Shown: one piece after another, positions 1 to 64,000 of the stretch
Numbering within the stretch: the stretch's first letter is position 1
How the letters are laid out: every line of letters begins with the position of its first letter
Source of the DNA: Hypnocyclicus thermotrophus
Lineage (GTDB): Bacteria > Fusobacteriota > Fusobacteriia > Fusobacteriales > Fusobacteriaceae
Direction of reading: 5' to 3'
Length of the DNA stretch: 64,000 nt
Assembly (NCBI RefSeq): GCF_004365575.1
Contig: NZ_SOBG01000001.1
Coordinates: 124,001 to 188,000, forward strand
The notes under the pieces: generated by a model
What the model was told of the DNA's origin: nothing
What the model saw: the letters and a program-made list of their open reading frames with translations, nothing else
Databases searched by the model: none
Made by a program: the position numbers and the translations under genes

Positions 1-664
1 TTTTTAATTCTTTATCAAGTTTTTTATAATTAGGTAATATTTTTTCTATATCTTTCCAAAATTCTTTAGAATGATTCATGTGTTTTAAATGCATAAGTTC
101 ATGAATAATTACATAATCAATTAAATCTTGTCGACACATAATTATTTTATAATTAAATGTAATTTTTTTGTTAGAATAACATATACCAAAACTTCGTTTT
201 AAATTTCGTATTCTAATTTCTATAGGTATAAGTTTTAGATTTTGGGAAATAATAATACATCTATTAGTAATATATTCTTTTGATTTTTTTAAATAAAAGT
301 TTTTAATTAAATCTTTTATTTTATTTGAATTATATACATATGTAATATTTATTATGAAATGATTATACATATTATTTAATATAAAATCTTCTTTTATATC
401 TTTAAAAACAAGTGTATACTCAGTTCCTAAAAAATAAAATTTATTATTTTCTGTGTAAGTTTTTTTAGGTAAATTATTAAGTTTGTTTATAATCCAATCT
501 GATTTTTTATGTATTAATTCAATTATATATTTATTACTTATATATTTAGGTGTATTTACTTTTACTAAACCATTTTTTTCTATAATTATAGAAATGTTTT
601 TCTTTTTCTTTTTATAAATTTTATATTTTATGTCATTTCCTTTAATATTAATAATTTTTTCCAT
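1..664 (-). CDS. YgjP-type zinc metallopeptidase (partial, 3' end outside window)
   Basis: An open frame runs from an ATG at 664 to the window edge, about 221 codons. An AGGAG ribosome-binding site precedes the start. The protein carries HELMH followed by LKHMNHSKEFW, which matches the zinc-binding HExxH motif and downstream NHS/F residues of the YgjP (DUF45, M48-like) metallopeptidases. The family is usually about 220-240 residues, so only a few C-terminal residues are missing. Substrates of this family are poorly known. It is separated from the chemotaxis operon by a palindromic terminator and is probably a separate transcript. Confidence 0.8.
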   Translation of the reverse strand, partial: MEKIINIKGNDIKYKIYKKKKKNISIIIEKNGLVKVNTPKYISNKYIIELIHKKSDWIINKLNNLPKKTYTENNKFYFLGTEYTLVFKDIKEDFILNNMYNHFIINITYVYNSNKIKDLIKNFYLKKSKEYITNRCIIISQNLKLIPIEIRIRNLKRSFGICYSNKKITFNYKIIMCRQDLIDYVIIHELMHLKHMNHSKEFWKDIEKILPNYKKLDKELK

Positions 665-798
665 TAAAATTCTCCTGTTTTTCTTTCATTTTATAATTTT
701 TAATTATATTTGTAAAATAAAATAGTTTAAAAGAAAAAATAAATTAAAATTTAAAATATAATTTTAGGTTTTTAATTTATTATCAAATGATAACACAT

Positions 799-830
799 AA
801 AAAAGAACTATAATATTATAGTTCTTTTTT
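799..830 (-). terminator. Terminator of the chemotaxis operon
   Basis: A perfect inverted repeat (AAAAAAGAACTATAAT and its complement) lies just after the cheA stop. It is flanked by A and T runs and would work in either direction. Confidence 0.8.
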
Positions 831-840
831 TTAGATAAAA

Positions 841-3414
841 CTATGTTTTCTCTGAAAGTTTAAATAAACTTTCTATTCCGAGTATAAGAGCTGCTTTACC
901 ATCTCCTAGAATTGATGCTCCTAATATATAATTAATATCATTAAAATCATTACTGAGAGGCTTAACAACAATTTCTCTTCTATCTAATACATCATCAACG
1001 GGAAGAGCTTTATATTTACCATCTACATCAAGAACAACCATGATTTTTGCTTTACCATTACCATCAAAAAATTTATTGCTATCAATTACAGGAATAATAT
1101 TATCTCTTAAACGTATAAAATCTTTTCTTCCCCCGAGATAAACATAATCTTCATTTTCTATTTTAAATACTTCTTTTATAAACACACTAGGAATTATATA
1201 TTTGTGTGATTTTATATTTACTATAGTACCATTTAATGAAGTCATATTTTGAGGAATACGTAGTTGAATAGATAATCCTTGGCCTATTCTATTAGTCATT
1301 TTTATTTTTCCACGTAATTTTTGTATTTCTGTTTTAACAACATCCATTCCGACCCCTCTACCAGCTATTTGATTTACTTTATCTGCAGTAGAAAAACCTG
1401 GTAAGAATATAAAATTTATTATTTCATATTCAGTATATTTTGTATTTGGATCAATTAATTTTTTTTCAAGAGCTTTTTGGTATACTTTATCAGGATTTAT
1501 TCCTTGTCCATCATCTGTAATATTAATATAAACATATCCTTTTTCAGAGTAAGCATTTAAAAATATAGTTCCAATTTCATTTTTACCATTTGCTATACGC
1601 TTTTCTTTATTTTCTATCCCATGAGAAATAGAATTTTTAATAAGATGAAGCAAAGGGTCAACAATTTTACTCCCAATAATTCTATCAATTGTGGTATTTT
1701 CACCAGAAATTTCTAGTTTTACTTTTTTATTTAATTTTCTCATTGCATCATGGGCATTTAAACTAACTTTTTGAAAAATAGAGTGTAATGTAATCATTCT
1801 AAATGAAATAGATAAATTTTGTATATCTTTTGTTATTCTAAAACTTTTATAAATATCTTTTATTAAATAACTATCTTTATCAAGAATTTTTATTGCGCTT
1901 TGTTCTATTTGAGATTGTATCATCATTAATTCTTCTAATAAATCAATAAGTTTATCAGCTTTTAATGCAGGAATTTTTATCATATCTTGTATAATATCTT
2001 TTTTTGATTGTTTTGATTTTTTTTGTATTTTTAATGCATGGATAAGATCTTGATTACTTATTTTTTTTTCAGCAATAGCAATTTCACCAATTTTTTTACC
2101 TTTATATTTTTTAGAACGTTGTTTTAATAATAAATCATTAATATCATCTTGAGATAATTTATATTGTTCTTGTAAAATTTCACCAATTCTTTTCTCAGAA
2201 GTATTTTTATATTCTGATATTTTTATATTAATCTCTTTTATTAATTCTTTAAGATTATCTATAAAAATATTATTTTTTAAAAGAGATTTATCATCTGCAA
2301 TTTTTCTTATATAATTAAAAAATTTAAATATTTTATCTAAATATAAATCAATAAATTCAAATTCTTTTTCTTGTAATATTATAAACATTGTATTTAGGTT
2401 ATTGCTAATGTCGGTAAAATAAAAAATATTTTCATGATTATAGTTAGCTAAAAAAGTATGTATTTTTATTAATTTTTCTTGTAAATTTAAAAGAATGGTT
2501 GGAATTTTTTCAATATCTTGTTCTACAAGTGTAAGTTCAATTTCATCTATATATTTTATTAAATCAGAAAAATTTTTAAGTTGTAATATATTTTTTTTAG
2601 TATGAGTTTCTTTTTGTTCTATATTTTTCTCTTTGAAATCAAATGAAATATTTTTTAAATCTATATTTTTTATAAATACTTTTTCTACTTCTGGGAAATT
2701 AGCTAAATATTTTTTTAACTCATCTAAAGATTTATTACTTGAAAAAAGAATATAAATAGAGTTTTCATCTATTTCATTATTACCATTTGTAAAAGTATCA
2801 AGTGTTGGGATTGAGCTTATAAAATTTTCTTTATCTTTTAATGATGTAAGAATCATAAAAGCCCTAGCAGAAGCTAAAGGTGAATTTTCATTAATAATTA
2901 TTTTAGTAAAGAAAATATTTTTTTGTTCTTTATATTCTTCTTTTAAAATAGTTCTAAAATTTTCAAATTTATCAATTTTATTTTCAGTAGAGCTGTTTAT
3001 TTTTATATTTTTATCTTCTATTCCCATAAATTTATTAATTTTACTTATACAATCTAATATAATTTCTTCATCCACATCATCTTCAGTAGCACTTATTTCA
3101 ATACTTTCTACAAGTGACGACATTATATTATAAGAAACAACAAGAGTTTGAATAATTTTATCATTTATATTGAGCTCTTTAGAACGTATTTTATCAAACA
3201 GATCTTCTACTTTATGGGTAAGTTTTTCTAAGTTATAAAATTCCATTGTTGCAGACATACCTTTTATAGAATGTGCAGCTCTAAATATTTCATTAATGGT
3301 ATCATCTGTATATTCTCCAGATTGTAAAAGTTCTAAATCTGTCTCAAAAATTTCAAACAAATTTTTTATTTCTTTTATAAATTCATCTAGATATTCAGAT
3401 AAATCTATTTCCAT
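841..3414 (-). CDS. cheA: Chemotaxis histidine kinase CheA
   Basis: CheA autophosphorylates in response to receptors and normally passes phosphate to CheY/CheB. The HPt domain is at the N-terminus with the phospho-accepting His48 in AAHSIKG. The C-terminal half has the dimerisation helices, the HATPase N-box (HLIKNSISHGIE), a glycine-rich lid (GRGVGMDVVK) and a CheW-like domain. Between HPt and dimerisation regions, around residues 404-470, are two tandem units of the form IGEIL...LS..DI, like the MshEN/GspE N-terminal repeats. At 857 residues it is longer than typical CheA. Last gene of the operon, 30 bp after cheB. No cheY is visible in this window. Confidence 0.95.
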   Translation of the reverse strand: MEIDLSEYLDEFIKEIKNLFEIFETDLELLQSGEYTDDTINEIFRAAHSIKGMSATMEFYNLEKLTHKVEDLFDKIRSKELNINDKIIQTLVVSYNIMSSLVESIEISATEDDVDEEIILDCISKINKFMGIEDKNIKINSSTENKIDKFENFRTILKEEYKEQKNIFFTKIIINENSPLASARAFMILTSLKDKENFISSIPTLDTFTNGNNEIDENSIYILFSSNKSLDELKKYLANFPEVEKVFIKNIDLKNISFDFKEKNIEQKETHTKKNILQLKNFSDLIKYIDEIELTLVEQDIEKIPTILLNLQEKLIKIHTFLANYNHENIFYFTDISNNLNTMFIILQEKEFEFIDLYLDKIFKFFNYIRKIADDKSLLKNNIFIDNLKELIKEINIKISEYKNTSEKRIGEILQEQYKLSQDDINDLLLKQRSKKYKGKKIGEIAIAEKKISNQDLIHALKIQKKSKQSKKDIIQDMIKIPALKADKLIDLLEELMMIQSQIEQSAIKILDKDSYLIKDIYKSFRITKDIQNLSISFRMITLHSIFQKVSLNAHDAMRKLNKKVKLEISGENTTIDRIIGSKIVDPLLHLIKNSISHGIENKEKRIANGKNEIGTIFLNAYSEKGYVYINITDDGQGINPDKVYQKALEKKLIDPNTKYTEYEIINFIFLPGFSTADKVNQIAGRGVGMDVVKTEIQKLRGKIKMTNRIGQGLSIQLRIPQNMTSLNGTIVNIKSHKYIIPSVFIKEVFKIENEDYVYLGGRKDFIRLRDNIIPVIDSNKFFDGNGKAKIMVVLDVDGKYKALPVDDVLDRREIVVKPLSNDFNDINYILGASILGDGKAALILGIESLFKLSEKT

Positions 3415-3444
3415 ATTTTATCACACCACTTTCTAGTTTAAGAT

Positions 3445-4476
3445 TTATAATCTAGTTAATTTTACTAAGTAATTTGCAATTTGAGATAAAGGAATTTGCG
3501 TTTTTACAGCACCTATCTCATAAGCAGCTTTAGGCATACCATATACAGTAGAACTCTCTTTATCTTGACCTATTGTATATGCTCCTTGATTTTTCATATA
3601 AAGAAGACCTTTAGCTCCATCTTTCCCCATACCTGTAAGAATTACTCCTATTGCATTTTTACCACAATATTTTCCAACTGAATAAAACAAAACTTCTACA
3701 GACGGTCTTTGAAAATGAACGGGTTCATTTAAAGTAAGTTTTGTATATAGCTGATTTCCAATTTTCTTTACTTCCAAATGCCTATCTCCAGGAGCAATGT
3801 AAACAGTATTTTTTTCTAAAAGGATGTTATCTTTTGCTTCAATAACAGTTAAAGGGGTTATTGTATCTAAATGTGAAGCAAAAGAAGAAGTAAAAAATTC
3901 AGGCATGTGTTGAGTTATAAGTATTGGAGGCATACCTAAAGGTAATTTTTTTATAATTTCTTTTAATGCAACAGGACCACCAGTTGAGGCCCCTATTGCA
4001 ATTATTTTATTAGGATTAAATTTTGTAGGGATATTTAGTATATTTTTACTGGGTTGAGAAACAGTATTTTTTTTATGTAGCTTTATAAGTGACAAGGCAT
4101 AAATTTTTTTTTCTAATTTTTTTAAATTTTGATTGTCAAAAAAAATGGGACTATTAAAAGAAAGTATTTCTAATGCACCATTTTCAACTAATTCAACACC
4201 TAATTCTTTATCATTTGAAAAATCTCCAGTTACTAGTGTAGGAATATTTTTAAATTTAAAAACTTTTTTAAGAAAAGATAATATATCTATATCTAAATTT
4301 TTATTTATAATAAGAACATTAGGTGTATCATAAACAATTAAATTACGTCCTGTTTTAATATCATTAGTAATAGTTAAGTTAATATAATTGATATTATTAA
4401 AATATGCTTTAAAAGTTTTTATTAAATTTTTATTAGGTTCAATTATAAGAAGTTTTATTGTATTCACATCAATCAT
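3445..4476 (-). CDS. cheB: CheB methylesterase with degenerate receiver domain
   Basis: The C-terminal half is a CheB catalytic domain: Ser in GASTGGP, His in ITQHMPEFF and Asp in GMGKDGA form the triad that demethylates receptor glutamates. The N-terminal ~125 residues have receiver length but not receiver residues. The acidic pair is reduced to IEPN, the position of the phospho-Asp aligns with Ile in LIINKNLD, and the usual Lys (KP) is replaced (ILSFNSP). This CheB is therefore unlikely to be activated by CheA phosphotransfer. It overlaps the end of cheD by 8 bp. Confidence 0.93.
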   Translation of the reverse strand: MIDVNTIKLLIIEPNKNLIKTFKAYFNNINYINLTITNDIKTGRNLIVYDTPNVLIINKNLDIDILSFLKKVFKFKNIPTLVTGDFSNDKELGVELVENGALEILSFNSPIFFDNQNLKKLEKKIYALSLIKLHKKNTVSQPSKNILNIPTKFNPNKIIAIGASTGGPVALKEIIKKLPLGMPPILITQHMPEFFTSSFASHLDTITPLTVIEAKDNILLEKNTVYIAPGDRHLEVKKIGNQLYTKLTLNEPVHFQRPSVEVLFYSVGKYCGKNAIGVILTGMGKDGAKGLLYMKNQGAYTIGQDKESSTVYGMPKAAYEIGAVKTQIPLSQIANYLVKLTRL

Positions 4477-4930
4477 CTCTTTTTGTATTTATTTCTTTTA
4501 ATAATTCTATATAGACATTTCCTGTAAAAGTGTTAAAAGTAACACGTCTACCTTTATATCCACCAATATCTTTATGTTTTATATAAATTTTATATTTTTC
4601 TAGAGTTTTAATAGCCATTTCAATATTATCAATTCCTATATTTGAATGAATAATTTTAGAGCTAGCACCACCAATAATAGTAGCTTCTAAGTCATTTATA
4701 TTAGAACCATTTTTTAAAAATGTTTTGATTAAATAATTGGTAGAGTATTTACCATTGCTAGCTATGTTGGCATTTTCATCATCTAATGTAAAAATATAAT
4801 GATTCATTCCGCCAATTTTCTGTTTTTTATCATATAAACAAACAGATACACATGAACCGAGGATAGTTTTGATAATATATTTTTCTTTACTAAAAAAAAG
4901 ATATCCTGGATATAAAAAATATTCATTCAT
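4469..4930 (-). CDS. cheD: Chemoreceptor glutamine deamidase CheD
   Basis: CheD deamidates specific receptor glutamines, preparing methylation sites. The sequence has the catalytic Cys27 in ILGSCVSV and His44 in GGMNHYIF, in the spacing expected for the family, and the conserved GGASSKI segment. The length (153 aa) is normal. It sits between cheR and cheB, so the modification enzymes are co-translated. In other bacteria CheD activity is tuned by CheC/CheY-P. No cheC is seen here. Confidence 0.95.
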   Translation of the reverse strand: MNEYFLYPGYLFFSKEKYIIKTILGSCVSVCLYDKKQKIGGMNHYIFTLDDENANIASNGKYSTNYLIKTFLKNGSNINDLEATIIGGASSKIIHSNIGIDNIEMAIKTLEKYKIYIKHKDIGGYKGRRVTFNTFTGNVYIELLKEINTKRDD

Positions 4931-4939
4931 AGAATCATC

Positions 4940-5731
4940 CTATTTTTGATATATAGTTGGTTTTAAATATTTGAATTTATGATTTAATTGACCTAAACTT
5001 TCAGAATGGCCAATAAAAAGTAAGCCATTTTTTTCTAAATTATTATAAAATTTATTAACTAAAGTTTCTTGAAATTCACTGTCAAAATATATCATAACAT
5101 TTCTACAAAATATTATATCAAAGCTATTTTTAAATATAAAAGGTTCTTTTAAATTAAATGCTCTAAAAGTTATATTGTTTTTTATAAAAGGATTTATAGT
5201 ATAAGCATCTTTTTGTTTTATAAAATATTTTTGTAAATAATATATAGGAATTTCATTTTCTATAATTTTTGGATATTTTCCTTTTATAGCCTTTTGTAAA
5301 ACATTATGACTAATATCTGTAGCTAATATTTTTATATTTATATCTTCTGGAAGGTATTCATGAAGAACCATAGCTAAAGTATATGGTTCTTCGCCTGTAG
5401 AACAAGCAGCACTCCATACACGAATTTCTTTATTTTTGAGAATCCTTTTATTTTCATTTAAAATAAATTTAATATTATTTTTTATAAAATTAAAATGATT
5501 GATTTCTCTAAAAAAATTAGTTTTATTAACGGTGATTTCATTTAAAAGTTCAATTTTTAATGCTTTAGAAAGTTTTATATGTTTTATATATTCTTTTATA
5601 GTTTTAAAATTATTTTTTTGAAGAAGTTTTTTTATTTTAGTATCTATTATATATTTTTTATCATCACCTAAATGAATTCCAAAGTTTTCATTAAGAAAAC
5701 TCTGGAATATTAAAAATTCATCGTTATTCAT
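4940..5731 (-). CDS. cheR: Chemotaxis methyltransferase CheR
   Basis: SAM-dependent methylation of receptor glutamates. Two-domain CheR: an N-terminal helical domain with VNKTNFFRE, then the Rossmann methyltransferase core with VWSAACSTGEEPYTLAM (SAM loop), IKILATDIS and FDIIFCRNVMIYF. At 263 residues it is the usual length. It lies between the receptor gene and cheD in the operon. Confidence 0.95.
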   Translation of the reverse strand: MNNDEFLIFQSFLNENFGIHLGDDKKYIIDTKIKKLLQKNNFKTIKEYIKHIKLSKALKIELLNEITVNKTNFFREINHFNFIKNNIKFILNENKRILKNKEIRVWSAACSTGEEPYTLAMVLHEYLPEDINIKILATDISHNVLQKAIKGKYPKIIENEIPIYYLQKYFIKQKDAYTINPFIKNNITFRAFNLKEPFIFKNSFDIIFCRNVMIYFDSEFQETLVNKFYNNLEKNGLLFIGHSESLGQLNHKFKYLKPTIYQK

Positions 5732-5760
5732 AGTAAGCTCCTTTTTATCAGAAAATTAAA

Positions 5761-7704
5761 CTAAAAATCTAATGGGTCATCTTCTAAAGGAATAACATCT
5801 TCAGCTTTTAGTTCAGTATTTTTAAAGGAACTTTTAAGTTTAGTTGGTTTATATGATGTAGTATTACTTCTTATATTTGTATGATTAGTTGATTTATTAT
5901 TACCATATACTAAATAATTTAAATCTCCTACAATTAGTTTCATACTTTTTGCCTGTGAGTTAAGTTGTTCGGAAGCAGCAGCACTTTCTTCAGCATTTGA
6001 AGCTATATTTTGTGTAACTTGTTCCATTTGAGACACAGCTTTTGATATTTGAATTACTCCTTGAGATTGTTCTTGACTTGCGGTTGCTATTTCTTTTACT
6101 ATTTCACTTACTTTTTCAGAATTTTTAGAAATTTCATCTAGTGCTTTTGCTACTTTGTCAGCTATTTCTACTCCTTTTTGAGATTTTTCTATACTATCTT
6201 CTATCATTTCAGATGTATCTTTTGCTGCTTGAGTACTTCTTTGAGCTAAATTTCTCACTTCTTCTGCAACTACAGCAAATCCCATACCAGCTTCTCCAGC
6301 TCTAGCAGCTTCTACAGCAGCATTTAAAGCTAAAATATTTGTTTGAAAAGCTATATCATCTATAACTTTTATTATTTTAGAAATTTCATCACTAGAATTT
6401 TTTATTTCATGCATCGCAATACTCATTTCTTTCATTTTATTATTTCCATCTAAGGCTACTTCTTTTGCTGCTTGAGTTAAATCAGCAGCTTTTTTAGTAT
6501 TTTCAGTATTTAATTTTACCATAGATGATGTTTCATCAAGAGTAGAGGATGTTTCTTCTATTGATGATGCTTGTTCTGAACTTCCTTCAGCTAATTCTTG
6601 ACTAGCAAGTGATAATTGTTCAGAAGCATTAAATACTTGTTCACTGCCATTTTCAAGTTCATTAACAGCTCTAATAATAGGTTTTGTAATAGAATTACTA
6701 AGTAAAAATGCTAAAATAATACCAATAATTATAGAAAGAATAGTAATTATTGTAATAGTAAATAAAGAATTATTTGATTTTACAGAAATATTATCAATAG
6801 TAGATATAGTTTTATTAAATGCAGAAGTTTTTAAAGTAGAAGCTAGATCAATTATTATATTTCCGGCATCTGTTCTTAAACTACTTAATTCTGTTATTCT
6901 TGCTCGTATTTTAAGATGTTTATTACCAAATTCTTTATATTTTTCTAAAATATTACTTATTTTATTTAAATTTTCTAAATGGATTGGATCTTTTTCATTA
7001 GATGTAAGAATATTTAATGCATCATTAATTTTTTTAATATTATTAGAAAATGAATTGCTATTATTTTCTGATATATTTTTTTGACTTTTTTCTAGATATA
7101 AAAAAATATTTTGAGCATTATTTAAACTACTAGTAATTTCTTTTAAATCATTATTATATATAAAAAAATCTTCTGTTGTTTCAATTTTATTATTCATATT
7201 AAAATTTTTACTTAAATCACTTTGTTTAGCATTTAAAAAATCCTTTGTAATGTTATATATATCTAAATATAAGGAGTCAAGATTTGAATTAACTATAGGT
7301 AATTCCTCGCTTACTAAAGTATGAGTCTCATAAATTAATTTTTTATAATTATCTAATGCTTTATCAATTGCATTTACTTTTTCTCTTAAATATTCCAAAT
7401 TTTTATTTTTATTTATTATTTCTTTTGATTTTTCTATATCTTTATTAAATCTTTCTAATATCTTTTCAACTACAGTAAAATCCCTTTCTTTAAGTGTAAA
7501 TCCGTATTTTCTCATATCAAACATTAAATCCCAATTATCAGTATTTAAAGTATCTCCAATATTTAATTCTTGTATAACTGTATTACCTAAAAAATTAGTA
7601 TTTTTTTTAATATTATTTGAATTAATAAATGAAAAGACTCCAAGAATAGTTAATAATCCAATTATTCCTAAAAAACCAGAATTAATTTTAGTACTTAATT
7701 TCAT
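5761..7704 (-). CDS. Methyl-accepting chemotaxis protein
   Basis: Membrane chemoreceptor. I place the start at the ATG at 7704, which has a strong GGAGG site. An in-frame upstream start would overlap cheW and lacks one. The 647-residue protein has a TM helix near residues 8-30, a long helical periplasmic ligand domain, a second TM helix around 310-330, a HAMP segment and the cytoplasmic hairpin with the conserved tip ([29 protein letters not shown]). The C-terminus is acidic and lacks an NWETF-type CheR tether. It is the only receptor in the operon. The ligand cannot be told from sequence. Confidence 0.93.
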
Positions 7705-7735
7705 TTTGATATCCTCCCTCTTTAAAATAAATATT

Positions 7736-8191
7736 TTATAAGTTTTGTAATTTATTTTTTGTAAGAATTTTTTCAATATCTAATAAACTAATAACTCGAT
7801 CCTTTACTTTAGCCATCCCTTTAATAAATTCACCATCAATTTGTATCTCTTCTTTAGAAATTTCTTGTATTTGTGATTCATGAATATCAATAACTTCAGC
7901 AACAATATCTACAGCAATTCCCATTTGTTTTGATATTTCAGAAGTATTGATATCTACTACTATAATACAAGTCCTTTCATCATATGATTTTTCTTCTAGT
8001 CCTAGTTTTAATCTAAGGTCCATAATTGAAATAACTTTACCTCTTAAATTAATTACACCTTTGATAAAATTAGGAGTTTTAGGTACTTCTGTAATAGGTA
8101 ACATAGCTATAATTTCTTTTACTACATTGATAGGAATTCCATAATTTTCATTTTTTAGTACAAATGTTAGGTATTTGGACTTTTCCTTCAT
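7736..8191 (-). CDS. cheW: Chemotaxis coupling protein CheW
   Basis: Scaffold that couples receptors to CheA. The 151-residue protein is a single CheW (SH3-like) domain with the typical [20 protein letters not shown] segment and [19 protein letters not shown] near the C-terminus. First gene of the minus-strand operon, preceded by an AGGAGGG site and a non-canonical promoter-like element at 8224-8252. Only 31 bp separate it from the receptor gene. Confidence 0.95.
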
Positions 8192-8223
8192 GACTATCCC
8201 TCCTTTAATTAAACTTGCAATTA

Positions 8224-8252
8224 AGATATACTGTACAAAAATAAAAATCCTT
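8224..8252 (-). promoter_or_regulatory. Shared promoter-like element upstream of the chemotaxis operon
   Basis: Read on the minus strand: AAGGATTTTT, 9 bp, then CAGTATATCT, placed about 33 bp before the cheW ATG. The same two blocks with identical spacing precede the Rsb operon (30078-30106), and the core recurs before the binding-protein gene (26562-26590). There is no TTGACA box, which suggests a sigma factor other than the housekeeping one or an activator-dependent promoter. Confidence 0.6.
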
Positions 8253-8268
8253 TTTAAAAATTAAAAAA

Positions 8269-8297
8269 TTGACAGAACCATTATAAAGTGTTAATAT
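8269..8297 (+). promoter_or_regulatory. Sigma-70-type promoter of the glutaredoxin gene
   Basis: TTGACA at 8269-8274, a 17-bp spacer and TAATAT at 8292-8297, about 90 bp upstream of the ATG at 8390. Confidence 0.75.
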
Positions 8298-8389
8298 ATA
8301 TTCATGACAAAAAAAGTAATGTATGTTATTAAAATATATAGTAAAAATAATTATAAAAAATTAATAATTTAAAAATATAGGAGGTATAA

Positions 8390-8614
8390 ATGGAAAAAAT
8401 ATTATTTACAACAAAATCATGTCCAAATTGTCCACCAGTAAAAGAGATGTTAAAACCTTATGAAGATATAAAACAGCTTGATGCACATGAAAATATGGAT
8501 TTAGTATCTAAATATGGAATAAGAGCCGTTCCTACTCTTGTTGTTGATAACGGAATAGACTTTGAAATGTTTACAGGGTATGATAAAATTAAAAGTTTTA
8601 TTGATAACAAATAA
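8390..8614 (+). CDS. Small glutaredoxin/thioredoxin-fold protein
   Basis: A 74-residue single-domain thiol-disulfide protein. The active-site motif CPNC is near the N-terminus, followed by the cis-Pro segment IRAVPTLVV, as in NrdH-type glutaredoxins and small thioredoxins. It probably reduces disulfides in a partner enzyme. The partner is not indicated, since the gene stands alone with its own promoter and terminator. An AGGAGG site precedes the ATG. Confidence 0.85.
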   Translation: MEKILFTTKSCPNCPPVKEMLKPYEDIKQLDAHENMDLVSKYGIRAVPTLVVDNGIDFEMFTGYDKIKSFIDNK

Positions 8615-8615
8615 T

Positions 8616-8649
8616 AAAAAAGGACTTAATTTATTTAAGCCCTTTTTTT
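8616..8649 (+). terminator. Terminator after the glutaredoxin gene
   Basis: Stem AAAAAAGG/CTTAA with one internal A-C mismatch (a G-U wobble on the other strand), followed by a T run. Confidence 0.75.
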
Positions 8650-8734
8650 ATTTAAATTTTATTTTAAAAAAATAAAAAGGATACTTTCTTATTATATAGT
8701 AAATAATATGATGAATTTATTAAAAAAATACAAA

Positions 8735-8766
8735 AGAGACTTATAAATAAATATAAGCCTCTTAGG
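8735..8766. repeat. Imperfect inverted repeat in the 8649-8970 intergenic region
   Basis: AAGAG-a-CTTATA pairs with TATAAG-c-CTCTT around an AT loop. No T run follows, so it is not a standard terminator. The rest of the 322-bp gap holds only the promoter and tandem repeat of the next gene. Confidence 0.4.
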
Positions 8767-8840
8767 TAGAAATTTAAGGATATAAATGTGGTCTAGTGTA
8801 AAAGATTGTCTTAAGAATATGATACAATATTTTAGATAGA

Positions 8841-8869
8841 TTGTCAATAAAAATTTTATTTTTTATAAT
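8841..8869 (+). promoter_or_regulatory. Promoter of the HD-GYP gene
   Basis: TTGTCA at 8841-8846, a 17-bp spacer and TATAAT at 8864-8869. Confidence 0.65.
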
Positions 8870-8915
8870 AAATTTTATTTTTATATTAGTATGATAATAT
8901 TGTAATAATTAAAAA

Positions 8916-8965
8916 AAAATGATAATATTAAAGTAGGGTGAAAATGATAATATTAAAGTAGGGTG
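8916..8965 (+). repeat. Tandem 25-bp duplication carrying the ribosome-binding site
   Basis: Two exact head-to-tail 25-bp copies (8916-8940, 8941-8965). Each contains an AGGGTG Shine-Dalgarno-like stretch, and the second copy ends 5 bp before the ATG of the HD-GYP gene. Only the second copy is correctly spaced for translation. Confidence 0.85.
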
Positions 8966-8970
8966 AAATT

Positions 8971-10107
8971 ATGAAAAAAGTTAAAGTAAATGAGTTAAAG
9001 CCGAATATGATTTTAGCTGAAACTATACTTGGAAAAGGTGGAAGGATTCTTTTATCAACAGGAATAAAATTAAACGAAGCTCTCATTAATAAAATAAAAG
9101 AAACGGGCAAAAAATCTATATATATTGAAGAAGATAAACATGAGATTAAAATGGAAGGAATAGCAGAGAGCAATGGAGAAAAAATTCATTTTGGCTCACA
9201 AGTAGATATTGAAGAACATTTAAATATAGAATTAATGCAAAAAGTTGAAGATGATTTTGAAGAAGTTGCTAATACTGTAAAAAATGGAATTCTTAATCTA
9301 AATCTTAGTGAAGAAGAAATTGTTAAAAATACAGGAGATGTCACAGAATTTATTAAAAATAATTTTAATTCAAATTATGCATATATTTTTAGAAGTATTA
9401 TGACAATAAGAGATGTAGATGAGTATTTATATAGGCATTCTGTTAATGTTGCCGTATTATCTTTTTTACTTGCTAAATGGTTAGGATATAATGATGAAAA
9501 ATTAAACAAAATATTATATGCTGGATTGTTACATGATATAGGAAAATTAAAAGTGGATCAAAATGTTTTAAATAAACCAGGAAAACTTACAGCAGAAGAA
9601 TTTGAAATAGTAAAAAAACATGCACTTTATACATATAAAATATTAGAAGATTTTAGATCACTAGATAAAGAAATACTTTATGGAGCAACATTTCATCATG
9701 AAAAACTTGATGGAAGTGGTTATCCATTTGGTTTGAAAGATAATAAAATACCTGAATTTGCAAGAATAATAGCTATTGCAGATATATTTGATGCGATGAC
9801 TTCAAATAGAGTTTATCATAATAAAAAATCACCTTTTTTAGTACTGGAGATGTTTAGTACAAATAGCTTTGGGAAATTAGATCCACGTATTGTGTATATA
9901 TTTTTACAAAGATTTGTAGAGTACTATATAGGAAGTGAAGTTATATTAAATAATGGTAAAAAAGCTAAAATAGTTAGAATTAATTTTACTGAAATAACAA
10001 AGCCTCTTTTATTAGATGAAAATGGAGATTTTATTGATATGTCCAAAGAAAGAGATGTAAAAATAGATGATTTTTATGTAAAAGAATTAGAAAATTTTGA
10101 TAAATAA
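8971..10107 (+). CDS. HD-GYP domain c-di-GMP phosphodiesterase
   Basis: Predicted hydrolase of cyclic di-GMP. Residues 1-130 form an N-terminal domain often found ahead of HD-GYP (VNELKPNMILAETI...). The HD-GYP domain follows from about residue 150 with HSVNVAVLS, HDIGK, NKPGKL, HHEKLDGSGYP and AIADIFDAMTS, all signature metal and GYP residues. The last ~50 residues are an extra C-terminal segment. There is no TM or receiver domain, so it is cytoplasmic and its input is unknown. It stands alone, convergent with the HD-GYP response regulator gene. Confidence 0.92.
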   Translation: MKKVKVNELKPNMILAETILGKGGRILLSTGIKLNEALINKIKETGKKSIYIEEDKHEIKMEGIAESNGEKIHFGSQVDIEEHLNIELMQKVEDDFEEVANTVKNGILNLNLSEEEIVKNTGDVTEFIKNNFNSNYAYIFRSIMTIRDVDEYLYRHSVNVAVLSFLLAKWLGYNDEKLNKILYAGLLHDIGKLKVDQNVLNKPGKLTAEEFEIVKKHALYTYKILEDFRSLDKEILYGATFHHEKLDGSGYPFGLKDNKIPEFARIIAIADIFDAMTSNRVYHNKKSPFLVLEMFSTNSFGKLDPRIVYIFLQRFVEYYIGSEVILNNGKKAKIVRINFTEITKPLLLDENGDFIDMSKERDVKIDDFYVKELENFDK

Positions 10108-10143
10108 AAAGACTAATAGTAATAAACTACTATTAGTCTTTTT
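10106..10143. terminator. Bidirectional terminator between two HD-GYP genes
   Basis: A 16-bp perfect stem with a 6-nt loop, flanked by A and T runs, between convergent genes. Confidence 0.85.
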
Positions 10144-10149
10144 ATTATG

Positions 10150-11169
10150 TTAATCTTGAAAATTTAATTTAACTTCTAAAATTTTATCAAATATATTAAT
10201 AAAACAATCAACTAATTCTGGATGGAAATGCTCTCCGCGTTCTTCTTTTATTAAATTCAAAGCTTTTTCTGATGGCCAAGGCTCTTTATATGGTCTTTTA
10301 CTTGTAAGAGCATCAAAAACATCAGCAATAGCAACAATAGAAGCGTAAATGCTTATTTCATTATCTTTTAATCCTCGGGGATATCCTTTCCCATTATATT
10401 TTTCATGATGTTCCAATGCAACTATTTTTGCCATTTTTAATAAATCTGAAGGATGATCACCTATTATTTTTGCTCCTATATTAGAATGTGTTTTCATAAT
10501 TTGCCATTCTTTATCATTTAGTTTTCCAGGTTTTTGAAGAATATTATCTGGGATACCAATTTTTCCAATATCATGCATAGGTGCAGCATTAAATAAAAGA
10601 TTAGCTTCATATTCTGGAATACCATATTCTAATGCTAAAAGCTTTGAATAAGTACTCATTCTAATAATATGAGCACCAGTTTCATTATCTTTATATTCAG
10701 CAGCTAAACCTAATTTTCTAATTATTTCTAATTGAGTATTTTGTATCTCTTTTGTTTTTTTATCTACTTCAATTGCTAGTGCTTTTGTTTGATTAGCTAG
10801 TTTTAAATGTGTTTTAATTCGTGCTTTTGTGATAGTTGGTCTTATGGGTTTTGTTAAATAATCTACTGCACCAGCTTCAAATCCGAGCTTTTCATCAACT
10901 TCTTGATCTTTAGCTGTTACAAATATTACAGGAATATTTTTAGTCTGAATATTATTTTTTAAGTTTCTACAAACTTCATAGCCGTCCATCTCAGGCATCA
11001 TTATGTCTAATAAAATCAAATCAGGTAAAAATTTTTCAGCTATTTTTAGTGCTATTTTTCCATTTTTAGCTACTTTTATATTATATTCTTCATTTAAAAT
11101 ACCTGCTAAAACATCAAGATTTTCTGGGGTATCATCGACTATTAATATAGTATATTTATTCATCAACAT
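10150..11169 (-). CDS. Response regulator with HD-GYP output (RpfG-like)
   Basis: Two-component phosphodiesterase. The N-terminal receiver has the acidic pair in LIVDDTP, the phospho-Asp in [15 protein letters not shown] and the Lys in YLTKP. A helical linker leads to an HD-GYP domain with [30 protein letters not shown] and [12 protein letters not shown]. Start: ATG at 11169 is well spaced from GAGGAAG. A second ATG at 11163 gives the more usual N-terminus, so the choice is uncertain by two codons. The gene overlaps the 3' end of the hybrid kinase by 14 bp, so the kinase is its likely phosphodonor. Confidence 0.92.
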
Positions 11170-14100
11170 CCACTTCCTCATTAATCAACTTATTAACAAT
11201 GTCAATTGCTTCATCATATTCATAATTTTCTAGTAATGACTTTAAAGTAGTAATCTCCTTTTTATTATAATTTAGTGAATCAATTATATCTATTGCTTTA
11301 GAATCATATTCTTCAAGTTTTTCTTTTAATTTTAATAATTTTTCTTTAAAATCTTTTTTTGAAATTATATTATTTGATTTAATATCTTCACTTTTTTTAA
11401 AATGAGTATTTATTTTATTTATTAAATTTTCTAAAGAAATTTTGATAGTTGTTATAATATTGAGCTCTTTTTCAGTAAAATTTTTATCTAAATTTTGCTC
11501 AACTTCTATAATTTTATTATATATTTCATCAGCGCCAAGATTTCCAATAACACCCTTTTGTTTATGGAGAAAAGATTTTAATTCTTTAATATTATTATTA
11601 TCAATTGCACGATCGATATTTTTTGAAAAATCTTTATTATTTTCAGCAAATTTTTTAAGAAGTTTAATATAAAGAGGTTTGCTTCCTAGTCTTTGGATAG
11701 CTTCTTTTGTATTTAATTCGTTAAAATTTTCTAATATAACATCTTCAGAGTTGATATTGTTTTTATTAGATAGTATATTTTTTTTAGTCCATTTTTTTAT
11801 TATAGAAAATAATACATTGATATCAATAGGTTTTGTTATATAATCATTCATTTCATGATTTAATACTTTTTCTTTTGTCCCGCTCATTGCATCAGCACTT
11901 AATGCAATGATAGGTATTTTAATACCCATATTTCGTATTTCTAAACTAGCTTTATATCCATCAAGAATAGGCATTTGTAGGTCCATAAGAATTAAATCAT
12001 AATTATTGTTATGATTTTTTAATAAATTAACAGCTTCTAAACCATTATTAACTAAAGTTACATTTATTTCTTCGTTTTCTAGTATTTCTTTTATTACTTG
12101 CTGATTGATTTCATTGTCTTCTGCGACAAGAATATTTATATTTAAAAACTCTTTTGAGCTAATATTTTTGTTTTCTTCTTTTATAAGCTCTTTATCATTA
12201 GTATTAAAAGCTTCTATAATACTATCATATAATATTGACTGACTAAGTGGTTTAATAAGTATAGTTTCTATTTTTTCATTTTCAATTTGATTTAATATAT
12301 CTTCTCTACCATAAGAAGTCATAAATATAAATTTTATATTATTAGCTTTATTAATTTTTTTAATTTCACGTAAAGTTTCTACTCCATTTAATCCAGGGAG
12401 TTTATAATCCATAAGAACTAAATCATATTTATTTTTTTTAATCATTTCAATAGATTTTTCGCCATGAGAAACTATATCATTTTGCAACTCAAAGCTATCT
12501 AGATAATTTTTTATAACTTCTTGAGAGGATTCATTATCTTCAACGACTAATACTCGTATTGAATTAAAACTAATAGGTAAAAATTTTTTATTGATTTTAT
12601 GCTCACTTATTTTAAGAGGGAGAGTAAAGAAAAAAGTACTTCCCTTTTTATATTCACTATTTACTCCAATACTTCCTCCCATCATCTCTACCAATTTTTT
12701 AGATATACTTAATCCAAGTCCTGTACCACCATACTTTCTAGTAGTAGAAGTATCAGCTTGAGAGAAAGCTGTAAATAATTTATTGAGTTGTTCTTTAGTC
12801 ATTCCTATACCTGTATCACTTACTTCAAATTTTAATATTAATTCACTTGTTGATTCTTTTAGATTTAATATAGATATATTTAATTTAACTTCTCCTTTTT
12901 CAGTAAATTTAATAGCATTATTTGTTAAATTTAATAACACTTGATTGATTCTAAGTGGGTCACCAATTAAATTTATAGGAATATTAGGGTCTTTTTTTAT
13001 TATGAATTCAAGACCTTTAGAATGTGCTTTAATATTTGTAATATTAGATAGATTATCTAAAAGTTCATCTAAATTAAACTCTATTTTTTCTATTATGAGT
13101 TTGCCAGCTTCTATTTTTGAAAAATCCAAAATATCATTAATTATTCCTAATAAATTTTTTGAAGCTTTATCTATTTTTTTTATATAATCTAACTGTTTTT
13201 TATTAAGCTGGGTTTGAGCAAGTAAAGTACTTAAACCTATAATAGCATTCATAGGAGTACGAATTTCATGACTCATATTTGCTAAAAAATCACTTTTTGC
13301 TTTAGTAGCGGCTTCAGCTGTTTCTTTTGCTTTTTCTAATTTTTTATTTAAATTAATAAGATCAGTAATATCAGTACTCATATTATAAAGGCCGATTATA
13401 TTATTATGTTTATCTGTTATTGCTCTTTTATTTGTTTTTAGATGATAAATATTTCCGTTTTTATCTTTTATAGTTTCTATTAAGTTACTTATTTCTTTAC
13501 CATTTTTTAGTATTTCTTTTTCTAATTCTAAATTATGATTACTTTTACTTACGATATCATCAGAACTATCTTTTCCTATTATATCAGTCCAATGTTCATA
13601 ACCTAAAAAATTAGCATATTTTTGGTTTGCAGCTATGTATTTTAGATCTTTATCTTTTAAGTATATAAAGTCATTTGAATTTTCTAAAATAGCTGAGAAA
13701 TTTCTATTTAAAGCACTTATTTCATCTATATTTTTAAATGCTATTACAGCACCAGTTATTTTATCATTTTCTATAATAGGAACACTATTGTATTCAACGT
13801 TTATTTTACTTTTATGTTTACACCAAAACACTTCTTCAACTCTTGAATTTTCTAAGCCTTGTGTATATGATAAATATATTGGAGAATCTTCTTTAAAATA
13901 TATACTCCCATCATGATGTGCATATTGTATAGTTTCATGAATATTTTTTCCTATAAGTTCATCTATACTTTTATACATTAAAATTTTAGCTGCACTAGGG
14001 TTTATAAAAGTGATTTTACCGTTATTATCTACACCAATTATCCCTTCACCTATTGATTGTAACAATAAATTACTTTGTTTTTCAGCTTTTACTCTATCAG

Positions 14101-15916
14101 TGATATCTATACTCCAACCACCTATTAAATATAAATTGTTTTCAGAATCATATAAAGGGAATCTATATTCCATAAAAACTTTTCCACTTTTTTTACAATG
14201 GATATCTTTTTGTATTATTGATCTTTGAGTTATAACCTCATTATCCATAGAATTATACAATTTAACCAGTTTTTTCTCTTGTATAATTTCAGTATCAGTT
14301 TTTCCTAAAACATTTTCTTTTAAAATATTAAATCTTTTTTTAAATTTATTATTTACATATATATAATTTCCTTTAATATCTTTTAAAAACATTATAGCAG
14401 GAGAAGAATCAAGTATACTTTGTAGTTTTTTTTCGCTTTCAGCTAATTCTTTTTCTATTTTCTTTTTAAGTGTAATATCTTCTAAAACTATTAGATAATT
14501 TTTTATATTATCATCATCATCTAACACAGGTGATATAATTATAGAAAACCAAATATTATTATTATTTATATCACCTTGCCAAATATCACCACTTTTAATT
14601 ATATTCCATATGTTATCTGGAATATAATTAAAAATATTTTTAACATTATTATTTATAATTTTTTCTTTTGGAATAGATGTAAAATTTAAAAAAACTTCAT
14701 TTATATATTCAATTATTAATTCATTATTACAAATAACAGTTGCAGTTGGACTTTGTTCTATAGCAGCTGTAATAATTTTAAGCTCATTTGTACGTAAGTT
14801 TATTAATTCTTCTAAATGATTTTTATATTGATTTAATTCTTCTTCATTTTTTTTAATTGAGTCTGTCATAATATTAAATGAAGTAGCAAGTTCTTCAAAT
14901 TCATCTTTAGTATGCATCTCAATTTTTTTATCTAAAACACCTGTATTAGTAATAAAATCTGCCTCTGTTTTTAGTTTTTTAAGAGGAACTATTACTATTT
15001 TATGGATAAGTATAATAAATAATATTGTAAGAGCTGTAAGAGAGAAAAATAAAATAGCAAGGACAGTAAAAATTGATTTACTTATTTCACTTTTTATTTC
15101 ACTTTCTGATAAAAAAGTAAGTGTTTTCCAATTTAATTTATTTGAATAATATGAAAAAATTTTATAATCAATATTTTCATAATTATAATCAATAATTGAA
15201 TTTCCAGATTTAAAACTTTCTAATAGTTTTTTTGTGCTAAAATTTTTATTAAGCATTTTATTTTTAGAAGCTATTACATTGTTATTTTCATCAACAAGAG
15301 CTATCCAACCATTATCTAACATATTAATAGCTTCTATATGTTTTATTAAAAAATCAACAGATACATTTATTCCAATTATACCCATCACGTTATGTTCTTT
15401 ATTTAATATAGCTTTTGCTATAGTAATAAAGCTTTTATTTTCTGAATCATATGTAAAGATATGAGTATCTAATGGATTTTTTAAAGCGTTAATATACCAA
15501 GAATAATTTTGATAATCTTTTTTGATTTTATTTTCTGATGAAATATATTTTCCATCAGTAGTTGCTAAAAAAACTTCCTTTACATATTCATGAGCTAATT
15601 GATAATCTCTAAAGAGTTTAGATAATTTAGTATTAGGATTTGTTTTAGAAATATGAGAAATAATATATTTATCCATCATATTTTTATCTTGAAATGCAAG
15701 TTCTGTATTTAATGATAATGTATTTACATCACTTTTTAAGTCATCGACAATTGATTCAATAAAAAAATTAAGGTGTTCCATTTGTTTATAGGCACTATCT
15801 TCGATAATACTAAAATTTTTATTCATCATTTCTTTGCCTACTTCTATACTAAAAAAAGTAAATATAGAAACAAGAGAAACAACAAAAACAATACTTATTT
15901 TTTTCTTTATATTCAT
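11156..15916 (-). CDS. Multi-PAS hybrid sensor histidine kinase
   Basis: A 1586-residue membrane sensor. In order: TM helix (7-29), extracytoplasmic Cache-type sensor to about 280, second TM helix, HAMP (about 305-360), four PAS-like modules (about 380-860), HisKA with His883 in [12 protein letters not shown], HATPase with a DTGIGM box and GGTGLGL, receiver 1 (Asp1170 in [11 protein letters not shown]), receiver 2 (Asp1312 in [12 protein letters not shown]) and a C-terminal HPt (His1451 in FLHKQKG). This is a full ArcB/BarA-style phosphorelay. Its partner is the overlapping HD-GYP regulator, so the output is probably c-di-GMP breakdown. The upstream region contains a palindromic operator-like site. 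Confidence 0.93.
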
Positions 15917-15960
15917 AATTAGTCTTCCTTTCTTTTTTTTGTAATTAAAGTATATTTTTT

Positions 15961-15986
15961 AAAAAGTGTCAGTGCTAACACTTTTT
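15961..15986. promoter_or_regulatory. Palindromic operator-like site upstream of the hybrid kinase
   Basis: Near-perfect palindrome with core TGTCAGTGCTAACA between A5 and T5 tracts. It differs from the GTGTCAGCGCTGACAC family (16142, 23985, 26769) by two central changes. It covers the expected -35/spacer region of a minus-strand promoter whose TATACT box is at about 15947-15952. Confidence 0.55.
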
Positions 15987-16141
15987 AAAAAAATATTTTG
16001 ATAAAATATGAGGTTTAGCTTAATTATTTATAGCAAACCTTATAATATTTTACCTTTAAAATTATAGAAATTCAAGGTAAAATAAAGTATAAGAATTTTA
16101 TTTATAAAATAAATTTATTAAAATAAAAAGTAAAAAAATAA

Positions 16142-16159
16142 AGTGTCAGCGCTGACACT
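16142..16159. promoter_or_regulatory. Palindromic operator-like site upstream of the addB-like gene
   Basis: Perfect 18-bp palindrome AGTGTCAGCGCTGACACT ending 14 bp before the ATG at 16174, just ahead of the GAGGTG ribosome-binding site. It matches the LacI/CcpA-type pattern TGWNANCGNTNWCA. Confidence 0.6.
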
Positions 16160-16173
16160 AATTGAGGTGAATA

Positions 16174-18681
16174 ATGGAAACAATTTTTATAACAAATTAT
16201 AATGAAATATCAGATTATGAAAACACAATATATATATTTGAAACAATAACAGATAAAGAATATTTTTTAAAACAAAGAAAAAATATATTTGATAATAATA
16301 TATATATCAGTTATACAGAATTTTTAAATCAAATCTTTGTTACAGATTATATAGTTCTTAGAGAGGAAAAACCAGTATTGTTTTTTTATAAATCATTGTC
16401 AAAAGAGTTTAAAAAAAAATATAATTTTATAAATTATTATGATTTTATAGATACTGCATATAATATTATTAATTTTCAAAATATTTTAAAAGAATATAAA
16501 ATTGAAAAATTAAAAAATCTTGAAAATTGGCAACAAGAATATATTGATAATATAACAAAGGAATATAAAAAATTTATAAAATATATTAATGAAAGAAAAT
16601 ATACTATTCAATCAGAAATATATAATATAAACAATTTAAATATAGAGGCGATAAAAAATTATAAAAATATTATGTTTATAGAAAAAATAAATATAACGCC
16701 ATTTGAAAAAGAATATATAAGAAAACTATCAAAAAATTTTAATATAATAAATACTCTATTTGTATCAGCAAAAAGTTTTGATAAAAAAAAATATAAATTA
16801 GTAGATAATTTTCAATTAGATAAAGAAAAAATAGAAGTTTATGAAAATAAAACAGTAAAAGAAAGTATAGCTATTTTATTATCTAAAATAAAAGATATAA
16901 ATTTTATTTATACATATGATATAGAAAATATAAATTTTAATATATACAAAGATTATATAAAAGTTAATAAGTCAAATAAATTAGAAAATACTAACTTATA
17001 TTATGTAATAAGTCAAATATATAACTTATTAAAAACTATAGTGGAAATAGATAAAAAGAAATATATTTCAATGAAATCATTAATTGAAGCATTATATAGT
17101 ATAGAAGTAAGAGAATATTTTAATATAAAAGAAGAAATAGTATCATATCTATATAAGTATAAAGAAGATGGGTATTTGTATATAGATGAAAATATATTAA
17201 CAGAAGATAAAAGTTATTTTCAAAGTGATAAAAGCGAAAAATTAATACAGATAATAGAATTAATAAAAAAATTAAATAAATTTAAAACTTTAAATGAGTA
17301 TATAGAGTACTTTTCAAAAGGATTTAATTATGAAAAATATGAAAATGAGAAATATCCAGATATAATAGCAAAATATTTTGAAAGTTTATCAGAAATTAAA
17401 TCTTTAATTGATATATTCGGAGATAAATGGAATGGTTATTTTAAAAATATCTCTGAAGGACTTTTTAGAATGATACTAAAATATTTTCGTGCAAAAAATA
17501 TAGAAGTATTAAATGATAATACTATAATTATAGATAAAATAGAAAATATACCAATTATAAATAATAAAATAGCTATAATAAATGTATCAAGTGGAAATTT
17601 TTTAAATAAAAATTTTGATTTTTTACTAAGTGAAAAGCAAAAAGAAGAAAATGGAATTATTACTTATGATGAAAAAAAACTTATTGAAAAGTATAAATTT
17701 TATAGAATGATAAATTTTAGTGAAAATATTAAAATTTTTTCATTAAAAGATGAAGAAATAGGACTTGATAGAAATCCATTTTTAGAAGAATTAATATTAA
17801 AATACAATTTAGATATAAACAAAAGTGAAATTGATGTAGATAGAATTTTTATAGATAATTTTAAAATGAAAAATAATGAAAAATTAGAATTTGAAAATAT
17901 TTATAATATATATGTAGAAAATAATGATTTTAGAAATAATAAACTTAATATAGGAAGTTACACATATATGGAGTTAAAAAAATGTAAATATAAATATTTT
18001 TTAAGGTATATAGGTGAAATATTAAATCAAAATATAATAATAAAAGAAGAATTTAGCAAAAAAATAGTAGGAATATTTTTTCATATGATAATGGAAAAAA
18101 TTTCAAAAAAGATTATGGATGAAAATATAGAAAATTATTTAAATGAATTAATAAAAAGCTATTATAAATTTATTGAAACAAAGCTTCCTATTAATTATGA
18201 AAAATATTATAAAGATATTTTTATTAAGCATTTTGAAAAGAATATAATTAAGTTTGTATATGAAATAAGAAAATATATAGAAAATAATATAGAAACAGAA
18301 AAAAAAGTGGAAAAAGAAATTTTTGAAATCAATAATATAAAAATTAATATGAATGGTCGTATCGATGCATATATAGAAAATAATGATAAAAAAATAATTA
18401 TTGATTATAAAACAGGTAGTGGAGACGATATGCAATTAAAATTTTATGAATATCTTATAGGTGAAAGTGTAGATAAATATATATATGATTTATGGAAAGG
18501 TGAATTAGATAAAAAAGATAAAAAAGATAAAAAAATAGAAAAAGAAGATATAGTAAATGAATTAAATTTTTTAAATATAGGATATTATATGAGAACAGAA
18601 AAAAAATCAAATTGTAATAATTGTGAATACATAGATATATGTAATGAGGTGAATATTAATGAAAATAATACTAAAAGCTAG
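16174..18681 (+). CDS. AddB-like PD-(D/E)XK nuclease with Fe-S cysteines
   Basis: Predicted subunit of an AddAB/RecBCD-type double-strand-break resection complex. The N-terminal ~580 residues are poorly conserved, as expected for the inactive helicase-like part of AddB. The C-terminal nuclease has IDAYIENNDKKIIIDYKTGS (catalytic D and DYK). An isolated Cys near residue 604 (LKKCKYKYF) plus three C-terminal Cys (CNNCEYIDIC) give the four-Cys iron-sulfur staple of AddB nucleases. It overlaps the following helicase gene by 23 bp. Lys/Asn/Ile content is extremely high, so sequence identity to known AddB will be low. Confidence 0.8.
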   Translation: METIFITNYNEISDYENTIYIFETITDKEYFLKQRKNIFDNNIYISYTEFLNQIFVTDYIVLREEKPVLFFYKSLSKEFKKKYNFINYYDFIDTAYNIINFQNILKEYKIEKLKNLENWQQEYIDNITKEYKKFIKYINERKYTIQSEIYNINNLNIEAIKNYKNIMFIEKINITPFEKEYIRKLSKNFNIINTLFVSAKSFDKKKYKLVDNFQLDKEKIEVYENKTVKESIAILLSKIKDINFIYTYDIENINFNIYKDYIKVNKSNKLENTNLYYVISQIYNLLKTIVEIDKKKYISMKSLIEALYSIEVREYFNIKEEIVSYLYKYKEDGYLYIDENILTEDKSYFQSDKSEKLIQIIELIKKLNKFKTLNEYIEYFSKGFNYEKYENEKYPDIIAKYFESLSEIKSLIDIFGDKWNGYFKNISEGLFRMILKYFRAKNIEVLNDNTIIIDKIENIPIINNKIAIINVSSGNFLNKNFDFLLSEKQKEENGIITYDEKKLIEKYKFYRMINFSENIKIFSLKDEEIGLDRNPFLEELILKYNLDINKSEIDVDRIFIDNFKMKNNEKLEFENIYNIYVENNDFRNNKLNIGSYTYMELKKCKYKYFLRYIGEILNQNIIIKEEFSKKIVGIFFHMIMEKISKKIMDENIENYLNELIKSYYKFIETKLPINYEKYYKDIFIKHFEKNIIKFVYEIRKYIENNIETEKKVEKEIFEINNIKINMNGRIDAYIENNDKKIIIDYKTGSGDDMQLKFYEYLIGESVDKYIYDLWKGELDKKDKKDKKIEKEDIVNELNFLNIGYYMRTEKKSNCNNCEYIDICNEVNINENNTKS

Positions 18682-21601
18682 TGCAGGAACAGGAAAAACT
18701 TATAGATTATCATTGGAATATATAGCTAGTTTATTGAAAGGTGAAAATTATGAAGAGATAGTTGTAATGACTTTTACAAATAAAGCTACTGCAGAAATAA
18801 AAGAGAGAATATTTAAATTCTTAAATGATATTATCATACAAAATAAAAATGGAATAGAATTAATTCAGAATATAAAAAAAATACATGATATCGAAATAAA
18901 TATGGAAAAATTAAAAATGATATATAATAATATGATAAAAAATAGAGAGCTTATAAAAATATATACAATAGATAGTTTTATTAATTTTATATTTAAAAAA
19001 ATAGTTGCACCTCAATATAATATATTTAATTATGAAATAATAAATACTGAAAAGCATAATGAAATTTTATTAGAAGTATTAAAAAAAATATTTGATAATC
19101 CTGATTATTTTGAAAAAATAGAAGATTTTTTACAAGAAAATATGGAAAAAGAATTAGAAAATTATACAAGATTTATTAGTGGAATTTTAGGAAAAAGATG
19201 GTTATTTTACTTAATAGATAAAAAAGAAAAAGAAAAATATATAGAAAAAAACACAATTGTAGAAAATTATAATAAAATTATAGATTTGATTATGGATTAT
19301 AAAGATATTACAAGAGATGAGATTTTTAAATTTTTAAATAAAGATTATCAAAAAGTACTTGAATTAAGTAATAATGAAATAAAAGAATTTTTTTTAAATA
19401 ATAGTAAAAAAATATTAAAAGATGATAAAAAAATATGGAATGGACAAAAAATAAGAAACAATAAAAAAAGAGCAATAGTAGATGAACTTACTTTTTATTT
19501 TAATGAAATAAAAGAGGAAATCGCTAAAAAGATATATAATAATAAAATACTGAATTATGAAAAAAAATTAAAAGAAATGTCAGAAATAATTTATAAAATT
19601 TATGATGAAATTGTATTTAGAGAAAAAAAATTTACACACAGTGATATTAGTAATTATGTATATGATTATCTTTTTGTAAAAAGATTTGAAATATTTCAAC
19701 AAAATTTAGTAGTTCAATTTATAGAAAATGTTTTAGGAAATGACATTACATCTTTGTTTATAGATGAATTTCAAGATACAAGTGTATTACAATGGAAGAT
19801 ATTAAAGCCATTTATTAGAAAAGCAAAAAATTTAATATTTGTAGGAGATGAAAAACAAAGTATTTATAGATTTAGAGGGGGAGAAAAAGAACTTTTTCAA
19901 AATTTAAATAAATTAATTGGAGCAAAAGAAGAATATATGAACATTTCATATAGAACAGATAAAAATATTTTGAATTTTATTAATATAATTTTTTCAAATA
20001 TACCTAATTGGAAATATTATAGTATAAATCCTATAAAAAATAAAGATGAAGGATATGTTTATACATATGTAGATAAAGAAGAAAAAGATATATTAGAAAA
20101 TTTAATAAATACTATAAAAAATAAAATAAAAAATAGAAGTAATAGTGTAATTTTAGCAAGAAATAATAAAGAATTAACTAAAATAACAGAAAAATTAAAA
20201 GAGGAAAATATTGCTTTTATAACAAATAGTAATCAATCTATTATTTTTCATAGAGTTATAAAGCCAGTATATAGCTTATTAAAATATTTTATAACAGAAA
20301 ACATTTTCTTTTTATTAGAATTTTTAAGAAATGATATTATATATATAAATGATATGCTTCTTAAGGAAATGATAATACATAAAAAAGAGATAAATAGTTT
20401 TTTATTTAGTGATTATGAAATAAATATACAGTTATCAAATGAAATAATGATATTAGTTAATAAAATAAAATCAATATACAATATAAGAAATACAATAGAT
20501 GAGATAGTAAAAGAGATTTATAATCAATTTAATATATTAGATACATATAATAGTAATAATGATATTGCAAATATTAATAAATTTTATGATATTGCTACTA
20601 ATTATAATGATATAAGCAAATTAATTCTAGAATTAGAAAATAATATAAATAATGAAAAGTATAGACAAGCTTCGGGTAAGGATAAAAATGCGATAAGTGT
20701 AATGACAATTCATAAAGCAAAAGGACTTGAATTTGAAAATGTATTATATTATATAAAAAATAAAAGAAGTAATGAGATTAAGGAAAACTATTTTATAAAA
20801 TTTGATAAAAATTATGAAAAAATAGAAGAATATATATTTACTCACGAAAATGATATAAAAACCTTAGAAATTTTAGAAAAAAATATTATAAAAGAATATA
20901 AAAGAAAAAACCTTGATGAAGAGATAAATAATCATTATGTGGCAATGACTAGACCTAAAAAAAATCTTTTTGTTTTTTATTGTCGTAATTATAAAAATGA
21001 GTTAAATGATAGCTTGTTTTCAAAGATTATAGATTTAGAAAATGAAAATACATATACTATTGGTGAATTTAAAGAAGTATTAGAAGAAAAAAAAATAGAT
21101 AAAAAATATATAGATATTTCAAATTATAAAAATAAAAAAGAAATAAATAAAAAAGAAGTAGAGTATATTGACCTTGAAAGAGAAATAAAAAGAAAAATAG
21201 GACTTGCGACACATTATTATTTGAGTTTTATTAAATACAATAAAAAAGAAGAACATGAATATGCTAAAAAAGCTTTACTTAATAAATATGGAAATATGTT
21301 TGGAAAAAAAGAAATAAATAATATTTTTTTAAGAATAGATGAATTTATAAAAAAATATAAAAAAATATTTAATGAAAGATATAAAGTATTTACGGAATTA
21401 GAATTATATCATAATAATAAAAAATATATATTAGATAGAGTAATGATAGATAATCAGGAAAAGATAATACATATATATGATTATAAAACGGGTGGTTATA
21501 AATTAGAGCAATTAAGAATTTATAAAAATATATTAGAAGAAAAATTAGGAAATGTGTATAAAGTAATGACAGGAGAAGATTATTATTTAAAAATAGAATA
21601 A
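18659..21601 (+). CDS. AddA/RecB-like UvrD-family helicase-nuclease
   Basis: ATP-driven DNA helicase with a C-terminal nuclease, partner of the preceding gene. Seen motifs: Walker A ASAGTGKT with Lys13; MTFTNKATAEIKERI (Ia); LFIDEFQDTS (II); VGDEKQSIYRFRGG (III); ISYRTDKNIL (IV); VMTIHKAKGLEFENVL (V); NHYVAMTRPKKNLF (VI). The C-terminus has IYDYKTGG, the PD-(D/E)XK core. Together these give an AddAB-like machine for recombinational repair. The ATG at 18659 has a GAGGTG site inside the end of the upstream gene. Confidence 0.88.
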   Translation: MKIILKASAGTGKTYRLSLEYIASLLKGENYEEIVVMTFTNKATAEIKERIFKFLNDIIIQNKNGIELIQNIKKIHDIEINMEKLKMIYNNMIKNRELIKIYTIDSFINFIFKKIVAPQYNIFNYEIINTEKHNEILLEVLKKIFDNPDYFEKIEDFLQENMEKELENYTRFISGILGKRWLFYLIDKKEKEKYIEKNTIVENYNKIIDLIMDYKDITRDEIFKFLNKDYQKVLELSNNEIKEFFLNNSKKILKDDKKIWNGQKIRNNKKRAIVDELTFYFNEIKEEIAKKIYNNKILNYEKKLKEMSEIIYKIYDEIVFREKKFTHSDISNYVYDYLFVKRFEIFQQNLVVQFIENVLGNDITSLFIDEFQDTSVLQWKILKPFIRKAKNLIFVGDEKQSIYRFRGGEKELFQNLNKLIGAKEEYMNISYRTDKNILNFINIIFSNIPNWKYYSINPIKNKDEGYVYTYVDKEEKDILENLINTIKNKIKNRSNSVILARNNKELTKITEKLKEENIAFITNSNQSIIFHRVIKPVYSLLKYFITENIFFLLEFLRNDIIYINDMLLKEMIIHKKEINSFLFSDYEINIQLSNEIMILVNKIKSIYNIRNTIDEIVKEIYNQFNILDTYNSNNDIANINKFYDIATNYNDISKLILELENNINNEKYRQASGKDKNAISVMTIHKAKGLEFENVLYYIKNKRSNEIKENYFIKFDKNYEKIEEYIFTHENDIKTLEILEKNIIKEYKRKNLDEEINNHYVAMTRPKKNLFVFYCRNYKNELNDSLFSKIIDLENENTYTIGEFKEVLEEKKIDKKYIDISNYKNKKEINKKEVEYIDLEREIKRKIGLATHYYLSFIKYNKKEEHEYAKKALLNKYGNMFGKKEINNIFLRIDEFIKKYKKIFNERYKVFTELELYHNNKKYILDRVMIDNQEKIIHIYDYKTGGYKLEQLRIYKNILEEKLGNVYKVMTGEDYYLKIE

Positions 21602-21617
21602 AAGATTAAATTAAAAT

Positions 21618-21659
21618 AAAAATATGAGAAAAGTAGTAGGGTACCTTTCTCATATTTTT
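21618..21659. terminator. Bidirectional terminator
   Basis: Long stem (AAATATGAGAAA and its complement) between the convergent addA-like and deacetylase genes, with A/T flanks. Confidence 0.8.
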
Positions 21660-22606
21660 TATTTTACAATAAGATAATTATTCCATTTATTATCTTTTGT
21701 ACGTAGTATTATACGATTTCTAGAATAAAGTAATGGTTTATTTAAATTAATATTGAGAATACCATTATTGAGATTATACCATTTCCAACCATAACCAGAA
21801 ATATACACTTCAATTTGTTTAATAGAATTATTTAGAGTTACATTTATATTAGTTATTGAGTTATTTTTTATTTCAATATTATTCCATCTAGCTATTAAAT
21901 ATTTTATATTTAACCAAAATTCTATATTGTCGTTTTCTCCAAGAGCAATTCTATTTAGATCATAAATATTATTTTTATTACTAATAGCACCTGAATTTTG
22001 ATTAAAAATTGCTTGAAAATTTAAATTTTTTAAATAATTTAAGATATTATAATCATATTCACCATAAGGATGACTATAATAATTAATTTTTTTATTAAGT
22101 TCTTTTTCTAAAATATTTACACTTTTTTTGATATCGTTTAATAATACATTAGTAGAAATATTTAGAGAATGTTGGTGAGAATGACTATGTGTAGCAACTT
22201 CACCATATTTACTGATATCTCTAAGTTCCTCAAATGTAACAAAATCAGGATATTTACCAATAATGGGTTCTGTATTGGCAAATAAAGTAAAAGGATAGTT
22301 ATATTCTTTGAATACAGGTAATCCATTATTATAAAAACTTTTATATGCATCATCTATAGTAAATGCTACCCAATTATCAGGAATTTCTTCATTATTTTTA
22401 ATTTTAGATACCATATTTTTTAAAGAGACTACTTTGTAATTATTATTCTTTAGATAGTCAAAGTGTTTCCTTAAAGTAGAAATAGAAATATTTGAAGAGG
22501 TAAATCTATTATCTCCAAATCTATGATATACAAATATATGTCCATCAGCAAATAAACTGTAGCTAAAGATTATAAATAATATAATCAAAATGTTTTTAAA
22601 ATTCAT
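21659..22606 (-). CDS. Secreted polysaccharide deacetylase (NodB fold)
   Basis: Predicted metal-dependent deacetylase of an N-acetylated glycan, exported by a signal peptide (hydrophobic residues 4-20, cleavage near FADG). NodB motifs: HRFGD at the start of the domain, VAFTIDDAY (catalytic Asp pair) and THSHSHQHSL (metal-binding His). A C-terminal ~75-residue segment after the NodB fold resembles a small beta domain (VYISGYGWKWYNL). 315 residues in total. The substrate could be peptidoglycan or exopolysaccharide; the context gives no clue. Confidence 0.82.
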   Translation of the reverse strand: MNFKNILIILFIIFSYSLFADGHIFVYHRFGDNRFTSSNISISTLRKHFDYLKNNNYKVVSLKNMVSKIKNNEEIPDNWVAFTIDDAYKSFYNNGLPVFKEYNYPFTLFANTEPIIGKYPDFVTFEELRDISKYGEVATHSHSHQHSLNISTNVLLNDIKKSVNILEKELNKKINYYSHPYGEYDYNILNYLKNLNFQAIFNQNSGAISNKNNIYDLNRIALGENDNIEFWLNIKYLIARWNNIEIKNNSITNINVTLNNSIKQIEVYISGYGWKWYNLNNGILNINLNKPLLYSRNRIILRTKDNKWNNYLIVK

Positions 22607-22849
22607 AAGTCCTCCTATTTGTCAATTTTAGCACATTTACAAAAAAAATACAACCAAAATAAGACACTATTAAATAAATATATATAATTTTAATTTTTAA
22701 ATCCGGATATTGAAAAATAAAAAATAGCAATAAAATACTTGATTAAAAAAGTAAGAAATGATAAAATAATAATATTTCATTATAATAAAAACATAATTTT
22801 TTTTAATTTTATGTTATAATATGATAGATTTTTTGAAAGGAGTAATATT

Positions 22850-23992
22850 TTGAGAAGAGTATATTTAGACAATGCAGCTACTACAAAAGTAGATGATATT
22901 ATAAAAGAAAAGCTTTTTAATGAATTTGACAATTTTTTTGGAAATCCTTCAAGTGTACATAGTGAAGGACAAAAATCTAAGATGATATTAGAAAAATCAA
23001 GAGAAAAAATAGCTGATTTATTAGGAGTAAAGTCAAGAGAAATTATATTTCTTAGCAGTGGAACAGAAGCAAATAATAGTGCAATAAAAGGAATTGTATA
23101 TAAAAATCCAGATAAACATTTTATGACTACTAAAATAGAACATTCCTCTGTTTTAAAAACATTTGAATATCTTGAAAAAAAAGATTATAAGATAGATTAT
23201 ATTTCAGCAGATAATAAAGGAGTAGTAAATATAGAAGAACTAAAAAGTAAAATAACAAAAAAGACAAAACTTATTTCCGTAATGTTTGCTAATAATGAAG
23301 TAGGTACAATTCAGCCAATAAAAGAGATAGGAGAAATATGTAAAAAAAATAATATTGTATTTCATGTAGATGCAGTTCAAGGAATAGGAAAAGAATTAAT
23401 AAATCCAAAAAATTTAAATATTGATATTATGAGTTTTTCATCACATAAATTTTACGGGCCTAGAGGAGCTGCGGGATTGTATATAAATACTGGTATTGAA
23501 TTAGAAAAATTACTTCATGGTGGAAGTCAAGAAAGAAAAAAAAGAGCAGGGACTGAAAATATATTTTCTATATATGGAATGGCTGAAGCATTAGAGCTTA
23601 GTTATAGTAATATTTATAAAGAAAAAGAAAAAATAAAAGAATTAAGAGATTATTTTGAAAATAAAATATTAAATGAAATAAAAGATATAAAAATAAATTG
23701 TAAGGATTCTAAAAGAGTTGTAAACATTTCTAATATAACAATAAAAAATATTGAAGCTCAATCAATTTTGTTTAATTTGGATTTGAATGGGATAGCAGTA
23801 AGTGCAGGATCTGCTTGTGCCTCTAGTGCACTTACACCTTCACATGTATTAGAAGCAATTGGACTTAATAAAGTAGATGCAAAATCTTCAATAAGAGTTA
23901 GTTTAGGAAGATATAATACAAAAGAAGAGATAGATTATTTTATAGATAAATTATCTTTAGCAGTAGAACAAGAAAGAAATTTAAATTTTTAA
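22850..23992 (+). CDS. Cysteine desulfurase (IscS/NifS family)
   Basis: PLP enzyme that moves sulfur from cysteine to acceptor proteins. It starts with TTG at 22850 behind GAAAGGAG, giving MRRVYLDNAATT, the usual N-terminus. Seen: the PLP lysine in SSHKFYGPRG, HVDAVQ for cofactor binding and the catalytic-loop Cys in SAGSACASSA. The next gene is mnmA, so sulfur delivery for tRNA 2-thiouridine is a likely role. No IscU-type scaffold is adjacent. A TATAAT box lies at 22815-22820. The stop codon lies inside a long palindrome. Confidence 0.93.
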   Translation: MRRVYLDNAATTKVDDIIKEKLFNEFDNFFGNPSSVHSEGQKSKMILEKSREKIADLLGVKSREIIFLSSGTEANNSAIKGIVYKNPDKHFMTTKIEHSSVLKTFEYLEKKDYKIDYISADNKGVVNIEELKSKITKKTKLISVMFANNEVGTIQPIKEIGEICKKNNIVFHVDAVQGIGKELINPKNLNIDIMSFSSHKFYGPRGAAGLYINTGIELEKLLHGGSQERKKRAGTENIFSIYGMAEALELSYSNIYKEKEKIKELRDYFENKILNEIKDIKINCKDSKRVVNISNITIKNIEAQSILFNLDLNGIAVSAGSACASSALTPSHVLEAIGLNKVDAKSSIRVSLGRYNTKEEIDYFIDKLSLAVEQERNLNF

Positions 23993-24018
23993 AGTGTCAG
24001 CGCTGACACTTTAAAAAT
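23985..24018. repeat. 34-bp perfect palindrome with GTGTCAGCGCTGACAC core
   Basis: Perfect palindrome overlapping the stop codon of the cysteine desulfurase gene and lying about 100 bp before mnmA. The core is identical to the site at 16142. It could be an operator, a terminator-like hairpin without a T run, or both. Confidence 0.7.
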
Positions 24019-24120
24019 ATTTAAATATAAAATAAACTTTAAATAGATAAAAATATCCATTAGATAGAAAAGAGTATTATTTTATTAAGGTTTAAAAATA
24101 TTTAAGGAAGGAGAAATTTA

Positions 24121-25251
24121 ATGTCAAATTTTAATATAAAAAATTATACAAAATATTTAGAATATAAAAAAGAAAATAAAGATATTACTGTAGCTGTAGG
24201 AATGAGTGGAGGAGTTGATAGTTCTACTGTTGCATATTTATTAAAAAAACAAGGATACAATGTAGTTGGGATAACTATGAAACATTGGGGGGGAATGAAT
24301 GAATTAAATAAAGATAGTAAAACTTGTTGTTCTTTAGATGATATTTATGATGCTAAAAAAGTATGTGATGATCTTAAGATAAAACATTATGTTATAAATC
24401 TTGAAGAACCTTTTAAAGAAATAGTTGTAGATTATTTTATTGATGAATATATAAATGGACGTACTCCAAATCCATGTATGGTATGTAATAGAAATATAAA
24501 ATTAGGGAAATTAATAGAGTATGTAAGAAAATTAGGAATAAATTATTTAGCTACAGGACATTATGCTAAATTAAAAGAGGGAATACTTTGTATAGGAGAT
24601 GATCCCAAAAAAGATCAAGTGTATTTTTTATCACAAATTAAAAAAGAAAATATGAAATATTTAATGTTTCCTATAGGTGATTTAGAAAAACCAGAAGTAA
24701 GATTTTTGGCAAAAGAGCTTGGAGTTAGAGTATATGCTAAAAGTGAAAGTCAAGAAGTATGTTTTGTAGAAGATGGCAAATATAAGGAATTTATAAAAGA
24801 TATAACTAAAAAAGACTTTGAATCAGGCGATATTGTTGATAGAAAAGGAAATATATTAGGGAGACATAATGGTATAATTAATTATACTATTGGCCAAAGA
24901 AAAGGACTTGGACTTGCGCATCATAAGCCATTATATGTATATAAAATAGATGTTAAAAAAAATCAAATTATAGTATCAGATGATAAAGATTTATTTAAAG
25001 ATACAATATATGCAGAAAGCATCAATTTGTTATTATTTGATAATATAAAAGAAATAGATGGGCTAAAATGTATGGCAAAATCTAGATCAAGAGATAAATT
25101 TCATAAAGGAATAGTAAAAGTATTAAATGATAATGCAATTTTATTTAAAGCAGAAAATGAAGAAGAGAATTTTCGAGCAGTTACTCCAGGACAAGGACTT
25201 GTTCTTTATAGAGAAGATGGAGTAGTTATAGCTAGTGGATTTATAAAATAG
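24121..25251 (+). CDS. mnmA: tRNA-specific 2-thiouridylase MnmA
   Basis: Installs 2-thiouridine at U34 of Lys, Glu and Gln tRNAs using sulfur from a cysteine desulfurase. Seen: the ATP-PPase loop GMSGGVDSS, the catalytic Cys in NPCMVCNRNIK, NYLATGHYA, and the second catalytic Cys in SQEVCFVED. The 376-residue length is normal. An AAGGAGAAATTTA site precedes the ATG. It follows its likely sulfur donor and is 9 bp upstream of a small membrane protein gene. Confidence 0.95.
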   Translation: MSNFNIKNYTKYLEYKKENKDITVAVGMSGGVDSSTVAYLLKKQGYNVVGITMKHWGGMNELNKDSKTCCSLDDIYDAKKVCDDLKIKHYVINLEEPFKEIVVDYFIDEYINGRTPNPCMVCNRNIKLGKLIEYVRKLGINYLATGHYAKLKEGILCIGDDPKKDQVYFLSQIKKENMKYLMFPIGDLEKPEVRFLAKELGVRVYAKSESQEVCFVEDGKYKEFIKDITKKDFESGDIVDRKGNILGRHNGIINYTIGQRKGLGLAHHKPLYVYKIDVKKNQIIVSDDKDLFKDTIYAESINLLLFDNIKEIDGLKCMAKSRSRDKFHKGIVKVLNDNAILFKAENEEENFRAVTPGQGLVLYREDGVVIASGFIK

Positions 25252-25260
25252 GAGAAATAT

Positions 25261-25722
25261 ATGCAAATAAGATATATAAAAGCTAGTTTAGCTACTATGA
25301 TTACTATTTATTTAGGGGAAATATTTAATATTGATTCTCTTTTTTTTGCTACAATAGCAGCTGTAATTTCATCTCAAATATCTCATATAGATACAGTTAT
25401 AGTAGGTAAAAAAAGGATATTTGGAACAATACTTGGTGCAACAGTAGGAATGATATTTGCTTCTCTTTTTAAAAGCAATATTTTAATAATAGGAATAGGA
25501 ATATATTCTATAATTTATATTTCAGATAATATTATAAAAAGCTCAGCTGCAAATGTAGCCTGTATAGTATTTTTGGCAATAATGTTAAATTATGGAAATA
25601 AAACACCTTTTATATATGCATTAAATAGATTAATAGACACAAGTTTTGGGATAATAATAACTATTATTGTGTCTATGTCATTATCTTTAATAAATAAAAA
25701 ATATAAAATTTTTAAAAAATAG
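25261..25722 (+). CDS. Small FUSC/ArAE-like membrane protein (DUF939 type)
   Basis: A 153-residue protein with about four to five hydrophobic helices. The opening MQIRYIKASLATMITIYLG, the FFATIAAVISSQ motif and GTILGATVG match the N-terminal membrane half of aromatic acid exporter/FUSC proteins. The usual cytoplasmic C-terminal half is absent, so it resembles stand-alone DUF939 proteins. Its substrate is unknown. It is co-transcribed with mnmA (9-bp gap), but a functional link is not evident. Confidence 0.75.
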   Translation: MQIRYIKASLATMITIYLGEIFNIDSLFFATIAAVISSQISHIDTVIVGKKRIFGTILGATVGMIFASLFKSNILIIGIGIYSIIYISDNIIKSSAANVACIVFLAIMLNYGNKTPFIYALNRLIDTSFGIIITIIVSMSLSLINKKYKIFKK

Positions 25723-25723
25723 T

Positions 25724-25753
25724 AAAACTAGAAAATTTTATTTTTCTAGTTTT
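25724..25753. terminator. Bidirectional terminator
   Basis: Stem AAAACTAGAAAA/TTTTCTAGTTTT between convergent genes, with T and A runs on each side. Confidence 0.8.
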
Positions 25754-26529
25754 TTTCTATATTTATCTATAATTTTTTCTAATTCATTATTTTTTCGAGC
25801 TAAATACAATAAATTATCAAATTCTTGTCTAAAAGAAAGAGAGTAATCAGCTTTAAAATATTTAGAATATCCAATATAAACAGGTTCTTTTGTGATTGTA
25901 AACTCTATATTAAAATCAGAAAGTTTTTTATTGGTAACTTTATTTTTTCTTAAAATTTTTAGTGCATATTCAAAAGTAAATTTTTCTAATATTATAAAAT
26001 CGACTCTTTTATCAATCAATTTTCTTAATTGTTGTTCGGGCGTAAGGGAAGTGTCGTCATATTTTATATATTTGTTAAAAATTAATTTTCTTAATTGAGG
26101 AGATAGCCAACCATCATATCCTCGTATATTTGCAATAGTTTTATTATAATAATCCTCCGGAAATTTTAGGTTATAATTTTTACTATCTTTTAAAGAAATC
26201 ATAAAGGCTTCTTCAGTAAAAAGTGGCAATGAATAAGGGTATATATATTTCCAATCATATCCATGATAATATGGTGGAACTAATGCAAATCCACGTCCTT
26301 CTTTCATTAATATTTTTCCTCTTTCCCAAGGTATAGGTTGTATTTTTATATTATAATTTTTCATTTTAGAAAAAATATGATTTAATATATCTATATATAA
26401 ACCTTTTGCTTCTCCATTTTCTTCATAAGACAGAGGAAAATAATTACTATCACAATATATTATAATTGGAGTATTTGATGAAAAGGTATACAAAGAAAAT
26501 ATAAAGTAAATAATTAATTTTAATTTCAT
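25738..26529 (-). CDS. Periplasmic solute-binding protein (SBP family 3-like)
   Basis: A 263-residue protein with an N-terminal signal peptide. The mature start IIIYCDSNYFPLSYEENG and GLYIDILNHIFSK match type 3 extracellular binding proteins. No ABC permease or ATPase is adjacent, so it may act as a stand-alone sensor-type binding protein rather than a transporter part; that is inference. Its upstream region has the same GTATAT/AAGGATTTTT element as the chemotaxis and Rsb operons, which suggests co-expression with signalling genes. Confidence 0.78.
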   Translation of the reverse strand: MKLKLIIYFIFSLYTFSSNTPIIIYCDSNYFPLSYEENGEAKGLYIDILNHIFSKMKNYNIKIQPIPWERGKILMKEGRGFALVPPYYHGYDWKYIYPYSLPLFTEEAFMISLKDSKNYNLKFPEDYYNKTIANIRGYDGWLSPQLRKLIFNKYIKYDDTSLTPEQQLRKLIDKRVDFIILEKFTFEYALKILRKNKVTNKKLSDFNIEFTITKEPVYIGYSKYFKADYSLSFRQEFDNLLYLARKNNELEKIIDKYRKKLEK

Positions 26530-26561
26530 TTTTTCACCACCTAGAATTATAGTTTATAATA

Positions 26562-26590
26562 ATATATACAAATTTCTTTTAAAAATCCTT
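26562..26590 (-). promoter_or_regulatory. Shared promoter-like element upstream of the binding-protein gene
   Basis: Minus-strand AAGGATTTTT, 11 bp, then GTATAT, with the same spacing and same distance to the ATG (about 35 bp) as at 8224 and 30078. The -10-side block is less conserved than in those two. Confidence 0.5.
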
Positions 26591-26768
26591 TAAAAAAATT
26601 TGTATATATAAGAGGTAAAAAAAGAGGAATATATAATTATAATATTTAAGAAAAGAAAACAGATACTATATATTATAGATATAAATATTTTTATAAAAAT
26701 TAGATGAGAAAGAAATTTATATAGAAATATAGAACAGGAGATAAGAAATTTTAATGTATAATATATAA

Positions 26769-26808
26769 ATCTAAAATAAAGTGTCATCGATGACACTTTA
26801 TTTTAGAT
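26769..26808. repeat. 40-bp perfect palindrome with GTGTCATCGATGACAC core
   Basis: Perfect 20+20 palindrome overlapping the stop codon of the diguanylate cyclase gene at the end of the Rsb operon. It is a variant of the 16142/23985 family (ATCGAT centre). It could act as the operon's terminator hairpin, although the following bases (TTTATTTTAG) are only partly a T run. The rest of the 268-bp gap to 26529 holds only the shared promoter element. Confidence 0.7.
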
Positions 26809-27601
26809 CACGGAAAAAAACAACTTTATCTTTACTGGTTTTCTTAGCTTTATACATAGCAGTATCAGCATATTTTATCATTTCATAGAGAGAAATTGGA
26901 TTATCTTCTAAAAGACTAGTAGCACCAAAACTAGCAGTAATTTTTTTATCTAAGCTCTTTATTTTTATCTTTTTTAAATTATCTTTTAATTTAGTTAAAA
27001 AAGGGAACGCTTCATCATAATTTATATCTCTAAGAAGAATTAAAAATTCTTCCCCACCGTATCTATAAAGAAAATCTTTTTGTTTAATATTCTTTTTTAA
27101 TATTTTTGATACATTTATTAATACCTGATCACCAATATCATGTCCATAGGCATCATTAATATGTTTAAAATTATCTAAATCTAACATTACACAGAGTAGA
27201 GAACTTTTATTTTTTAATGAATAATTAAAAACTTTTTCTCCTACATTATCTAGAGAAAGTCTATTATAAGCTCTAGTTAAAGGATCTATTTCTACTTGCT
27301 CTCTTAAAACTTGTCTATAATTTTCAAATAAAGTTAGAAATTGTGCGAAAAATTCATTTGCTCTTTTTATATATATCCAATCAATTTTATCATTATCATT
27401 ATTTATTTTTAATATTTGTTTTAAAGCAAGAATATGAATATCAAAAATATCCATTATATCATCAATAATAAAATGGTTTTTTATAAATAAATCATTATAT
27501 ACAGAAATTAAAGCTTCTTCTTCATCATTGTTTAAAAGATATGTTTTAAGCCATTTGGTATAGATATCTTTTATTTCCTGTATATTATCTTCAAAATTCA
27601 A
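26798..27601 (-). CDS. Diguanylate cyclase with RsbU-N-like domain
   Basis: Makes cyclic di-GMP. The C-terminal GGDEF domain (about 105-265) is intact: VEIDPLTRAYNR, DLDNFKHINDAYGHDIGD and GGEEF at residues 182-186. The inhibitory I-site RxxD is replaced by KQKD, so product inhibition is probably absent. Residues 1-95 are helical, acidic and without TM. By eye they resemble the four-helix N-terminal domain of RsbU, which binds RsbT. Last gene of an Rsb operon, 3 bp after the phosphatase gene, with a TTG start behind AGGAGGTG. I infer that RsbT or the switch controls this cyclase. Confidence 0.85.
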   Translation of the reverse strand: MNFEDNIQEIKDIYTKWLKTYLLNNDEEEALISVYNDLFIKNHFIIDDIMDIFDIHILALKQILKINNDNDKIDWIYIKRANEFFAQFLTLFENYRQVLREQVEIDPLTRAYNRLSLDNVGEKVFNYSLKNKSSLLCVMLDLDNFKHINDAYGHDIGDQVLINVSKILKKNIKQKDFLYRYGGEEFLILLRDINYDEAFPFLTKLKDNLKKIKIKSLDKKITASFGATSLLEDNPISLYEMIKYADTAMYKAKKTSKDKVVFFRDLK

Positions 27602-27604
27602 AAT

Positions 27605-28555
27605 TTATTCACCTCCTAGAATAACACAAGTAGCATCATCTATTTTTATACTAAATTCTTTTAAAATTTTTTCTGCAGTTTCTTGATAATCAGTTATATT
27701 TTGTGTAGTGATATAGTTTAAATAAGTATCTTTTATACCATCACTATTTATTATTAATTTTTCTTTATGAAAATTAGTATCAAGAGTTTTTATTGGTATT
27801 TTTCTATCAATTTTTCCTAAAACTCCAGCTTTATTTATTAGTTTTTTAATACCTTTATCTGATAATAAATAAGCACTAATATTACCTATATTAAAATATT
27901 CTAAAAAATTTTTATGAATAATAGAAGCAAAAATTACACATCCTCTTGTATTATGTAACTTATTATTTAAATCTAAATATACTTTATTTAAATTATCACT
28001 TTTAAAATCATTTAAATACTCTTTTATAAGATTTGCTACAAAATAAGCTTTTTCGCCATGACCAAGAGCATCAGCTATAACTACTAAATAAGAGTGATTT
28101 AATTTTTTAATATAAACTAAATCCCCGCTATGTTCTTCAAGGTAATGAGGTCTAGTTGCAACTCCAAATATCAAATTAAAATTTTTATTATTATTATTAC
28201 TTTGTGATAACATAACAGTTATTTCGAATCCATTATATTTATTTTTTTTAATATCAAAAAAAGAAGAATTACTTTTAATTACTTTTAAACCTAAACCTAA
28301 TCCATTACTTAGTTTTAATACCTTTTCATTTTTTTCTCCATAATCAAACGCAATAATTTTTATATTATTTTCGATAAAAGATATATCAATATAACCGTAA
28401 CCACCATATTTTAATATATTTGTAGCCAATTCACGCGTGATTAATAAAACTTTATCGTTAAAAATCAAATTATCTTTTAATAACTTTTTTAAACGAAATT
28501 CTAAAATAAAAATATCATTTTCATCAGAGATATTAATGTGAAGAGGTTCGATCAA
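27605..28555 (-). CDS. RsbX-like SpoIIE/PP2C phosphatase fused to an RsbT-like ATPase domain
   Basis: Two domains. Residues 1-115 are a GHKL (HATPase_c_2) fold with TRELATNILKYG (N-box) and LGLGLKVIKS. Residues 120-316 are a SpoIIE-type PP2C phosphatase with SGDLVYI, VIADALGHGEKA and a late DDATCVIL metal motif. Such phosphatases reset phosphorylated STAS proteins (RsbR/RsbS), like RsbX. The TTG start at 28555 overlaps the rsbT stop (TTGA) behind AAGGAGG. The fused ATPase domain may dock to STAS proteins or have kinase activity of its own. Confidence 0.88.
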   Translation of the reverse strand: MIEPLHINISDENDIFILEFRLKKLLKDNLIFNDKVLLITRELATNILKYGGYGYIDISFIENNIKIIAFDYGEKNEKVLKLSNGLGLGLKVIKSNSSFFDIKKNKYNGFEITVMLSQSNNNNKNFNLIFGVATRPHYLEEHSGDLVYIKKLNHSYLVVIADALGHGEKAYFVANLIKEYLNDFKSDNLNKVYLDLNNKLHNTRGCVIFASIIHKNFLEYFNIGNISAYLLSDKGIKKLINKAGVLGKIDRKIPIKTLDTNFHKEKLIINSDGIKDTYLNYITTQNITDYQETAEKILKEFSIKIDDATCVILGGE

Positions 28556-28983
28556 AATTTACGCCTCCTTTTTTGAATTATTACAATAGTTCCTTTATCT
28601 TTTTCACTATCTATATAAAAATAATCCATTAATCTTTTTACTCCAGATAAACCAAGGCCTAAGCTTGTTTCAGTTGTAGTAAAACCAGAAGTAGTAGCTT
28701 TATCTATATCAGAAATACCAGGTCCATTATCAATAGCAACAATTTCAAGAAATTCATTGTTATTTTCATCAATTAATTTTTTTGCTAAAATGCTTCCTGT
28801 TTTTGCATATCTAAATATATTTCTTGCTAACTCAGAAATGGAAGTAGATATTTTTGTGATATCTGATAAAGAAAATCCTAGTTTTTGACAAAAATGTTTT
28901 ATGCTTTGCCTAGCTAAAATTATATCTTTTTCTTCTTTTACATTTATAATTATTTCATATTGTTGGAAATCAATATTTATCAA
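28552..28983 (-). CDS. rsbT: RsbT-like switch serine/threonine kinase
   Basis: GHKL-family kinase that phosphorylates STAS proteins and, when released, activates an output protein. Seen: ISELARNIFRYA (N-box), AIDNGPGI (G1) and GLGLSGVKRLMD (G2). The best start is TTG at 28983, spaced 8 nt from GAGG, which overlaps the rsbS stop. An in-frame GTG at 28992 lies within that site. About 143 residues, normal for RsbT. There is no sigma-B or RsbW gene nearby. Confidence 0.92.
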   Translation of the reverse strand: MINIDFQQYEIIINVKEEKDIILARQSIKHFCQKLGFSLSDITKISTSISELARNIFRYAKTGSILAKKLIDENNNEFLEIVAIDNGPGISDIDKATTSGFTTTETSLGLGLSGVKRLMDYFYIDSEKDKGTIVIIQKRRRKF

Positions 28984-28993
28984 AAAAATCACC

Positions 28994-29353
28994 TCAATTA
29001 TTGAGTTGCTTTGTCATTTCTAAAGCTTCCTCTAAATCTTTTACAAATGTTATCTCTCTAATATTTACTCCCATTTGAGCTAAGGTAAGAGAAACCATGG
29101 GCTGCATACCACAAATATAAGTATCACATCCAAGAAGTTTTGCCATTTTTGCAGTTTCAGTAAGAGAATAAGATATATAGCTATCAAGAATATCTACCAT
29201 ACTTATATCTAAAATTATACTTTTTAAATTATTTTGTTCCACTTCTTCTAATATTTGATGTTGCATTTTTTCTACAGTGGTATCATCTAATTCAATTTGA
29301 ATAGGTACTATAAGATTCTTATAAAGTTTTATAGAGGTAACGACTCTTTCCAT
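28994..29353 (-). CDS. rsbS: RsbS-like STAS protein (stressosome scaffold)
   Basis: A single STAS domain of 119 residues. Ser58 in DILDSYISY aligns with the RsbT-phosphorylated Ser59 of Bacillus RsbS. GMQPMVSLTLAQMGV is the conserved STAS C-terminal strand-helix. RsbS holds RsbT in the stressosome until phosphorylated. It lies between the rsbR- and rsbT-like genes, the standard order. Confidence 0.93.
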   Translation of the reverse strand: MERVVTSIKLYKNLIVPIQIELDDTTVEKMQHQILEEVEQNNLKSIILDISMVDILDSYISYSLTETAKMAKLLGCDTYICGMQPMVSLTLAQMGVNIREITFVKDLEEALEMTKQLNN

Positions 29354-29369
29354 TTATTCCTCCTTAATT

Positions 29370-30044
29370 TTATTTTTCTAAAATTAAATAATTTAGTGCT
29401 GTTTCTAAGTCTCTTTTAACTATTACCATATTAAAATCAATTCCTATTTTAACTAAAGTATGAGCAATATTTGGTTTTATACCTGTAAGAATTACATTTG
29501 TACCTAATAATTTAATAGCATTAAATGTTTCAATTAAAAATCCACCAACTATTGTATCAATAACATTTACACCAGTAACGTCAATAATAACATATTTTGC
29601 TCTTGTTTCAGAAGTAAATGCTAATAATTTTTCAGCCATTGATTGAGCTCTTTCACTATCTAAAGTACCAACAAGTGGAGCTACAATAATATCTTTCCAT
29701 AGTCTAAGAACAGGAACAGCTAACTCAGAAAGTACATCTTTTACCTCTTCTAAAACAACTTCTTTTTCTTTTAATTTTTCATCACTAAGATCTATTAATA
29801 ATTTAATCAATTCTACAAAAGGAAAACCATTTATTTCTTCATTAAGTGTCTTTAAAGCAGTAAATACTTTTTTAAAGTTGTTTGAAGAAATAATAGGTCT
29901 TAAAGTATTTTTAATTTCAATTTCATTATTCATGTTATTTTGTGCTAAAGTAACTAAAAAATTTTCCCAATACACTTTTTCACTTATAATTTTTGAAAGT
30001 TTAATAGATAAATTTTCTAAATGAGTAATAATATAATCTTTCAT
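29370..30044 (-). CDS. rsbR: RsbR-like stressosome sensor (N-terminal sensor plus STAS)
   Basis: A 224-residue protein. The N-terminal ~105 residues are helical, as in the globin-like sensor of RsbR paralogs; the ligand is unknown. The STAS domain starts near PVLRLWKDIIVAPLVGTLD. Thr157 and Thr164 in IDVTGVNVIDT lie in the loop that RsbT phosphorylates in RsbR proteins, and ILTGIKPNIAHTLV is the second conserved region. First gene of the operon, preceded by AGGAGG and the shared promoter-like element at 30078-30106. Confidence 0.92.
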   Translation of the reverse strand: MKDYIITHLENLSIKLSKIISEKVYWENFLVTLAQNNMNNEIEIKNTLRPIISSNNFKKVFTALKTLNEEINGFPFVELIKLLIDLSDEKLKEKEVVLEEVKDVLSELAVPVLRLWKDIIVAPLVGTLDSERAQSMAEKLLAFTSETRAKYVIIDVTGVNVIDTIVGGFLIETFNAIKLLGTNVILTGIKPNIAHTLVKIGIDFNMVIVKRDLETALNYLILEK

Positions 30045-30077
30045 TTTAACCTCCTAAATTAATATTTTTTCTAAAAT

Positions 30078-30106
30078 AGATATACTGAAAAGACAGAAAA
30101 ATCCTT
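30078..30106 (-). promoter_or_regulatory. Shared promoter-like element upstream of the Rsb-cyclase operon
   Basis: Minus strand AAGGATTTTT, 9 bp, CAGTATATCT: both 10-bp blocks and their spacing are identical to 8224-8252 before cheW. The distance to the rsbR ATG (30044) is also the same. Confidence 0.6.
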
Positions 30107-30334
30107 TAAATTAAGAAGAAATATTAAATAGTAATAATATAGTAATATAATCTCTTAATAAAATCAAGGTGAAAATATAAAAAAATATATCTAACAAGGG
30201 AAAAATGTATGTAGTTAAACTTATAATTTTCAATTTGTCTTAAAAAAATGTTTAAATATATTTTAAATTATGTTATAATAATGGCTTTGTAAATCAAATG
30301 AGAGATTAGGAAGAAAAACGAAAGGAGAGAAAGA

Positions 30335-31864
30335 GTGTTAAACGTAAAATCAATTAAGAATGATATATTATCAGGAGTTACAGTAGCTTTAGCCTTAGTA
30401 CCAGAAGCAATTGCATTTTCATTTGTAGCAGGAGTAAATCCGGTAATAGGTCTTTATACTGCATTTATGATGGGATTAATTACATCTATATTTGGAGGGA
30501 GACCTGGAATGATATCTGGAGCTACTGGTGCAATAGCTGTAGTTTTTGCAGACTTAGTAAATTTATATGGTATAGAATATTTATTCGGAGCAGTAATTTT
30601 AATGGGGATATTTCAAATGTTATTTGGAATATTAAGATTGGGGAAATTTGCTAGAATAATACCACATCCTGTTATGTTAGGATTTGTAAATGGTTTAGCA
30701 ATAGTAATATTTAAAGCACAATTAAGTCAGTTTAAAGTGTTGGATAATTCAGGAAATTTTATATGGATGAAAGGTAAAGAGTTATATATAATGTTAGCGT
30801 TAGTATTATTAACTATGTTAATAATTAATTTATTACCAAAATTAACAAAAGCAGTACCAGCAACATTAGTTGCAATAATTGTGGTTACATTAATATCTAT
30901 ATATTTAAACAGTAAAGGTTATAATATAAAAACTGTAAAAGATTTTGCTGGTGGAGAAATAAGAGCAGGATTTCCAGAATTTCATTTACCCAAAATACCT
31001 ATAAGTTTGAAAACATTAAAAATAATATTACCATTTTCAATAACAGCAGCACTTGTAGGACTTATTGAATCACTTCTTACTTTATCACTTATAGATGAAT
31101 TAACAGAAACAAGGGGAAAAAGTAATAAAGAATGTATAGGGCAAGGCTTAGCAAACTTAATAAATGGATTTTTTGGTGGTATGGGTGGTTGTGCTATGAT
31201 TGGACAGTCAATGATAAATGTAACATCCGGAGGAAAAGGAAGATTATCGGGAATAACAGCAGCACTTAGTTTAATAGGATTTGTAGTTTTTGGAGCAAAA
31301 CTTATAGCTATAATACCATTAGCAGCTTTAGTAGGAGTAATGTTTATGGTAGTAATAGGTACTTTTGAATGGGAATCGTTAAAATTAGGAAAGAAAATTC
31401 CTTTATTTGATTTGGCAATAATAATAATAGTAACAATTATTACGGTAGTACATGATTTAGCTCTTGCCGTAGTAGTAGGGATAATATTATCTGCTCTTAA
31501 TTTTGCTTGGGAAAAAGGTAAAAAAATAGAAATAAAAGTAGAATACAAAGAAAATAAAAAAACCTATTATATAGATGGACCTTTATTTTTTGCATCGAGT
31601 TCAAATTTCAAACAAAAATTTTCACCTAAAAATGATGAATATGATAATATTATTATAGATTTTAAACATTCACATGTAATGGATCATTCAGCGATTGAAG
31701 CAATAAATTTTGTGGTTTCAAAATATAGAGAAGCTGGAAAAAAGATATACCTTAGACATTTAAGTCAAGATTGTAAAAAACTTTTAAAAAATGCTGAAGA
31801 AATAGTAGAAGTAAATATAATGGAGGATCCAATATATTACATAGCAGATGATATGCTAGACTAA
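30335..31864 (+). CDS. SulP-family anion transporter with C-terminal STAS domain
   Basis: Membrane transporter of the SLC26/SulP family (sulfate, bicarbonate or other anions). It starts with GTG at 30335 behind GGAGAG. About ten or more hydrophobic helices include ALVPEAIAFSFVAG, FGGRPGMISGATGAIAVV and the sodium-bicarbonate-type FFGGMGGCAMIGQS. The last ~110 residues are a STAS domain (VMDHSAIEAI). 509 residues. It is divergent from the Rsb operon. TATAAT at 30274-30279 is a likely -10. Confidence 0.9.
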   Translation: MLNVKSIKNDILSGVTVALALVPEAIAFSFVAGVNPVIGLYTAFMMGLITSIFGGRPGMISGATGAIAVVFADLVNLYGIEYLFGAVILMGIFQMLFGILRLGKFARIIPHPVMLGFVNGLAIVIFKAQLSQFKVLDNSGNFIWMKGKELYIMLALVLLTMLIINLLPKLTKAVPATLVAIIVVTLISIYLNSKGYNIKTVKDFAGGEIRAGFPEFHLPKIPISLKTLKIILPFSITAALVGLIESLLTLSLIDELTETRGKSNKECIGQGLANLINGFFGGMGGCAMIGQSMINVTSGGKGRLSGITAALSLIGFVVFGAKLIAIIPLAALVGVMFMVVIGTFEWESLKLGKKIPLFDLAIIIIVTIITVVHDLALAVVVGIILSALNFAWEKGKKIEIKVEYKENKKTYYIDGPLFFASSSNFKQKFSPKNDEYDNIIIDFKHSHVMDHSAIEAINFVVSKYREAGKKIYLRHLSQDCKKLLKNAEEIVEVNIMEDPIYYIADDMLD

Positions 31865-31903
31865 TAAATAAAAATGTCGGAGATTATCCGACATTTTTAT
31901 TTA
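31865..31903. terminator. Bidirectional terminator
   Basis: Stem AAATAAAAATGTCGG with a 7-nt loop and its complement, between the SulP gene and the thioredoxin-fold gene; it includes that gene's stop codon. Confidence 0.85.
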
Positions 31904-32536
31904 TAATTTATTGATAGTTTCTATAAATTTTTCAAGTGGTTGAGCTCCTAATAAATCTAAATCATCATTAAAGAATATTCTAGGGACAGAACTTATGCCA
32001 AATTGTGTAGATAATTCGTTAAAAGCATTTGCTTCTATCATTTCAGCATCTATATTTTCATTAAGTAATGCTAATTTGTGGGCTGCAATAACTGCACCAG
32101 GACAATGAGGACAACTAAGTCCAATAAATACTTTTATATTTACTTTTTTATCAATGCTTTTAATTTGATTGATTAAATTTTCTGGCATATCTTGTTCTTT
32201 ACCAGATGCTTCTAAAAGAGAAAAAATAAAGGAATTAATTTCATAGCCAGCTGGTGGACCATAAAATTTCATTCTTGTTTGACTATTATCTGATTTTAAC
32301 AAAGTAAAACCAGGAGCTTTATCTATTCCATATAAAGTTGCTTTATCGTTTTCTGATTTAAAATTATAACTTTCTAATGATAATTTATCTGTAAGTTCTA
32401 CAACCTCTTTTATTATTTCTTCTGTATCTTTTGAAATTTGTTCCTCATTTCCAAAAAATATAATTTTTACATTATTTTCCATATCCTTTAGTACATTTTT
32501 TAATTGAGACTTTATATCGTCGTTAAATATTGACAT
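31901..32536 (-). CDS. AhpF N-terminal-like protein disulfide oxidoreductase
   Basis: A 211-residue protein with two thioredoxin folds. The second carries the redox motif CPHC (GLSCPHCPGAV) and the cis-Pro segment GISSVPRIFF. This is the N-terminal domain of AhpF as a separate protein. It probably passes electrons from the adjacent thioredoxin-reductase-like flavoprotein to AhpC. It is 32 bp downstream of that gene in the same transcript. Confidence 0.87.
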   Translation of the reverse strand: MSIFNDDIKSQLKNVLKDMENNVKIIFFGNEEQISKDTEEIIKEVVELTDKLSLESYNFKSENDKATLYGIDKAPGFTLLKSDNSQTRMKFYGPPAGYEINSFIFSLLEASGKEQDMPENLINQIKSIDKKVNIKVFIGLSCPHCPGAVIAAHKLALLNENIDAEMIEANAFNELSTQFGISSVPRIFFNDDLDLLGAQPLEKFIETINKL

Positions 32537-32568
32537 TATTTGTTGCCCCCTTTTTATTTTTATAAATT

Positions 32569-33546
32569 TTATTTTTTCATTACATATTCACAAGCAGCCA
32601 TTGCAGCTTTAGCACCCTCACCACTTGCTATAATTATTTGTTTGAATGGAACTGAAGTAATATCACCGGCAGCAAATACTCCAGGTACATTTGTTTCACA
32701 TTTTTCATCTATAATTATTTCATTAAAATTATTTAATTTAATAATATCTTTTAAAAAGTTAGAGTTAGGAATAAGGCCTATTTCTACAAATACTCCATCA
32801 GTTTTATACTCATAAGTTTCTTTTGTATTTTGATCTTCTATCATTACAGATGTTACATATTCATCTCCTTTTATTTCCTTAATCGCACTAGATAAAAGAA
32901 TTTTATGATTTTCGTGTTCTTTTAATTTATCTATAAGTATTTTATCAGCTTTTAATGAATCTGTAAACTCAACAATTGTCACATGTTTAGCTATTTTTAT
33001 AAGATCAAGAGCAGCTTCAACACCAGAATTTCCTCCACCAACAACAACTACATTTAAATTTTTAAAAAATGGTCCATCGCATGTAGAGCAATAAGATACT
33101 CCACGACCTCTAAACTCTTTTTCTCCAGGGACATTTAATTCTCTCCATCTATTTCCTGCAGATACAATTACAGATTTTGTTTTTATAGACTGTCCATTAT
33201 CTAATGAAATTATTTTTATATCATTTTCTATTTTTAATCCAGTAACAAGAATACCGTCTTTAAAAGCAATTTCAAATTGTTTTACTTGTTCTTCAAATTT
33301 TTTAACAAGTTCTTCTCCTTCTATATAATTGTATCCCATATAATTTTCTATAGACTTTGTATCACTTACCTGTCCACCAATATTTTTAGTAACAAGAGCA
33401 GTTTTTACACCTTTTCTCATACAATAAACAGCAGCAGTCATAGCTGCAGGTCCGCCACCGATTATTACAACATCATAAAGTTCTTTTTCATCTAATTCTT
33501 TAGCTTTTGAATCAGCAGATAAATTTAAATTAAATGATAAATCCAT
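32569..33546 (-). CDS. Thioredoxin reductase / AhpF C-terminal-like flavoprotein
   Basis: A 325-residue NAD(P)H-dependent disulfide reductase. FAD site: VVIIGGGPAAMTAAVY. Redox pair: CSTCDG. Pyridine-nucleotide site: VVVVGGGNSGVEAAL. The C-terminal FAD motif is VPGVFAAGDIT. Together with the next gene it reconstitutes AhpF as two proteins. A PerR-like box lies in its promoter, matching ahpC, so it most likely serves peroxide reduction. Confidence 0.9.
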   Translation of the reverse strand: MDLSFNLNLSADSKAKELDEKELYDVVIIGGGPAAMTAAVYCMRKGVKTALVTKNIGGQVSDTKSIENYMGYNYIEGEELVKKFEEQVKQFEIAFKDGILVTGLKIENDIKIISLDNGQSIKTKSVIVSAGNRWRELNVPGEKEFRGRGVSYCSTCDGPFFKNLNVVVVGGGNSGVEAALDLIKIAKHVTIVEFTDSLKADKILIDKLKEHENHKILLSSAIKEIKGDEYVTSVMIEDQNTKETYEYKTDGVFVEIGLIPNSNFLKDIIKLNNFNEIIIDEKCETNVPGVFAAGDITSVPFKQIIIASGEGAKAAMAACEYVMKK

Positions 33547-33619
33547 AAAATCACCTCATTTTAATATTTAAGAATATTATACTAAAAAAACTATAAAATT
33601 CTTTTTCAAATTTTATTTC

Positions 33620-33642
33620 AAAATTGTAATTATTACAATTTT
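33620..33642. promoter_or_regulatory. PerR-like operator of the split-ahpF operon
   Basis: Perfect 23-bp inverted repeat with core TTGTAATTATTACAA (33624-33638), the 7-1-7 layout of Fur/PerR boxes. It begins right after the -10 box of the minus-strand promoter, where a repressor would block transcription. Confidence 0.75.
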
Positions 33643-33671
33643 AATATAACATATAAATTTTACTTTGTCAA
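33643..33671 (-). promoter_or_regulatory. Promoter of the split-ahpF operon
   Basis: Minus strand TTGACA (33666-33671), 17-bp spacer, TATATT (33643-33648), immediately followed by the PerR-like box. The rest of the 303-bp gap to lrgA shows only AT-rich sequence. Confidence 0.8.
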
Positions 33672-33849
33672 TAATACTTTTTTATAGGCTTAATGTCAAT
33701 TTTTTAATATTGTATTTGAAATTTGCTTTTTATTTTTTTGGAATTATTTTCTATATTTTATATTATATAACTTATTAAGATAATTTCCTAATTTTATTTA
33801 AATATGATAAAATATATTTAAATAGTAATTTTTATTTATGAGGTGATTT

Positions 33850-34200
33850 ATGAATATACTTAGGCAAGTTTTTATTTTAATTTCAATTAATTATATCGGT
33901 AATCTTTTATCAGGTATTTTCGGATTAGTTATTCCTGGAAATGTATTAGGGTTTTTAATACTATTTTTACTGTTATTTAGCAAAATTATAAAACCAATTC
34001 AAATAGAAAAAGTTTCAAATTTATTACTTTTTAATCTTACATTTTTGTTTATACCTTCTGGAGTATCTTTAATAAATATTTTAGACAAATTAAAGTCTGT
34101 TTGGATTCAAATTTTAATTATATCAATTTTATCTACAATTATTACTATTATAGTAACAGCTTTTACAATTCAATTATTAATGGGGGATAGAAATGAATGA
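33850..34200 (+). CDS. lrgA: LrgA/CidA holin-like membrane protein
   Basis: A 116-residue protein with four hydrophobic helices. The motif GLVIPGNVLGFLILFLLL is the conserved LrgA/CidA core. The family modulates murein hydrolase activity and pyruvate or metabolite export. GAGGTG precedes the ATG. It overlaps lrgB by 8 bp, the standard pair. Confidence 0.9.
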   Translation: MNILRQVFILISINYIGNLLSGIFGLVIPGNVLGFLILFLLLFSKIIKPIQIEKVSNLLLFNLTFLFIPSGVSLINILDKLKSVWIQILIISILSTIITIIVTAFTIQLLMGDRNE

Positions 34201-34891
34201 TTTAATTTTTAATAATATTAATTTTGGTATAGTAATTTCATTATTTTTTTTCATATTTTTTACATATTTACATAAAAAAACAAAATCTCAAATTATTAAT
34301 CCTCTTATTCTTACAATGGTATCAATAATATTATTCTTATTAATATTAAATATTCCTTTTAATTATTATAATAAAGGGGCAAAATTTATAGGATATCTTT
34401 TAGGTCCTGCTACTGTAGCGTTAGCGTTACCTTTATACAAACAGATCCATTTATTAAAAAAACATTTTTGGGTTATTTTAATTGGTATATTGGTTGGTTC
34501 TACAACGGCTGTTTTATCTGTATTATTTTTGTCAAAAATTTTTGGTTTAGATAGAATTACTATTATATCTTTATTACCAAAATCAATTACAACTCCTATT
34601 GGAATGAGTATAAGTCAATCTTATAATGGAGAAGTACCTTTTACTATTATTGCTATTATTATTACAGGAAATACTGGTGCTATATTTGCCCCTTATATAT
34701 TGAAAATATTTAATATTAAAAATAGAATAGCAAAAGGAATAGCAATAGGTACTGCTAGTCATGCTGTAGGAACTTCAAAAGCACTTGAGATTGGAGAGAT
34801 AGAAGGAGCAATGAGTAGCTTAGCTATTGGTCTTGCAGGTATTTTTACTGTTTTTATTATACCTATTGTTATAAAAATATTTAATATATAA
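34193..34891 (+). CDS. lrgB: LrgB/CidB membrane protein
   Basis: A 232-residue multi-helix membrane protein. LLGPATVALALPLYKQ, LPKSITTPIGMSIS and GIAIGTASHAVGTSKA are the LrgB signatures. It works with LrgA. Glycolate or pyruvate transport and autolysis control are known roles in other bacteria and cannot be told apart here. Confidence 0.93.
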   Translation: MNDLIFNNINFGIVISLFFFIFFTYLHKKTKSQIINPLILTMVSIILFLLILNIPFNYYNKGAKFIGYLLGPATVALALPLYKQIHLLKKHFWVILIGILVGSTTAVLSVLFLSKIFGLDRITIISLLPKSITTPIGMSISQSYNGEVPFTIIAIIITGNTGAIFAPYILKIFNIKNRIAKGIAIGTASHAVGTSKALEIGEIEGAMSSLAIGLAGIFTVFIIPIVIKIFNI

Positions 34892-34921
34892 AAAAACTGC
34901 TAATTTTTAGAAGTTTTTTTC
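34891..34921 (+). terminator. Terminator of lrgAB
   Basis: Short stem AAAAACT-g-CTAA with one mismatch, followed by a T run. Confidence 0.6.
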
Positions 34922-35025
34922 TTTTTTTTAATTAACACCTAATTTTCAATAATTTCTCATATAAAAGTTTTAAAATATTAATTTATAAATCCATTATATT
35001 TCCTATTTTTTATATTTTTTTAATA

Positions 35026-35059
35026 AAAGAGGATTAATAAATAATTATTAACCCTCTTT
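35026..35059 (-). terminator. Terminator of ahpC
   Basis: Long stem with one G-U wobble when read as minus-strand RNA, then a U-rich tail. Confidence 0.75.
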
Positions 35060-35081
35060 ATTTCTTTTTTTATTAATATTT

Positions 35082-35699
35082 TTAAATTTTTCCTACCAAG
35101 TCTTTTCCTGGTTTTAGTGTATCTTTTCCTTTTTCCCAATTGGCAGGGCACACTTCGCCATTATGTTCTGCTACATATTTTGCTGCTTCAAGTTTTCTAA
35201 GAATTTCTTTTGCATTTCTTCCTATTGGCATATCATTTACTTCTGAAACAACTATATCTCCTTCTGGATTGATTATTATAGTTCCTCTATATGCTAAGCC
35301 TTCATCTTCTTTATATACTTCCATTGCTCTAGATAAAGTTCCTGTTGGATCTCCTAACATAGGAAATTTAATTTTATTAATAGTTGGAGATTCATTATGC
35401 CATGCAAAATGTACAAAATGAGTATCAGTACTTACAGAAATCACTTCGGCTTTTAATTCTTTAAATTTGTCATAATTATCTGCCATATCTCCCAGTTCTG
35501 TAGGGCAAACAAAAGTAAAATCAGCAGGATAGAAAAATAATACTGTCCATTTCCCTTTATAATCTGATAATTTTATTTCTTTAAATTCTCCTTCATGAAA
35601 TACATTAAATACTGTATCTACTAATTTTTTCTCAACAATTTCATTTCCTTCTATTATATCATAATAAAAATCATTTAAATTTCTTCCAATTACTGCCAT
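35082..35699 (-). CDS. ahpC: Peroxiredoxin AhpC
   Basis: Typical 2-Cys peroxiredoxin reducing H2O2 and organic peroxides. The peroxidatic Cys65 is in ADFTFVCPTE; the resolving Cys is in HNGEVCPANW. The 205-residue length is slightly above the classic AhpC because of extra N-terminal residues. It is expressed from its own PerR-like-boxed promoter. The reductase pair lies 1.5 kb away with the same regulatory layout, with lrgAB between them. Confidence 0.95.
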   Translation of the reverse strand: MAVIGRNLNDFYYDIIEGNEIVEKKLVDTVFNVFHEGEFKEIKLSDYKGKWTVLFFYPADFTFVCPTELGDMADNYDKFKELKAEVISVSTDTHFVHFAWHNESPTINKIKFPMLGDPTGTLSRAMEVYKEDEGLAYRGTIIINPEGDIVVSEVNDMPIGRNAKEILRKLEAAKYVAEHNGEVCPANWEKGKDTLKPGKDLVGKI

Positions 35700-35720
35700 A
35701 TAATTACCTCCTTATTTATT

Positions 35721-35735
35721 TTGTAATGATTACAT
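35721..35735. promoter_or_regulatory. PerR-like operator of ahpC
   Basis: TTGTAATGATTACAT, a 7-1-7 inverted repeat matching the 33624 site at 13 of 15 positions. It starts four bases after the -10 box on the minus strand. Confidence 0.75.
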
Positions 35736-35739
35736 TTTT

Positions 35740-35768
35740 ATTATAATTTCTTTTTTGGAAAATGTCAA
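35740..35768 (-). promoter_or_regulatory. Promoter of ahpC
   Basis: Minus strand TTGACA (35763-35768), 17-bp spacer, TATAAT (35740-35745): a consensus sigma-70 promoter. Confidence 0.85.
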
Positions 35769-35784
35769 GAGGTTAAACAATAAT

Positions 35785-36768
35785 TTATATTATTAAAATA
35801 TTTAATTTTTCTCCATTACTTATTGTAGATACTGCAAATTCTGCATTTGATAATATATAATTTATGTCATTTATTGTTTTTTCTCTAAAATAATGTGTCA
35901 CTCCATAAGAAAAACTAAAATTTAATAATGAATTTAAATGGTCTTTAATATTTACATCTAAGTTTATTATGTCTATTTTTTCTAATCTTTTGTTGATATT
36001 TTCTACTAACATATAAAAAACGGTATCTTTATATTTTCCTATTTTTGTTGGAGAATTATTAATTTCTATCTCCTTAAGAATTAAAGATATATTTTCTAAT
36101 ATTTTTTTCATAAAACTTTCTCCATATAATTTTTCTAATTTTTCAAATTGATTTATTTTTACAAATATTAATCCAAAATTGATTTCATTTTCTAATAATT
36201 CTGTTATATTTTTTATTAAATATTTTTTATTAAATATATTAAAATCATTATCAATATAAATTTCTTCTTTTGCTTTAGTATATTCTAAAATATTATGGAT
36301 ATATACTCCTATATTTTTAGTTAAATCATTTTCTATATTGATTTCATTAATATCATATTCAAAATTTACTGCTTCAAATATGAGCACTCCATAATACTCA
36401 TCTAGATAATAAATAGGTTTAATTAACTTACTTACATGATATTCTCCATGCTCATTAAGAATAAAAATATTCTTGTTTTCTTTTCCTCTATTATAAAGAT
36501 TTAAAAATTCAATATTTAAGTTTAAATTTTTTATTTCTTCAAATTTATTATCTTGATAAAAAAAAGCTTTATTATCAAAGACTATTTCGGCGGCGTCATA
36601 TCTAATTAATTCTTTAAAAAATTTAAATATTACTTTTATCATCTCTTTTAATTCAAGTTTATTATTTATATATTCTTCAAATTTAAGTTTTCTTTCTAAA
36701 TTATCTCTTTCTATTAGATAATTTATTTTTTTTTGGTTTATAGTTTTAAAAAATTTTTTTTGATTCAT
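35785..36768 (-). CDS. Degenerate GGDEF-domain protein with GAF-like sensor
   Basis: I choose the ATG at 36768, which has AGGAGGAG; a longer reading frame to 36786 has none. 327 residues. The middle part (about 40-150) looks like a GAF domain (IRYDAAEIVF, YGVLIFEAV). The C-terminal ~165 residues have the GGDEF fold (NKKYLIKNI, LIFVKINQFEKL, FSFSYGVTHY). The signature, however, aligns with KDTVF in place of GGDEF, and the metal Asp is lost (VKINQFEKL), so it cannot be a cyclase. It could be a c-di-GMP or nucleotide receptor or a scaffold; function unknown. Confidence 0.8.
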   Translation of the reverse strand: MNQKKFFKTINQKKINYLIERDNLERKLKFEEYINNKLELKEMIKVIFKFFKELIRYDAAEIVFDNKAFFYQDNKFEEIKNLNLNIEFLNLYNRGKENKNIFILNEHGEYHVSKLIKPIYYLDEYYGVLIFEAVNFEYDINEINIENDLTKNIGVYIHNILEYTKAKEEIYIDNDFNIFNKKYLIKNITELLENEINFGLIFVKINQFEKLEKLYGESFMKKILENISLILKEIEINNSPTKIGKYKDTVFYMLVENINKRLEKIDIINLDVNIKDHLNSLLNFSFSYGVTHYFREKTINDINYILSNAEFAVSTISNGEKLNILII

Positions 36769-36799
36769 TTTTCTCCTCCTATTCATATTTTTCTAGTAT

Positions 36800-36829
36800 G
36801 GATATTCTAAAATTATATTAATTTTCCTT
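36800..36829 (-). promoter_or_regulatory. Possible fourth copy of the signalling promoter element (weak)
   Basis: Minus strand AAGGAAAATT, 10 bp, TAGAATATCC, about 32 bp before the ATG at 36768. It agrees with the 8224/30078 blocks at 7 of 10 positions each, with one base more spacing. Confidence 0.3.
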
Positions 36830-36908
36830 TATTTATAGTTTTTTTATTTTAAATTTAATTCTAAATCTTTTTTTCATTAAAATATTTCTATATCTCATTT
36901 TTTTATTT

Positions 36909-36967
36909 AAATAATAACAATATATATATTATATAATTTTTATATAATATATATATTGTTATTATTT
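36909..36967. repeat. 59-bp palindrome: 28-bp perfect stem, 3-nt loop
   Basis: Arms AAATAATAACAATATATATA... and exact complement around TTT. It lies between the degenerate GGDEF gene and the lysine riboswitch. TTGTTA in the right arm (36956-36961) plus TAAAAT at 36980-36985 would make a promoter for the lysine operon, so the palindrome may be an operator covering its -35 region. Confidence 0.8.
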
Positions 36968-37006
36968 CTATTTTTAAGTTAAAATAATCAAAATTAAATA
37001 AATTTA

Positions 37007-37182
37007 GATGATAGAGGCGCGAAGCTTAAAAGTACAAATATGGAGAAACCTATTCTATGAAGTATTTGGAAAGGAAGATTCGCCGAAGTGTATAACCTTA
37101 GGAAAGTTATATGCTGGTTTTATGGATAATATCCATGAAACTGTCATTATTATTGTAGTATAATAATGGAGTGCTATCTGCT
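37007..37182 (+). promoter_or_regulatory. Lysine riboswitch (L-box) aptamer
   Basis: The conserved L-box blocks are visible in order: GATAGAGGCGCGA, AAAAGTAC, GGAAAGGAAGATTCGCCGAAG-type core (from about 37069), CTGG, ACTGTC (37139-37144) and GGAGTGCTATCT (37168-37179). P1 pairs GATAG (37010-37014) with CTATC (37174-37178). It precedes lysA and the whole lysine/DAP operon. Bound lysine stabilises P1 and so frees the downstream terminator. Confidence 0.93.
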
Positions 37183-37220
37183 AAAAATGGGTGTTATATT
37201 TTACTATAACTTATATTTTC

Positions 37221-37254
37221 AGCTGATAGATGTATTCTCTATCAGCTTTTTTTT
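37221..37254 (+). terminator. Lysine-responsive terminator (expression platform)
   Basis: Stem AGCTGATAG (37221-37229) with CTATCAGCT (37239-37247), then eight T. The 5' arm can instead pair with CTATCTGCT at 37174-37182 (8 of 9 bases), the 3' strand of P1. This gives the antiterminator when lysine is absent. Confidence 0.9.
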
Positions 37255-37277
37255 ATAACTATTTGGAGGTTAAAATT

Positions 37278-38582
37278 ATGAAATTATTTGGAAGTATGGA
37301 AAATATTAATGGTGTTTTACATATTGGTGGATTATCTGTAAATTCTCTGGTTAATACATATGGGTCACCATTATATGTTATTGATAGAGAACACGTAGAG
37401 AATATTATTGAATTGATGAAAAATTCATTTAAAAGTAAAAAGTTTTCTACTGAAATAGCTTATGCTTCTAAAGCATTTATTAATAAAGCTATGTGTCAAT
37501 TTGTAAATGCTAAAGGATTGTCTTTAGATGTTGTTTCAGATGGTGAACTTTATACAGCTAAACTCGCTAATTTTCCAAGCGAAAAAATATATATGCATGG
37601 TAATAATAAAACTGATGAAGAATTAAGAATGGCAATTGAGTATAATGTGGGGACGATTGTTGTTGACAGTAAAGAAGAATTTTTTAAACTTAGTAAACTA
37701 GCTGAAATATCAAATAAAACTGTTAATGTAATACTAAGGGTTAATCCTGGAATTGATGCTCATACACATGAATATATTCAAACATCAAAATTTGATTCAA
37801 AGTTTGGCGAATCAATATTTGATGACTCTGTAATTACTTTAATTAAAAATATGATAAATCACGACTACATTAATTTTTTAGGTTTCCATTGTCATATAGG
37901 TTCTCAAATATTTGATGAAAAACCATTTTATGCAGAGGCTGAAGTTATGCTTGACTTTATTAAAAAAGTAGAAAAATTATTAAATTATAAAATAAAAGTA
38001 TTAAATCTAGGTGGCGGATTTGGAATTTATTATTCTAGTGAAGATGACCCTATTGACTTAGATATTTTTCTTAAAAAAATAATAGAGATTTTAGAAAATA
38101 AATTAGAAGAAAAGAACTTGAATATAGAAAAAGTTGCTATAGAGCCAGGAAGAAGTATTATAGCTAATTCTGGAGTAACGCTATATAAAGTAGGAAGTAC
38201 AAAAACTACTTATAGTGGTAAAAAATATATATTTGTTGATGGAGGAATGACTGATAATATTAGACCCGCTTTATATCAAGCAGAATATGAAGGTGTTATT
38301 GCTAATAGATTGAATGATACTACTTGTGATACATATACTGTCGCTGGAAAATGCTGTGAATCTGGAGATATTTTAATTAAAAATAAAAATTTTGTTATAC
38401 CAAATAATAATGATATACTTGCAGTTTTTTCAACAGGAGCTTATAATTATAGTATGGCAAGTAATTATAATAGACTTAAAAAACCTGCTGTAATTATGGT
38501 AAAAGATAAAAAAGTAAATTTAATTGTAAAAAGAGAAACTTATGAAGATTTAATTAGAAATGATTTAGATTTTGAAGAATAA
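37278..38582 (+). CDS. lysA: Diaminopimelate decarboxylase
   Basis: Last step of lysine synthesis: meso-DAP to lysine. Start at ATG 37278 with TTTGGAGG; a longer frame from 37230 would begin inside the riboswitch terminator. PLP lysine in YASKAF, GFHCHIGSQIF, EPGRSIIANSG and the catalytic CCESGDIL from the partner subunit are all present. 434 residues. First gene after the riboswitch, although it is the last enzymatic step. Confidence 0.95.
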   Translation: MKLFGSMENINGVLHIGGLSVNSLVNTYGSPLYVIDREHVENIIELMKNSFKSKKFSTEIAYASKAFINKAMCQFVNAKGLSLDVVSDGELYTAKLANFPSEKIYMHGNNKTDEELRMAIEYNVGTIVVDSKEEFFKLSKLAEISNKTVNVILRVNPGIDAHTHEYIQTSKFDSKFGESIFDDSVITLIKNMINHDYINFLGFHCHIGSQIFDEKPFYAEAEVMLDFIKKVEKLLNYKIKVLNLGGGFGIYYSSEDDPIDLDIFLKKIIEILENKLEEKNLNIEKVAIEPGRSIIANSGVTLYKVGSTKTTYSGKKYIFVDGGMTDNIRPALYQAEYEGVIANRLNDTTCDTYTVAGKCCESGDILIKNKNFVIPNNNDILAVFSTGAYNYSMASNYNRLKKPAVIMVKDKKVNLIVKRETYEDLIRNDLDFEE

Positions 38583-38595
38583 AGTGAGGGGAAAA

Positions 38596-39798
38596 ATGAG
38601 AATTGTACAAAAATATGGTGGTACATCAGTAGGAAGCATTGAAAAAATTAAAAATATTGCTGACCACATAATAAAAATGAAAAATGAACACAATGAAATT
38701 GTTGTTGTTGTTTCTGCTATGGGAAAAATGACTGATGAACTAATACGAAAAGCTAAACAAATTACAAATAATCCAAATAGAAGAGAGCTAGATATGCTTC
38801 TATCAACAGGTGAACAACAAACAATAGCTTTACTAACTATTGCATTAAATCATAAAGGTCAACCTGCTATTTCATTAACTGGTAGTCAAGCAGGAATTGT
38901 AACAACGGGTACTCATACTAAAAGTAAAATTAAAAATATTAATAAAGAAAGAATAGAAGCTCATTTGAAAGAAGGGAAAATAGTAATCGTAGCAGGATTT
39001 CAAGGAATAAATGAAAATGGAGATATTACAACACTTGGTAGAGGAGGTTCTGATACTAGTGCTGTTGCTTTAGCTGCTGCTTTAAATGCTACATGTGAAA
39101 TATACACAGATGTAGATGGAATATATTCGGTAGATCCTAGAGAATATAAAGAAGCTAAAAAATTAGAAGAAATTTCTTATGAAGAAATGATGGAAATGTC
39201 AAATTTAGGTGCTGGAGTAATGGAAGTTCGTGCAGTAGAGCTTGGCAAAAAATATAATATACCTATTTACGTAGGAAAAAGTTTATGTCAAAACAATGGA
39301 ACATATATAGTAGAAAGGGAGCAAGTAATGGAACAAAAACTAATAACAGGTCTTAGTATAAATGAAAATGCATTAATGGTTAATTTATTAAATCTTGAAA
39401 ATGAACCCAAAAAAATAGCTTATATATTCTCTGTACTTGGTGCAAATGATGTAAATGTTGATATGATAAGTCAAAGTATGAGTAATGGAAATAAGATAGA
39501 TATAAGTTTTACATGTCCTTTGACAGAAGAAGATTTATTAGATAAAGCTATAGTTCTAATAAAAGAACATCACCCTAACATTCAAATATCTAAAAAATCA
39601 GATATTATAAAAGTATCAGTAGTTGGAGTAGGAATGATAAGTCATTCTGGCGTAGCTGCTAAGATATTTGATATATTTGCAGAAAATAACATTAGTTTTT
39701 ATCAAATAACAACATCAGAAATTAGTATATCATTTACAATTGACAAAGAAAATAAATCTAAAGCAGTAGAAAATATAGCAAAAGCTTTTAATTTATAA
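38596..39798 (+). CDS. lysC: Aspartate kinase
   Basis: First step of the aspartate pathway. Start at ATG 38596 behind GAGGGG; a TTG 24 bp upstream lacks a site. 400 residues: kinase domain with VQKYGGTSVGS, FQGINENGDITTLGRGGSD and TDVDGIYSVDPR, then two ACT domains (residues about 265-400) for feedback by lysine/threonine. Placement in the lysine-riboswitch operon suggests a lysine-sensitive isozyme. Confidence 0.95.
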   Translation: MRIVQKYGGTSVGSIEKIKNIADHIIKMKNEHNEIVVVVSAMGKMTDELIRKAKQITNNPNRRELDMLLSTGEQQTIALLTIALNHKGQPAISLTGSQAGIVTTGTHTKSKIKNINKERIEAHLKEGKIVIVAGFQGINENGDITTLGRGGSDTSAVALAAALNATCEIYTDVDGIYSVDPREYKEAKKLEEISYEEMMEMSNLGAGVMEVRAVELGKKYNIPIYVGKSLCQNNGTYIVEREQVMEQKLITGLSINENALMVNLLNLENEPKKIAYIFSVLGANDVNVDMISQSMSNGNKIDISFTCPLTEEDLLDKAIVLIKEHHPNIQISKKSDIIKVSVVGVGMISHSGVAAKIFDIFAENNISFYQITTSEISISFTIDKENKSKAVENIAKAFNL

Positions 39799-39860
39799 TT
39801 AATAATATTTATTTTTATTTATATAAATTATGATAAAATTAAAAAAAAAGAGGTAAATTT

Positions 39861-40700
39861 ATGATAAAATTTGAAAAATATCATGGTCTGGGAAATGATT
39901 TTATTATTTTCTTAGAAGATGATGTAAAAAAATATAATTATAGTGAGCTTGCAAAACAAGTCTGCCATAGAAATTTTGGGATTGGAGCAGATGGAATGAT
40001 AGTTGTCGCAAAGTCAACTATAGGTGATGTTAGAATGATATTTTTTAATGCTGATGGTAGTGAAGCTCCTATGTGTGGAAATGGCGTTAGATGTTTCTCT
40101 CATTATGTTAGAAATAACAATATTGTTTCAAAAGATATAATAAATGTAGAAACTCTAGCCGGAATTATAAAAATAGAAACTTCTATTAGAAATAATAAAT
40201 TTTTTGCAAAAGTAAATATGGGAAGTCCTATTTTTACTACAAAAAATATTCCTATGAGTATAGATAAAGAAGATTATATTTTGCAAGATATAACTTCATT
40301 TGATAAAACATTTAAAATATCATCTCTATTTATGGGAACAACTCATTCTGTAATAATAGTTGATAATATCGAAAATCTTGATATAATAAAGTATGGAAGT
40401 GATATTGAAAATAATCCTTTATTCCCTAAAAAAACAAATGTAAATTTTGTTGAGGTAATAGATAATAAAAATATAATTGTTAAGACCTGGGAAAGAGGAG
40501 CTGGATTTACTTATGCTTGTGGTACGGGGACTTGTGCTTCTGTTGTAATGACACATAAATTAAATAAAACGGAAAATAAAGTAACAGCACAATTACCAGG
40601 CGGTATATTAATTATTGAAATAATAGATAAAAGTGTTTTTATGACTGGTCCAAGTGAAAAAATAGCTGAAGGACAATATTTTATAAATTTAGCTAAATAA
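39861..40700 (+). CDS. dapF: Diaminopimelate epimerase
   Basis: Cofactor-free racemisation of LL-DAP to meso-DAP. Both catalytic Cys are present: MCGNGVRC and YACGTGTCAS. The N-terminus KYHGLGNDFI and the 279-residue length are typical. GAGGTAAATTT precedes the ATG. Its presence shows that the pathway runs through LL-DAP (acylated route), not DAP dehydrogenase. Confidence 0.96.
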   Translation: MIKFEKYHGLGNDFIIFLEDDVKKYNYSELAKQVCHRNFGIGADGMIVVAKSTIGDVRMIFFNADGSEAPMCGNGVRCFSHYVRNNNIVSKDIINVETLAGIIKIETSIRNNKFFAKVNMGSPIFTTKNIPMSIDKEDYILQDITSFDKTFKISSLFMGTTHSVIIVDNIENLDIIKYGSDIENNPLFPKKTNVNFVEVIDNKNIIVKTWERGAGFTYACGTGTCASVVMTHKLNKTENKVTAQLPGGILIIEIIDKSVFMTGPSEKIAEGQYFINLAK

Positions 40701-40747
40701 GTTAGTATTTATATTATTTAAAATTTAACATAAAGGGGAGATGTTTT

Positions 40748-41746
40748 ATGAAGAGATACAATATAGCAATAGTTGGAGCTACTGGAATGGTAGGAAGAAA
40801 ATTTTTAGAAGTTTTAGCAGAAAAAAAATTTCCAATTGAAAATTTATATTTATTTGCATCTTCTAGGTCAGCTGGAAATGAAATTGAATATCAAGGGAAA
40901 AAATATGTAGTTGAAGAATTAACTGAAAAATCTTTTGATAGAAATATTGATATAGCTTTATTTTCAGCAGGGGCATCTATTAGTAAAAAGTTTTCACCTA
41001 TTGCAGCTAAAAAAGGTGTAATAGTTGTAGATAATAGTAGTGCTTTTAGAATGGAAAAAGATATTCCATTAGTTGTACCTGAAGTAAATCCAGATGATGT
41101 AGAAAAACATAATGGAATTATAGCAAATCCAAATTGTTCTACTATTCAATCTGTTTTACCATTAAAAGCATTAGATAAAAAATACGGTATAAAAAGAGTT
41201 ATATATTCTACATATCAAGCGGTATCAGGATCGGGAGTAAAAGGAGTAGCTGATTTACAAAATGGTCTAAAAGGTGAAGAACCTAAAAATTATCCATATC
41301 CAATAGCTAATAATTGCTTACCACATATTGATGTATTTTTAGATAATGGATATACAAAAGAAGAAATAAAAATGATTGAAGAAACAAGAAAAATTCTTGG
41401 AAAACCAGAATTACCAGTAACTGCCACATGTGTAAGAGTTCCTGTAGAAAATAGCCATAGTGTATCGATGAATATTGAGCTAGAAGAAGATTTTGATTTA
41501 AATGAAGTATTTGAATTATTTAATAATTTTGAGGGAATAATATTACAAGATGATGTACAAAATAATATATATCCTATGCCATTATTTGCTAGTGGAAAAA
41601 ATGAAGTATTTATAGGTAGAATAAGAAAAGATTTTAGCAATCCAAATACATTAAATCTGTGGTGTGTTGCTGATAATATAAGAAAAGGAGCTGCAACTAA
41701 TACAGTACAAATTGCGGAGCTTCTTATAAAAAAAGGATTAGTATAG
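40748..41746 (+). CDS. asd: Aspartate-semialdehyde dehydrogenase
   Basis: Reduces aspartyl phosphate to the semialdehyde, the branch substrate for DapA. NADP loop VGATGMVGRKF, catalytic Cys in IANPNCSTIQ and the substrate-site His in VPVENSHSVS are present. 332 residues. Positioned after dapF and 10 bp before dapA. Confidence 0.96.
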   Translation: MKRYNIAIVGATGMVGRKFLEVLAEKKFPIENLYLFASSRSAGNEIEYQGKKYVVEELTEKSFDRNIDIALFSAGASISKKFSPIAAKKGVIVVDNSSAFRMEKDIPLVVPEVNPDDVEKHNGIIANPNCSTIQSVLPLKALDKKYGIKRVIYSTYQAVSGSGVKGVADLQNGLKGEEPKNYPYPIANNCLPHIDVFLDNGYTKEEIKMIEETRKILGKPELPVTATCVRVPVENSHSVSMNIELEEDFDLNEVFELFNNFEGIILQDDVQNNIYPMPLFASGKNEVFIGRIRKDFSNPNTLNLWCVADNIRKGAATNTVQIAELLIKKGLV

Positions 41747-41756
41747 GGAGGTATAA

Positions 41757-42638
41757 ATGTTTACAGGTTCTGGTGTTGCAATAATTACACCTTTTAAAGA
41801 AGATGGTACAATAAATTTTGAAAAATTAGGAGAATTATTAGAGTTTCATATAAAAAATAGCACTGATGCTATTATAATTACTGGTACAACTGGTGAAGCT
41901 TCTACATTAAATGATGAAGAGCATATAGCAGTAATTGAGTACACTGTAAAAAAAATAAACAAAAGAATTCCTGTAATAGCAGGAACAGGAAGTAATGATA
42001 CTGCTCATGGAATAAAATTAAGTAAAAAAGCAGAAGAGGTTGGAGTTGACGGATTACTTCAAGTAACTCCGTATTATAATAGAACTAATAAACAAGGTTT
42101 AATTAATCATTTTGAAGCAATAGCAAATAGTGTAAATATTCCTATTATTTTATATAATGTTCCAGGGAGAACAGGGATAAATATTCCAGTGGAAGTTGTA
42201 GAACACTTGAGTAAACATAAAAATATTATAGGAATAAAAGAAGCAAGTGGAAATATATCTTATGTTGCTGAAATTGCAAGAAGAGTAGAAGAAGAGTTTT
42301 ATATATATTCTGGAAATGATGATATTATCGTTCCTACATTATCACTTGGGGGAAGAGGTGTAATTTCAGTTATTGCAAATATTATGCCAAAAGAAACTCA
42401 TGATATTGTAGAATTATTTTTAACTGGTCAAATAAAAGAAGCTTCTAAATTACAATTAAAATTAAAGCCTTTTATTGATAGTTTATTTATAGAAACAAAT
42501 CCTATTCCAATAAAAAAAGCTATGAATTTAAAAGGTTATGAAGTAGGGCCTTTAAGACCTCCTCTTTATGAATTAAGTAAAGAAAGTACTAAAATTCTAG
42601 TTAATGAAATGAAAAAATTAAATTTAATTAAGGAGTAG
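41757..42638 (+). CDS. dapA: 4-hydroxy-tetrahydrodipicolinate synthase
   Basis: Condenses pyruvate and aspartate semialdehyde. The Schiff-base Lys is in IIGIKEASGN; GTTGEASTL and the YNVPGRTG triad Tyr are present. 293 residues, (beta/alpha)8 barrel. AGGGAGG precedes the ATG; four bp separate it from dapB. Confidence 0.96.
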   Translation: MFTGSGVAIITPFKEDGTINFEKLGELLEFHIKNSTDAIIITGTTGEASTLNDEEHIAVIEYTVKKINKRIPVIAGTGSNDTAHGIKLSKKAEEVGVDGLLQVTPYYNRTNKQGLINHFEAIANSVNIPIILYNVPGRTGINIPVEVVEHLSKHKNIIGIKEASGNISYVAEIARRVEEEFYIYSGNDDIIVPTLSLGGRGVISVIANIMPKETHDIVELFLTGQIKEASKLQLKLKPFIDSLFIETNPIPIKKAMNLKGYEVGPLRPPLYELSKESTKILVNEMKKLNLIKE

Positions 42639-42642
42639 TCAT

Positions 42643-43392
42643 ATGAATATAGCTGTTTATGGTTATGGAAATATGGGAAAGTTAGTTTGCGATGAAGTAC
42701 AAAAAGATAATTCACTAAACTTTGTTGCTGCTATTGACCCATTTATAAAAGAAGAAACGGATAAAGTGTATAAATCATTAAATAAAGTCAAAGAAAATAT
42801 TGATGTAATTATAGATTTTTCAAACCCTGCAAATATAGATGAAATATTAGAATATTGTATTAAAAATGATATAAATTTGCTTATAGCTACAACAGGATTT
42901 TCAAAAGAACAAGAAAAAAATATTAAAGAAGCAAGTAAAAAGATAGGAGTTTTACAAGCAGCAAATACTTCATTAGGAGTAAATCTAATAGCTGAAACAA
43001 TAAAATATTTTGCTCAAACTCTATATGAAAATTTTGATATAGAAATTATAGAAAAACATCACAATCAAAAAGTTGATTCCCCTAGTGGGACAGCAAAATT
43101 ATTTTTTAATGCTATTAATGATTCTCTTCCTGAAAAAAAAGAAGCAATAAATGGTAGAGAAGGAATTATTGGAAAAAGAACTAAAAATGAAATAGGAATT
43201 CATGCGGTAAGAGGTGGTTCTATTGTGGGAGAACACACTATTATTTTCGCTGGAACTGATGAAATTATTGAAGTAAAACATGAAGCACTTTCAAAAAGAA
43301 TTTTTGCTAAAGGTGCAGTTGTTGCTGCGAAATATCTGATAAATAAACCTGCTGGAAATTATAAAATGAAAGAAGTTTTAAACTTAAAATAA
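42643..43392 (+). CDS. dapB: 4-hydroxy-tetrahydrodipicolinate reductase
   Basis: NAD(P)H reduction to tetrahydrodipicolinate. Rossmann start MNIAVYGYGNMGK; the signature EKHHNQKVDSPSGTA contains the catalytic His and Lys; IHAVRGGSIVGEH is the C-terminal motif. 249 residues, typical. Confidence 0.96.
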   Translation: MNIAVYGYGNMGKLVCDEVQKDNSLNFVAAIDPFIKEETDKVYKSLNKVKENIDVIIDFSNPANIDEILEYCIKNDINLLIATTGFSKEQEKNIKEASKKIGVLQAANTSLGVNLIAETIKYFAQTLYENFDIEIIEKHHNQKVDSPSGTAKLFFNAINDSLPEKKEAINGREGIIGKRTKNEIGIHAVRGGSIVGEHTIIFAGTDEIIEVKHEALSKRIFAKGAVVAAKYLINKPAGNYKMKEVLNLK

Positions 43393-43441
43393 TATAAATT
43401 TAATATTATAAATAAATAATAAATATTTGAAAGGAGATGTT

Positions 43442-44146
43442 ATGAACTTAAATAGTGCAGAAGAAATAATTAAATTTATTAAAGATGCTAAAAAATCAAC
43501 ACCTTGTAAACTTTATATAAAAGGAAAATTATCTAATATTAATTTTTATAATACTAAAACTTTTGGAGATGATAATTCTAAAATTGTATTTGGGGAATGG
43601 GAAGAAATTTCTAAAATCTTGGAGGAAAATAAAGATAAAATAGAAGATTATGTACTTGAAAATGACAGAAGAAATTCGGCTATTCCAACTGTTGATTTGA
43701 CGCAATTTAATGCAAGAATAGAACCAGGAGCTGTTATAAGAGATAAAGTAAAAATAGGAGATAGAGCTGTTATTATGATGGGAGCTGTTATCAATATAGG
43801 AGCTGAAATTGGTGAAGGAACAATGATTGATTTAAATGCAGTACTTGGTGGAAGAGCTACAGTAGGTAAAAATTGTCATATAGGAGCAGGGACAGTATTA
43901 GCTGGGGTTATTGAACCACCTTCAGCAACACCTGTAATAATAGAAGATGATGTTGTAATAGGTGCTAATGCTGTTGTATTAGAAGGAGTTAGAGTAGGTA
44001 AAGGTGCTGTAGTTGGAGCTGGATCTATTGTTACCAAAGATGTTCCACCAGGAGTTGTTGTTGTTGGAAATCCGGCTAAAATAATAAAAGAAAAAGATGA
44101 AAAAACTGAAGGAAAAACTCAATTAGTGGATGATTTACGTAAATAG
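43442..44146 (+). CDS. dapH: Tetrahydrodipicolinate N-acetyltransferase
   Basis: Left-handed beta-helix acyltransferase that commits the pathway to acetylated intermediates. Start at ATG 43442 with AAAGGAG. The N-terminal ~80 residues are the DapH-specific domain ([20 protein letters not shown]). The hexapeptide repeats run from [12 protein letters not shown] to [15 protein letters not shown], with the DapH motif [14 protein letters not shown]. 234 residues. Confidence 0.93.
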
Positions 44147-44175
44147 TTTTTAATAAAAATAATAGGGTGATGATT

Positions 44176-45378
44176 ATGTTTTATGAAGAAGATAAAAAAT
44201 ATATTTTAAATACTTATAAGCGAATTCCTATTGAATTTGCTTATGGTGACGGTGGATATTTATTTACTTATAGTGATGAAAAATACCTAGATTTTTTTAG
44301 TGGAATAGCTGTAAATCAACTAGGACACAATAATGAAGGAATAAAAAATGCTATTAAAGAACAACTAAATAAATATTTGCATCTTTCAAATTATTTTATA
44401 CAAGAACCTGTAGTAAAACTTGCAAAATTATTAGTAGAAAATAGTTTTGCATCAAAAGTTTTTTTTACTAATTCTGGTGCAGAATCAAATGAAGGAGCAT
44501 TAAAGCTTGCAGTAAAATGGGGAAGGAATATAAATATAAATAAAACGAGTATTGTGTCTGCTCTAAATGGATTTCATGGCAGAACAACTGGAAGTTTAGC
44601 TCTAACAGGTCAACCAGAAAAACAAAAACCATTTCAATCAATATTACCAAAAGTAAATCATTTTATATATAATGACATTGATAGTTTAAGAGAAATTGTC
44701 AATGAAAACACTTGTTGTGTGTTTTTAGAAACTATTCAAGGAGAAGGTGGAGTTGTTGATATATCAGAAGAATTTTTAAATGCTTTAATAGATTTAAAAA
44801 ACAGATATAATTTTTTGATTATTGTTGACGATATTCAGGCAGGTCTTTTTAGAACAACTGAATTATTTTCATATATGAAATATAAAAATTTTATTCCAGA
44901 TATTTTAACAACGGCAAAAGCTATTGGTGGGGGACTTCCTTTAGGTGCAATATTAGTGAGTGAAAAACTTGAAAATGTTTTTGTGCCAGGGGATCATGGA
45001 ACTACATTTGGAGGAAACCCTGTAGCTTGTGCAGCAGGTGTTTATTTATTACAAACCTTAACTAATGAAGATTTTATTGATAAATCAAAGAGTATAGCAA
45101 AATATTTATATAAAAATCTTTTAAAATTAAAAGAAAAATATCCTATCATAAAAGGAATAAAAGGAAGAGGATATATGCTTGGATTAGAAGTAGGAAATTT
45201 TGCTAATACTATAAAAGATATGGCTCTTGAAAGAAAAATGTTATTAAATGTAACAAATAATACTGTTGTAAGATTACTTCCAAGAGTGAATTCTACAAAA
45301 GAAGAAATAGATGAATTTTTATCAAAATTTGAAGATATTTTAAATAAAATTTCATATTTAAAAACTATTGAAGAATAA
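44176..45378 (+). CDS. Class III aminotransferase, probably N-acetyl-DAP aminotransferase
   Basis: PLP aminotransferase of the ArgD type: TNSGAESNEGALKLA, HGRTTGSLALTGQ, DDIQAGLFRT and the PLP Lys in TTAKAIGGGLPLGA. About 400 residues from ATG 44176 (AGGGTG site). Sequence alone would suggest acetylornithine aminotransferase. Its position right after dapH suggests that it transaminates N-acetyl-2-amino-6-oxopimelate; ArgD enzymes are known to serve both pathways. No deacetylase (dapL/dapE) is in the window. Confidence 0.85.
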   Translation: MFYEEDKKYILNTYKRIPIEFAYGDGGYLFTYSDEKYLDFFSGIAVNQLGHNNEGIKNAIKEQLNKYLHLSNYFIQEPVVKLAKLLVENSFASKVFFTNSGAESNEGALKLAVKWGRNININKTSIVSALNGFHGRTTGSLALTGQPEKQKPFQSILPKVNHFIYNDIDSLREIVNENTCCVFLETIQGEGGVVDISEEFLNALIDLKNRYNFLIIVDDIQAGLFRTTELFSYMKYKNFIPDILTTAKAIGGGLPLGAILVSEKLENVFVPGDHGTTFGGNPVACAAGVYLLQTLTNEDFIDKSKSIAKYLYKNLLKLKEKYPIIKGIKGRGYMLGLEVGNFANTIKDMALERKMLLNVTNNTVVRLLPRVNSTKEEIDEFLSKFEDILNKISYLKTIEE

Positions 45379-45415
45379 AAAAAAGGATTTAGAGTTGCTC
45401 TAAATCCTTTTTTTT
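45377..45415. terminator. Bidirectional terminator ending the lysine operon
   Basis: Stem AAAAAAAAGGATTTAGAG with a GTTG-like loop and its complement, between convergent genes. Confidence 0.9.
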
Positions 45416-45427
45416 ATTTATATAAAA

Positions 45428-45961
45428 TTAAAACATTGGTGGATTACTTACCCAAATAACTCTTGCTTTTGTTTTTCCAGGATTAGAAATATAGTGATTT
45501 TTATTTGCTTTATAATAAAAGCTTTCACCTTTTTTGGCCTTATACTTTTTACTTCCAATATGCACAATAACAGTTCCATTTAATACATAGCCAAATTCTT
45601 CACCTTCATGAGCAGAATCTTCTTTATATTTTCCCCCGGGTTCTAATTCTACTATTATTGGCTCCATACTATTTTTTTGAGCATTTGGTATTATCCATTC
45701 TATTTTATAATCTTCTTCCTCTGCTTCGAACACATCTTCTTTGCTAAAAACTATTTTTTCTTCTTCATCTTCATTAAAAAATTCTTTTAAATTGCTTCCC
45801 AAACTTTCTAAAATATCCATTAATGTAGCAATTGAAGGTGAAGTTAAATCTCTCTCTAATTGAGAAATAAAACCTTTTGATAGTTCACACCTTCTTGCAA
45901 GTTCATCTTGAGTAAGATATTTTTCTTGCCGAAGTCTTTTTAGTTTTTTTCCTATCTCCAT
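45428..45961 (-). CDS. XRE-family regulator with cupin domain
   Basis: A 177-residue transcription factor: N-terminal HTH (LKRLRQEKYLTQDELARRCELSKGFISQ is split over residues 8-35) and a C-terminal cupin (about 105-177; HEGEEFGYVLNGTVIVHIG). This PuuR-like architecture senses small ligands such as polyamines or amino acids. It is 15 bp downstream of the flavodoxin gene and probably co-transcribed. The target is unknown; the neighbouring lysine and feo genes are candidates. Confidence 0.88.
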   Translation of the reverse strand: MEIGKKLKRLRQEKYLTQDELARRCELSKGFISQLERDLTSPSIATLMDILESLGSNLKEFFNEDEEEKIVFSKEDVFEAEEEDYKIEWIIPNAQKNSMEPIIVELEPGGKYKEDSAHEGEEFGYVLNGTVIVHIGSKKYKAKKGESFYYKANKNHYISNPGKTKARVIWVSNPPMF

Positions 45962-45976
45962 AGTTCACCCTCTTTT

Positions 45977-46483
45977 TTATATTTTTAATTCTTTTTTTAA
46001 GTCCATCACCCAATTCTCTATTCTTTCTATTGATAAATCTGCTTGATTTATATCATCTATCGCTAAACCTAAAAATTTATTATTTAATATAGCTTTACTT
46101 TCTTCAAAATTATAAGTTCTTGTATCTGTTTGACCAATTAATTTTATATTTTTATCTTTTATTACTGTATAAATTTTTTCTACTGCATCAATAAATGATT
46201 CATGAAACAATACTTGATTTCCTGTTCCAAATAAAGCTATATATTTTCCTTTTAAATCAACTGTTTTTAATTCTTGTAGTTTTTCATTCCATGCATCAGG
46301 TAATGCTCCTACTCCATATGTAGGTGTTCCAAATATCACTAAATCATATTTAGAAATTTCTTCAAATCCTTTATTTTTAATATCGAAAATATCTATATCC
46401 ATATCAAAAGCATATTTTATATCATAAGCTACATTTTCTGTTATTCCATTTTCTGATGTAAAATAAATAGCAATTTTATTCAT
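45977..46483 (-). CDS. Flavodoxin
   Basis: FMN electron carrier that replaces ferredoxin under iron limitation. Start at ATG 46483 behind GGGAGTG; an in-frame TTG at 46498 lies upstream of that site. The FMN phosphate loop is FTSENGITENVA, followed by FGTPTYGVGALPDAW and FGTGNQ. 168 residues, long-chain type. Divergent from feoAB with a similar inverted repeat in its promoter, which fits iron control. Confidence 0.92.
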   Translation of the reverse strand: MNKIAIYFTSENGITENVAYDIKYAFDMDIDIFDIKNKGFEEISKYDLVIFGTPTYGVGALPDAWNEKLQELKTVDLKGKYIALFGTGNQVLFHESFIDAVEKIYTVIKDKNIKLIGQTDTRTYNFEESKAILNNKFLGLAIDDINQADLSIERIENWVMDLKKELKI

Positions 46484-46533
46484 GACTATCACTCCCAATT
46501 TCTTTAATTTTACTTATACATTATATACTAATT

Positions 46534-46549
46534 TTTTGAAATTTCAAAA
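46534..46549. promoter_or_regulatory. Possible iron-responsive operator at the flavodoxin promoter
   Basis: Perfect 16-bp palindrome TTTTGAAATTTCAAAA overlapping a minus-strand -35 (TTGAAA) that is 16 bp from TATAAT. It resembles the two repeats near feoA. Confidence 0.5.
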
Positions 46550-46625
46550 TTTTTTTAGATGTTTAGTTATAATAATTTAAATCTTTTGATATAAAACTAA
46601 TTAAAAGTTTTCAAAATTTTAAAAT

Positions 46626-46644
46626 AATTTTGAGCTTCAAAATT
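46626..46644. promoter_or_regulatory. Inverted repeat upstream of the feoA promoter
   Basis: AATTTTGA-GCT-TCAAAATT, 8-3-8 inverted repeat ending 5 bp before the -35 box. Confidence 0.5.
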
Positions 46645-46649
46645 TATTA

Positions 46650-46677
46650 TTGACAAAAAACAATTATATGATATAAT
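46650..46677 (+). promoter_or_regulatory. Promoter of feoAB
   Basis: TTGACA (46650-46655), 16-bp spacer, TATAAT (46672-46677). A second TTTGA-GTT-TCAAA repeat lies downstream at 46696-46708. Confidence 0.8.
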
Positions 46678-46695
46678 TTATATAAGATATATATA

Positions 46696-46708
46696 TTTGA
46701 GTTTCAAA
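46696..46708. promoter_or_regulatory. Second TTTGA-N3-TCAAA repeat in the feoA leader
   Basis: TTTGAGTTTCAAA, just after the transcription start expected from the promoter at 46650-46677 and 22 bp before the feoA ATG. Confidence 0.5.
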
Positions 46709-46730
46709 ATATTTGAAAGAGGTGTTAGCT

Positions 46731-46955
46731 ATGACTTTAAATGAATTAAAAGTAGGTAACAAAGCAAAAATTTTAAAAATTGAAAATTTAGGAAAATTAA
46801 AAAAAAGACTAATGGATATGGGAATAACAAAAGGTGAAGTTATTAAATATCAAAGAAATGCACCTTTAGGTGATCCAAAAGAATTTATAATTAAAAATAC
46901 TACTATTTGCATTAGGAAAAGTGATGCTAGTAATATATATATCAAAGAAATTTAA
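46731..46955 (+). CDS. feoA: Ferrous iron transport protein FeoA
   Basis: Small SH3-fold cytosolic partner of FeoB. ATG at 46731 is preceded by AGAGGTG; an in-frame upstream TTG-type start at 46713 precedes the site. 74 residues with LNELKVGNKAKI, KKRLMDMGITKGE and the C-terminal ICIRKSDASNIYI, all FeoA-typical. Confidence 0.94.
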   Translation: MTLNELKVGNKAKILKIENLGKLKKRLMDMGITKGEVIKYQRNAPLGDPKEFIIKNTTICIRKSDASNIYIKEI

Positions 46956-47006
46956 TTGTTGACTTTTTTGATAAATAAATCACATTAAATATATTTAGGA
47001 GGAAAG

Positions 47007-49199
47007 ATGATAAAAGTTGCATTTGCTGGTAATCCTAATGTTGGAAAATCTGCATTGATAAATGCGATTTCTGGTGCTAAACTTCATGTTGGGAACTGGC
47101 CAGGAGTTACTATAGAAAAAAAAGAAGCTGAAGTAATATATAAAAATGAAGAGTTTTTATTCGTCGATTTACCAGGTGTATATAGCCTTAGTCCATATAG
47201 TATGGAGGAAATTATTACTAGAGACTATATAATAAATGAAAATCCGGATATCGTAATAAATGTAGTTGATTCTACTAATTTAGAAAGAAACCTATATTTA
47301 ACTACACTTTTAAAAGAACTTGGTAAGCCTATGATTCTTTTATTAAATTTTCACGATGAATTTGAAAAATTAAATTATAAACTTGATTTAGATACATTTG
47401 AAGATCTTATTGGTATAAAATCTTTTTTTACTAGTGCTAAAACTAAAAAAGGTATTGACGCTCTTTTAGATTATTGTATTGATCTAGCTAAAACTAAAAA
47501 AGAACAACATCATATTAAATATAAAATTAAATTTAATAACTTTATTGAAAAAAAATTAATAGAAGTAGAAGATATACTTAAAACTTCAAAAGACTTTAAT
47601 ATATTTTCAAAACAATTTCATTTAGATTATATGACTATAAAAATTCTTGAAAAAGATAAGCATTTCTTAGAAAAAATAGAAAATTTTGATATTAATTATC
47701 AAAAAATAGAATTAATAAGAAAAGAATTAGAAAAAGAATTTGAAGAAGACATAGAAACAATTTTTACAGAAAGTAGATATGGAGTAATTAAGGGAATTTT
47801 AGCTAAAACTTTTACTACTTCTATAAAAAATAGATTAGATACTACTGAAAAAATTGATAAAATTATTTTAAATCAATTTTTCGGTCCGATATCATTTGTA
47901 ATAATAATGGGTCTATTATTCTCTATGACTTTTAATGGGTCTGCTCCATTGATTGATTATACGGATCAATTTATTGCAGATTATATCGGGAAATATATTG
48001 CATTATTTTTACAAGATACTCCAAATTGGTTACAATCATTTATTGTAGATGGAATAATCGGAGGACTTGGTGGAATTTTAGTGTTTGTTCCTCTTATGCT
48101 ATTTTTACATTTCTTTATTACTTTACTTGAAGAAAGTGGATATATGTCAAGAATAGCATTTATTATGGATAGACTTATGAAAAATGTCGGTTTAAATGGA
48201 AAAGCATTTTTACCAATGATGCTTGGATTTGGTTGTTCTGTTCCAGCCATTTATTCTACTAGAACATTAGAAGACAAGAATTCAAGTAAACTTACTGCAC
48301 TTATGATTCCTTTTATGTCTTGTGGTGCACGATTACCAGTTTATGCATTATTTACTGCTGCTTTTTTTGGTAAACAAGCTGGATTTATCATTTTGTCTAT
48401 ATATTTAATAGGGATATTAACTGCTATAATTATAGGTTCTATATATAAAGCTCATAAATATTTTAAACCTGAAGAAAAAGCATTACTTATAGAGCTTCCA
48501 CCATATAGAATACCTTCATTTCATGCTGTAATTAGTTCTACATTTAGAAAAACAGGTGAATATATAAAAAAAGCAGGAACAATAATTTTAGCTATGTTAG
48601 TTATTTTATGGGCTCTTATGTATTTTCCAAATAATGGTAATGTAGAATCCTCTTTTGTGGGAAAATTTGGTAAAACTATAGCTCCTGTATTTAAACCTAC
48701 TGGTTTTGCTGATAGATGGGAAACAGTGGCGGCTATTCCACCAGGATTAATAGCAAAAGAAATAGTTGTTGGTTTTTTAGGACAAGCTCTTCAAACTAAT
48801 ACTGGAGATGAAGAAAAAGAAATTGAATATAATTTTATAAATGATACAAAAGAACAAATATTTATGTTAAAAGACGCTATAGTTGACTCTGCAAAATCAA
48901 CTATAATCATTGATATTAAAGGACTTTTTACTCCGCCAAGTAAAGAAGAGTTAGAAGAACAAGGTGGAAATGGAATAATTACTCAAATTCAAAATTTATG
49001 GACTGACAGTAGAGCAAAGCTTAGAGCATTTTCATATATGTTATTTATTTTATTAACTATACCTTGTGTTGTTACTCTTGGAGCGTATAAACAAGAGTTT
49101 GGTTGGGGAATTTTAAAATATGTTTTTCTTATATATTTAATCGTTCCCTATTTAGTTTCAACATTAGTATTTCAAATAGGTTCTTTAATTATTAGATAA
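47007..49199 (+). CDS. feoB: Ferrous iron transporter FeoB
   Basis: Fe(II) importer with an N-terminal G domain: GNPNVGKSALINAISG (G1), WPGVTIEKKE (G2), DLPGVYSLSPYS (G3). The usual NKxD (G4) position reads LLNFHDE, a clear deviation. The membrane part has the Gate-type segments with GFGCSVPAIYSTRT and SCGARLPVYALF carrying the conserved Cys. 730 residues. Follows feoA by about 50 bp. Confidence 0.95.
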   Translation: MIKVAFAGNPNVGKSALINAISGAKLHVGNWPGVTIEKKEAEVIYKNEEFLFVDLPGVYSLSPYSMEEIITRDYIINENPDIVINVVDSTNLERNLYLTTLLKELGKPMILLLNFHDEFEKLNYKLDLDTFEDLIGIKSFFTSAKTKKGIDALLDYCIDLAKTKKEQHHIKYKIKFNNFIEKKLIEVEDILKTSKDFNIFSKQFHLDYMTIKILEKDKHFLEKIENFDINYQKIELIRKELEKEFEEDIETIFTESRYGVIKGILAKTFTTSIKNRLDTTEKIDKIILNQFFGPISFVIIMGLLFSMTFNGSAPLIDYTDQFIADYIGKYIALFLQDTPNWLQSFIVDGIIGGLGGILVFVPLMLFLHFFITLLEESGYMSRIAFIMDRLMKNVGLNGKAFLPMMLGFGCSVPAIYSTRTLEDKNSSKLTALMIPFMSCGARLPVYALFTAAFFGKQAGFIILSIYLIGILTAIIIGSIYKAHKYFKPEEKALLIELPPYRIPSFHAVISSTFRKTGEYIKKAGTIILAMLVILWALMYFPNNGNVESSFVGKFGKTIAPVFKPTGFADRWETVAAIPPGLIAKEIVVGFLGQALQTNTGDEEKEIEYNFINDTKEQIFMLKDAIVDSAKSTIIIDIKGLFTPPSKEELEEQGGNGIITQIQNLWTDSRAKLRAFSYMLFILLTIPCVVTLGAYKQEFGWGILKYVFLIYLIVPYLVSTLVFQIGSLIIR

Positions 49200-49212
49200 G
49201 GAGATGAGAGTT

Positions 49213-49359
49213 ATGAAAACATTAATAATTTTGATTATTTTAGCTATACCTTTATACTTTTCATTTAAAAAATTTTTTAATTTTATAAGAGGTAAAGAAT
49301 CAGCATGTCATTGTGATAGTAAAAATAGTGAGTGTAGTCATTGTCCTGTAAATAAATAA
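49213..49359 (+). CDS. FeoB-associated Cys-rich membrane protein
   Basis: A 48-residue ORF starting 13 bp after feoB with a GAGATGAGAG site. One N-terminal TM helix (MKTLIILIILAIPLYFSF) is followed by a basic stretch and ACHC...CSHC. This is the layout of the small FeoB-associated Cys-rich family that follows feoB in many anaerobes. Its role (possibly iron handling at the FeoB pore) is inferred from context. Confidence 0.85.
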   Translation: MKTLIILIILAIPLYFSFKKFFNFIRGKESACHCDSKNSECSHCPVNK

Positions 49360-49391
49360 AAAAAGGTTGCTAATTTTAGCAACCTTTTTTT
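49358..49391 (+). terminator. Terminator of the feo operon
   Basis: Stem AAAAAAAGGTTGCTAA and complement with a 2-nt loop and T run. Confidence 0.88.
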
Positions 49392-49507
49392 AGAATTTCA
49401 AATTATATTCAAATTCTTTTCTACAAAATTTTATATTTTTAGATTTTTTTTATAATAATATTATTTGGTTTTATATCTTTATGGATAAATATAATCAAAT
49501 GAAAACA

Positions 49508-49543
49508 AAAAAGCATTATACTTATAATAGCATAATGCTTTTT
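49508..49543 (-). terminator. Terminator of the TetR/export operon
   Basis: Stem AAAAAGCATTAT and complement around a 12-nt loop, just after the stop of the LolA-like gene; T run on the minus strand. Confidence 0.8.
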
Positions 49544-49547
49544 CTAT

Positions 49548-50273
49548 TTATCTTTTTTCTAAATTCTTAATTGTAAATATATTTTTATTTATATCTACAT
49601 CTAACTCTATATTTGTTATGATTATTTTTGTGTATGTGTTTTGTTTTAATTTATCTGACATTTTAAATTCTGTCATATAATACCTATCACCAATTTTTTG
49701 ATATTTTTCTACTTCCATTACTTTTAATAATTTTCCTGAATTCGCATACATTTCTTGTGTTTTAAATACATATGTATTTTTTTCTATAGTAACAATTCTT
49801 TTATAATAAGTAACTTCTGTATCTGGTTTTGCTATCATTTCTATATAATAATATTTATCATCTTCTTTAATAATTTTTGAATTATATAAATCATTTAATT
49901 TTGTTCTATCTGTTTGATCTTCATAGGATATATCACTTCCCATCATACTTTGTTTTAGCATATGTCCAGCAATTTTTATTGTTCTATTTGCTTTTGGTAA
50001 ATATATCCACAAACTATCATCTATTCTGAGATATTTTGTTCCTTTATCTCTTGGCGGATATAAAAATTCCATAAATGATTGTTTTTGTCCTATATTATAA
50101 CTTTTAAATTTTTTAGTGTAGTCTTTATTAGTTTTATGTATTATCATTTCTCCAGTATATATAGCTGTTTCAGGGTACATATTATAATCGACCATATCTA
50201 TAATTTCTTGTGCTGTTTTTCCAAATGATATAGTTGAGATTATTATTAAAAATATAAATAGTATTTTTTTCAT
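49548..50273 (-). CDS. LolA-like outer-membrane lipoprotein-sorting protein
   Basis: A 241-residue periplasmic protein with a signal peptide (cleavage near ISFG). The segment FLYPPRDKGTKYLRIDDSLWIYLPKANRT and the SDISYEDQTD motif match the COG2834 family (LolA fold), which carry lipids or lipoproteins between membranes. It is encoded with two to three FtsX/MacB permeases and an ATPase, so it probably receives the substrate extracted by that ABC complex. Confidence 0.85.
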   Translation of the reverse strand: MKKILFIFLIIISTISFGKTAQEIIDMVDYNMYPETAIYTGEMIIHKTNKDYTKKFKSYNIGQKQSFMEFLYPPRDKGTKYLRIDDSLWIYLPKANRTIKIAGHMLKQSMMGSDISYEDQTDRTKLNDLYNSKIIKEDDKYYYIEMIAKPDTEVTYYKRIVTIEKNTYVFKTQEMYANSGKLLKVMEVEKYQKIGDRYYMTEFKMSDKLKQNTYTKIIITNIELDVDINKNIFTIKNLEKR

Positions 50274-50283
50274 AAATATCCTC

Positions 50284-51498
50284 CTAATTTCTTAAATTTT
50301 CTACTATTTCTTTTTTTGTTTGTGGTAATATTGCGAGGAATGTAGATATAAAAGCTATTATAATTCCTATTATAAATACATTTATTATTATTCCCCATGA
50401 CATTTTTGTATAAATAACTGTCCCTAAATTTATATTATTAGATACATTTTCTAATATATCACCAAAATGTATTCCATAAATTGATAAATAGTATCCTAAA
50501 CTACCACCAATTATTAAACCTATTAAAGATCCTATTAATCCAAGGACTATTCCTTCACTTAAAAATAATAAATTTATTTTAAAATTTGACATTCCCATAG
50601 CTTTTAATATTCCCATTTCTTTTTTTCTTTCAAATACTGTCATCATCATAGTATTTGAAATAACCACTCCACTAAGTATACCTAATATTATTATAAAAAT
50701 AGCTTTTATAACAGGTAGCATTTGAGACATATATTGATTTATTCCTACTTCATTCCATTTTTTTATAAGATATTTATCTTTTAAAATATTTAGTATCTCT
50801 TTTTTAGTTTTGTTTATTTTTGTATCATTTTTTAAATATATAGCAAATTCGGTAGCTCTACCATCTATATCAAGAAGATATTGCGCATCTTTAAGTGTAA
50901 TATAAAAACCTCTATTCATTCTGTCATTATCATATTTATAAATTCCGACTATTTTATAATTAAGTGCAAACATTGAAGCGTTAGCTGTACTCGTAATTAC
51001 TGTAATTTCATCTCCTAAATCAACTTTTAAATTTTTAGCTAATTTATCCCCTATTACAACTTCACCCTCATTAGTATAGTCTAAAAACCTTCCTTTATAT
51101 ATATATTTATCAAGTTCTAAAACTTTATAATCATTATTTTCTATACCAAATCCCATAGCTTTTTCATCATCATTTTCCATATTATACATAATAGAACCAA
51201 ATTTTATTCTACCTAACATATACTTTATATTTTTTATATCCTTTAAATTATTTTTTAATAATTCATAATCTACATTTGCAGAAGTATCCATAGTTTTTTC
51301 TTTTAATTCATAATCTAAAGTTGTAATTCGTATATCGCCTGTTAATTTTTTTCCTTCTCTAATAAATAAATCTTCTACTCCACCAAAATAACTAAATCCA
51401 AATAAAAGACCTGTTATTCCTATTATAACTGCCATAATGGTAAGAATACTTCTATTTTTATTTCTAAAAATATTTCTAAATGCCATTTTTAATAGCAT
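50284..51498 (-). CDS. ABC permease of the FtsX/LolC-MacB type (1)
   Basis: A 404-residue inner-membrane protein: TM1 at residues 14-36 (AFRNIFRNKNRSILTIMAVI), a ~230-residue periplasmic domain, then three C-terminal TM helices with TVFERKKEMGILKAMGMS coupling helix. This fold powers mechanotransmission rather than cytoplasmic transport, as in LolCE and MacB. Ten bp upstream of the LolA-like gene. Less similar to the next two permease genes than they are to each other. Confidence 0.88.
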   Translation of the reverse strand: MLLKMAFRNIFRNKNRSILTIMAVIIGITGLLFGFSYFGGVEDLFIREGKKLTGDIRITTLDYELKEKTMDTSANVDYELLKNNLKDIKNIKYMLGRIKFGSIMYNMENDDEKAMGFGIENNDYKVLELDKYIYKGRFLDYTNEGEVVIGDKLAKNLKVDLGDEITVITSTANASMFALNYKIVGIYKYDNDRMNRGFYITLKDAQYLLDIDGRATEFAIYLKNDTKINKTKKEILNILKDKYLIKKWNEVGINQYMSQMLPVIKAIFIIILGILSGVVISNTMMMTVFERKKEMGILKAMGMSNFKINLLFLSEGIVLGLIGSLIGLIIGGSLGYYLSIYGIHFGDILENVSNNINLGTVIYTKMSWGIIINVFIIGIIIAFISTFLAILPQTKKEIVENLRN

Positions 51499-51545
51499 AA
51501 TTTATCACCTCACTATAATATAAAAATTAGCTTTATTTAATTTTA

Positions 51546-52739
51546 CTAATTATTTCTTATTACTTCTACTGGTTCTAACTTTGTTGCTTTATTCGAAGGA
51601 TAAAAGCTAGCAAATAAAGCAACGACTACTCCTACTATAAAATATATAAAAGATATTCCAAAATCATAATATACATAAAATTTTTGAGATATAGGAAGTG
51701 CAAAACCACCATCATTAAAATCTTGAGGAAGTGGTATTCCTGTTTGCTGAAGCTTTAAAGTAATAATAGAGCCTAGTATAAATCCTATTAAACTTCCAAA
51801 TACTCCAAGCATCATTCCTTCATATAAAAAAAGTATTAGAATTTCTTTTTTTCTCATACCATTTGCCATAAGTATTCCTATTTCTTTTCTTCTTTCCAAC
51901 ATAACCATAAGCATAGTATTTATTATTCCTACTCCTGCCATTAGTAAAATTACTATACTTATTATTCCAAATGCTTTTCTTCTAATTTTTACAATATCTA
52001 AAAGTCCACTTAATTCTTCTTTATAATTTACAACTCTTACCCCTAAATCATTTAATTTTTTTATTTCATCTTTAGTTAATTCTTCATTTACTACAATATC
52101 ATTTATTTTATCTATATCAATAAACTCTTTTGCAAAATTAATATCTATAAAAGCTGTTTTTCCATCAATAAAAGGATTCTCAGTTTTTAAAATTCCTCCT
52201 ATAATTAAATCATATGCATTTATATTATTATCTTTAGTTCTAGCTATTATTGTGATACTATCACCAATTTTTAAATTTAATAAATTAGCAAGTTCATATC
52301 CAATAACTATATTTTTTTTATTTTTTAAGAAATTTCCTTTTAAAAGGTAACTACTTCTATTAAAAATTTTATCTTCTTCAGATCTATCTACTCCATAAAA
52401 ATTTATTTGTAATTCTTCAACTCCATTATTTATAGAACCATTAAAATAAATTCTATATGCACTCTTTTTATTTTTTAATATTTCTCTTATCTCTTTTTCA
52501 TTTTCTATTAAGAAATCTTTTGAATCATTATCTTCTTTTTCATCATAATAACCTTTTTGATAAAGCTTATTTATCCCAATTTCTGTACGAATAGATGTAT
52601 CAATTATCTGTCTTTCAAGTCCCCTATTTAACCCTTCTCCAAGTATTGCAACCATTACTCCTACTATAATTATTATAAGAGTAAGAAAAGTTCTTATTTT
52701 ATGTCTAAATATATTTCTAAATGCCATTTTAAATATCAT
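51546..52739 (-). CDS. ABC permease of the FtsX/LolC-MacB type (2)
   Basis: 397 residues with the same layout: TM1 near the N-terminus (AFRNIFRHKIRTFLTLI), a periplasmic domain and three C-terminal TM helices. The coupling region AGVGIINTMLMVMLERRKEI is nearly identical to the frameshifted permease immediately upstream, so the two are recent tandem duplicates. It probably pairs with permease 1 as the LolC/LolE-like heterodimer. Confidence 0.88.
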   Translation of the reverse strand: MIFKMAFRNIFRHKIRTFLTLIIIIVGVMVAILGEGLNRGLERQIIDTSIRTEIGINKLYQKGYYDEKEDNDSKDFLIENEKEIREILKNKKSAYRIYFNGSINNGVEELQINFYGVDRSEEDKIFNRSSYLLKGNFLKNKKNIVIGYELANLLNLKIGDSITIIARTKDNNINAYDLIIGGILKTENPFIDGKTAFIDINFAKEFIDIDKINDIVVNEELTKDEIKKLNDLGVRVVNYKEELSGLLDIVKIRRKAFGIISIVILLMAGVGIINTMLMVMLERRKEIGILMANGMRKKEILILFLYEGMMLGVFGSLIGFILGSIITLKLQQTGIPLPQDFNDGGFALPISQKFYVYYDFGISFIYFIVGVVVALFASFYPSNKATKLEPVEVIRNN

Positions 52740-52817
52740 TTTATTGCCTCCAATTTTGATATTTTAATTATTTATAATATATTTAATAATTTTAAATTAT
52801 CAAATATAAAGTTTTTA

Positions 52818-54007
52818 TTAATAATTCCTTATTACTTCTGCAGGTTCTAAAGTTGTTGCTTTATATGCCGGATAAATACTTGATATAGCTGCTACTAGTA
52901 TTCCAATTATTAAATATATAAATGAAATAGTAGAATTATATGAAAAGTAGAATATACTTGATATAGGGATATTATTTGTAAATGAATCTATCTCTTTAGG
53001 AAGTAGGATTCCATTTTTTTGATAATATAATGTAACTAAAGTCCCCAATATAAAACCTATTGTACTACCAATTACTCCAATAGTTGTTCCTTCTGATAAA
53101 AAAAGTATTAAAATCTCTTTTCTATTCATTCCATTTGCCATAAGTATGCCTATTTCCCTTTTTCTTTCAAGCATAACCATAAGCATAGTATTTATTATTC
53201 CCACTCCTGCCATAAGTAAAAGAATAATACTAACTACAAACATACTTTGTCTTTTGATTTTCATTGCTTCTATCATGTTTTTTAATTCAATAGTATAATT
53301 TATTATTTCTATATTTAATTTATTTAATTTTTCTAATTCATTATCTAAAAGCTCATCTTTTATAACAATATCATTTATTTTATCAATTTCTAAAAACTCT
53401 TTAGCAAAATTTCTAGATAAAAATATTACATTTTTATCTAGAAGAATATTATTTGTTTTAAATATTCCCGAAATAATCATATCATAAGCATTTATAGTAT
53501 TATTTTTTGTACGCGCTAAAATTGTAATAGTATTAATTTTAAGTCTAATAAATAAGCAAAATCTTTTCCTATTATCAATTCGTTTTTTTTATTAAAATAT
53601 TTGCCTTCTATTATTTGAGAATTTCTATTAAATACACGCTCCTCTTCTTTTTTATTTATTCCATAAAATTTTGCTCCTAATTCATTTATACCATTTGTTA
53701 TACTTCCATTAAAATGAATTCTATAACTTACTGCTTTATTTTTTAAAATATCTCTTATTGTTTTTTCATTATCGATAAGATGTTTTATTGGATTTTTATC
53801 TTCTTTATTTTTGTAATATCCTTTTTTATATATTTTATTTTTACCAACATCTGTTTTTATAGACATATCTATAATTTGTAATTCGAGTCCTTTATTCGCA
53901 CCTTCTCCAATAATTACAATAAATATTCCTATTATAATCATTACGAGAGTAAGTATAGTTCTAGCTTTATGTCGAAATATATTTCTTAAAGTCATTTTGA
54001 ATATCAT
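52818..54007 (-). pseudogene. Third FtsX/MacB-type permease, frameshifted
   Basis: Two adjacent frames encode the halves of a permease closely like permease 2. The N-terminal part starts at ATG 54007 (AGGAG site) and runs out of frame at LLDLK; the C-terminal part resumes in another frame with ITILARTKNN and continues to 52818. Aligning with permease 2 places the break at an A4 tract (53537-53540 on the plus strand). One extra A would restore DLKINTITILARTK. It may be a real decayed duplicate, slippage-prone phase variation or a sequencing error. Confidence 0.8.
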
Positions 54008-54041
54008 AAATTTCTCCTTCCTTATAACAAATGGAAGTATA

Positions 54042-54716
54042 TTAATTTTGTAAAATACCATCTCTTAATTTTATTATTCTTCTAGCTCTTTCTATTATCA
54101 TAATATCATGTGATGAAAAAATAAAAGTTGTATTTAATTCTTTGTTTAATTTTTCCATTACATCTAAAATAGATTCTCCAGTATCAGTATCAAGGTTTGC
54201 AGTAGGTTCATCTGCTAATATAATAGCTGGTTTTTTTACAAGTGCTCTAGCAATGGCAACTCTTTGTTGTTGTCCACCTGACATTTCAAGAGGTTTTCTA
54301 TTTTTAAGGTTTAATATTCCTACCTGATCTAAAATTTCTTCTATTAACATATCTTTTTCTTTTTTTGTATATCCTCCGACTAAATCAAGAGCAAGTTCTA
54401 TATTCTCATATGCTGTAAGTACAGGTATTAAATTATAACTTTGAAAGATAAAACCTATCTTTCGTCTTCTAAAATCAGCTGCTTCTTTTTTACTTAAATT
54501 ACTTATATTTTCTCCATCAATAATAATTTCTCCGGTTGTTAATTTATCCATAGCACCAATTATATTTAATAATGTTGTTTTTCCGCTGCCAGAAGGTCCT
54601 GCAATTACTGAAAATTCTCCTTTTTTAATATCTAAAGTGATATTTTTTAATGCTTTTACAAAAATTTTTCCATTATGATACTCTTTTGTTAATTTTTTAA
54701 TTTTTACAATACTCAT
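54042..54716 (-). CDS. ABC transporter ATPase (LolD/MacB type)
   Basis: A 224-residue ATPase: Walker A GPSGSGKTTLLN, Q-loop FIFQSYNLIPVLTAYENI, signature LEMSGGQQQRVAIARALV, Walker B IILADEPTANLD, H-loop FSSHD. It energises the adjacent FtsX-type permeases. Encoded between the beta-barrel gene and the frameshifted permease, all on one strand with short gaps. Confidence 0.93.
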   Translation of the reverse strand: MSIVKIKKLTKEYHNGKIFVKALKNITLDIKKGEFSVIAGPSGSGKTTLLNIIGAMDKLTTGEIIIDGENISNLSKKEAADFRRRKIGFIFQSYNLIPVLTAYENIELALDLVGGYTKKEKDMLIEEILDQVGILNLKNRKPLEMSGGQQQRVAIARALVKKPAIILADEPTANLDTDTGESILDVMEKLNKELNTTFIFSSHDIMIIERARRIIKLRDGILQN

Positions 54717-54770
54717 AATTTCACCTCTTATTTTAAAATATTTATTTTTTTTAATAAGTGCTATAAATTT

Positions 54771-55727
54771 TTAAAAATTTATTTTGAATTCTAATTCCAA
54801 TTTATCATTTATTGATTGTGTAGTATTAAAAATATTTTTTATATTATTATATTTATAATTTGTAATATCTATTGTTGTATAGTCATTAAAAATATAAGAT
54901 AGATTTGAGAGTATAACATTTTCTTCACCTTTAAAATCAAATATAAAAGTTTGATTATATGTGATTAGATCAGTTAATGAATAACTAAAATTTGTATAAT
55001 TTAATACTATTTCTTCATCAAAATTATTCATAATTTCATTAGCAATATATAAGTTTTTTTCAAAAATATCAAATGTATAATCGATTCCTAATGTAGCTAT
55101 TTTAGTACTTGTATCTTTTATTTTTTTATAATTAAATTGTGACCAATATCCTACTATGTCTTCACCTTTAAATTCAACAATAATATCTTTTATTCTATTT
55201 AGAGATAATTTATAATCTAAATAATTTAAATTATATTCAATGTTATTAAAAGAATTTATATATCTAACAGCAATATTTTTATTACTATAATTGTTTTTAA
55301 ATAAAAATCCTTCTATTTTTGACATACCAGTAGGTCTATATTTAATATCAAGTCCATTTATTCCTTCTTTATCAGATTTTGGATTTTTAATATCTGCTTG
55401 ATTAAAAATATTTGTTAAATTAAATAATGTTCCAAGGCCCCAATTAGTTTTTTGTTTTCCGATACTTAAAGTTAAATCATTTTGATATATTTCTGCAAAA
55501 GCTGTATAAACTTTCAAGTCATTATTAGTATCATAATTTTCTCCTAAAAAACTTATTTCAGTATATAAATCATTTTCATATAATTTTATTCCAAATTTTG
55601 CACTATTATAATAAGAGATATCTTCATTATTGTAACTATATTTACTATTTAATTCTGTTGTATAATCTATTGCAAATATTAAATTTGATACTAATATAAA
55701 TAATAAAAATTTACTAATATTTTTCAT
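54771..55727 (-). CDS. Predicted outer-membrane beta-barrel protein
   Basis: 318 residues with a signal peptide (cleavage near NLIFA) and many alternating aromatic beta strands, ending in FKINF with a terminal Phe as in outer-membrane barrels. SIGKQKTNWGLGTLFNLTNIF and the following GLDIKYRP resemble porin-like barrels found beside MacB/LolA-like exporters. Probably the outer-membrane partner of the system; its substrate is unknown. Confidence 0.75.
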   Translation of the reverse strand: MKNISKFLLFILVSNLIFAIDYTTELNSKYSYNNEDISYYNSAKFGIKLYENDLYTEISFLGENYDTNNDLKVYTAFAEIYQNDLTLSIGKQKTNWGLGTLFNLTNIFNQADIKNPKSDKEGINGLDIKYRPTGMSKIEGFLFKNNYSNKNIAVRYINSFNNIEYNLNYLDYKLSLNRIKDIIVEFKGEDIVGYWSQFNYKKIKDTSTKIATLGIDYTFDIFEKNLYIANEIMNNFDEEIVLNYTNFSYSLTDLITYNQTFIFDFKGEENVILSNLSYIFNDYTTIDITNYKYNNIKNIFNTTQSINDKLELEFKINF

Positions 55728-55811
55728 TAATAATTTCTCCTTTCGTGATTTTTAATAATTCTTAGTAAAACTCTAATCTATATTATTTTACTGTGAAATT
55801 AATAAAAGTTT

Positions 55812-56444
55812 TTATATATTTAATTGGAAAATTTCTTCAAAAATTCTTATAGTTCCTTTTTTTAATCCTAAAACTTTTTCAACTAACCTTTGTCTAGTAT
55901 ATACAAATTCTTTTAAATAATTGGGATTATTTAACATTTTTTTTGGATCTCCTGCATAAGTAAGCAAATTTAAAAAATGCCCAAGAGTTATTTCTGGATT
56001 ATCTATATCAAATTCTCCAGTTTCTTTTCCTTCTATAAAAATTTTTAATAGATACGGAGAAAGTTTTTCCATATAAATTTCTTTGAATCTATATATTAAT
56101 ATATTAAAGTTTTTTTCTAAAATATATCTAGCAATTTTTTCTGTAAATTCTTTATCCTGTGTTTTCATTTTTACCATTTCACCTAGAAAAGTAATAAGCT
56201 TTTTAGTAGCACCTATATCTTTTCTAATTGATATAATTTCTAATTTTTTAATTGCTTCATCAAATATATAGTCAAACATTTTTTCTAAAAATTCTTCTTT
56301 ACTTTTAAAATAATAATAAAAAGTACCTTTTGCTACTGCTGCTTCTTTTATTATTTCTTCAATAGAAGTTTTTTCATATCCTTTTTCGCTAAAAAGTTTT
56401 TTACCTGCTATAAAAAGTTTATCTTTTTTTGTCATAAAACTCAC
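55812..56444 (-). CDS. TetR-family repressor of the export operon
   Basis: A 210-residue regulator: N-terminal HTH SIEEIIKEAAVAKGTFYYYF, then a helical ligand domain with no assignable ligand. It is the first gene of the minus-strand operon that runs to the LolA-like gene. An ACTGAC-C-GTCAGT operator overlaps its promoter, so it most likely represses its own operon. Confidence 0.9.
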   Translation of the reverse strand: MSFMTKKDKLFIAGKKLFSEKGYEKTSIEEIIKEAAVAKGTFYYYFKSKEEFLEKMFDYIFDEAIKKLEIISIRKDIGATKKLITFLGEMVKMKTQDKEFTEKIARYILEKNFNILIYRFKEIYMEKLSPYLLKIFIEGKETGEFDIDNPEITLGHFLNLLTYAGDPKKMLNNPNYLKEFVYTRQRLVEKVLGLKKGTIRIFEEIFQLNI

Positions 56445-56454
56445 CTCTTTTTAT

Positions 56455-56467
56455 ACTGACCGTCAGT
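56455..56467. promoter_or_regulatory. TetR operator
   Basis: ACTGACCGTCAGT, a 6-1-6 inverted repeat typical of TetR/AcrR operators, placed between the -10 box and the TetR start codon. Confidence 0.75.
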
Positions 56468-56475
56468 CTAGTATA

Positions 56476-56504
56476 ATATTAGCTTTTTTTTTAATTTTTG
56501 TCAA
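56476..56504 (-). promoter_or_regulatory. Promoter of the TetR/export operon
   Basis: Minus strand TTGACA (56499-56504), 17-bp spacer, TAATAT (56476-56481). Confidence 0.75.
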
Positions 56505-56551
56505 TAGTTAGTTTTGAAAAATTATTTATTAAAATATAAAACATTTAGCTC

Positions 56552-56580
56552 TTGACAATAAAAAACAAAAACAGTATATT
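56552..56580 (+). promoter_or_regulatory. Promoter of the debranching-enzyme gene
   Basis: TTGACA (56552-56557), 17-bp spacer, TATATT (56575-56580). Confidence 0.78.
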
Positions 56581-56622
56581 AAGATTGTTGTAAAAAATAT
56601 ACTACAAAGAGGAGTTTTGAAA

Positions 56623-58602
56623 ATGGTAATAGGTAGAGATATATTAGGAAATTATGATTTAGGTACTAACAGAGAATATTTATTAACGAATGGAAACGGT
56701 TCATTTTCGAGTGGGTCTATTAATGGTAATTTAGCACGTAGTTATCATGGAATATTGGTAAAATCATTTGATATACCTCTTGATAGAAAAATGACATTAC
56801 ATAAAATAGAAGAAAATTTTGATGGAATTGATTTGTTTACTTCTAAAAGAATAGATGCTAATAAGGTTATTATTAAAGAAGGATTTAAATATATTCAATC
56901 ATTTGAAGTAAAACCATTTCCGAAATGGATATTTTTGGTAAATGGTTCATTGCTTGAAAAAGAGTTATTTATGCCTTATGAAAAAGATATTGTAATAATA
57001 AAGTATAAATTATTATTATCTGCTAAAAAAGATTTGAAATTAAAAACAAATATGCTTTTTAATTATAGATATTCGGATCATATTATTCCTTTTAGAGATT
57101 ATAATTATGATGTTTATACAAAAAATAATCATTTAGAAATAATGTTTGATAATCATAAAATGTATATTTATACTAATGGCAATATAAAAAAATCAGAGTA
57201 TAGAAAAGATAATGAAGATTTTTATGGAAATAAAATTGAGGGGACAGTAAGAAAAAATATAGCATACGATATAGAATTAAATGAAAGAGGAAATTATAAT
57301 TTGGACTCATCATATGAAATAGCAAATAGTGAAATAACTTTAAATGAAGGTGATACATTTTATATAGTAGCTTCTTTTGAAAAATTAGATAATATTAATA
57401 TAGAAAAAATGTATAGTGATGAATTAAATAGAGTAAATAGATTAAAAAATATAGCATCAAAAGATAATGAAATAATTAGAGATATTGCGTATGCTTGTGA
57501 TCAATTTATAGTAAATAAACCTTCGATTAGAGGGAAAACAGTTATTGCAGGTTATCCATGGTTTGGTGATTGGGGAAGAGATACAATGATAGCTCTTCCA
57601 GGGCTTACTCTTTCAACAGGCAGATATGATGACGCAAAAGCTATTCTTTTAGCGTTTGCAAAATATTGTGATAAGGGAATGTTGCCTAACTTATTTCCAA
57701 ACAAAGAGGGAGATGAACTTCAATATAATACAATAGATGCAGCTATGTGGTATTTTTATGCTGTATACAAGTATCTTGAGTATACAGATGATTATGAATT
57801 TGTAAAAAACAATATTTATAATACTCTTAAAGATATAATAAAATTTTATAAATCTGGAACAAGATATAATATACATATGGAAGAGAATGGAATGATATCA
57901 GGTGGAAGCAAAGATAATAATCTTACTTGGATGGATGTAAAATATAAAGGCTGGGCGGTAACACCTAGATATGGTATGGCAGTTGAAATATCAGCATTAT
58001 GGTATAATGCATTAAAATTAATGGAAGATTTAGCAGAAAAATATAATGAGGATAATAAAGAGTATAAAGAATTGTCTAACTTAGTAAAAAATAATTTTGA
58101 AAAGATATTTTGGAATGAAGAAAAAAATTGTTTATATGATTATATATGTGAAGAAGGTAAAAATGATGATATCAGACCAAATCAGATTTTCGTAGTATCT
58201 TTGCCGTATTCATTATTATCAAAAGATAAAGAAAAAAAAGTAGTAGATACAGTTCTTGAAAAGTTATATACTTCAAAAGGATTAAAGTCTTTATCAAGTG
58301 ATAATATAGAATTTAAAGGTTTTTATTTTGGAAATTTATACGAAAGAGACAGTAAATATCATCAAGGAACAGTATGGGGGTGGTTAATGGGTCATTTTGT
58401 AGGAGCATATAATAAAATATATAATAATAAAGAAAAAAATAGATTGTTATTAAATGGATTAATAGAACATTTTTATAGAGAAGGATGTATAAATTCAGTA
58501 TCAGAAATATTTGATGGTGACGAACCACACAATGCTAGAGGATGTTTTGCACAAGCTTGGTCAGTATCAGAGCTTCTTAGAGCTTTAAAAGAGATGTGCT
58601 AA
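56623..58602 (+). CDS. Glycogen debranching enzyme (amylo-alpha-1,6-glucosidase type)
   Basis: Predicted to remove alpha-1,6 branches from glycogen. ATG 56623 is 8 nt from GAGGAG; a TTG two codons earlier is too close. 659 residues: an N-terminal GDE_N domain (NREYLLTNGNGSFSSGS, ARSYHGILV) and a C-terminal alpha/alpha-toroid domain with YPWFGDWGRDTMIALPGL, TWMDVKYKGWAVTPR and YHQGTVWGWLMG, the family's acidic active-site motifs. No other glycogen genes are nearby. Confidence 0.92.
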   Translation: MVIGRDILGNYDLGTNREYLLTNGNGSFSSGSINGNLARSYHGILVKSFDIPLDRKMTLHKIEENFDGIDLFTSKRIDANKVIIKEGFKYIQSFEVKPFPKWIFLVNGSLLEKELFMPYEKDIVIIKYKLLLSAKKDLKLKTNMLFNYRYSDHIIPFRDYNYDVYTKNNHLEIMFDNHKMYIYTNGNIKKSEYRKDNEDFYGNKIEGTVRKNIAYDIELNERGNYNLDSSYEIANSEITLNEGDTFYIVASFEKLDNINIEKMYSDELNRVNRLKNIASKDNEIIRDIAYACDQFIVNKPSIRGKTVIAGYPWFGDWGRDTMIALPGLTLSTGRYDDAKAILLAFAKYCDKGMLPNLFPNKEGDELQYNTIDAAMWYFYAVYKYLEYTDDYEFVKNNIYNTLKDIIKFYKSGTRYNIHMEENGMISGGSKDNNLTWMDVKYKGWAVTPRYGMAVEISALWYNALKLMEDLAEKYNEDNKEYKELSNLVKNNFEKIFWNEEKNCLYDYICEEGKNDDIRPNQIFVVSLPYSLLSKDKEKKVVDTVLEKLYTSKGLKSLSSDNIEFKGFYFGNLYERDSKYHQGTVWGWLMGHFVGAYNKIYNNKEKNRLLLNGLIEHFYREGCINSVSEIFDGDEPHNARGCFAQAWSVSELLRALKEMC

Positions 58603-58999
58603 TTTTATAGATAGCAAAACTTTTAGGAGTATAATTTAAATAATTCTTTTTAAGTAAATATTAAAAAAACAAAAACGATATCAATTATAATTAAATAATT
58701 GGTATCGTTTTCTGTTATTTTTATAGATTATACAACCATTTTATTTTATTTGAATTAATTATTTTTAGTTTATTTTCTATATTGAGTTTATTTATGTTAT
58801 ACTATTAATAATAATTTAGGGTGATTAAATTAGGAATATTTTTTATGTTAATAGTTGCATTAATAATGTGAATTTTAAAGAATAAATACTAATATGTGAG
58901 ATATTACAGACAGTTAGATAAATAATAGTTTTATAAATTTCTAAAAAAATTTTTAAATAAAAAAATTTAACATAATATTAAAATTTTAAGGAGGAAAAT
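58603..58999. other. 397-bp intergenic region
   Basis: It contains the terminator at 58672-58711 and otherwise only AT-rich sequence. TACAGACAGTTA near 58904-58915 is a possible regulator half-site (see the TetR finding). No ORF or RNA gene was recognised. Confidence 0.5.
58672..58711 (+). terminator. Terminator of the debranching-enzyme gene
   Basis: A stem of about 15 bp with one U-G wobble (ACGATATCAATTAT arm), a 6-nt loop and a T-rich tail. Confidence 0.8.
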
Positions 59000-59563
59000 A
59001 TGCCTTTGAATACAAAAAAAGCTTTGGGTGAATCATTAAAAAAACTTTTAATTAATTCAAATCTTGATGAAATTACTATTAAAGAACTTTCTAAAGAGTG
59101 TGGAGTTAATAGACAAACATTTTATTATCATTTTCATGATATTTATTCATTAGTTAAATGGATTTTTAAATCCGAAGCAGTGGAACCTATAAAAAACTTA
59201 ATTAATTATGAAAATTGGCAAGACGCATATTTAAAAATTTTTGAATTTGTTGGGGAAAATAAAGTGTTTTGTAAAAGTTGTATGAATTCTTCTGGACGAG
59301 AATATCTTAATCAATTTCTTTCTCATATCACAAATGATTTATTAATTGCGGTAATAAATGATGTTGCTAAAGAGAAAAATATTAGTGATTTTACAAAAAA
59401 AATAACAGCTAACTTTTATAGCTATGGACTTACAGGAATTATTTTGTCATGGATTCGAGATGGATTTATAGAAGAACCAAAAGTTCTTGTAAAAGAGGTT
59501 AATAATTTAGTAGAAGGGGATATAAAAAAAATAATTGAAAAGCATTTAAATGAAAAAAAATAG
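59000..59563 (+). CDS. TetR-family regulator (DhaS-like C-terminal domain)
   Basis: 187 residues. HTH: ITIKELSKECGVNRQTFYYHF. The C-terminal half (YSLVKWIF, GLTGIILSWIRDGF) matches the TetR_C_8 type seen in DhaS and in regulators placed before oleate hydratase genes. AAGGAGGAAAAT precedes the ATG. It is likely the regulator of the oleate hydratase gene 254 bp downstream, perhaps sensing fatty acid. Confidence 0.88.
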   Translation: MPLNTKKALGESLKKLLINSNLDEITIKELSKECGVNRQTFYYHFHDIYSLVKWIFKSEAVEPIKNLINYENWQDAYLKIFEFVGENKVFCKSCMNSSGREYLNQFLSHITNDLLIAVINDVAKEKNISDFTKKITANFYSYGLTGIILSWIRDGFIEEPKVLVKEVNNLVEGDIKKIIEKHLNEKK

Positions 59564-59584
59564 ACATTTTGTTATAAATGTCTA
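59561..59584 (+). repeat. Hairpin at the end of the TetR gene
   Basis: TAGACATTT and complement around a 6-nt loop, containing the TetR stop codon. No T run follows, so termination would be weak and may allow read-through to the hydratase gene. Confidence 0.5.
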
Positions 59585-59817
59585 AAAATTATACAGACGA
59601 TAACTGGTGTCTATTGATTTATTTCTCATAAAATATTATTATTTATTATAGCTTGGATTCATGAGATTTTATGAAGTATATATATTATTAAATATATTAT
59701 ATAAAATAATTGATAAATTTATAAAAAATATTGTGGATTCAAGTATAAATTAATTATTAATAACTATTATTAAAAGTTATTAATAATTAAAATAATATAT
59801 ATAGGGAGGAAAATATT

Positions 59818-61518
59818 ATGGGAAATTATCAAAAGATTAATACACTTAAACCAGAAGGAATTGAAAGTAAAAAAGCTTATTTAATTGGTGGAGGAATTGC
59901 TTCTTTAGCAGCGGCAGCTTATTTAATAAATGATGGACATATGAATGGAGAAAAAATCACTATTTTAGAACAAGGTAATATTTTTGGTGGTGCAATGGAT
60001 GGTATTGGAAATCCAGAAGAAGGTTATGTAGCACGTGGCGGACGAGAAATGGAAGAACATTATGAATGTACTTGGGATTTATTTAGTAAAATCCCGTCTA
60101 TTGAAGAACCGCATCGAACTGTATTAGATGAATTTAAAGAGTTAAATGATATTGATCCAAATTATTCTAATTGTAGAGTAATTGCCAATCGTGGTGAAAA
60201 GCTTGACTTTTCAAGTTTGGGATTAGAAGATATTCATGTAAAACAATTGACTAAACTTTTTTTAGCAACTGAAGATGCACTTGGGAAATTAACAGTTAAA
60301 GAGTTTTTTGATGCATCATTTTTAGAAACTGATATGTGGTTATACTGGAGAAGTATGTTTGCCTTTGAAGATTGGCATAGTGTAGTTGAAATGAAACGTT
60401 ATATGCATAGATTTATACATTTAATACCTGGAATGACTAAAATGGATGGATTATTATTTACTAAATATAATCAATACGATTCTATGATTTTGCCATTAAA
60501 AAAATGGTTAGAATTACAAAATGTTGTTTTTGAAAATAATACAAAAGTAGTGGATTTAGATATAGAAATCAATTTAAATGAAAAAATTGTAAAAGGAATT
60601 CATATATTGCGTAATAATAATAATGAGGTTATTAAAACTACAGAAAATGATTTAGTGTTTGTTACTAATGGTTCTATGACTGAAAACTCAACACTTGGAA
60701 ATATGAATACTGCACCTGTTCTTGATAGAAGTGAGGGTGGATGTTGGAGTTTATGGAAAAATATAGCTAAAAAAGATAGTTCATTTGGAAGACCAGAGGT
60801 ATTTTGTTCTGATATTGACAAAACCAAATGGGAATCTTATACAATTACTGCAAAAGGTACTAAAATGAAAGAATTAATAGAAAAATTTGCAGAAAGAAAA
60901 ATTATTAAGAATAGAACGGTTACAGGTGGAATAATAACAATTAAAGATTCAAACTGGTTATTAAGTGTAACTGTAAATAGACAACCACAATTTAAAAATC
61001 AACCTGAGGATACAATTGTATTATGGGCGTATGCTTTGTTCCCTGATAAAAAAGGTAATTTTATTCAAAAGGAAATGAGCGCTTGCACTGGGAAAGAACT
61101 TCTAGAAGAATTATTATATCATTTTGGAATTGACGAAGAAAATATGCAGGAATATATTAATGAATCAATAGTAATTCCAGTAATGATGCCGTATATAACA
61201 AGTCAATTTATGCCTCGTGTAAAAGGAGATAGACCAGAAGTTGTTCCAACAGGGAGTAAAAATTTGGCATTTTTAGGTCAATATACAGAAATTAAAAATG
61301 ATTGTGTATTTACTGTAGATTATTCAATTCGATCAGCAATTATAGCTGTTTATACTTTACTCGGCCTTAAAAAAAATCCTCCTGAAATATATTCAAGCCA
61401 GTATGATATAAGAGTAATTGCAAATGCAGCTAAAACTTTATATAGCGGAAGACCTCTTCCTGCAGAATTTATAATTAAAAAACTTTTGAGTAATACATCT
61501 TTAGAAGGATTAATATAA
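59818..61518 (+). CDS. ohyA: Oleate hydratase
   Basis: FAD-dependent hydration of cis-9 unsaturated fatty acids to 10-hydroxy acids, a detoxification route in anaerobes and gut bacteria. FAD loop LIGGGIASLAAAAYLI; the family signatures GGAMDGIGNPEEGYVARGGR (with the next residues EMEEHYECTWDL) and WRSMFAFEDWHS hold the catalytic acidic residue and substrate-site residues. 566 residues, normal for the MCRA family. AGGGAGG precedes the ATG. Confidence 0.96.
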   Translation: MGNYQKINTLKPEGIESKKAYLIGGGIASLAAAAYLINDGHMNGEKITILEQGNIFGGAMDGIGNPEEGYVARGGREMEEHYECTWDLFSKIPSIEEPHRTVLDEFKELNDIDPNYSNCRVIANRGEKLDFSSLGLEDIHVKQLTKLFLATEDALGKLTVKEFFDASFLETDMWLYWRSMFAFEDWHSVVEMKRYMHRFIHLIPGMTKMDGLLFTKYNQYDSMILPLKKWLELQNVVFENNTKVVDLDIEINLNEKIVKGIHILRNNNNEVIKTTENDLVFVTNGSMTENSTLGNMNTAPVLDRSEGGCWSLWKNIAKKDSSFGRPEVFCSDIDKTKWESYTITAKGTKMKELIEKFAERKIIKNRTVTGGIITIKDSNWLLSVTVNRQPQFKNQPEDTIVLWAYALFPDKKGNFIQKEMSACTGKELLEELLYHFGIDEENMQEYINESIVIPVMMPYITSQFMPRVKGDRPEVVPTGSKNLAFLGQYTEIKNDCVFTVDYSIRSAIIAVYTLLGLKKNPPEIYSSQYDIRVIANAAKTLYSGRPLPAEFIIKKLLSNTSLEGLI

Positions 61519-61585
61519 AATTAGATTAATAAGATTTTATAAATAATTAGAATATATGTAAATCTTTTAAAATTTAAATTTTTAT

Positions 61586-61622
61586 AACAGAAGTAGCTTT
61601 ATTGTTACTTCTGTTTTTTTTA
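61586..61622 (+). terminator. Terminator of ohyA
   Basis: Stem AACAGAAGTA with its complement, a 10-nt loop and a long T run. Confidence 0.85.
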
Positions 61623-61710
61623 ATTCTAAATTTAAACAAGAGAATTCTTTATTAAGGAAATAATAATAGTATATTTTATGTAAAAAAACTAAAATTTTAA
61701 AATAGTCATT

Positions 61711-62970
61711 TTAAAATATATACATTTTTATTTTTCTTAAAAATCGATCTCTTAAATCAAAAAATTCATTTTCTATATAGTAATTAATAAAAAGAAATCC
61801 AATATCATGTCTAGGTTTTGTTTTCATCAATTTAAAATAAAATTCTTCGATTAAATTTACAAAAATAATATCATTTTTGTCTAAAAAATAAAAAGCCGAT
61901 TTAATAGAAAGATATTTTTTTTCAGTTGATGCTAATTGATTTTGTAAAATATTTTTAATAGATTTTAAAGCCATTTTTTTATTTGGAAGAATTTTAGATA
62001 TTTCAATAAATTCAAATTCTATTTCTGATATTAATTTATCATTATTTCTACTGGTATTTAATTCTTTTAAAAAAGATTTTAATTTCCTTATATAAAGACT
62101 AGCTTTTTGAATATCATTCATTTGTTTTGATAAAATAAGTAATTTTAAATTTACAATACTTTTTTTATAAATAGATTTATATTTTAATAAAAGACCTCTA
62201 TAAATAGAGTTAGCTTTATCAAAATATTTTTCAAGTTCATAACATTCTGCTAAAAGTAATTTTAATTCAAATATTTTTTCAGTATCAGTTTCTATTTTTT
62301 CTAATTCTTCAAAATATCTTAAAGCATAATTTATAGTATTTAAATTTTTATGAGAGATACCTAATAAATAAAATATTTTTTCTTTATAATTTTCTAATGA
62401 TTGAATATAACTAAAAAACTGATTTTCTAAGTCGATATTTCTATTAAAATTATTAAAAATAATATTTATATAGAGCGTATTATAAAGGATCTCTTCAAAA
62501 TCTATATTAATTTCAGGATTTAAACTATCAATTAAAATAGAATCATATAAATTATATGACTCTTCGAAGTCATTTAATAAAAACAATATATCAGCTGTTT
62601 TTTTAAACAATAAAATTTTATAAATAGAATGAGTTGTTTTTAGTGTTGTACTTTTTATTTTTTTTAAAACTCCATACACATTTTTAGAGTTAACAGCCTG
62701 GTATAAAGAATTGCATATTTTGTCGAATTGTTCTTCTTCATCTTCTAATAAATATGAAACGGTAATTTGTTTATCAATCCCACGTTCTTTAAAAATTTTA
62801 TTAAAGTTTTGAGTAAGAATTTCAGCTACTCTAGGACTAATAGTTTTTTTTTGAGACTCTATTATAGCTAAATAACTACGTGCAATATTATCCTTTGAAA
62901 GGTCTTTTTGACTTATTTTGTATTTTTTTCTTAAGTTGACAATTTTTTCGACTGGGGATAATACTTGCAT
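61711..62970 (-). CDS. XRE-type regulator with TPR-like repeats
   Basis: A 419-residue protein: N-terminal HTH (residues about 5-60; VNLRKKYKISQKDLSKDNIA) followed by about 330 helical residues organised as TPR-like repeats (ILFLLNDFEESYNLYDSIL, LLLAECYELEKYFDKANSIY). This is the architecture of Rgg/PlcR-type peptide-responsive regulators and of related fusobacterial proteins. No small peptide gene is evident next to it. The AGGAGG site and a promoter at 63011-63039 support the start. Confidence 0.82.
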   Translation of the reverse strand: MQVLSPVEKIVNLRKKYKISQKDLSKDNIARSYLAIIESQKKTISPRVAEILTQNFNKIFKERGIDKQITVSYLLEDEEEQFDKICNSLYQAVNSKNVYGVLKKIKSTTLKTTHSIYKILLFKKTADILFLLNDFEESYNLYDSILIDSLNPEINIDFEEILYNTLYINIIFNNFNRNIDLENQFFSYIQSLENYKEKIFYLLGISHKNLNTINYALRYFEELEKIETDTEKIFELKLLLAECYELEKYFDKANSIYRGLLLKYKSIYKKSIVNLKLLILSKQMNDIQKASLYIRKLKSFLKELNTSRNNDKLISEIEFEFIEISKILPNKKMALKSIKNILQNQLASTEKKYLSIKSAFYFLDKNDIIFVNLIEEFYFKLMKTKPRHDIGFLFINYYIENEFFDLRDRFLRKIKMYIF

Positions 62971-63010
62971 AAAAACCTCCTAAAAACTTAAAATAAATTT
63001 TTCTCATAAT

Positions 63011-63039
63011 ATTATATGATAAATTTCAAAAAAAAGCAA
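63011..63039 (-). promoter_or_regulatory. Promoter of the XRE-TPR gene
   Basis: Minus strand TTGCTT (63034-63039), 17-bp spacer, TATAAT (63011-63016). Confidence 0.65.
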
Positions 63040-63132
63040 TTATAATTTGATATTATTTACATAATAACTAAAGTTAATTAAGGAGATTATGTGAAAAAAA
63101 TATTTAAAATTAACTTAAAATAAACTTTTCTT

Positions 63133-63161
63133 TTGCAAAAAAACATAATTCTTGATATAAT
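63133..63161 (+). promoter_or_regulatory. Promoter of hydE
   Basis: TTGCAA (63133-63138), 17-bp spacer, TATAAT (63156-63161), about 40 bp before the ATG. Confidence 0.7.
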
Positions 63162-63199
63162 AAGTTAACTTTATTTTTGATAAATATTTTGGAGGAGTT

Positions 63200-64000
63200 A
63201 TGAATTTAGATGCTATATTAAAAAAAGATGATTTAACTAAAGAAGAATTAGTATATTTGTTAGATTTAAAAAATACTGAAGATATATCAAAATTACACAA
63301 AAGAGCATATGAGATAAAACTAGAAACAATAGGCAATAAAGTATATTATAGAGGTCTTATTGAGTTTAGTAATATTTGTGTGAAAAATTGTAATTATTGT
63401 GGAATAAGAAGAGATAATAAAAGTGTAGAGAGATTTCATATGACAAAAGAAGAAATACTTGATACAGCTAAATGGATATATGAAAATGGTTATGGTTCTA
63501 TAGCTCTTCAATCTGGTGAAAGACAAGATGATGAGTTTACAGAATTTGTAGAAGATATTATAAAAGAAATAAAAAAAATAGGTAACTTAGGGATTACATT
63601 ATCACTTGGTGAACAATCATATGATACATATAAAAGATGGTTTGATGCAGGAGCACATAGATACCTTCTTAGAATAGAAAGTTCTAATGAAGAAATATAT
63701 AATTCCTTACATCCAAAAGACAAATTACATGATTTTAATACAAGAAAGCAATGTTTAATAGACCTTCGAAATATTGGATATCAAGTGGGAACAGGAGTAA
63801 TGATAGGACTTCCAGGACAAACAGTAGAAGATCTTGCAAATGATATCTTGTTTTATAAGGAAATGGATATAGATATGATAGGAATGGGGCCTTATGCTCT
63901 TCACAAAGATACACCTATGGGACAAGGTAAAGAAGATAGTATAGAAGAGATTCAAGACAGAGTAAGATACGGATTAAATATGATAGCTGTAACAAGAATA
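63200..64000 (+). CDS. hydE: [FeFe]-hydrogenase maturase HydE (radical SAM), partial
   Basis: Open frame from ATG 63200 (GGAGGAG) to the window edge, 267 codons of an expected ~350. The radical-SAM cluster motif is CVKNCNYCGIRR (CxxxCxxC). IALQSGERQDDEF, RYLLRIESSNEEIY and GMGPYALHKDTPM are HydE/PylB-class segments. HydE helps build the H-cluster diiron site, so the cell probably has [FeFe]-hydrogenase. The C-terminus and any hydF/hydG neighbours lie outside. Confidence 0.9.
   Translation, partial: MNLDAILKKDDLTKEELVYLLDLKNTEDISKLHKRAYEIKLETIGNKVYYRGLIEFSNICVKNCNYCGIRRDNKSVERFHMTKEEILDTAKWIYENGYGSIALQSGERQDDEFTEFVEDIIKEIKKIGNLGITLSLGEQSYDTYKRWFDAGAHRYLLRIESSNEEIYNSLHPKDKLHDFNTRKQCLIDLRNIGYQVGTGVMIGLPGQTVEDLANDILFYKEMDIDMIGMGPYALHKDTPMGQGKEDSIEEIQDRVRYGLNMIAVTRI

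Follow-up and report, generated by a model that had tools for sequence, protein, structure and literature searches.

A stressosome operon of Hypnocyclicus thermotrophus with a diguanylate cyclase as its probable output

Hypnocyclicus thermotrophus (Fusobacteriota) carries an rsbR-rsbS-rsbT-rsbX stressosome operon, which, judged from sequence, structure prediction and analogy, probably acts through a diguanylate cyclase with a diverged RsbU_N-type domain that is switched by free RsbT. A direct step from RsbT to the cyclase is considered the best reading, because the N-terminal domain of the cyclase resembles a diverged RsbU_N in profile comparisons, in the ranking against PDB sequences and in fold prediction.

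Gene order and stressosome core

The operon is located on the minus strand at positions 26798-30044 of the window, i.e., the whole stretch of 64,000 nucleotides that was analysed, and consists of five tightly packed ORFs in the order rsbR-rsbS-rsbT-rsbX-GGDEF. Spacers of 16 bp and 1 bp separate rsbR from rsbS and rsbS from rsbT, respectively, rsbT and rsbX overlap by 4 bp, and 3 bp lie between rsbX and the cyclase gene. The following features were assigned:

29370..30044, minus strand: RsbR-like protein, 224 aa, ATG start; putative helical N-terminal sensor of about 105 aa, C-terminal STAS domain
28994..29353, minus strand: RsbS-like STAS scaffold, 119 aa, ATG start; phosphorylatable Ser kept (ILDSYIS)
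28552..28992, minus strand: RsbT-like switch kinase, 146 aa, GTG start; N-box ISELARN, G1 box DNGPGI, G2 box GLGLSG
27605..28555, minus strand: RsbX-like ATPase/PP2C protein, 316 aa, TTG start; ATPase domain aa 1 to about 118, PP2C domain about aa 126-316
26798..27601, minus strand: diguanylate cyclase, 267 aa, TTG start; RsbU_N-type domain aa 1 to about 104, GGDEF domain aa 105-258
27287..27601, minus strand: RsbU_N-like four-helix N-terminal domain of the cyclase (AlphaFold, Foldseek, hhalign)
26768..26809, minus strand: hairpin resembling an intrinsic terminator, 19-bp stem, T-rich tail, overlapping the cyclase stop codon

This gene order had already been described in a sequence-only reading of the window, and Pfam and PDB matches agree with it. 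The Pfam matches (GGDEF 4e-38; STAS 9e-16 in RsbR and 1e-13 in RsbS; HATPase 5e-9 in RsbT; SpoIIE 2.5e-6 in RsbX) place the predicted domain assignments of all five proteins far above chance. For RsbT a second start is possible at an in-frame TTG (28983), three codons downstream of the GTG and better placed behind the ribosome binding site. With the hairpin lying across the stop codon of the cyclase gene, transcription of the five-gene unit probably ends there; one terminator-like hairpin was found where 0.7 would be expected by chance. The operon is flanked by a SulP gene.

Among PDB sequences, the RsbR-like protein matched RsbR chains of stressosomes (E=2e-24) and the RsbS-like protein RsbS chains (E=2e-20), with the phosphorylated Ser aligned. 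Of the phosphorylation sites of Bacillus RsbR (T171, T205), the equivalent of T205 is a Thr (VIDT) and that of T171 a Ser (GTLDSERA). With STAS proteins bearing phospho-sites and an RsbT bearing the kinase boxes encoded in one operon, the predicted RsbR-RsbS-RsbT core of a stressosome is present. The three proteins share 56% (RsbR, over 160 aa), 56% (RsbS) and 52% (RsbT) identity with their counterparts at a Bacillota locus (L027), and in the RsbT tree the window protein falls into a clade with Bacillota RsbT from like operons (support 99/98). According to hhalign, the N-terminal domain of the RsbR-like protein is unrelated to that of Bacillus RsbR, and an RsbU_N or globin-like nature of this domain was ruled out by the same method.

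As noted in the sequence-only reading, no genes for sigma-B, RsbV or RsbW are found within the five-gene operon; an RsbW/RsbV-like pair is encoded elsewhere in the genome (L144), with no sigma gene adjoining it within the 3.3 kb examined.

The RsbX-like protein matched Moorella MtX (PDB 3zt9, E=8e-8), and its PP2C part is nearest to the RsbX of L027 (34% identity). An RsbX-type PP2C gene thus directly follows rsbT, and the extra N-terminal ATPase domain is an addition to the RSTX module. This domain is RsbT-like with a degenerate G1 box (DYGEK) and weakly resembles RsbT as well as ATPase-RsbX fusions, which were also found in Salipiger and Caballeronia.

The active site of the GGDEF domain is intact (GGEEF). 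Its I-site reads KQKD in place of RxxD, so that product inhibition may be weaker. No GAF domain is present and the last helix of the N-terminal domain leads straight into the GGDEF domain. Signalling by c-di-GMP is abundant in this genome, with 28 GGDEF and three PilZ matches.

The N-terminal domain of the cyclase

The Pfam family RsbU_N (PF08673) does not match the window cyclase at E<=5, Pfam and NCBIfam are both blank here, and a genome-wide search with PF08673 gave no match. Because the Pfam model misses the window protein, its orthologues were brought into the analysis; the N-terminal domain is 36% identical to that of the L027 cyclase over 94 aa. Three of the five members of this domain family matched PF08673 weakly (best E=0.0033), and no further family came close. 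In hhalign, residues 8-65 of the family were aligned with an RsbU_N set of Bacilli, Moorella-type cyclases and kinases at a probability of 94% (91.7% after the alignment had been trimmed). The match scored 38.4, whereas 200 column shuffles averaged 11.2 and did not exceed 21.1, and the reversed profile reached 12.0; shuffles and reversal are the valid controls, as circular permutations keep the aligned block and are unsuitable. The match comprises helices 1-3, the last helix being without significant alignment. When the family profile was compared with all PDB sequences, the N-terminal domain of RsbU occupied the top four positions (2j6z, 1w53, 2j70, 2j6y; E 0.023-0.38).

An AlphaFold model of the domain based on a five-row alignment reached a pLDDT of 86 and a pTM of 0.80, with helices at 3-23, 27-40, 49-64 and 75-104; the model computed without alignment had a pLDDT of only 45. 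The top five Foldseek matches of the former were all KaiA C-terminal domains (TM 0.6, probability 0.72-0.90, E 0.7-1.3, best 0.67), and RsbU structures were absent among the 50 matches listed. The KaiA C-domain fold has otherwise been detected only in the N-terminal domain of RsbU, and the proposed RsbT site on RsbU is located where KaiC binds KaiA (PMC11372060). The Foldseek result is supportive of a KaiA/RsbU four-helix fold, though short of conclusive. Each of these tests is modest on its own; combined, they make an RsbU_N ancestry of the domain likely. The resemblance to RsbU_N, originally recognised by eye, is in this way backed by orthologue Pfam matches, hhalign, the PDB ranking and the predicted fold, and the profile and AlphaFold comparisons that had been suggested as a check came out in its favour.

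Contact residues, proposed circuit and alternatives

In a predicted interface (PMC12143880), RsbU contributes the contacts E24, Y28, I74 and I78 and RsbT the contacts R19, R23 and N24, and RsbU R91 and RsbT D92 are marked as well; the exchange Y28I in B. subtilis RsbU abolishes RsbT binding (PMC12143880). Within the subfamily of GAF-less cyclases the equivalents of RsbU E24, L27 and H51 are kept. At the Y28 position the window cyclase has an Ile and its relatives V or L, and a Tyr is found at position 31, one helical turn later, as it is in two proteobacterial RsbU_N-histidine kinases that were compared (L057, L134). Among the other contacts of the window cyclase, I74 is replaced by Ala, I78 by Thr and R91 by Val, the register of the last helix being uncertain. 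Throughout the GAF-less subfamily the R91 position is V or I, and the D92 position of RsbT is S, R or K; within the uncertain register of the last helix, this paired change fits a rebuilt interface. The loss of Y28 may mean either that the interface has been rebuilt with the Tyr one turn later or that the contact differs. The direct RsbT-cyclase circuit of the sequence-only reading is supported in part: the RsbU_N-type domain is supported by profile, PDB and fold tests, and the key contact Y28 is not conserved.

By analogy to Bacillus and Moorella, the circuit would operate as follows. At rest, the STAS proteins RsbR and RsbS would form a stressosome with RsbT bound to it. Once a signal reaches the N-terminal domain of RsbR, RsbT would phosphorylate the Ser of RsbS and the Thr/Ser of RsbR and leave the complex. 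Free RsbT would then bind the dimeric four-helix domain of the cyclase and stiffen the helix that runs into the GGDEF domain, whereby the two GGDEF domains would be brought together and c-di-GMP would be made. The RsbX-like phosphatase, which in this operon carries an additional ATPase domain, would bring about the reset.

Regulation of the cyclase by RsbT could also be exerted through phosphorylation rather than through binding and stiffening of the RsbU_N linker. The passage of PMC4976288 citing Quin et al. 2012 presents the Moorella system as an RsbT homologue that phosphorylates the cyclase, PMC9237108 proposes phosphorylation by RsbT for systems without RsbU_N, and the loss of the Y28 contact would be in line with such a mode of action. 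The window cyclase, however, possesses an RsbU_N-type domain, which in RsbU acts through non-covalent binding of RsbT (PMC12143880), and we regard phosphorylation as rather unlikely. The regulator might instead be the N-terminal ATPase domain of the RsbX-like protein, as it is RsbT-like, is encoded directly upstream of the cyclase and has no counterpart in the phosphatases of the relatives in Bacillota. Since these relatives carry a like cyclase without the fused ATPase, the domain is not needed; its G1 box is also degenerate, and this explanation appears very unlikely.

A view of the N-terminal domain as a helical sensor or dimerisation domain that works independently and is linked to the stressosome genes by co-expression only would agree with the missing Pfam match of the window cyclase and the unconserved key contacts. 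It is hard to reconcile with an operon kept in distant genomes, with the profile and fold support for RsbU_N and with the Moorella precedent, and we give it hardly any credence. Binding of free RsbT to the RsbU_N-type domain remains the preferred reading. As a tentative extension, which we consider somewhat less likely than not, the GAF-less cyclases may constitute a distinct subfamily of stressosome outputs with a rebuilt RsbT docking site (aliphatic Y28 position and Tyr one turn later; R91 and D92 positions changed on both sides), forming a c-di-GMP switch apart from sigma-B-type pathways, in which the RsbR sensor domain would be of an undescribed kind and an ATPase-RsbX enzyme would carry out the reset.

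Distribution and comparison with known systems

When GTDB genomes were scanned with an RsbT alignment, the best matches came from Desulfovirgula, Desulfofundulus and a Thermoanaerobacterales MAG. All five operon genes were read at three Bacillota loci (L027, L028, L029) and four of the five at three others (L026, L030, L140), where an antisense ORF hides the remaining gene in the list of ORFs. At all of these loci (L026-L030, L140) a short homologous cyclase accompanies R-S-T-X. The N-terminal domain of the cyclase is present in 11 of 113 genomes of the class of Desulfofundulus. Within Fusobacteriota, neither the N-domain search nor the RsbT search (97 other genomes) revealed an orthologous module; the only RsbT match at E<=1e-8, in one of the 97 genomes, is a CBS-ATPase fusion outside any such operon. 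Judged by these searches, the operon is an isolated occurrence in its phylum. Its GC content (0.235, window 0.233) shows no sign of recent horizontal transfer, and an old transfer or repeated loss consequently fits the distribution better.

No stressosome paper on this phylum was found in a literature search, and the operon extends the Moorella-type stressosome/c-di-GMP circuit to such a lineage. The minimal RsbU_N-helix-GGDEF output is small, which eases testing how a single RsbT-binding domain can drive phosphatases, kinases and cyclases alike, and the naturally lost Y28 contact provides an existing test case for the evolution of RsbT recognition.

Modules of rsbRSTX with RsbU_N-bearing outputs downstream have been described (PMC9237108). 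The novelty that had been claimed for a direct RsbU_N-GGDEF circuit cannot be upheld, since direct control of an RsbU_N cyclase by RsbT was reported for Moorella thermoacetica by Quin et al. 2012, according to the statement citing that work in PMC12143880. We recovered this operon (L138) with the order R-S-T-X-cyclase, an RsbU_N-GAF-GGDEF cyclase and an RsbX identical to PDB 3zt9. Like MtR-MtS-MtT-MtX-MtG of M. thermoacetica, the window operon ends in a cyclase that begins with an RsbU_N-type domain, and has no sigma factor output. MtG, however, has a GAF domain, a Pfam-detectable RsbU_N and a conserved Y28, in all of which the window cyclase differs; the Moorella RsbX is without ATPase fusion, and the Moorella RsbT is distant (39% identity) and outside the 99/98 clade.

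The Desulfofundulus/Desulfovirgula/Thermoanaerobacterales operons (L026-L030, L140), for which no functional study was found, share with the window the operon type, the short GAF-less cyclase, a homologous RsbR N-terminal domain and the RsbT clade, whereas their RsbX is a single-domain protein (about 203-208 aa). The Bacillus subtilis sigB operon (rsbR-S-T-U) likewise combines an RsbR/S/T core with a downstream output protein with an RsbU_N-type domain, but the protein in question is a PP2C phosphatase, which acts on RsbV and sigma-B, and not a GGDEF cyclase. In Vibrio vulnificus RSTX is also followed by a c-di-GMP-related output, which in contrast runs through a pair of sensor kinase and regulator that lacks RsbU_N (PMC9237108). 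RsbU_N-type domains on signalling enzymes occur as well in proteobacterial histidine kinases, RsbU_N-HD-GYP proteins (L167, L169) and a GAF-less RsbU_N-GGDEF protein (L170) from one genome within the proteobacterial phylum covered by the search; these differ from the window cyclase in their effector domains or in the greater length of a coiled-coil linker. The window operon can be classed as a diverged Moorella-type circuit, and new are the diverged GAF-less subfamily common to the window and Desulfotomaculia-type Bacillota, the finding of the operon as an isolated case within Fusobacteriota and the RsbX-ATPase fusion.

Surroundings of the operon and the RsbR N-terminal domain

Three features of the window are considered here:

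29730-30044 (-), helical N-terminal domain of RsbR, about 105 aa
30335-31864 (+), divergent transporter of the SulP family, which also carries a STAS domain and lies immediately upstream of the operon
37004-37184 (+), lysine riboswitch, matching Rfam RF00168 with 126.5 bits

The N-terminal domain of RsbR is a putative sensor. By hhalign no relation to the N-terminal domains of Bacillus RsbR proteins was detected, and the Bacillota operons have the same domain. A copy of the SulP-family transporter is encoded in another genome of the phylum (G062) at 71% identity.

Partner-switch proteins in the same genome and elsewhere

On contig C6 of the H. thermotrophus genome, near 65079-65420, an RsbW-like ATPase (128 aa) lies beside a STAS-like protein (114 aa); judged by sequence, this locus (L144) is a predicted second partner-switch pair, and no sigma factor gene was found in the 3.3 kb examined around it. 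Within the same order, G062 encodes a 324-aa fusion (L017) of CBS-like domains followed by an RsbT-like ATPase domain.

Two loci lie on records labelled as plasmids, a Listeria record of 2.9 Mb (L018, NZ_CP030101.1) and a Stenotrophomonas record carrying a Bacillaceae-like sigB operon (L021, CP031730.1), which by appearance are chromosomal or misassigned.

RsbU_N-type domains joined to HD-GYP-like domains

In the proteobacterial phylum searched, HD-GYP-like domains, recognized by eye, are joined to RsbU_N-type domains at two loci (L167 in genome G780 and L169 in G700), and a second RsbU_N match adjoins each fusion. This arrangement suggests that c-di-GMP breakdown, besides synthesis, may be under RsbT-type control.
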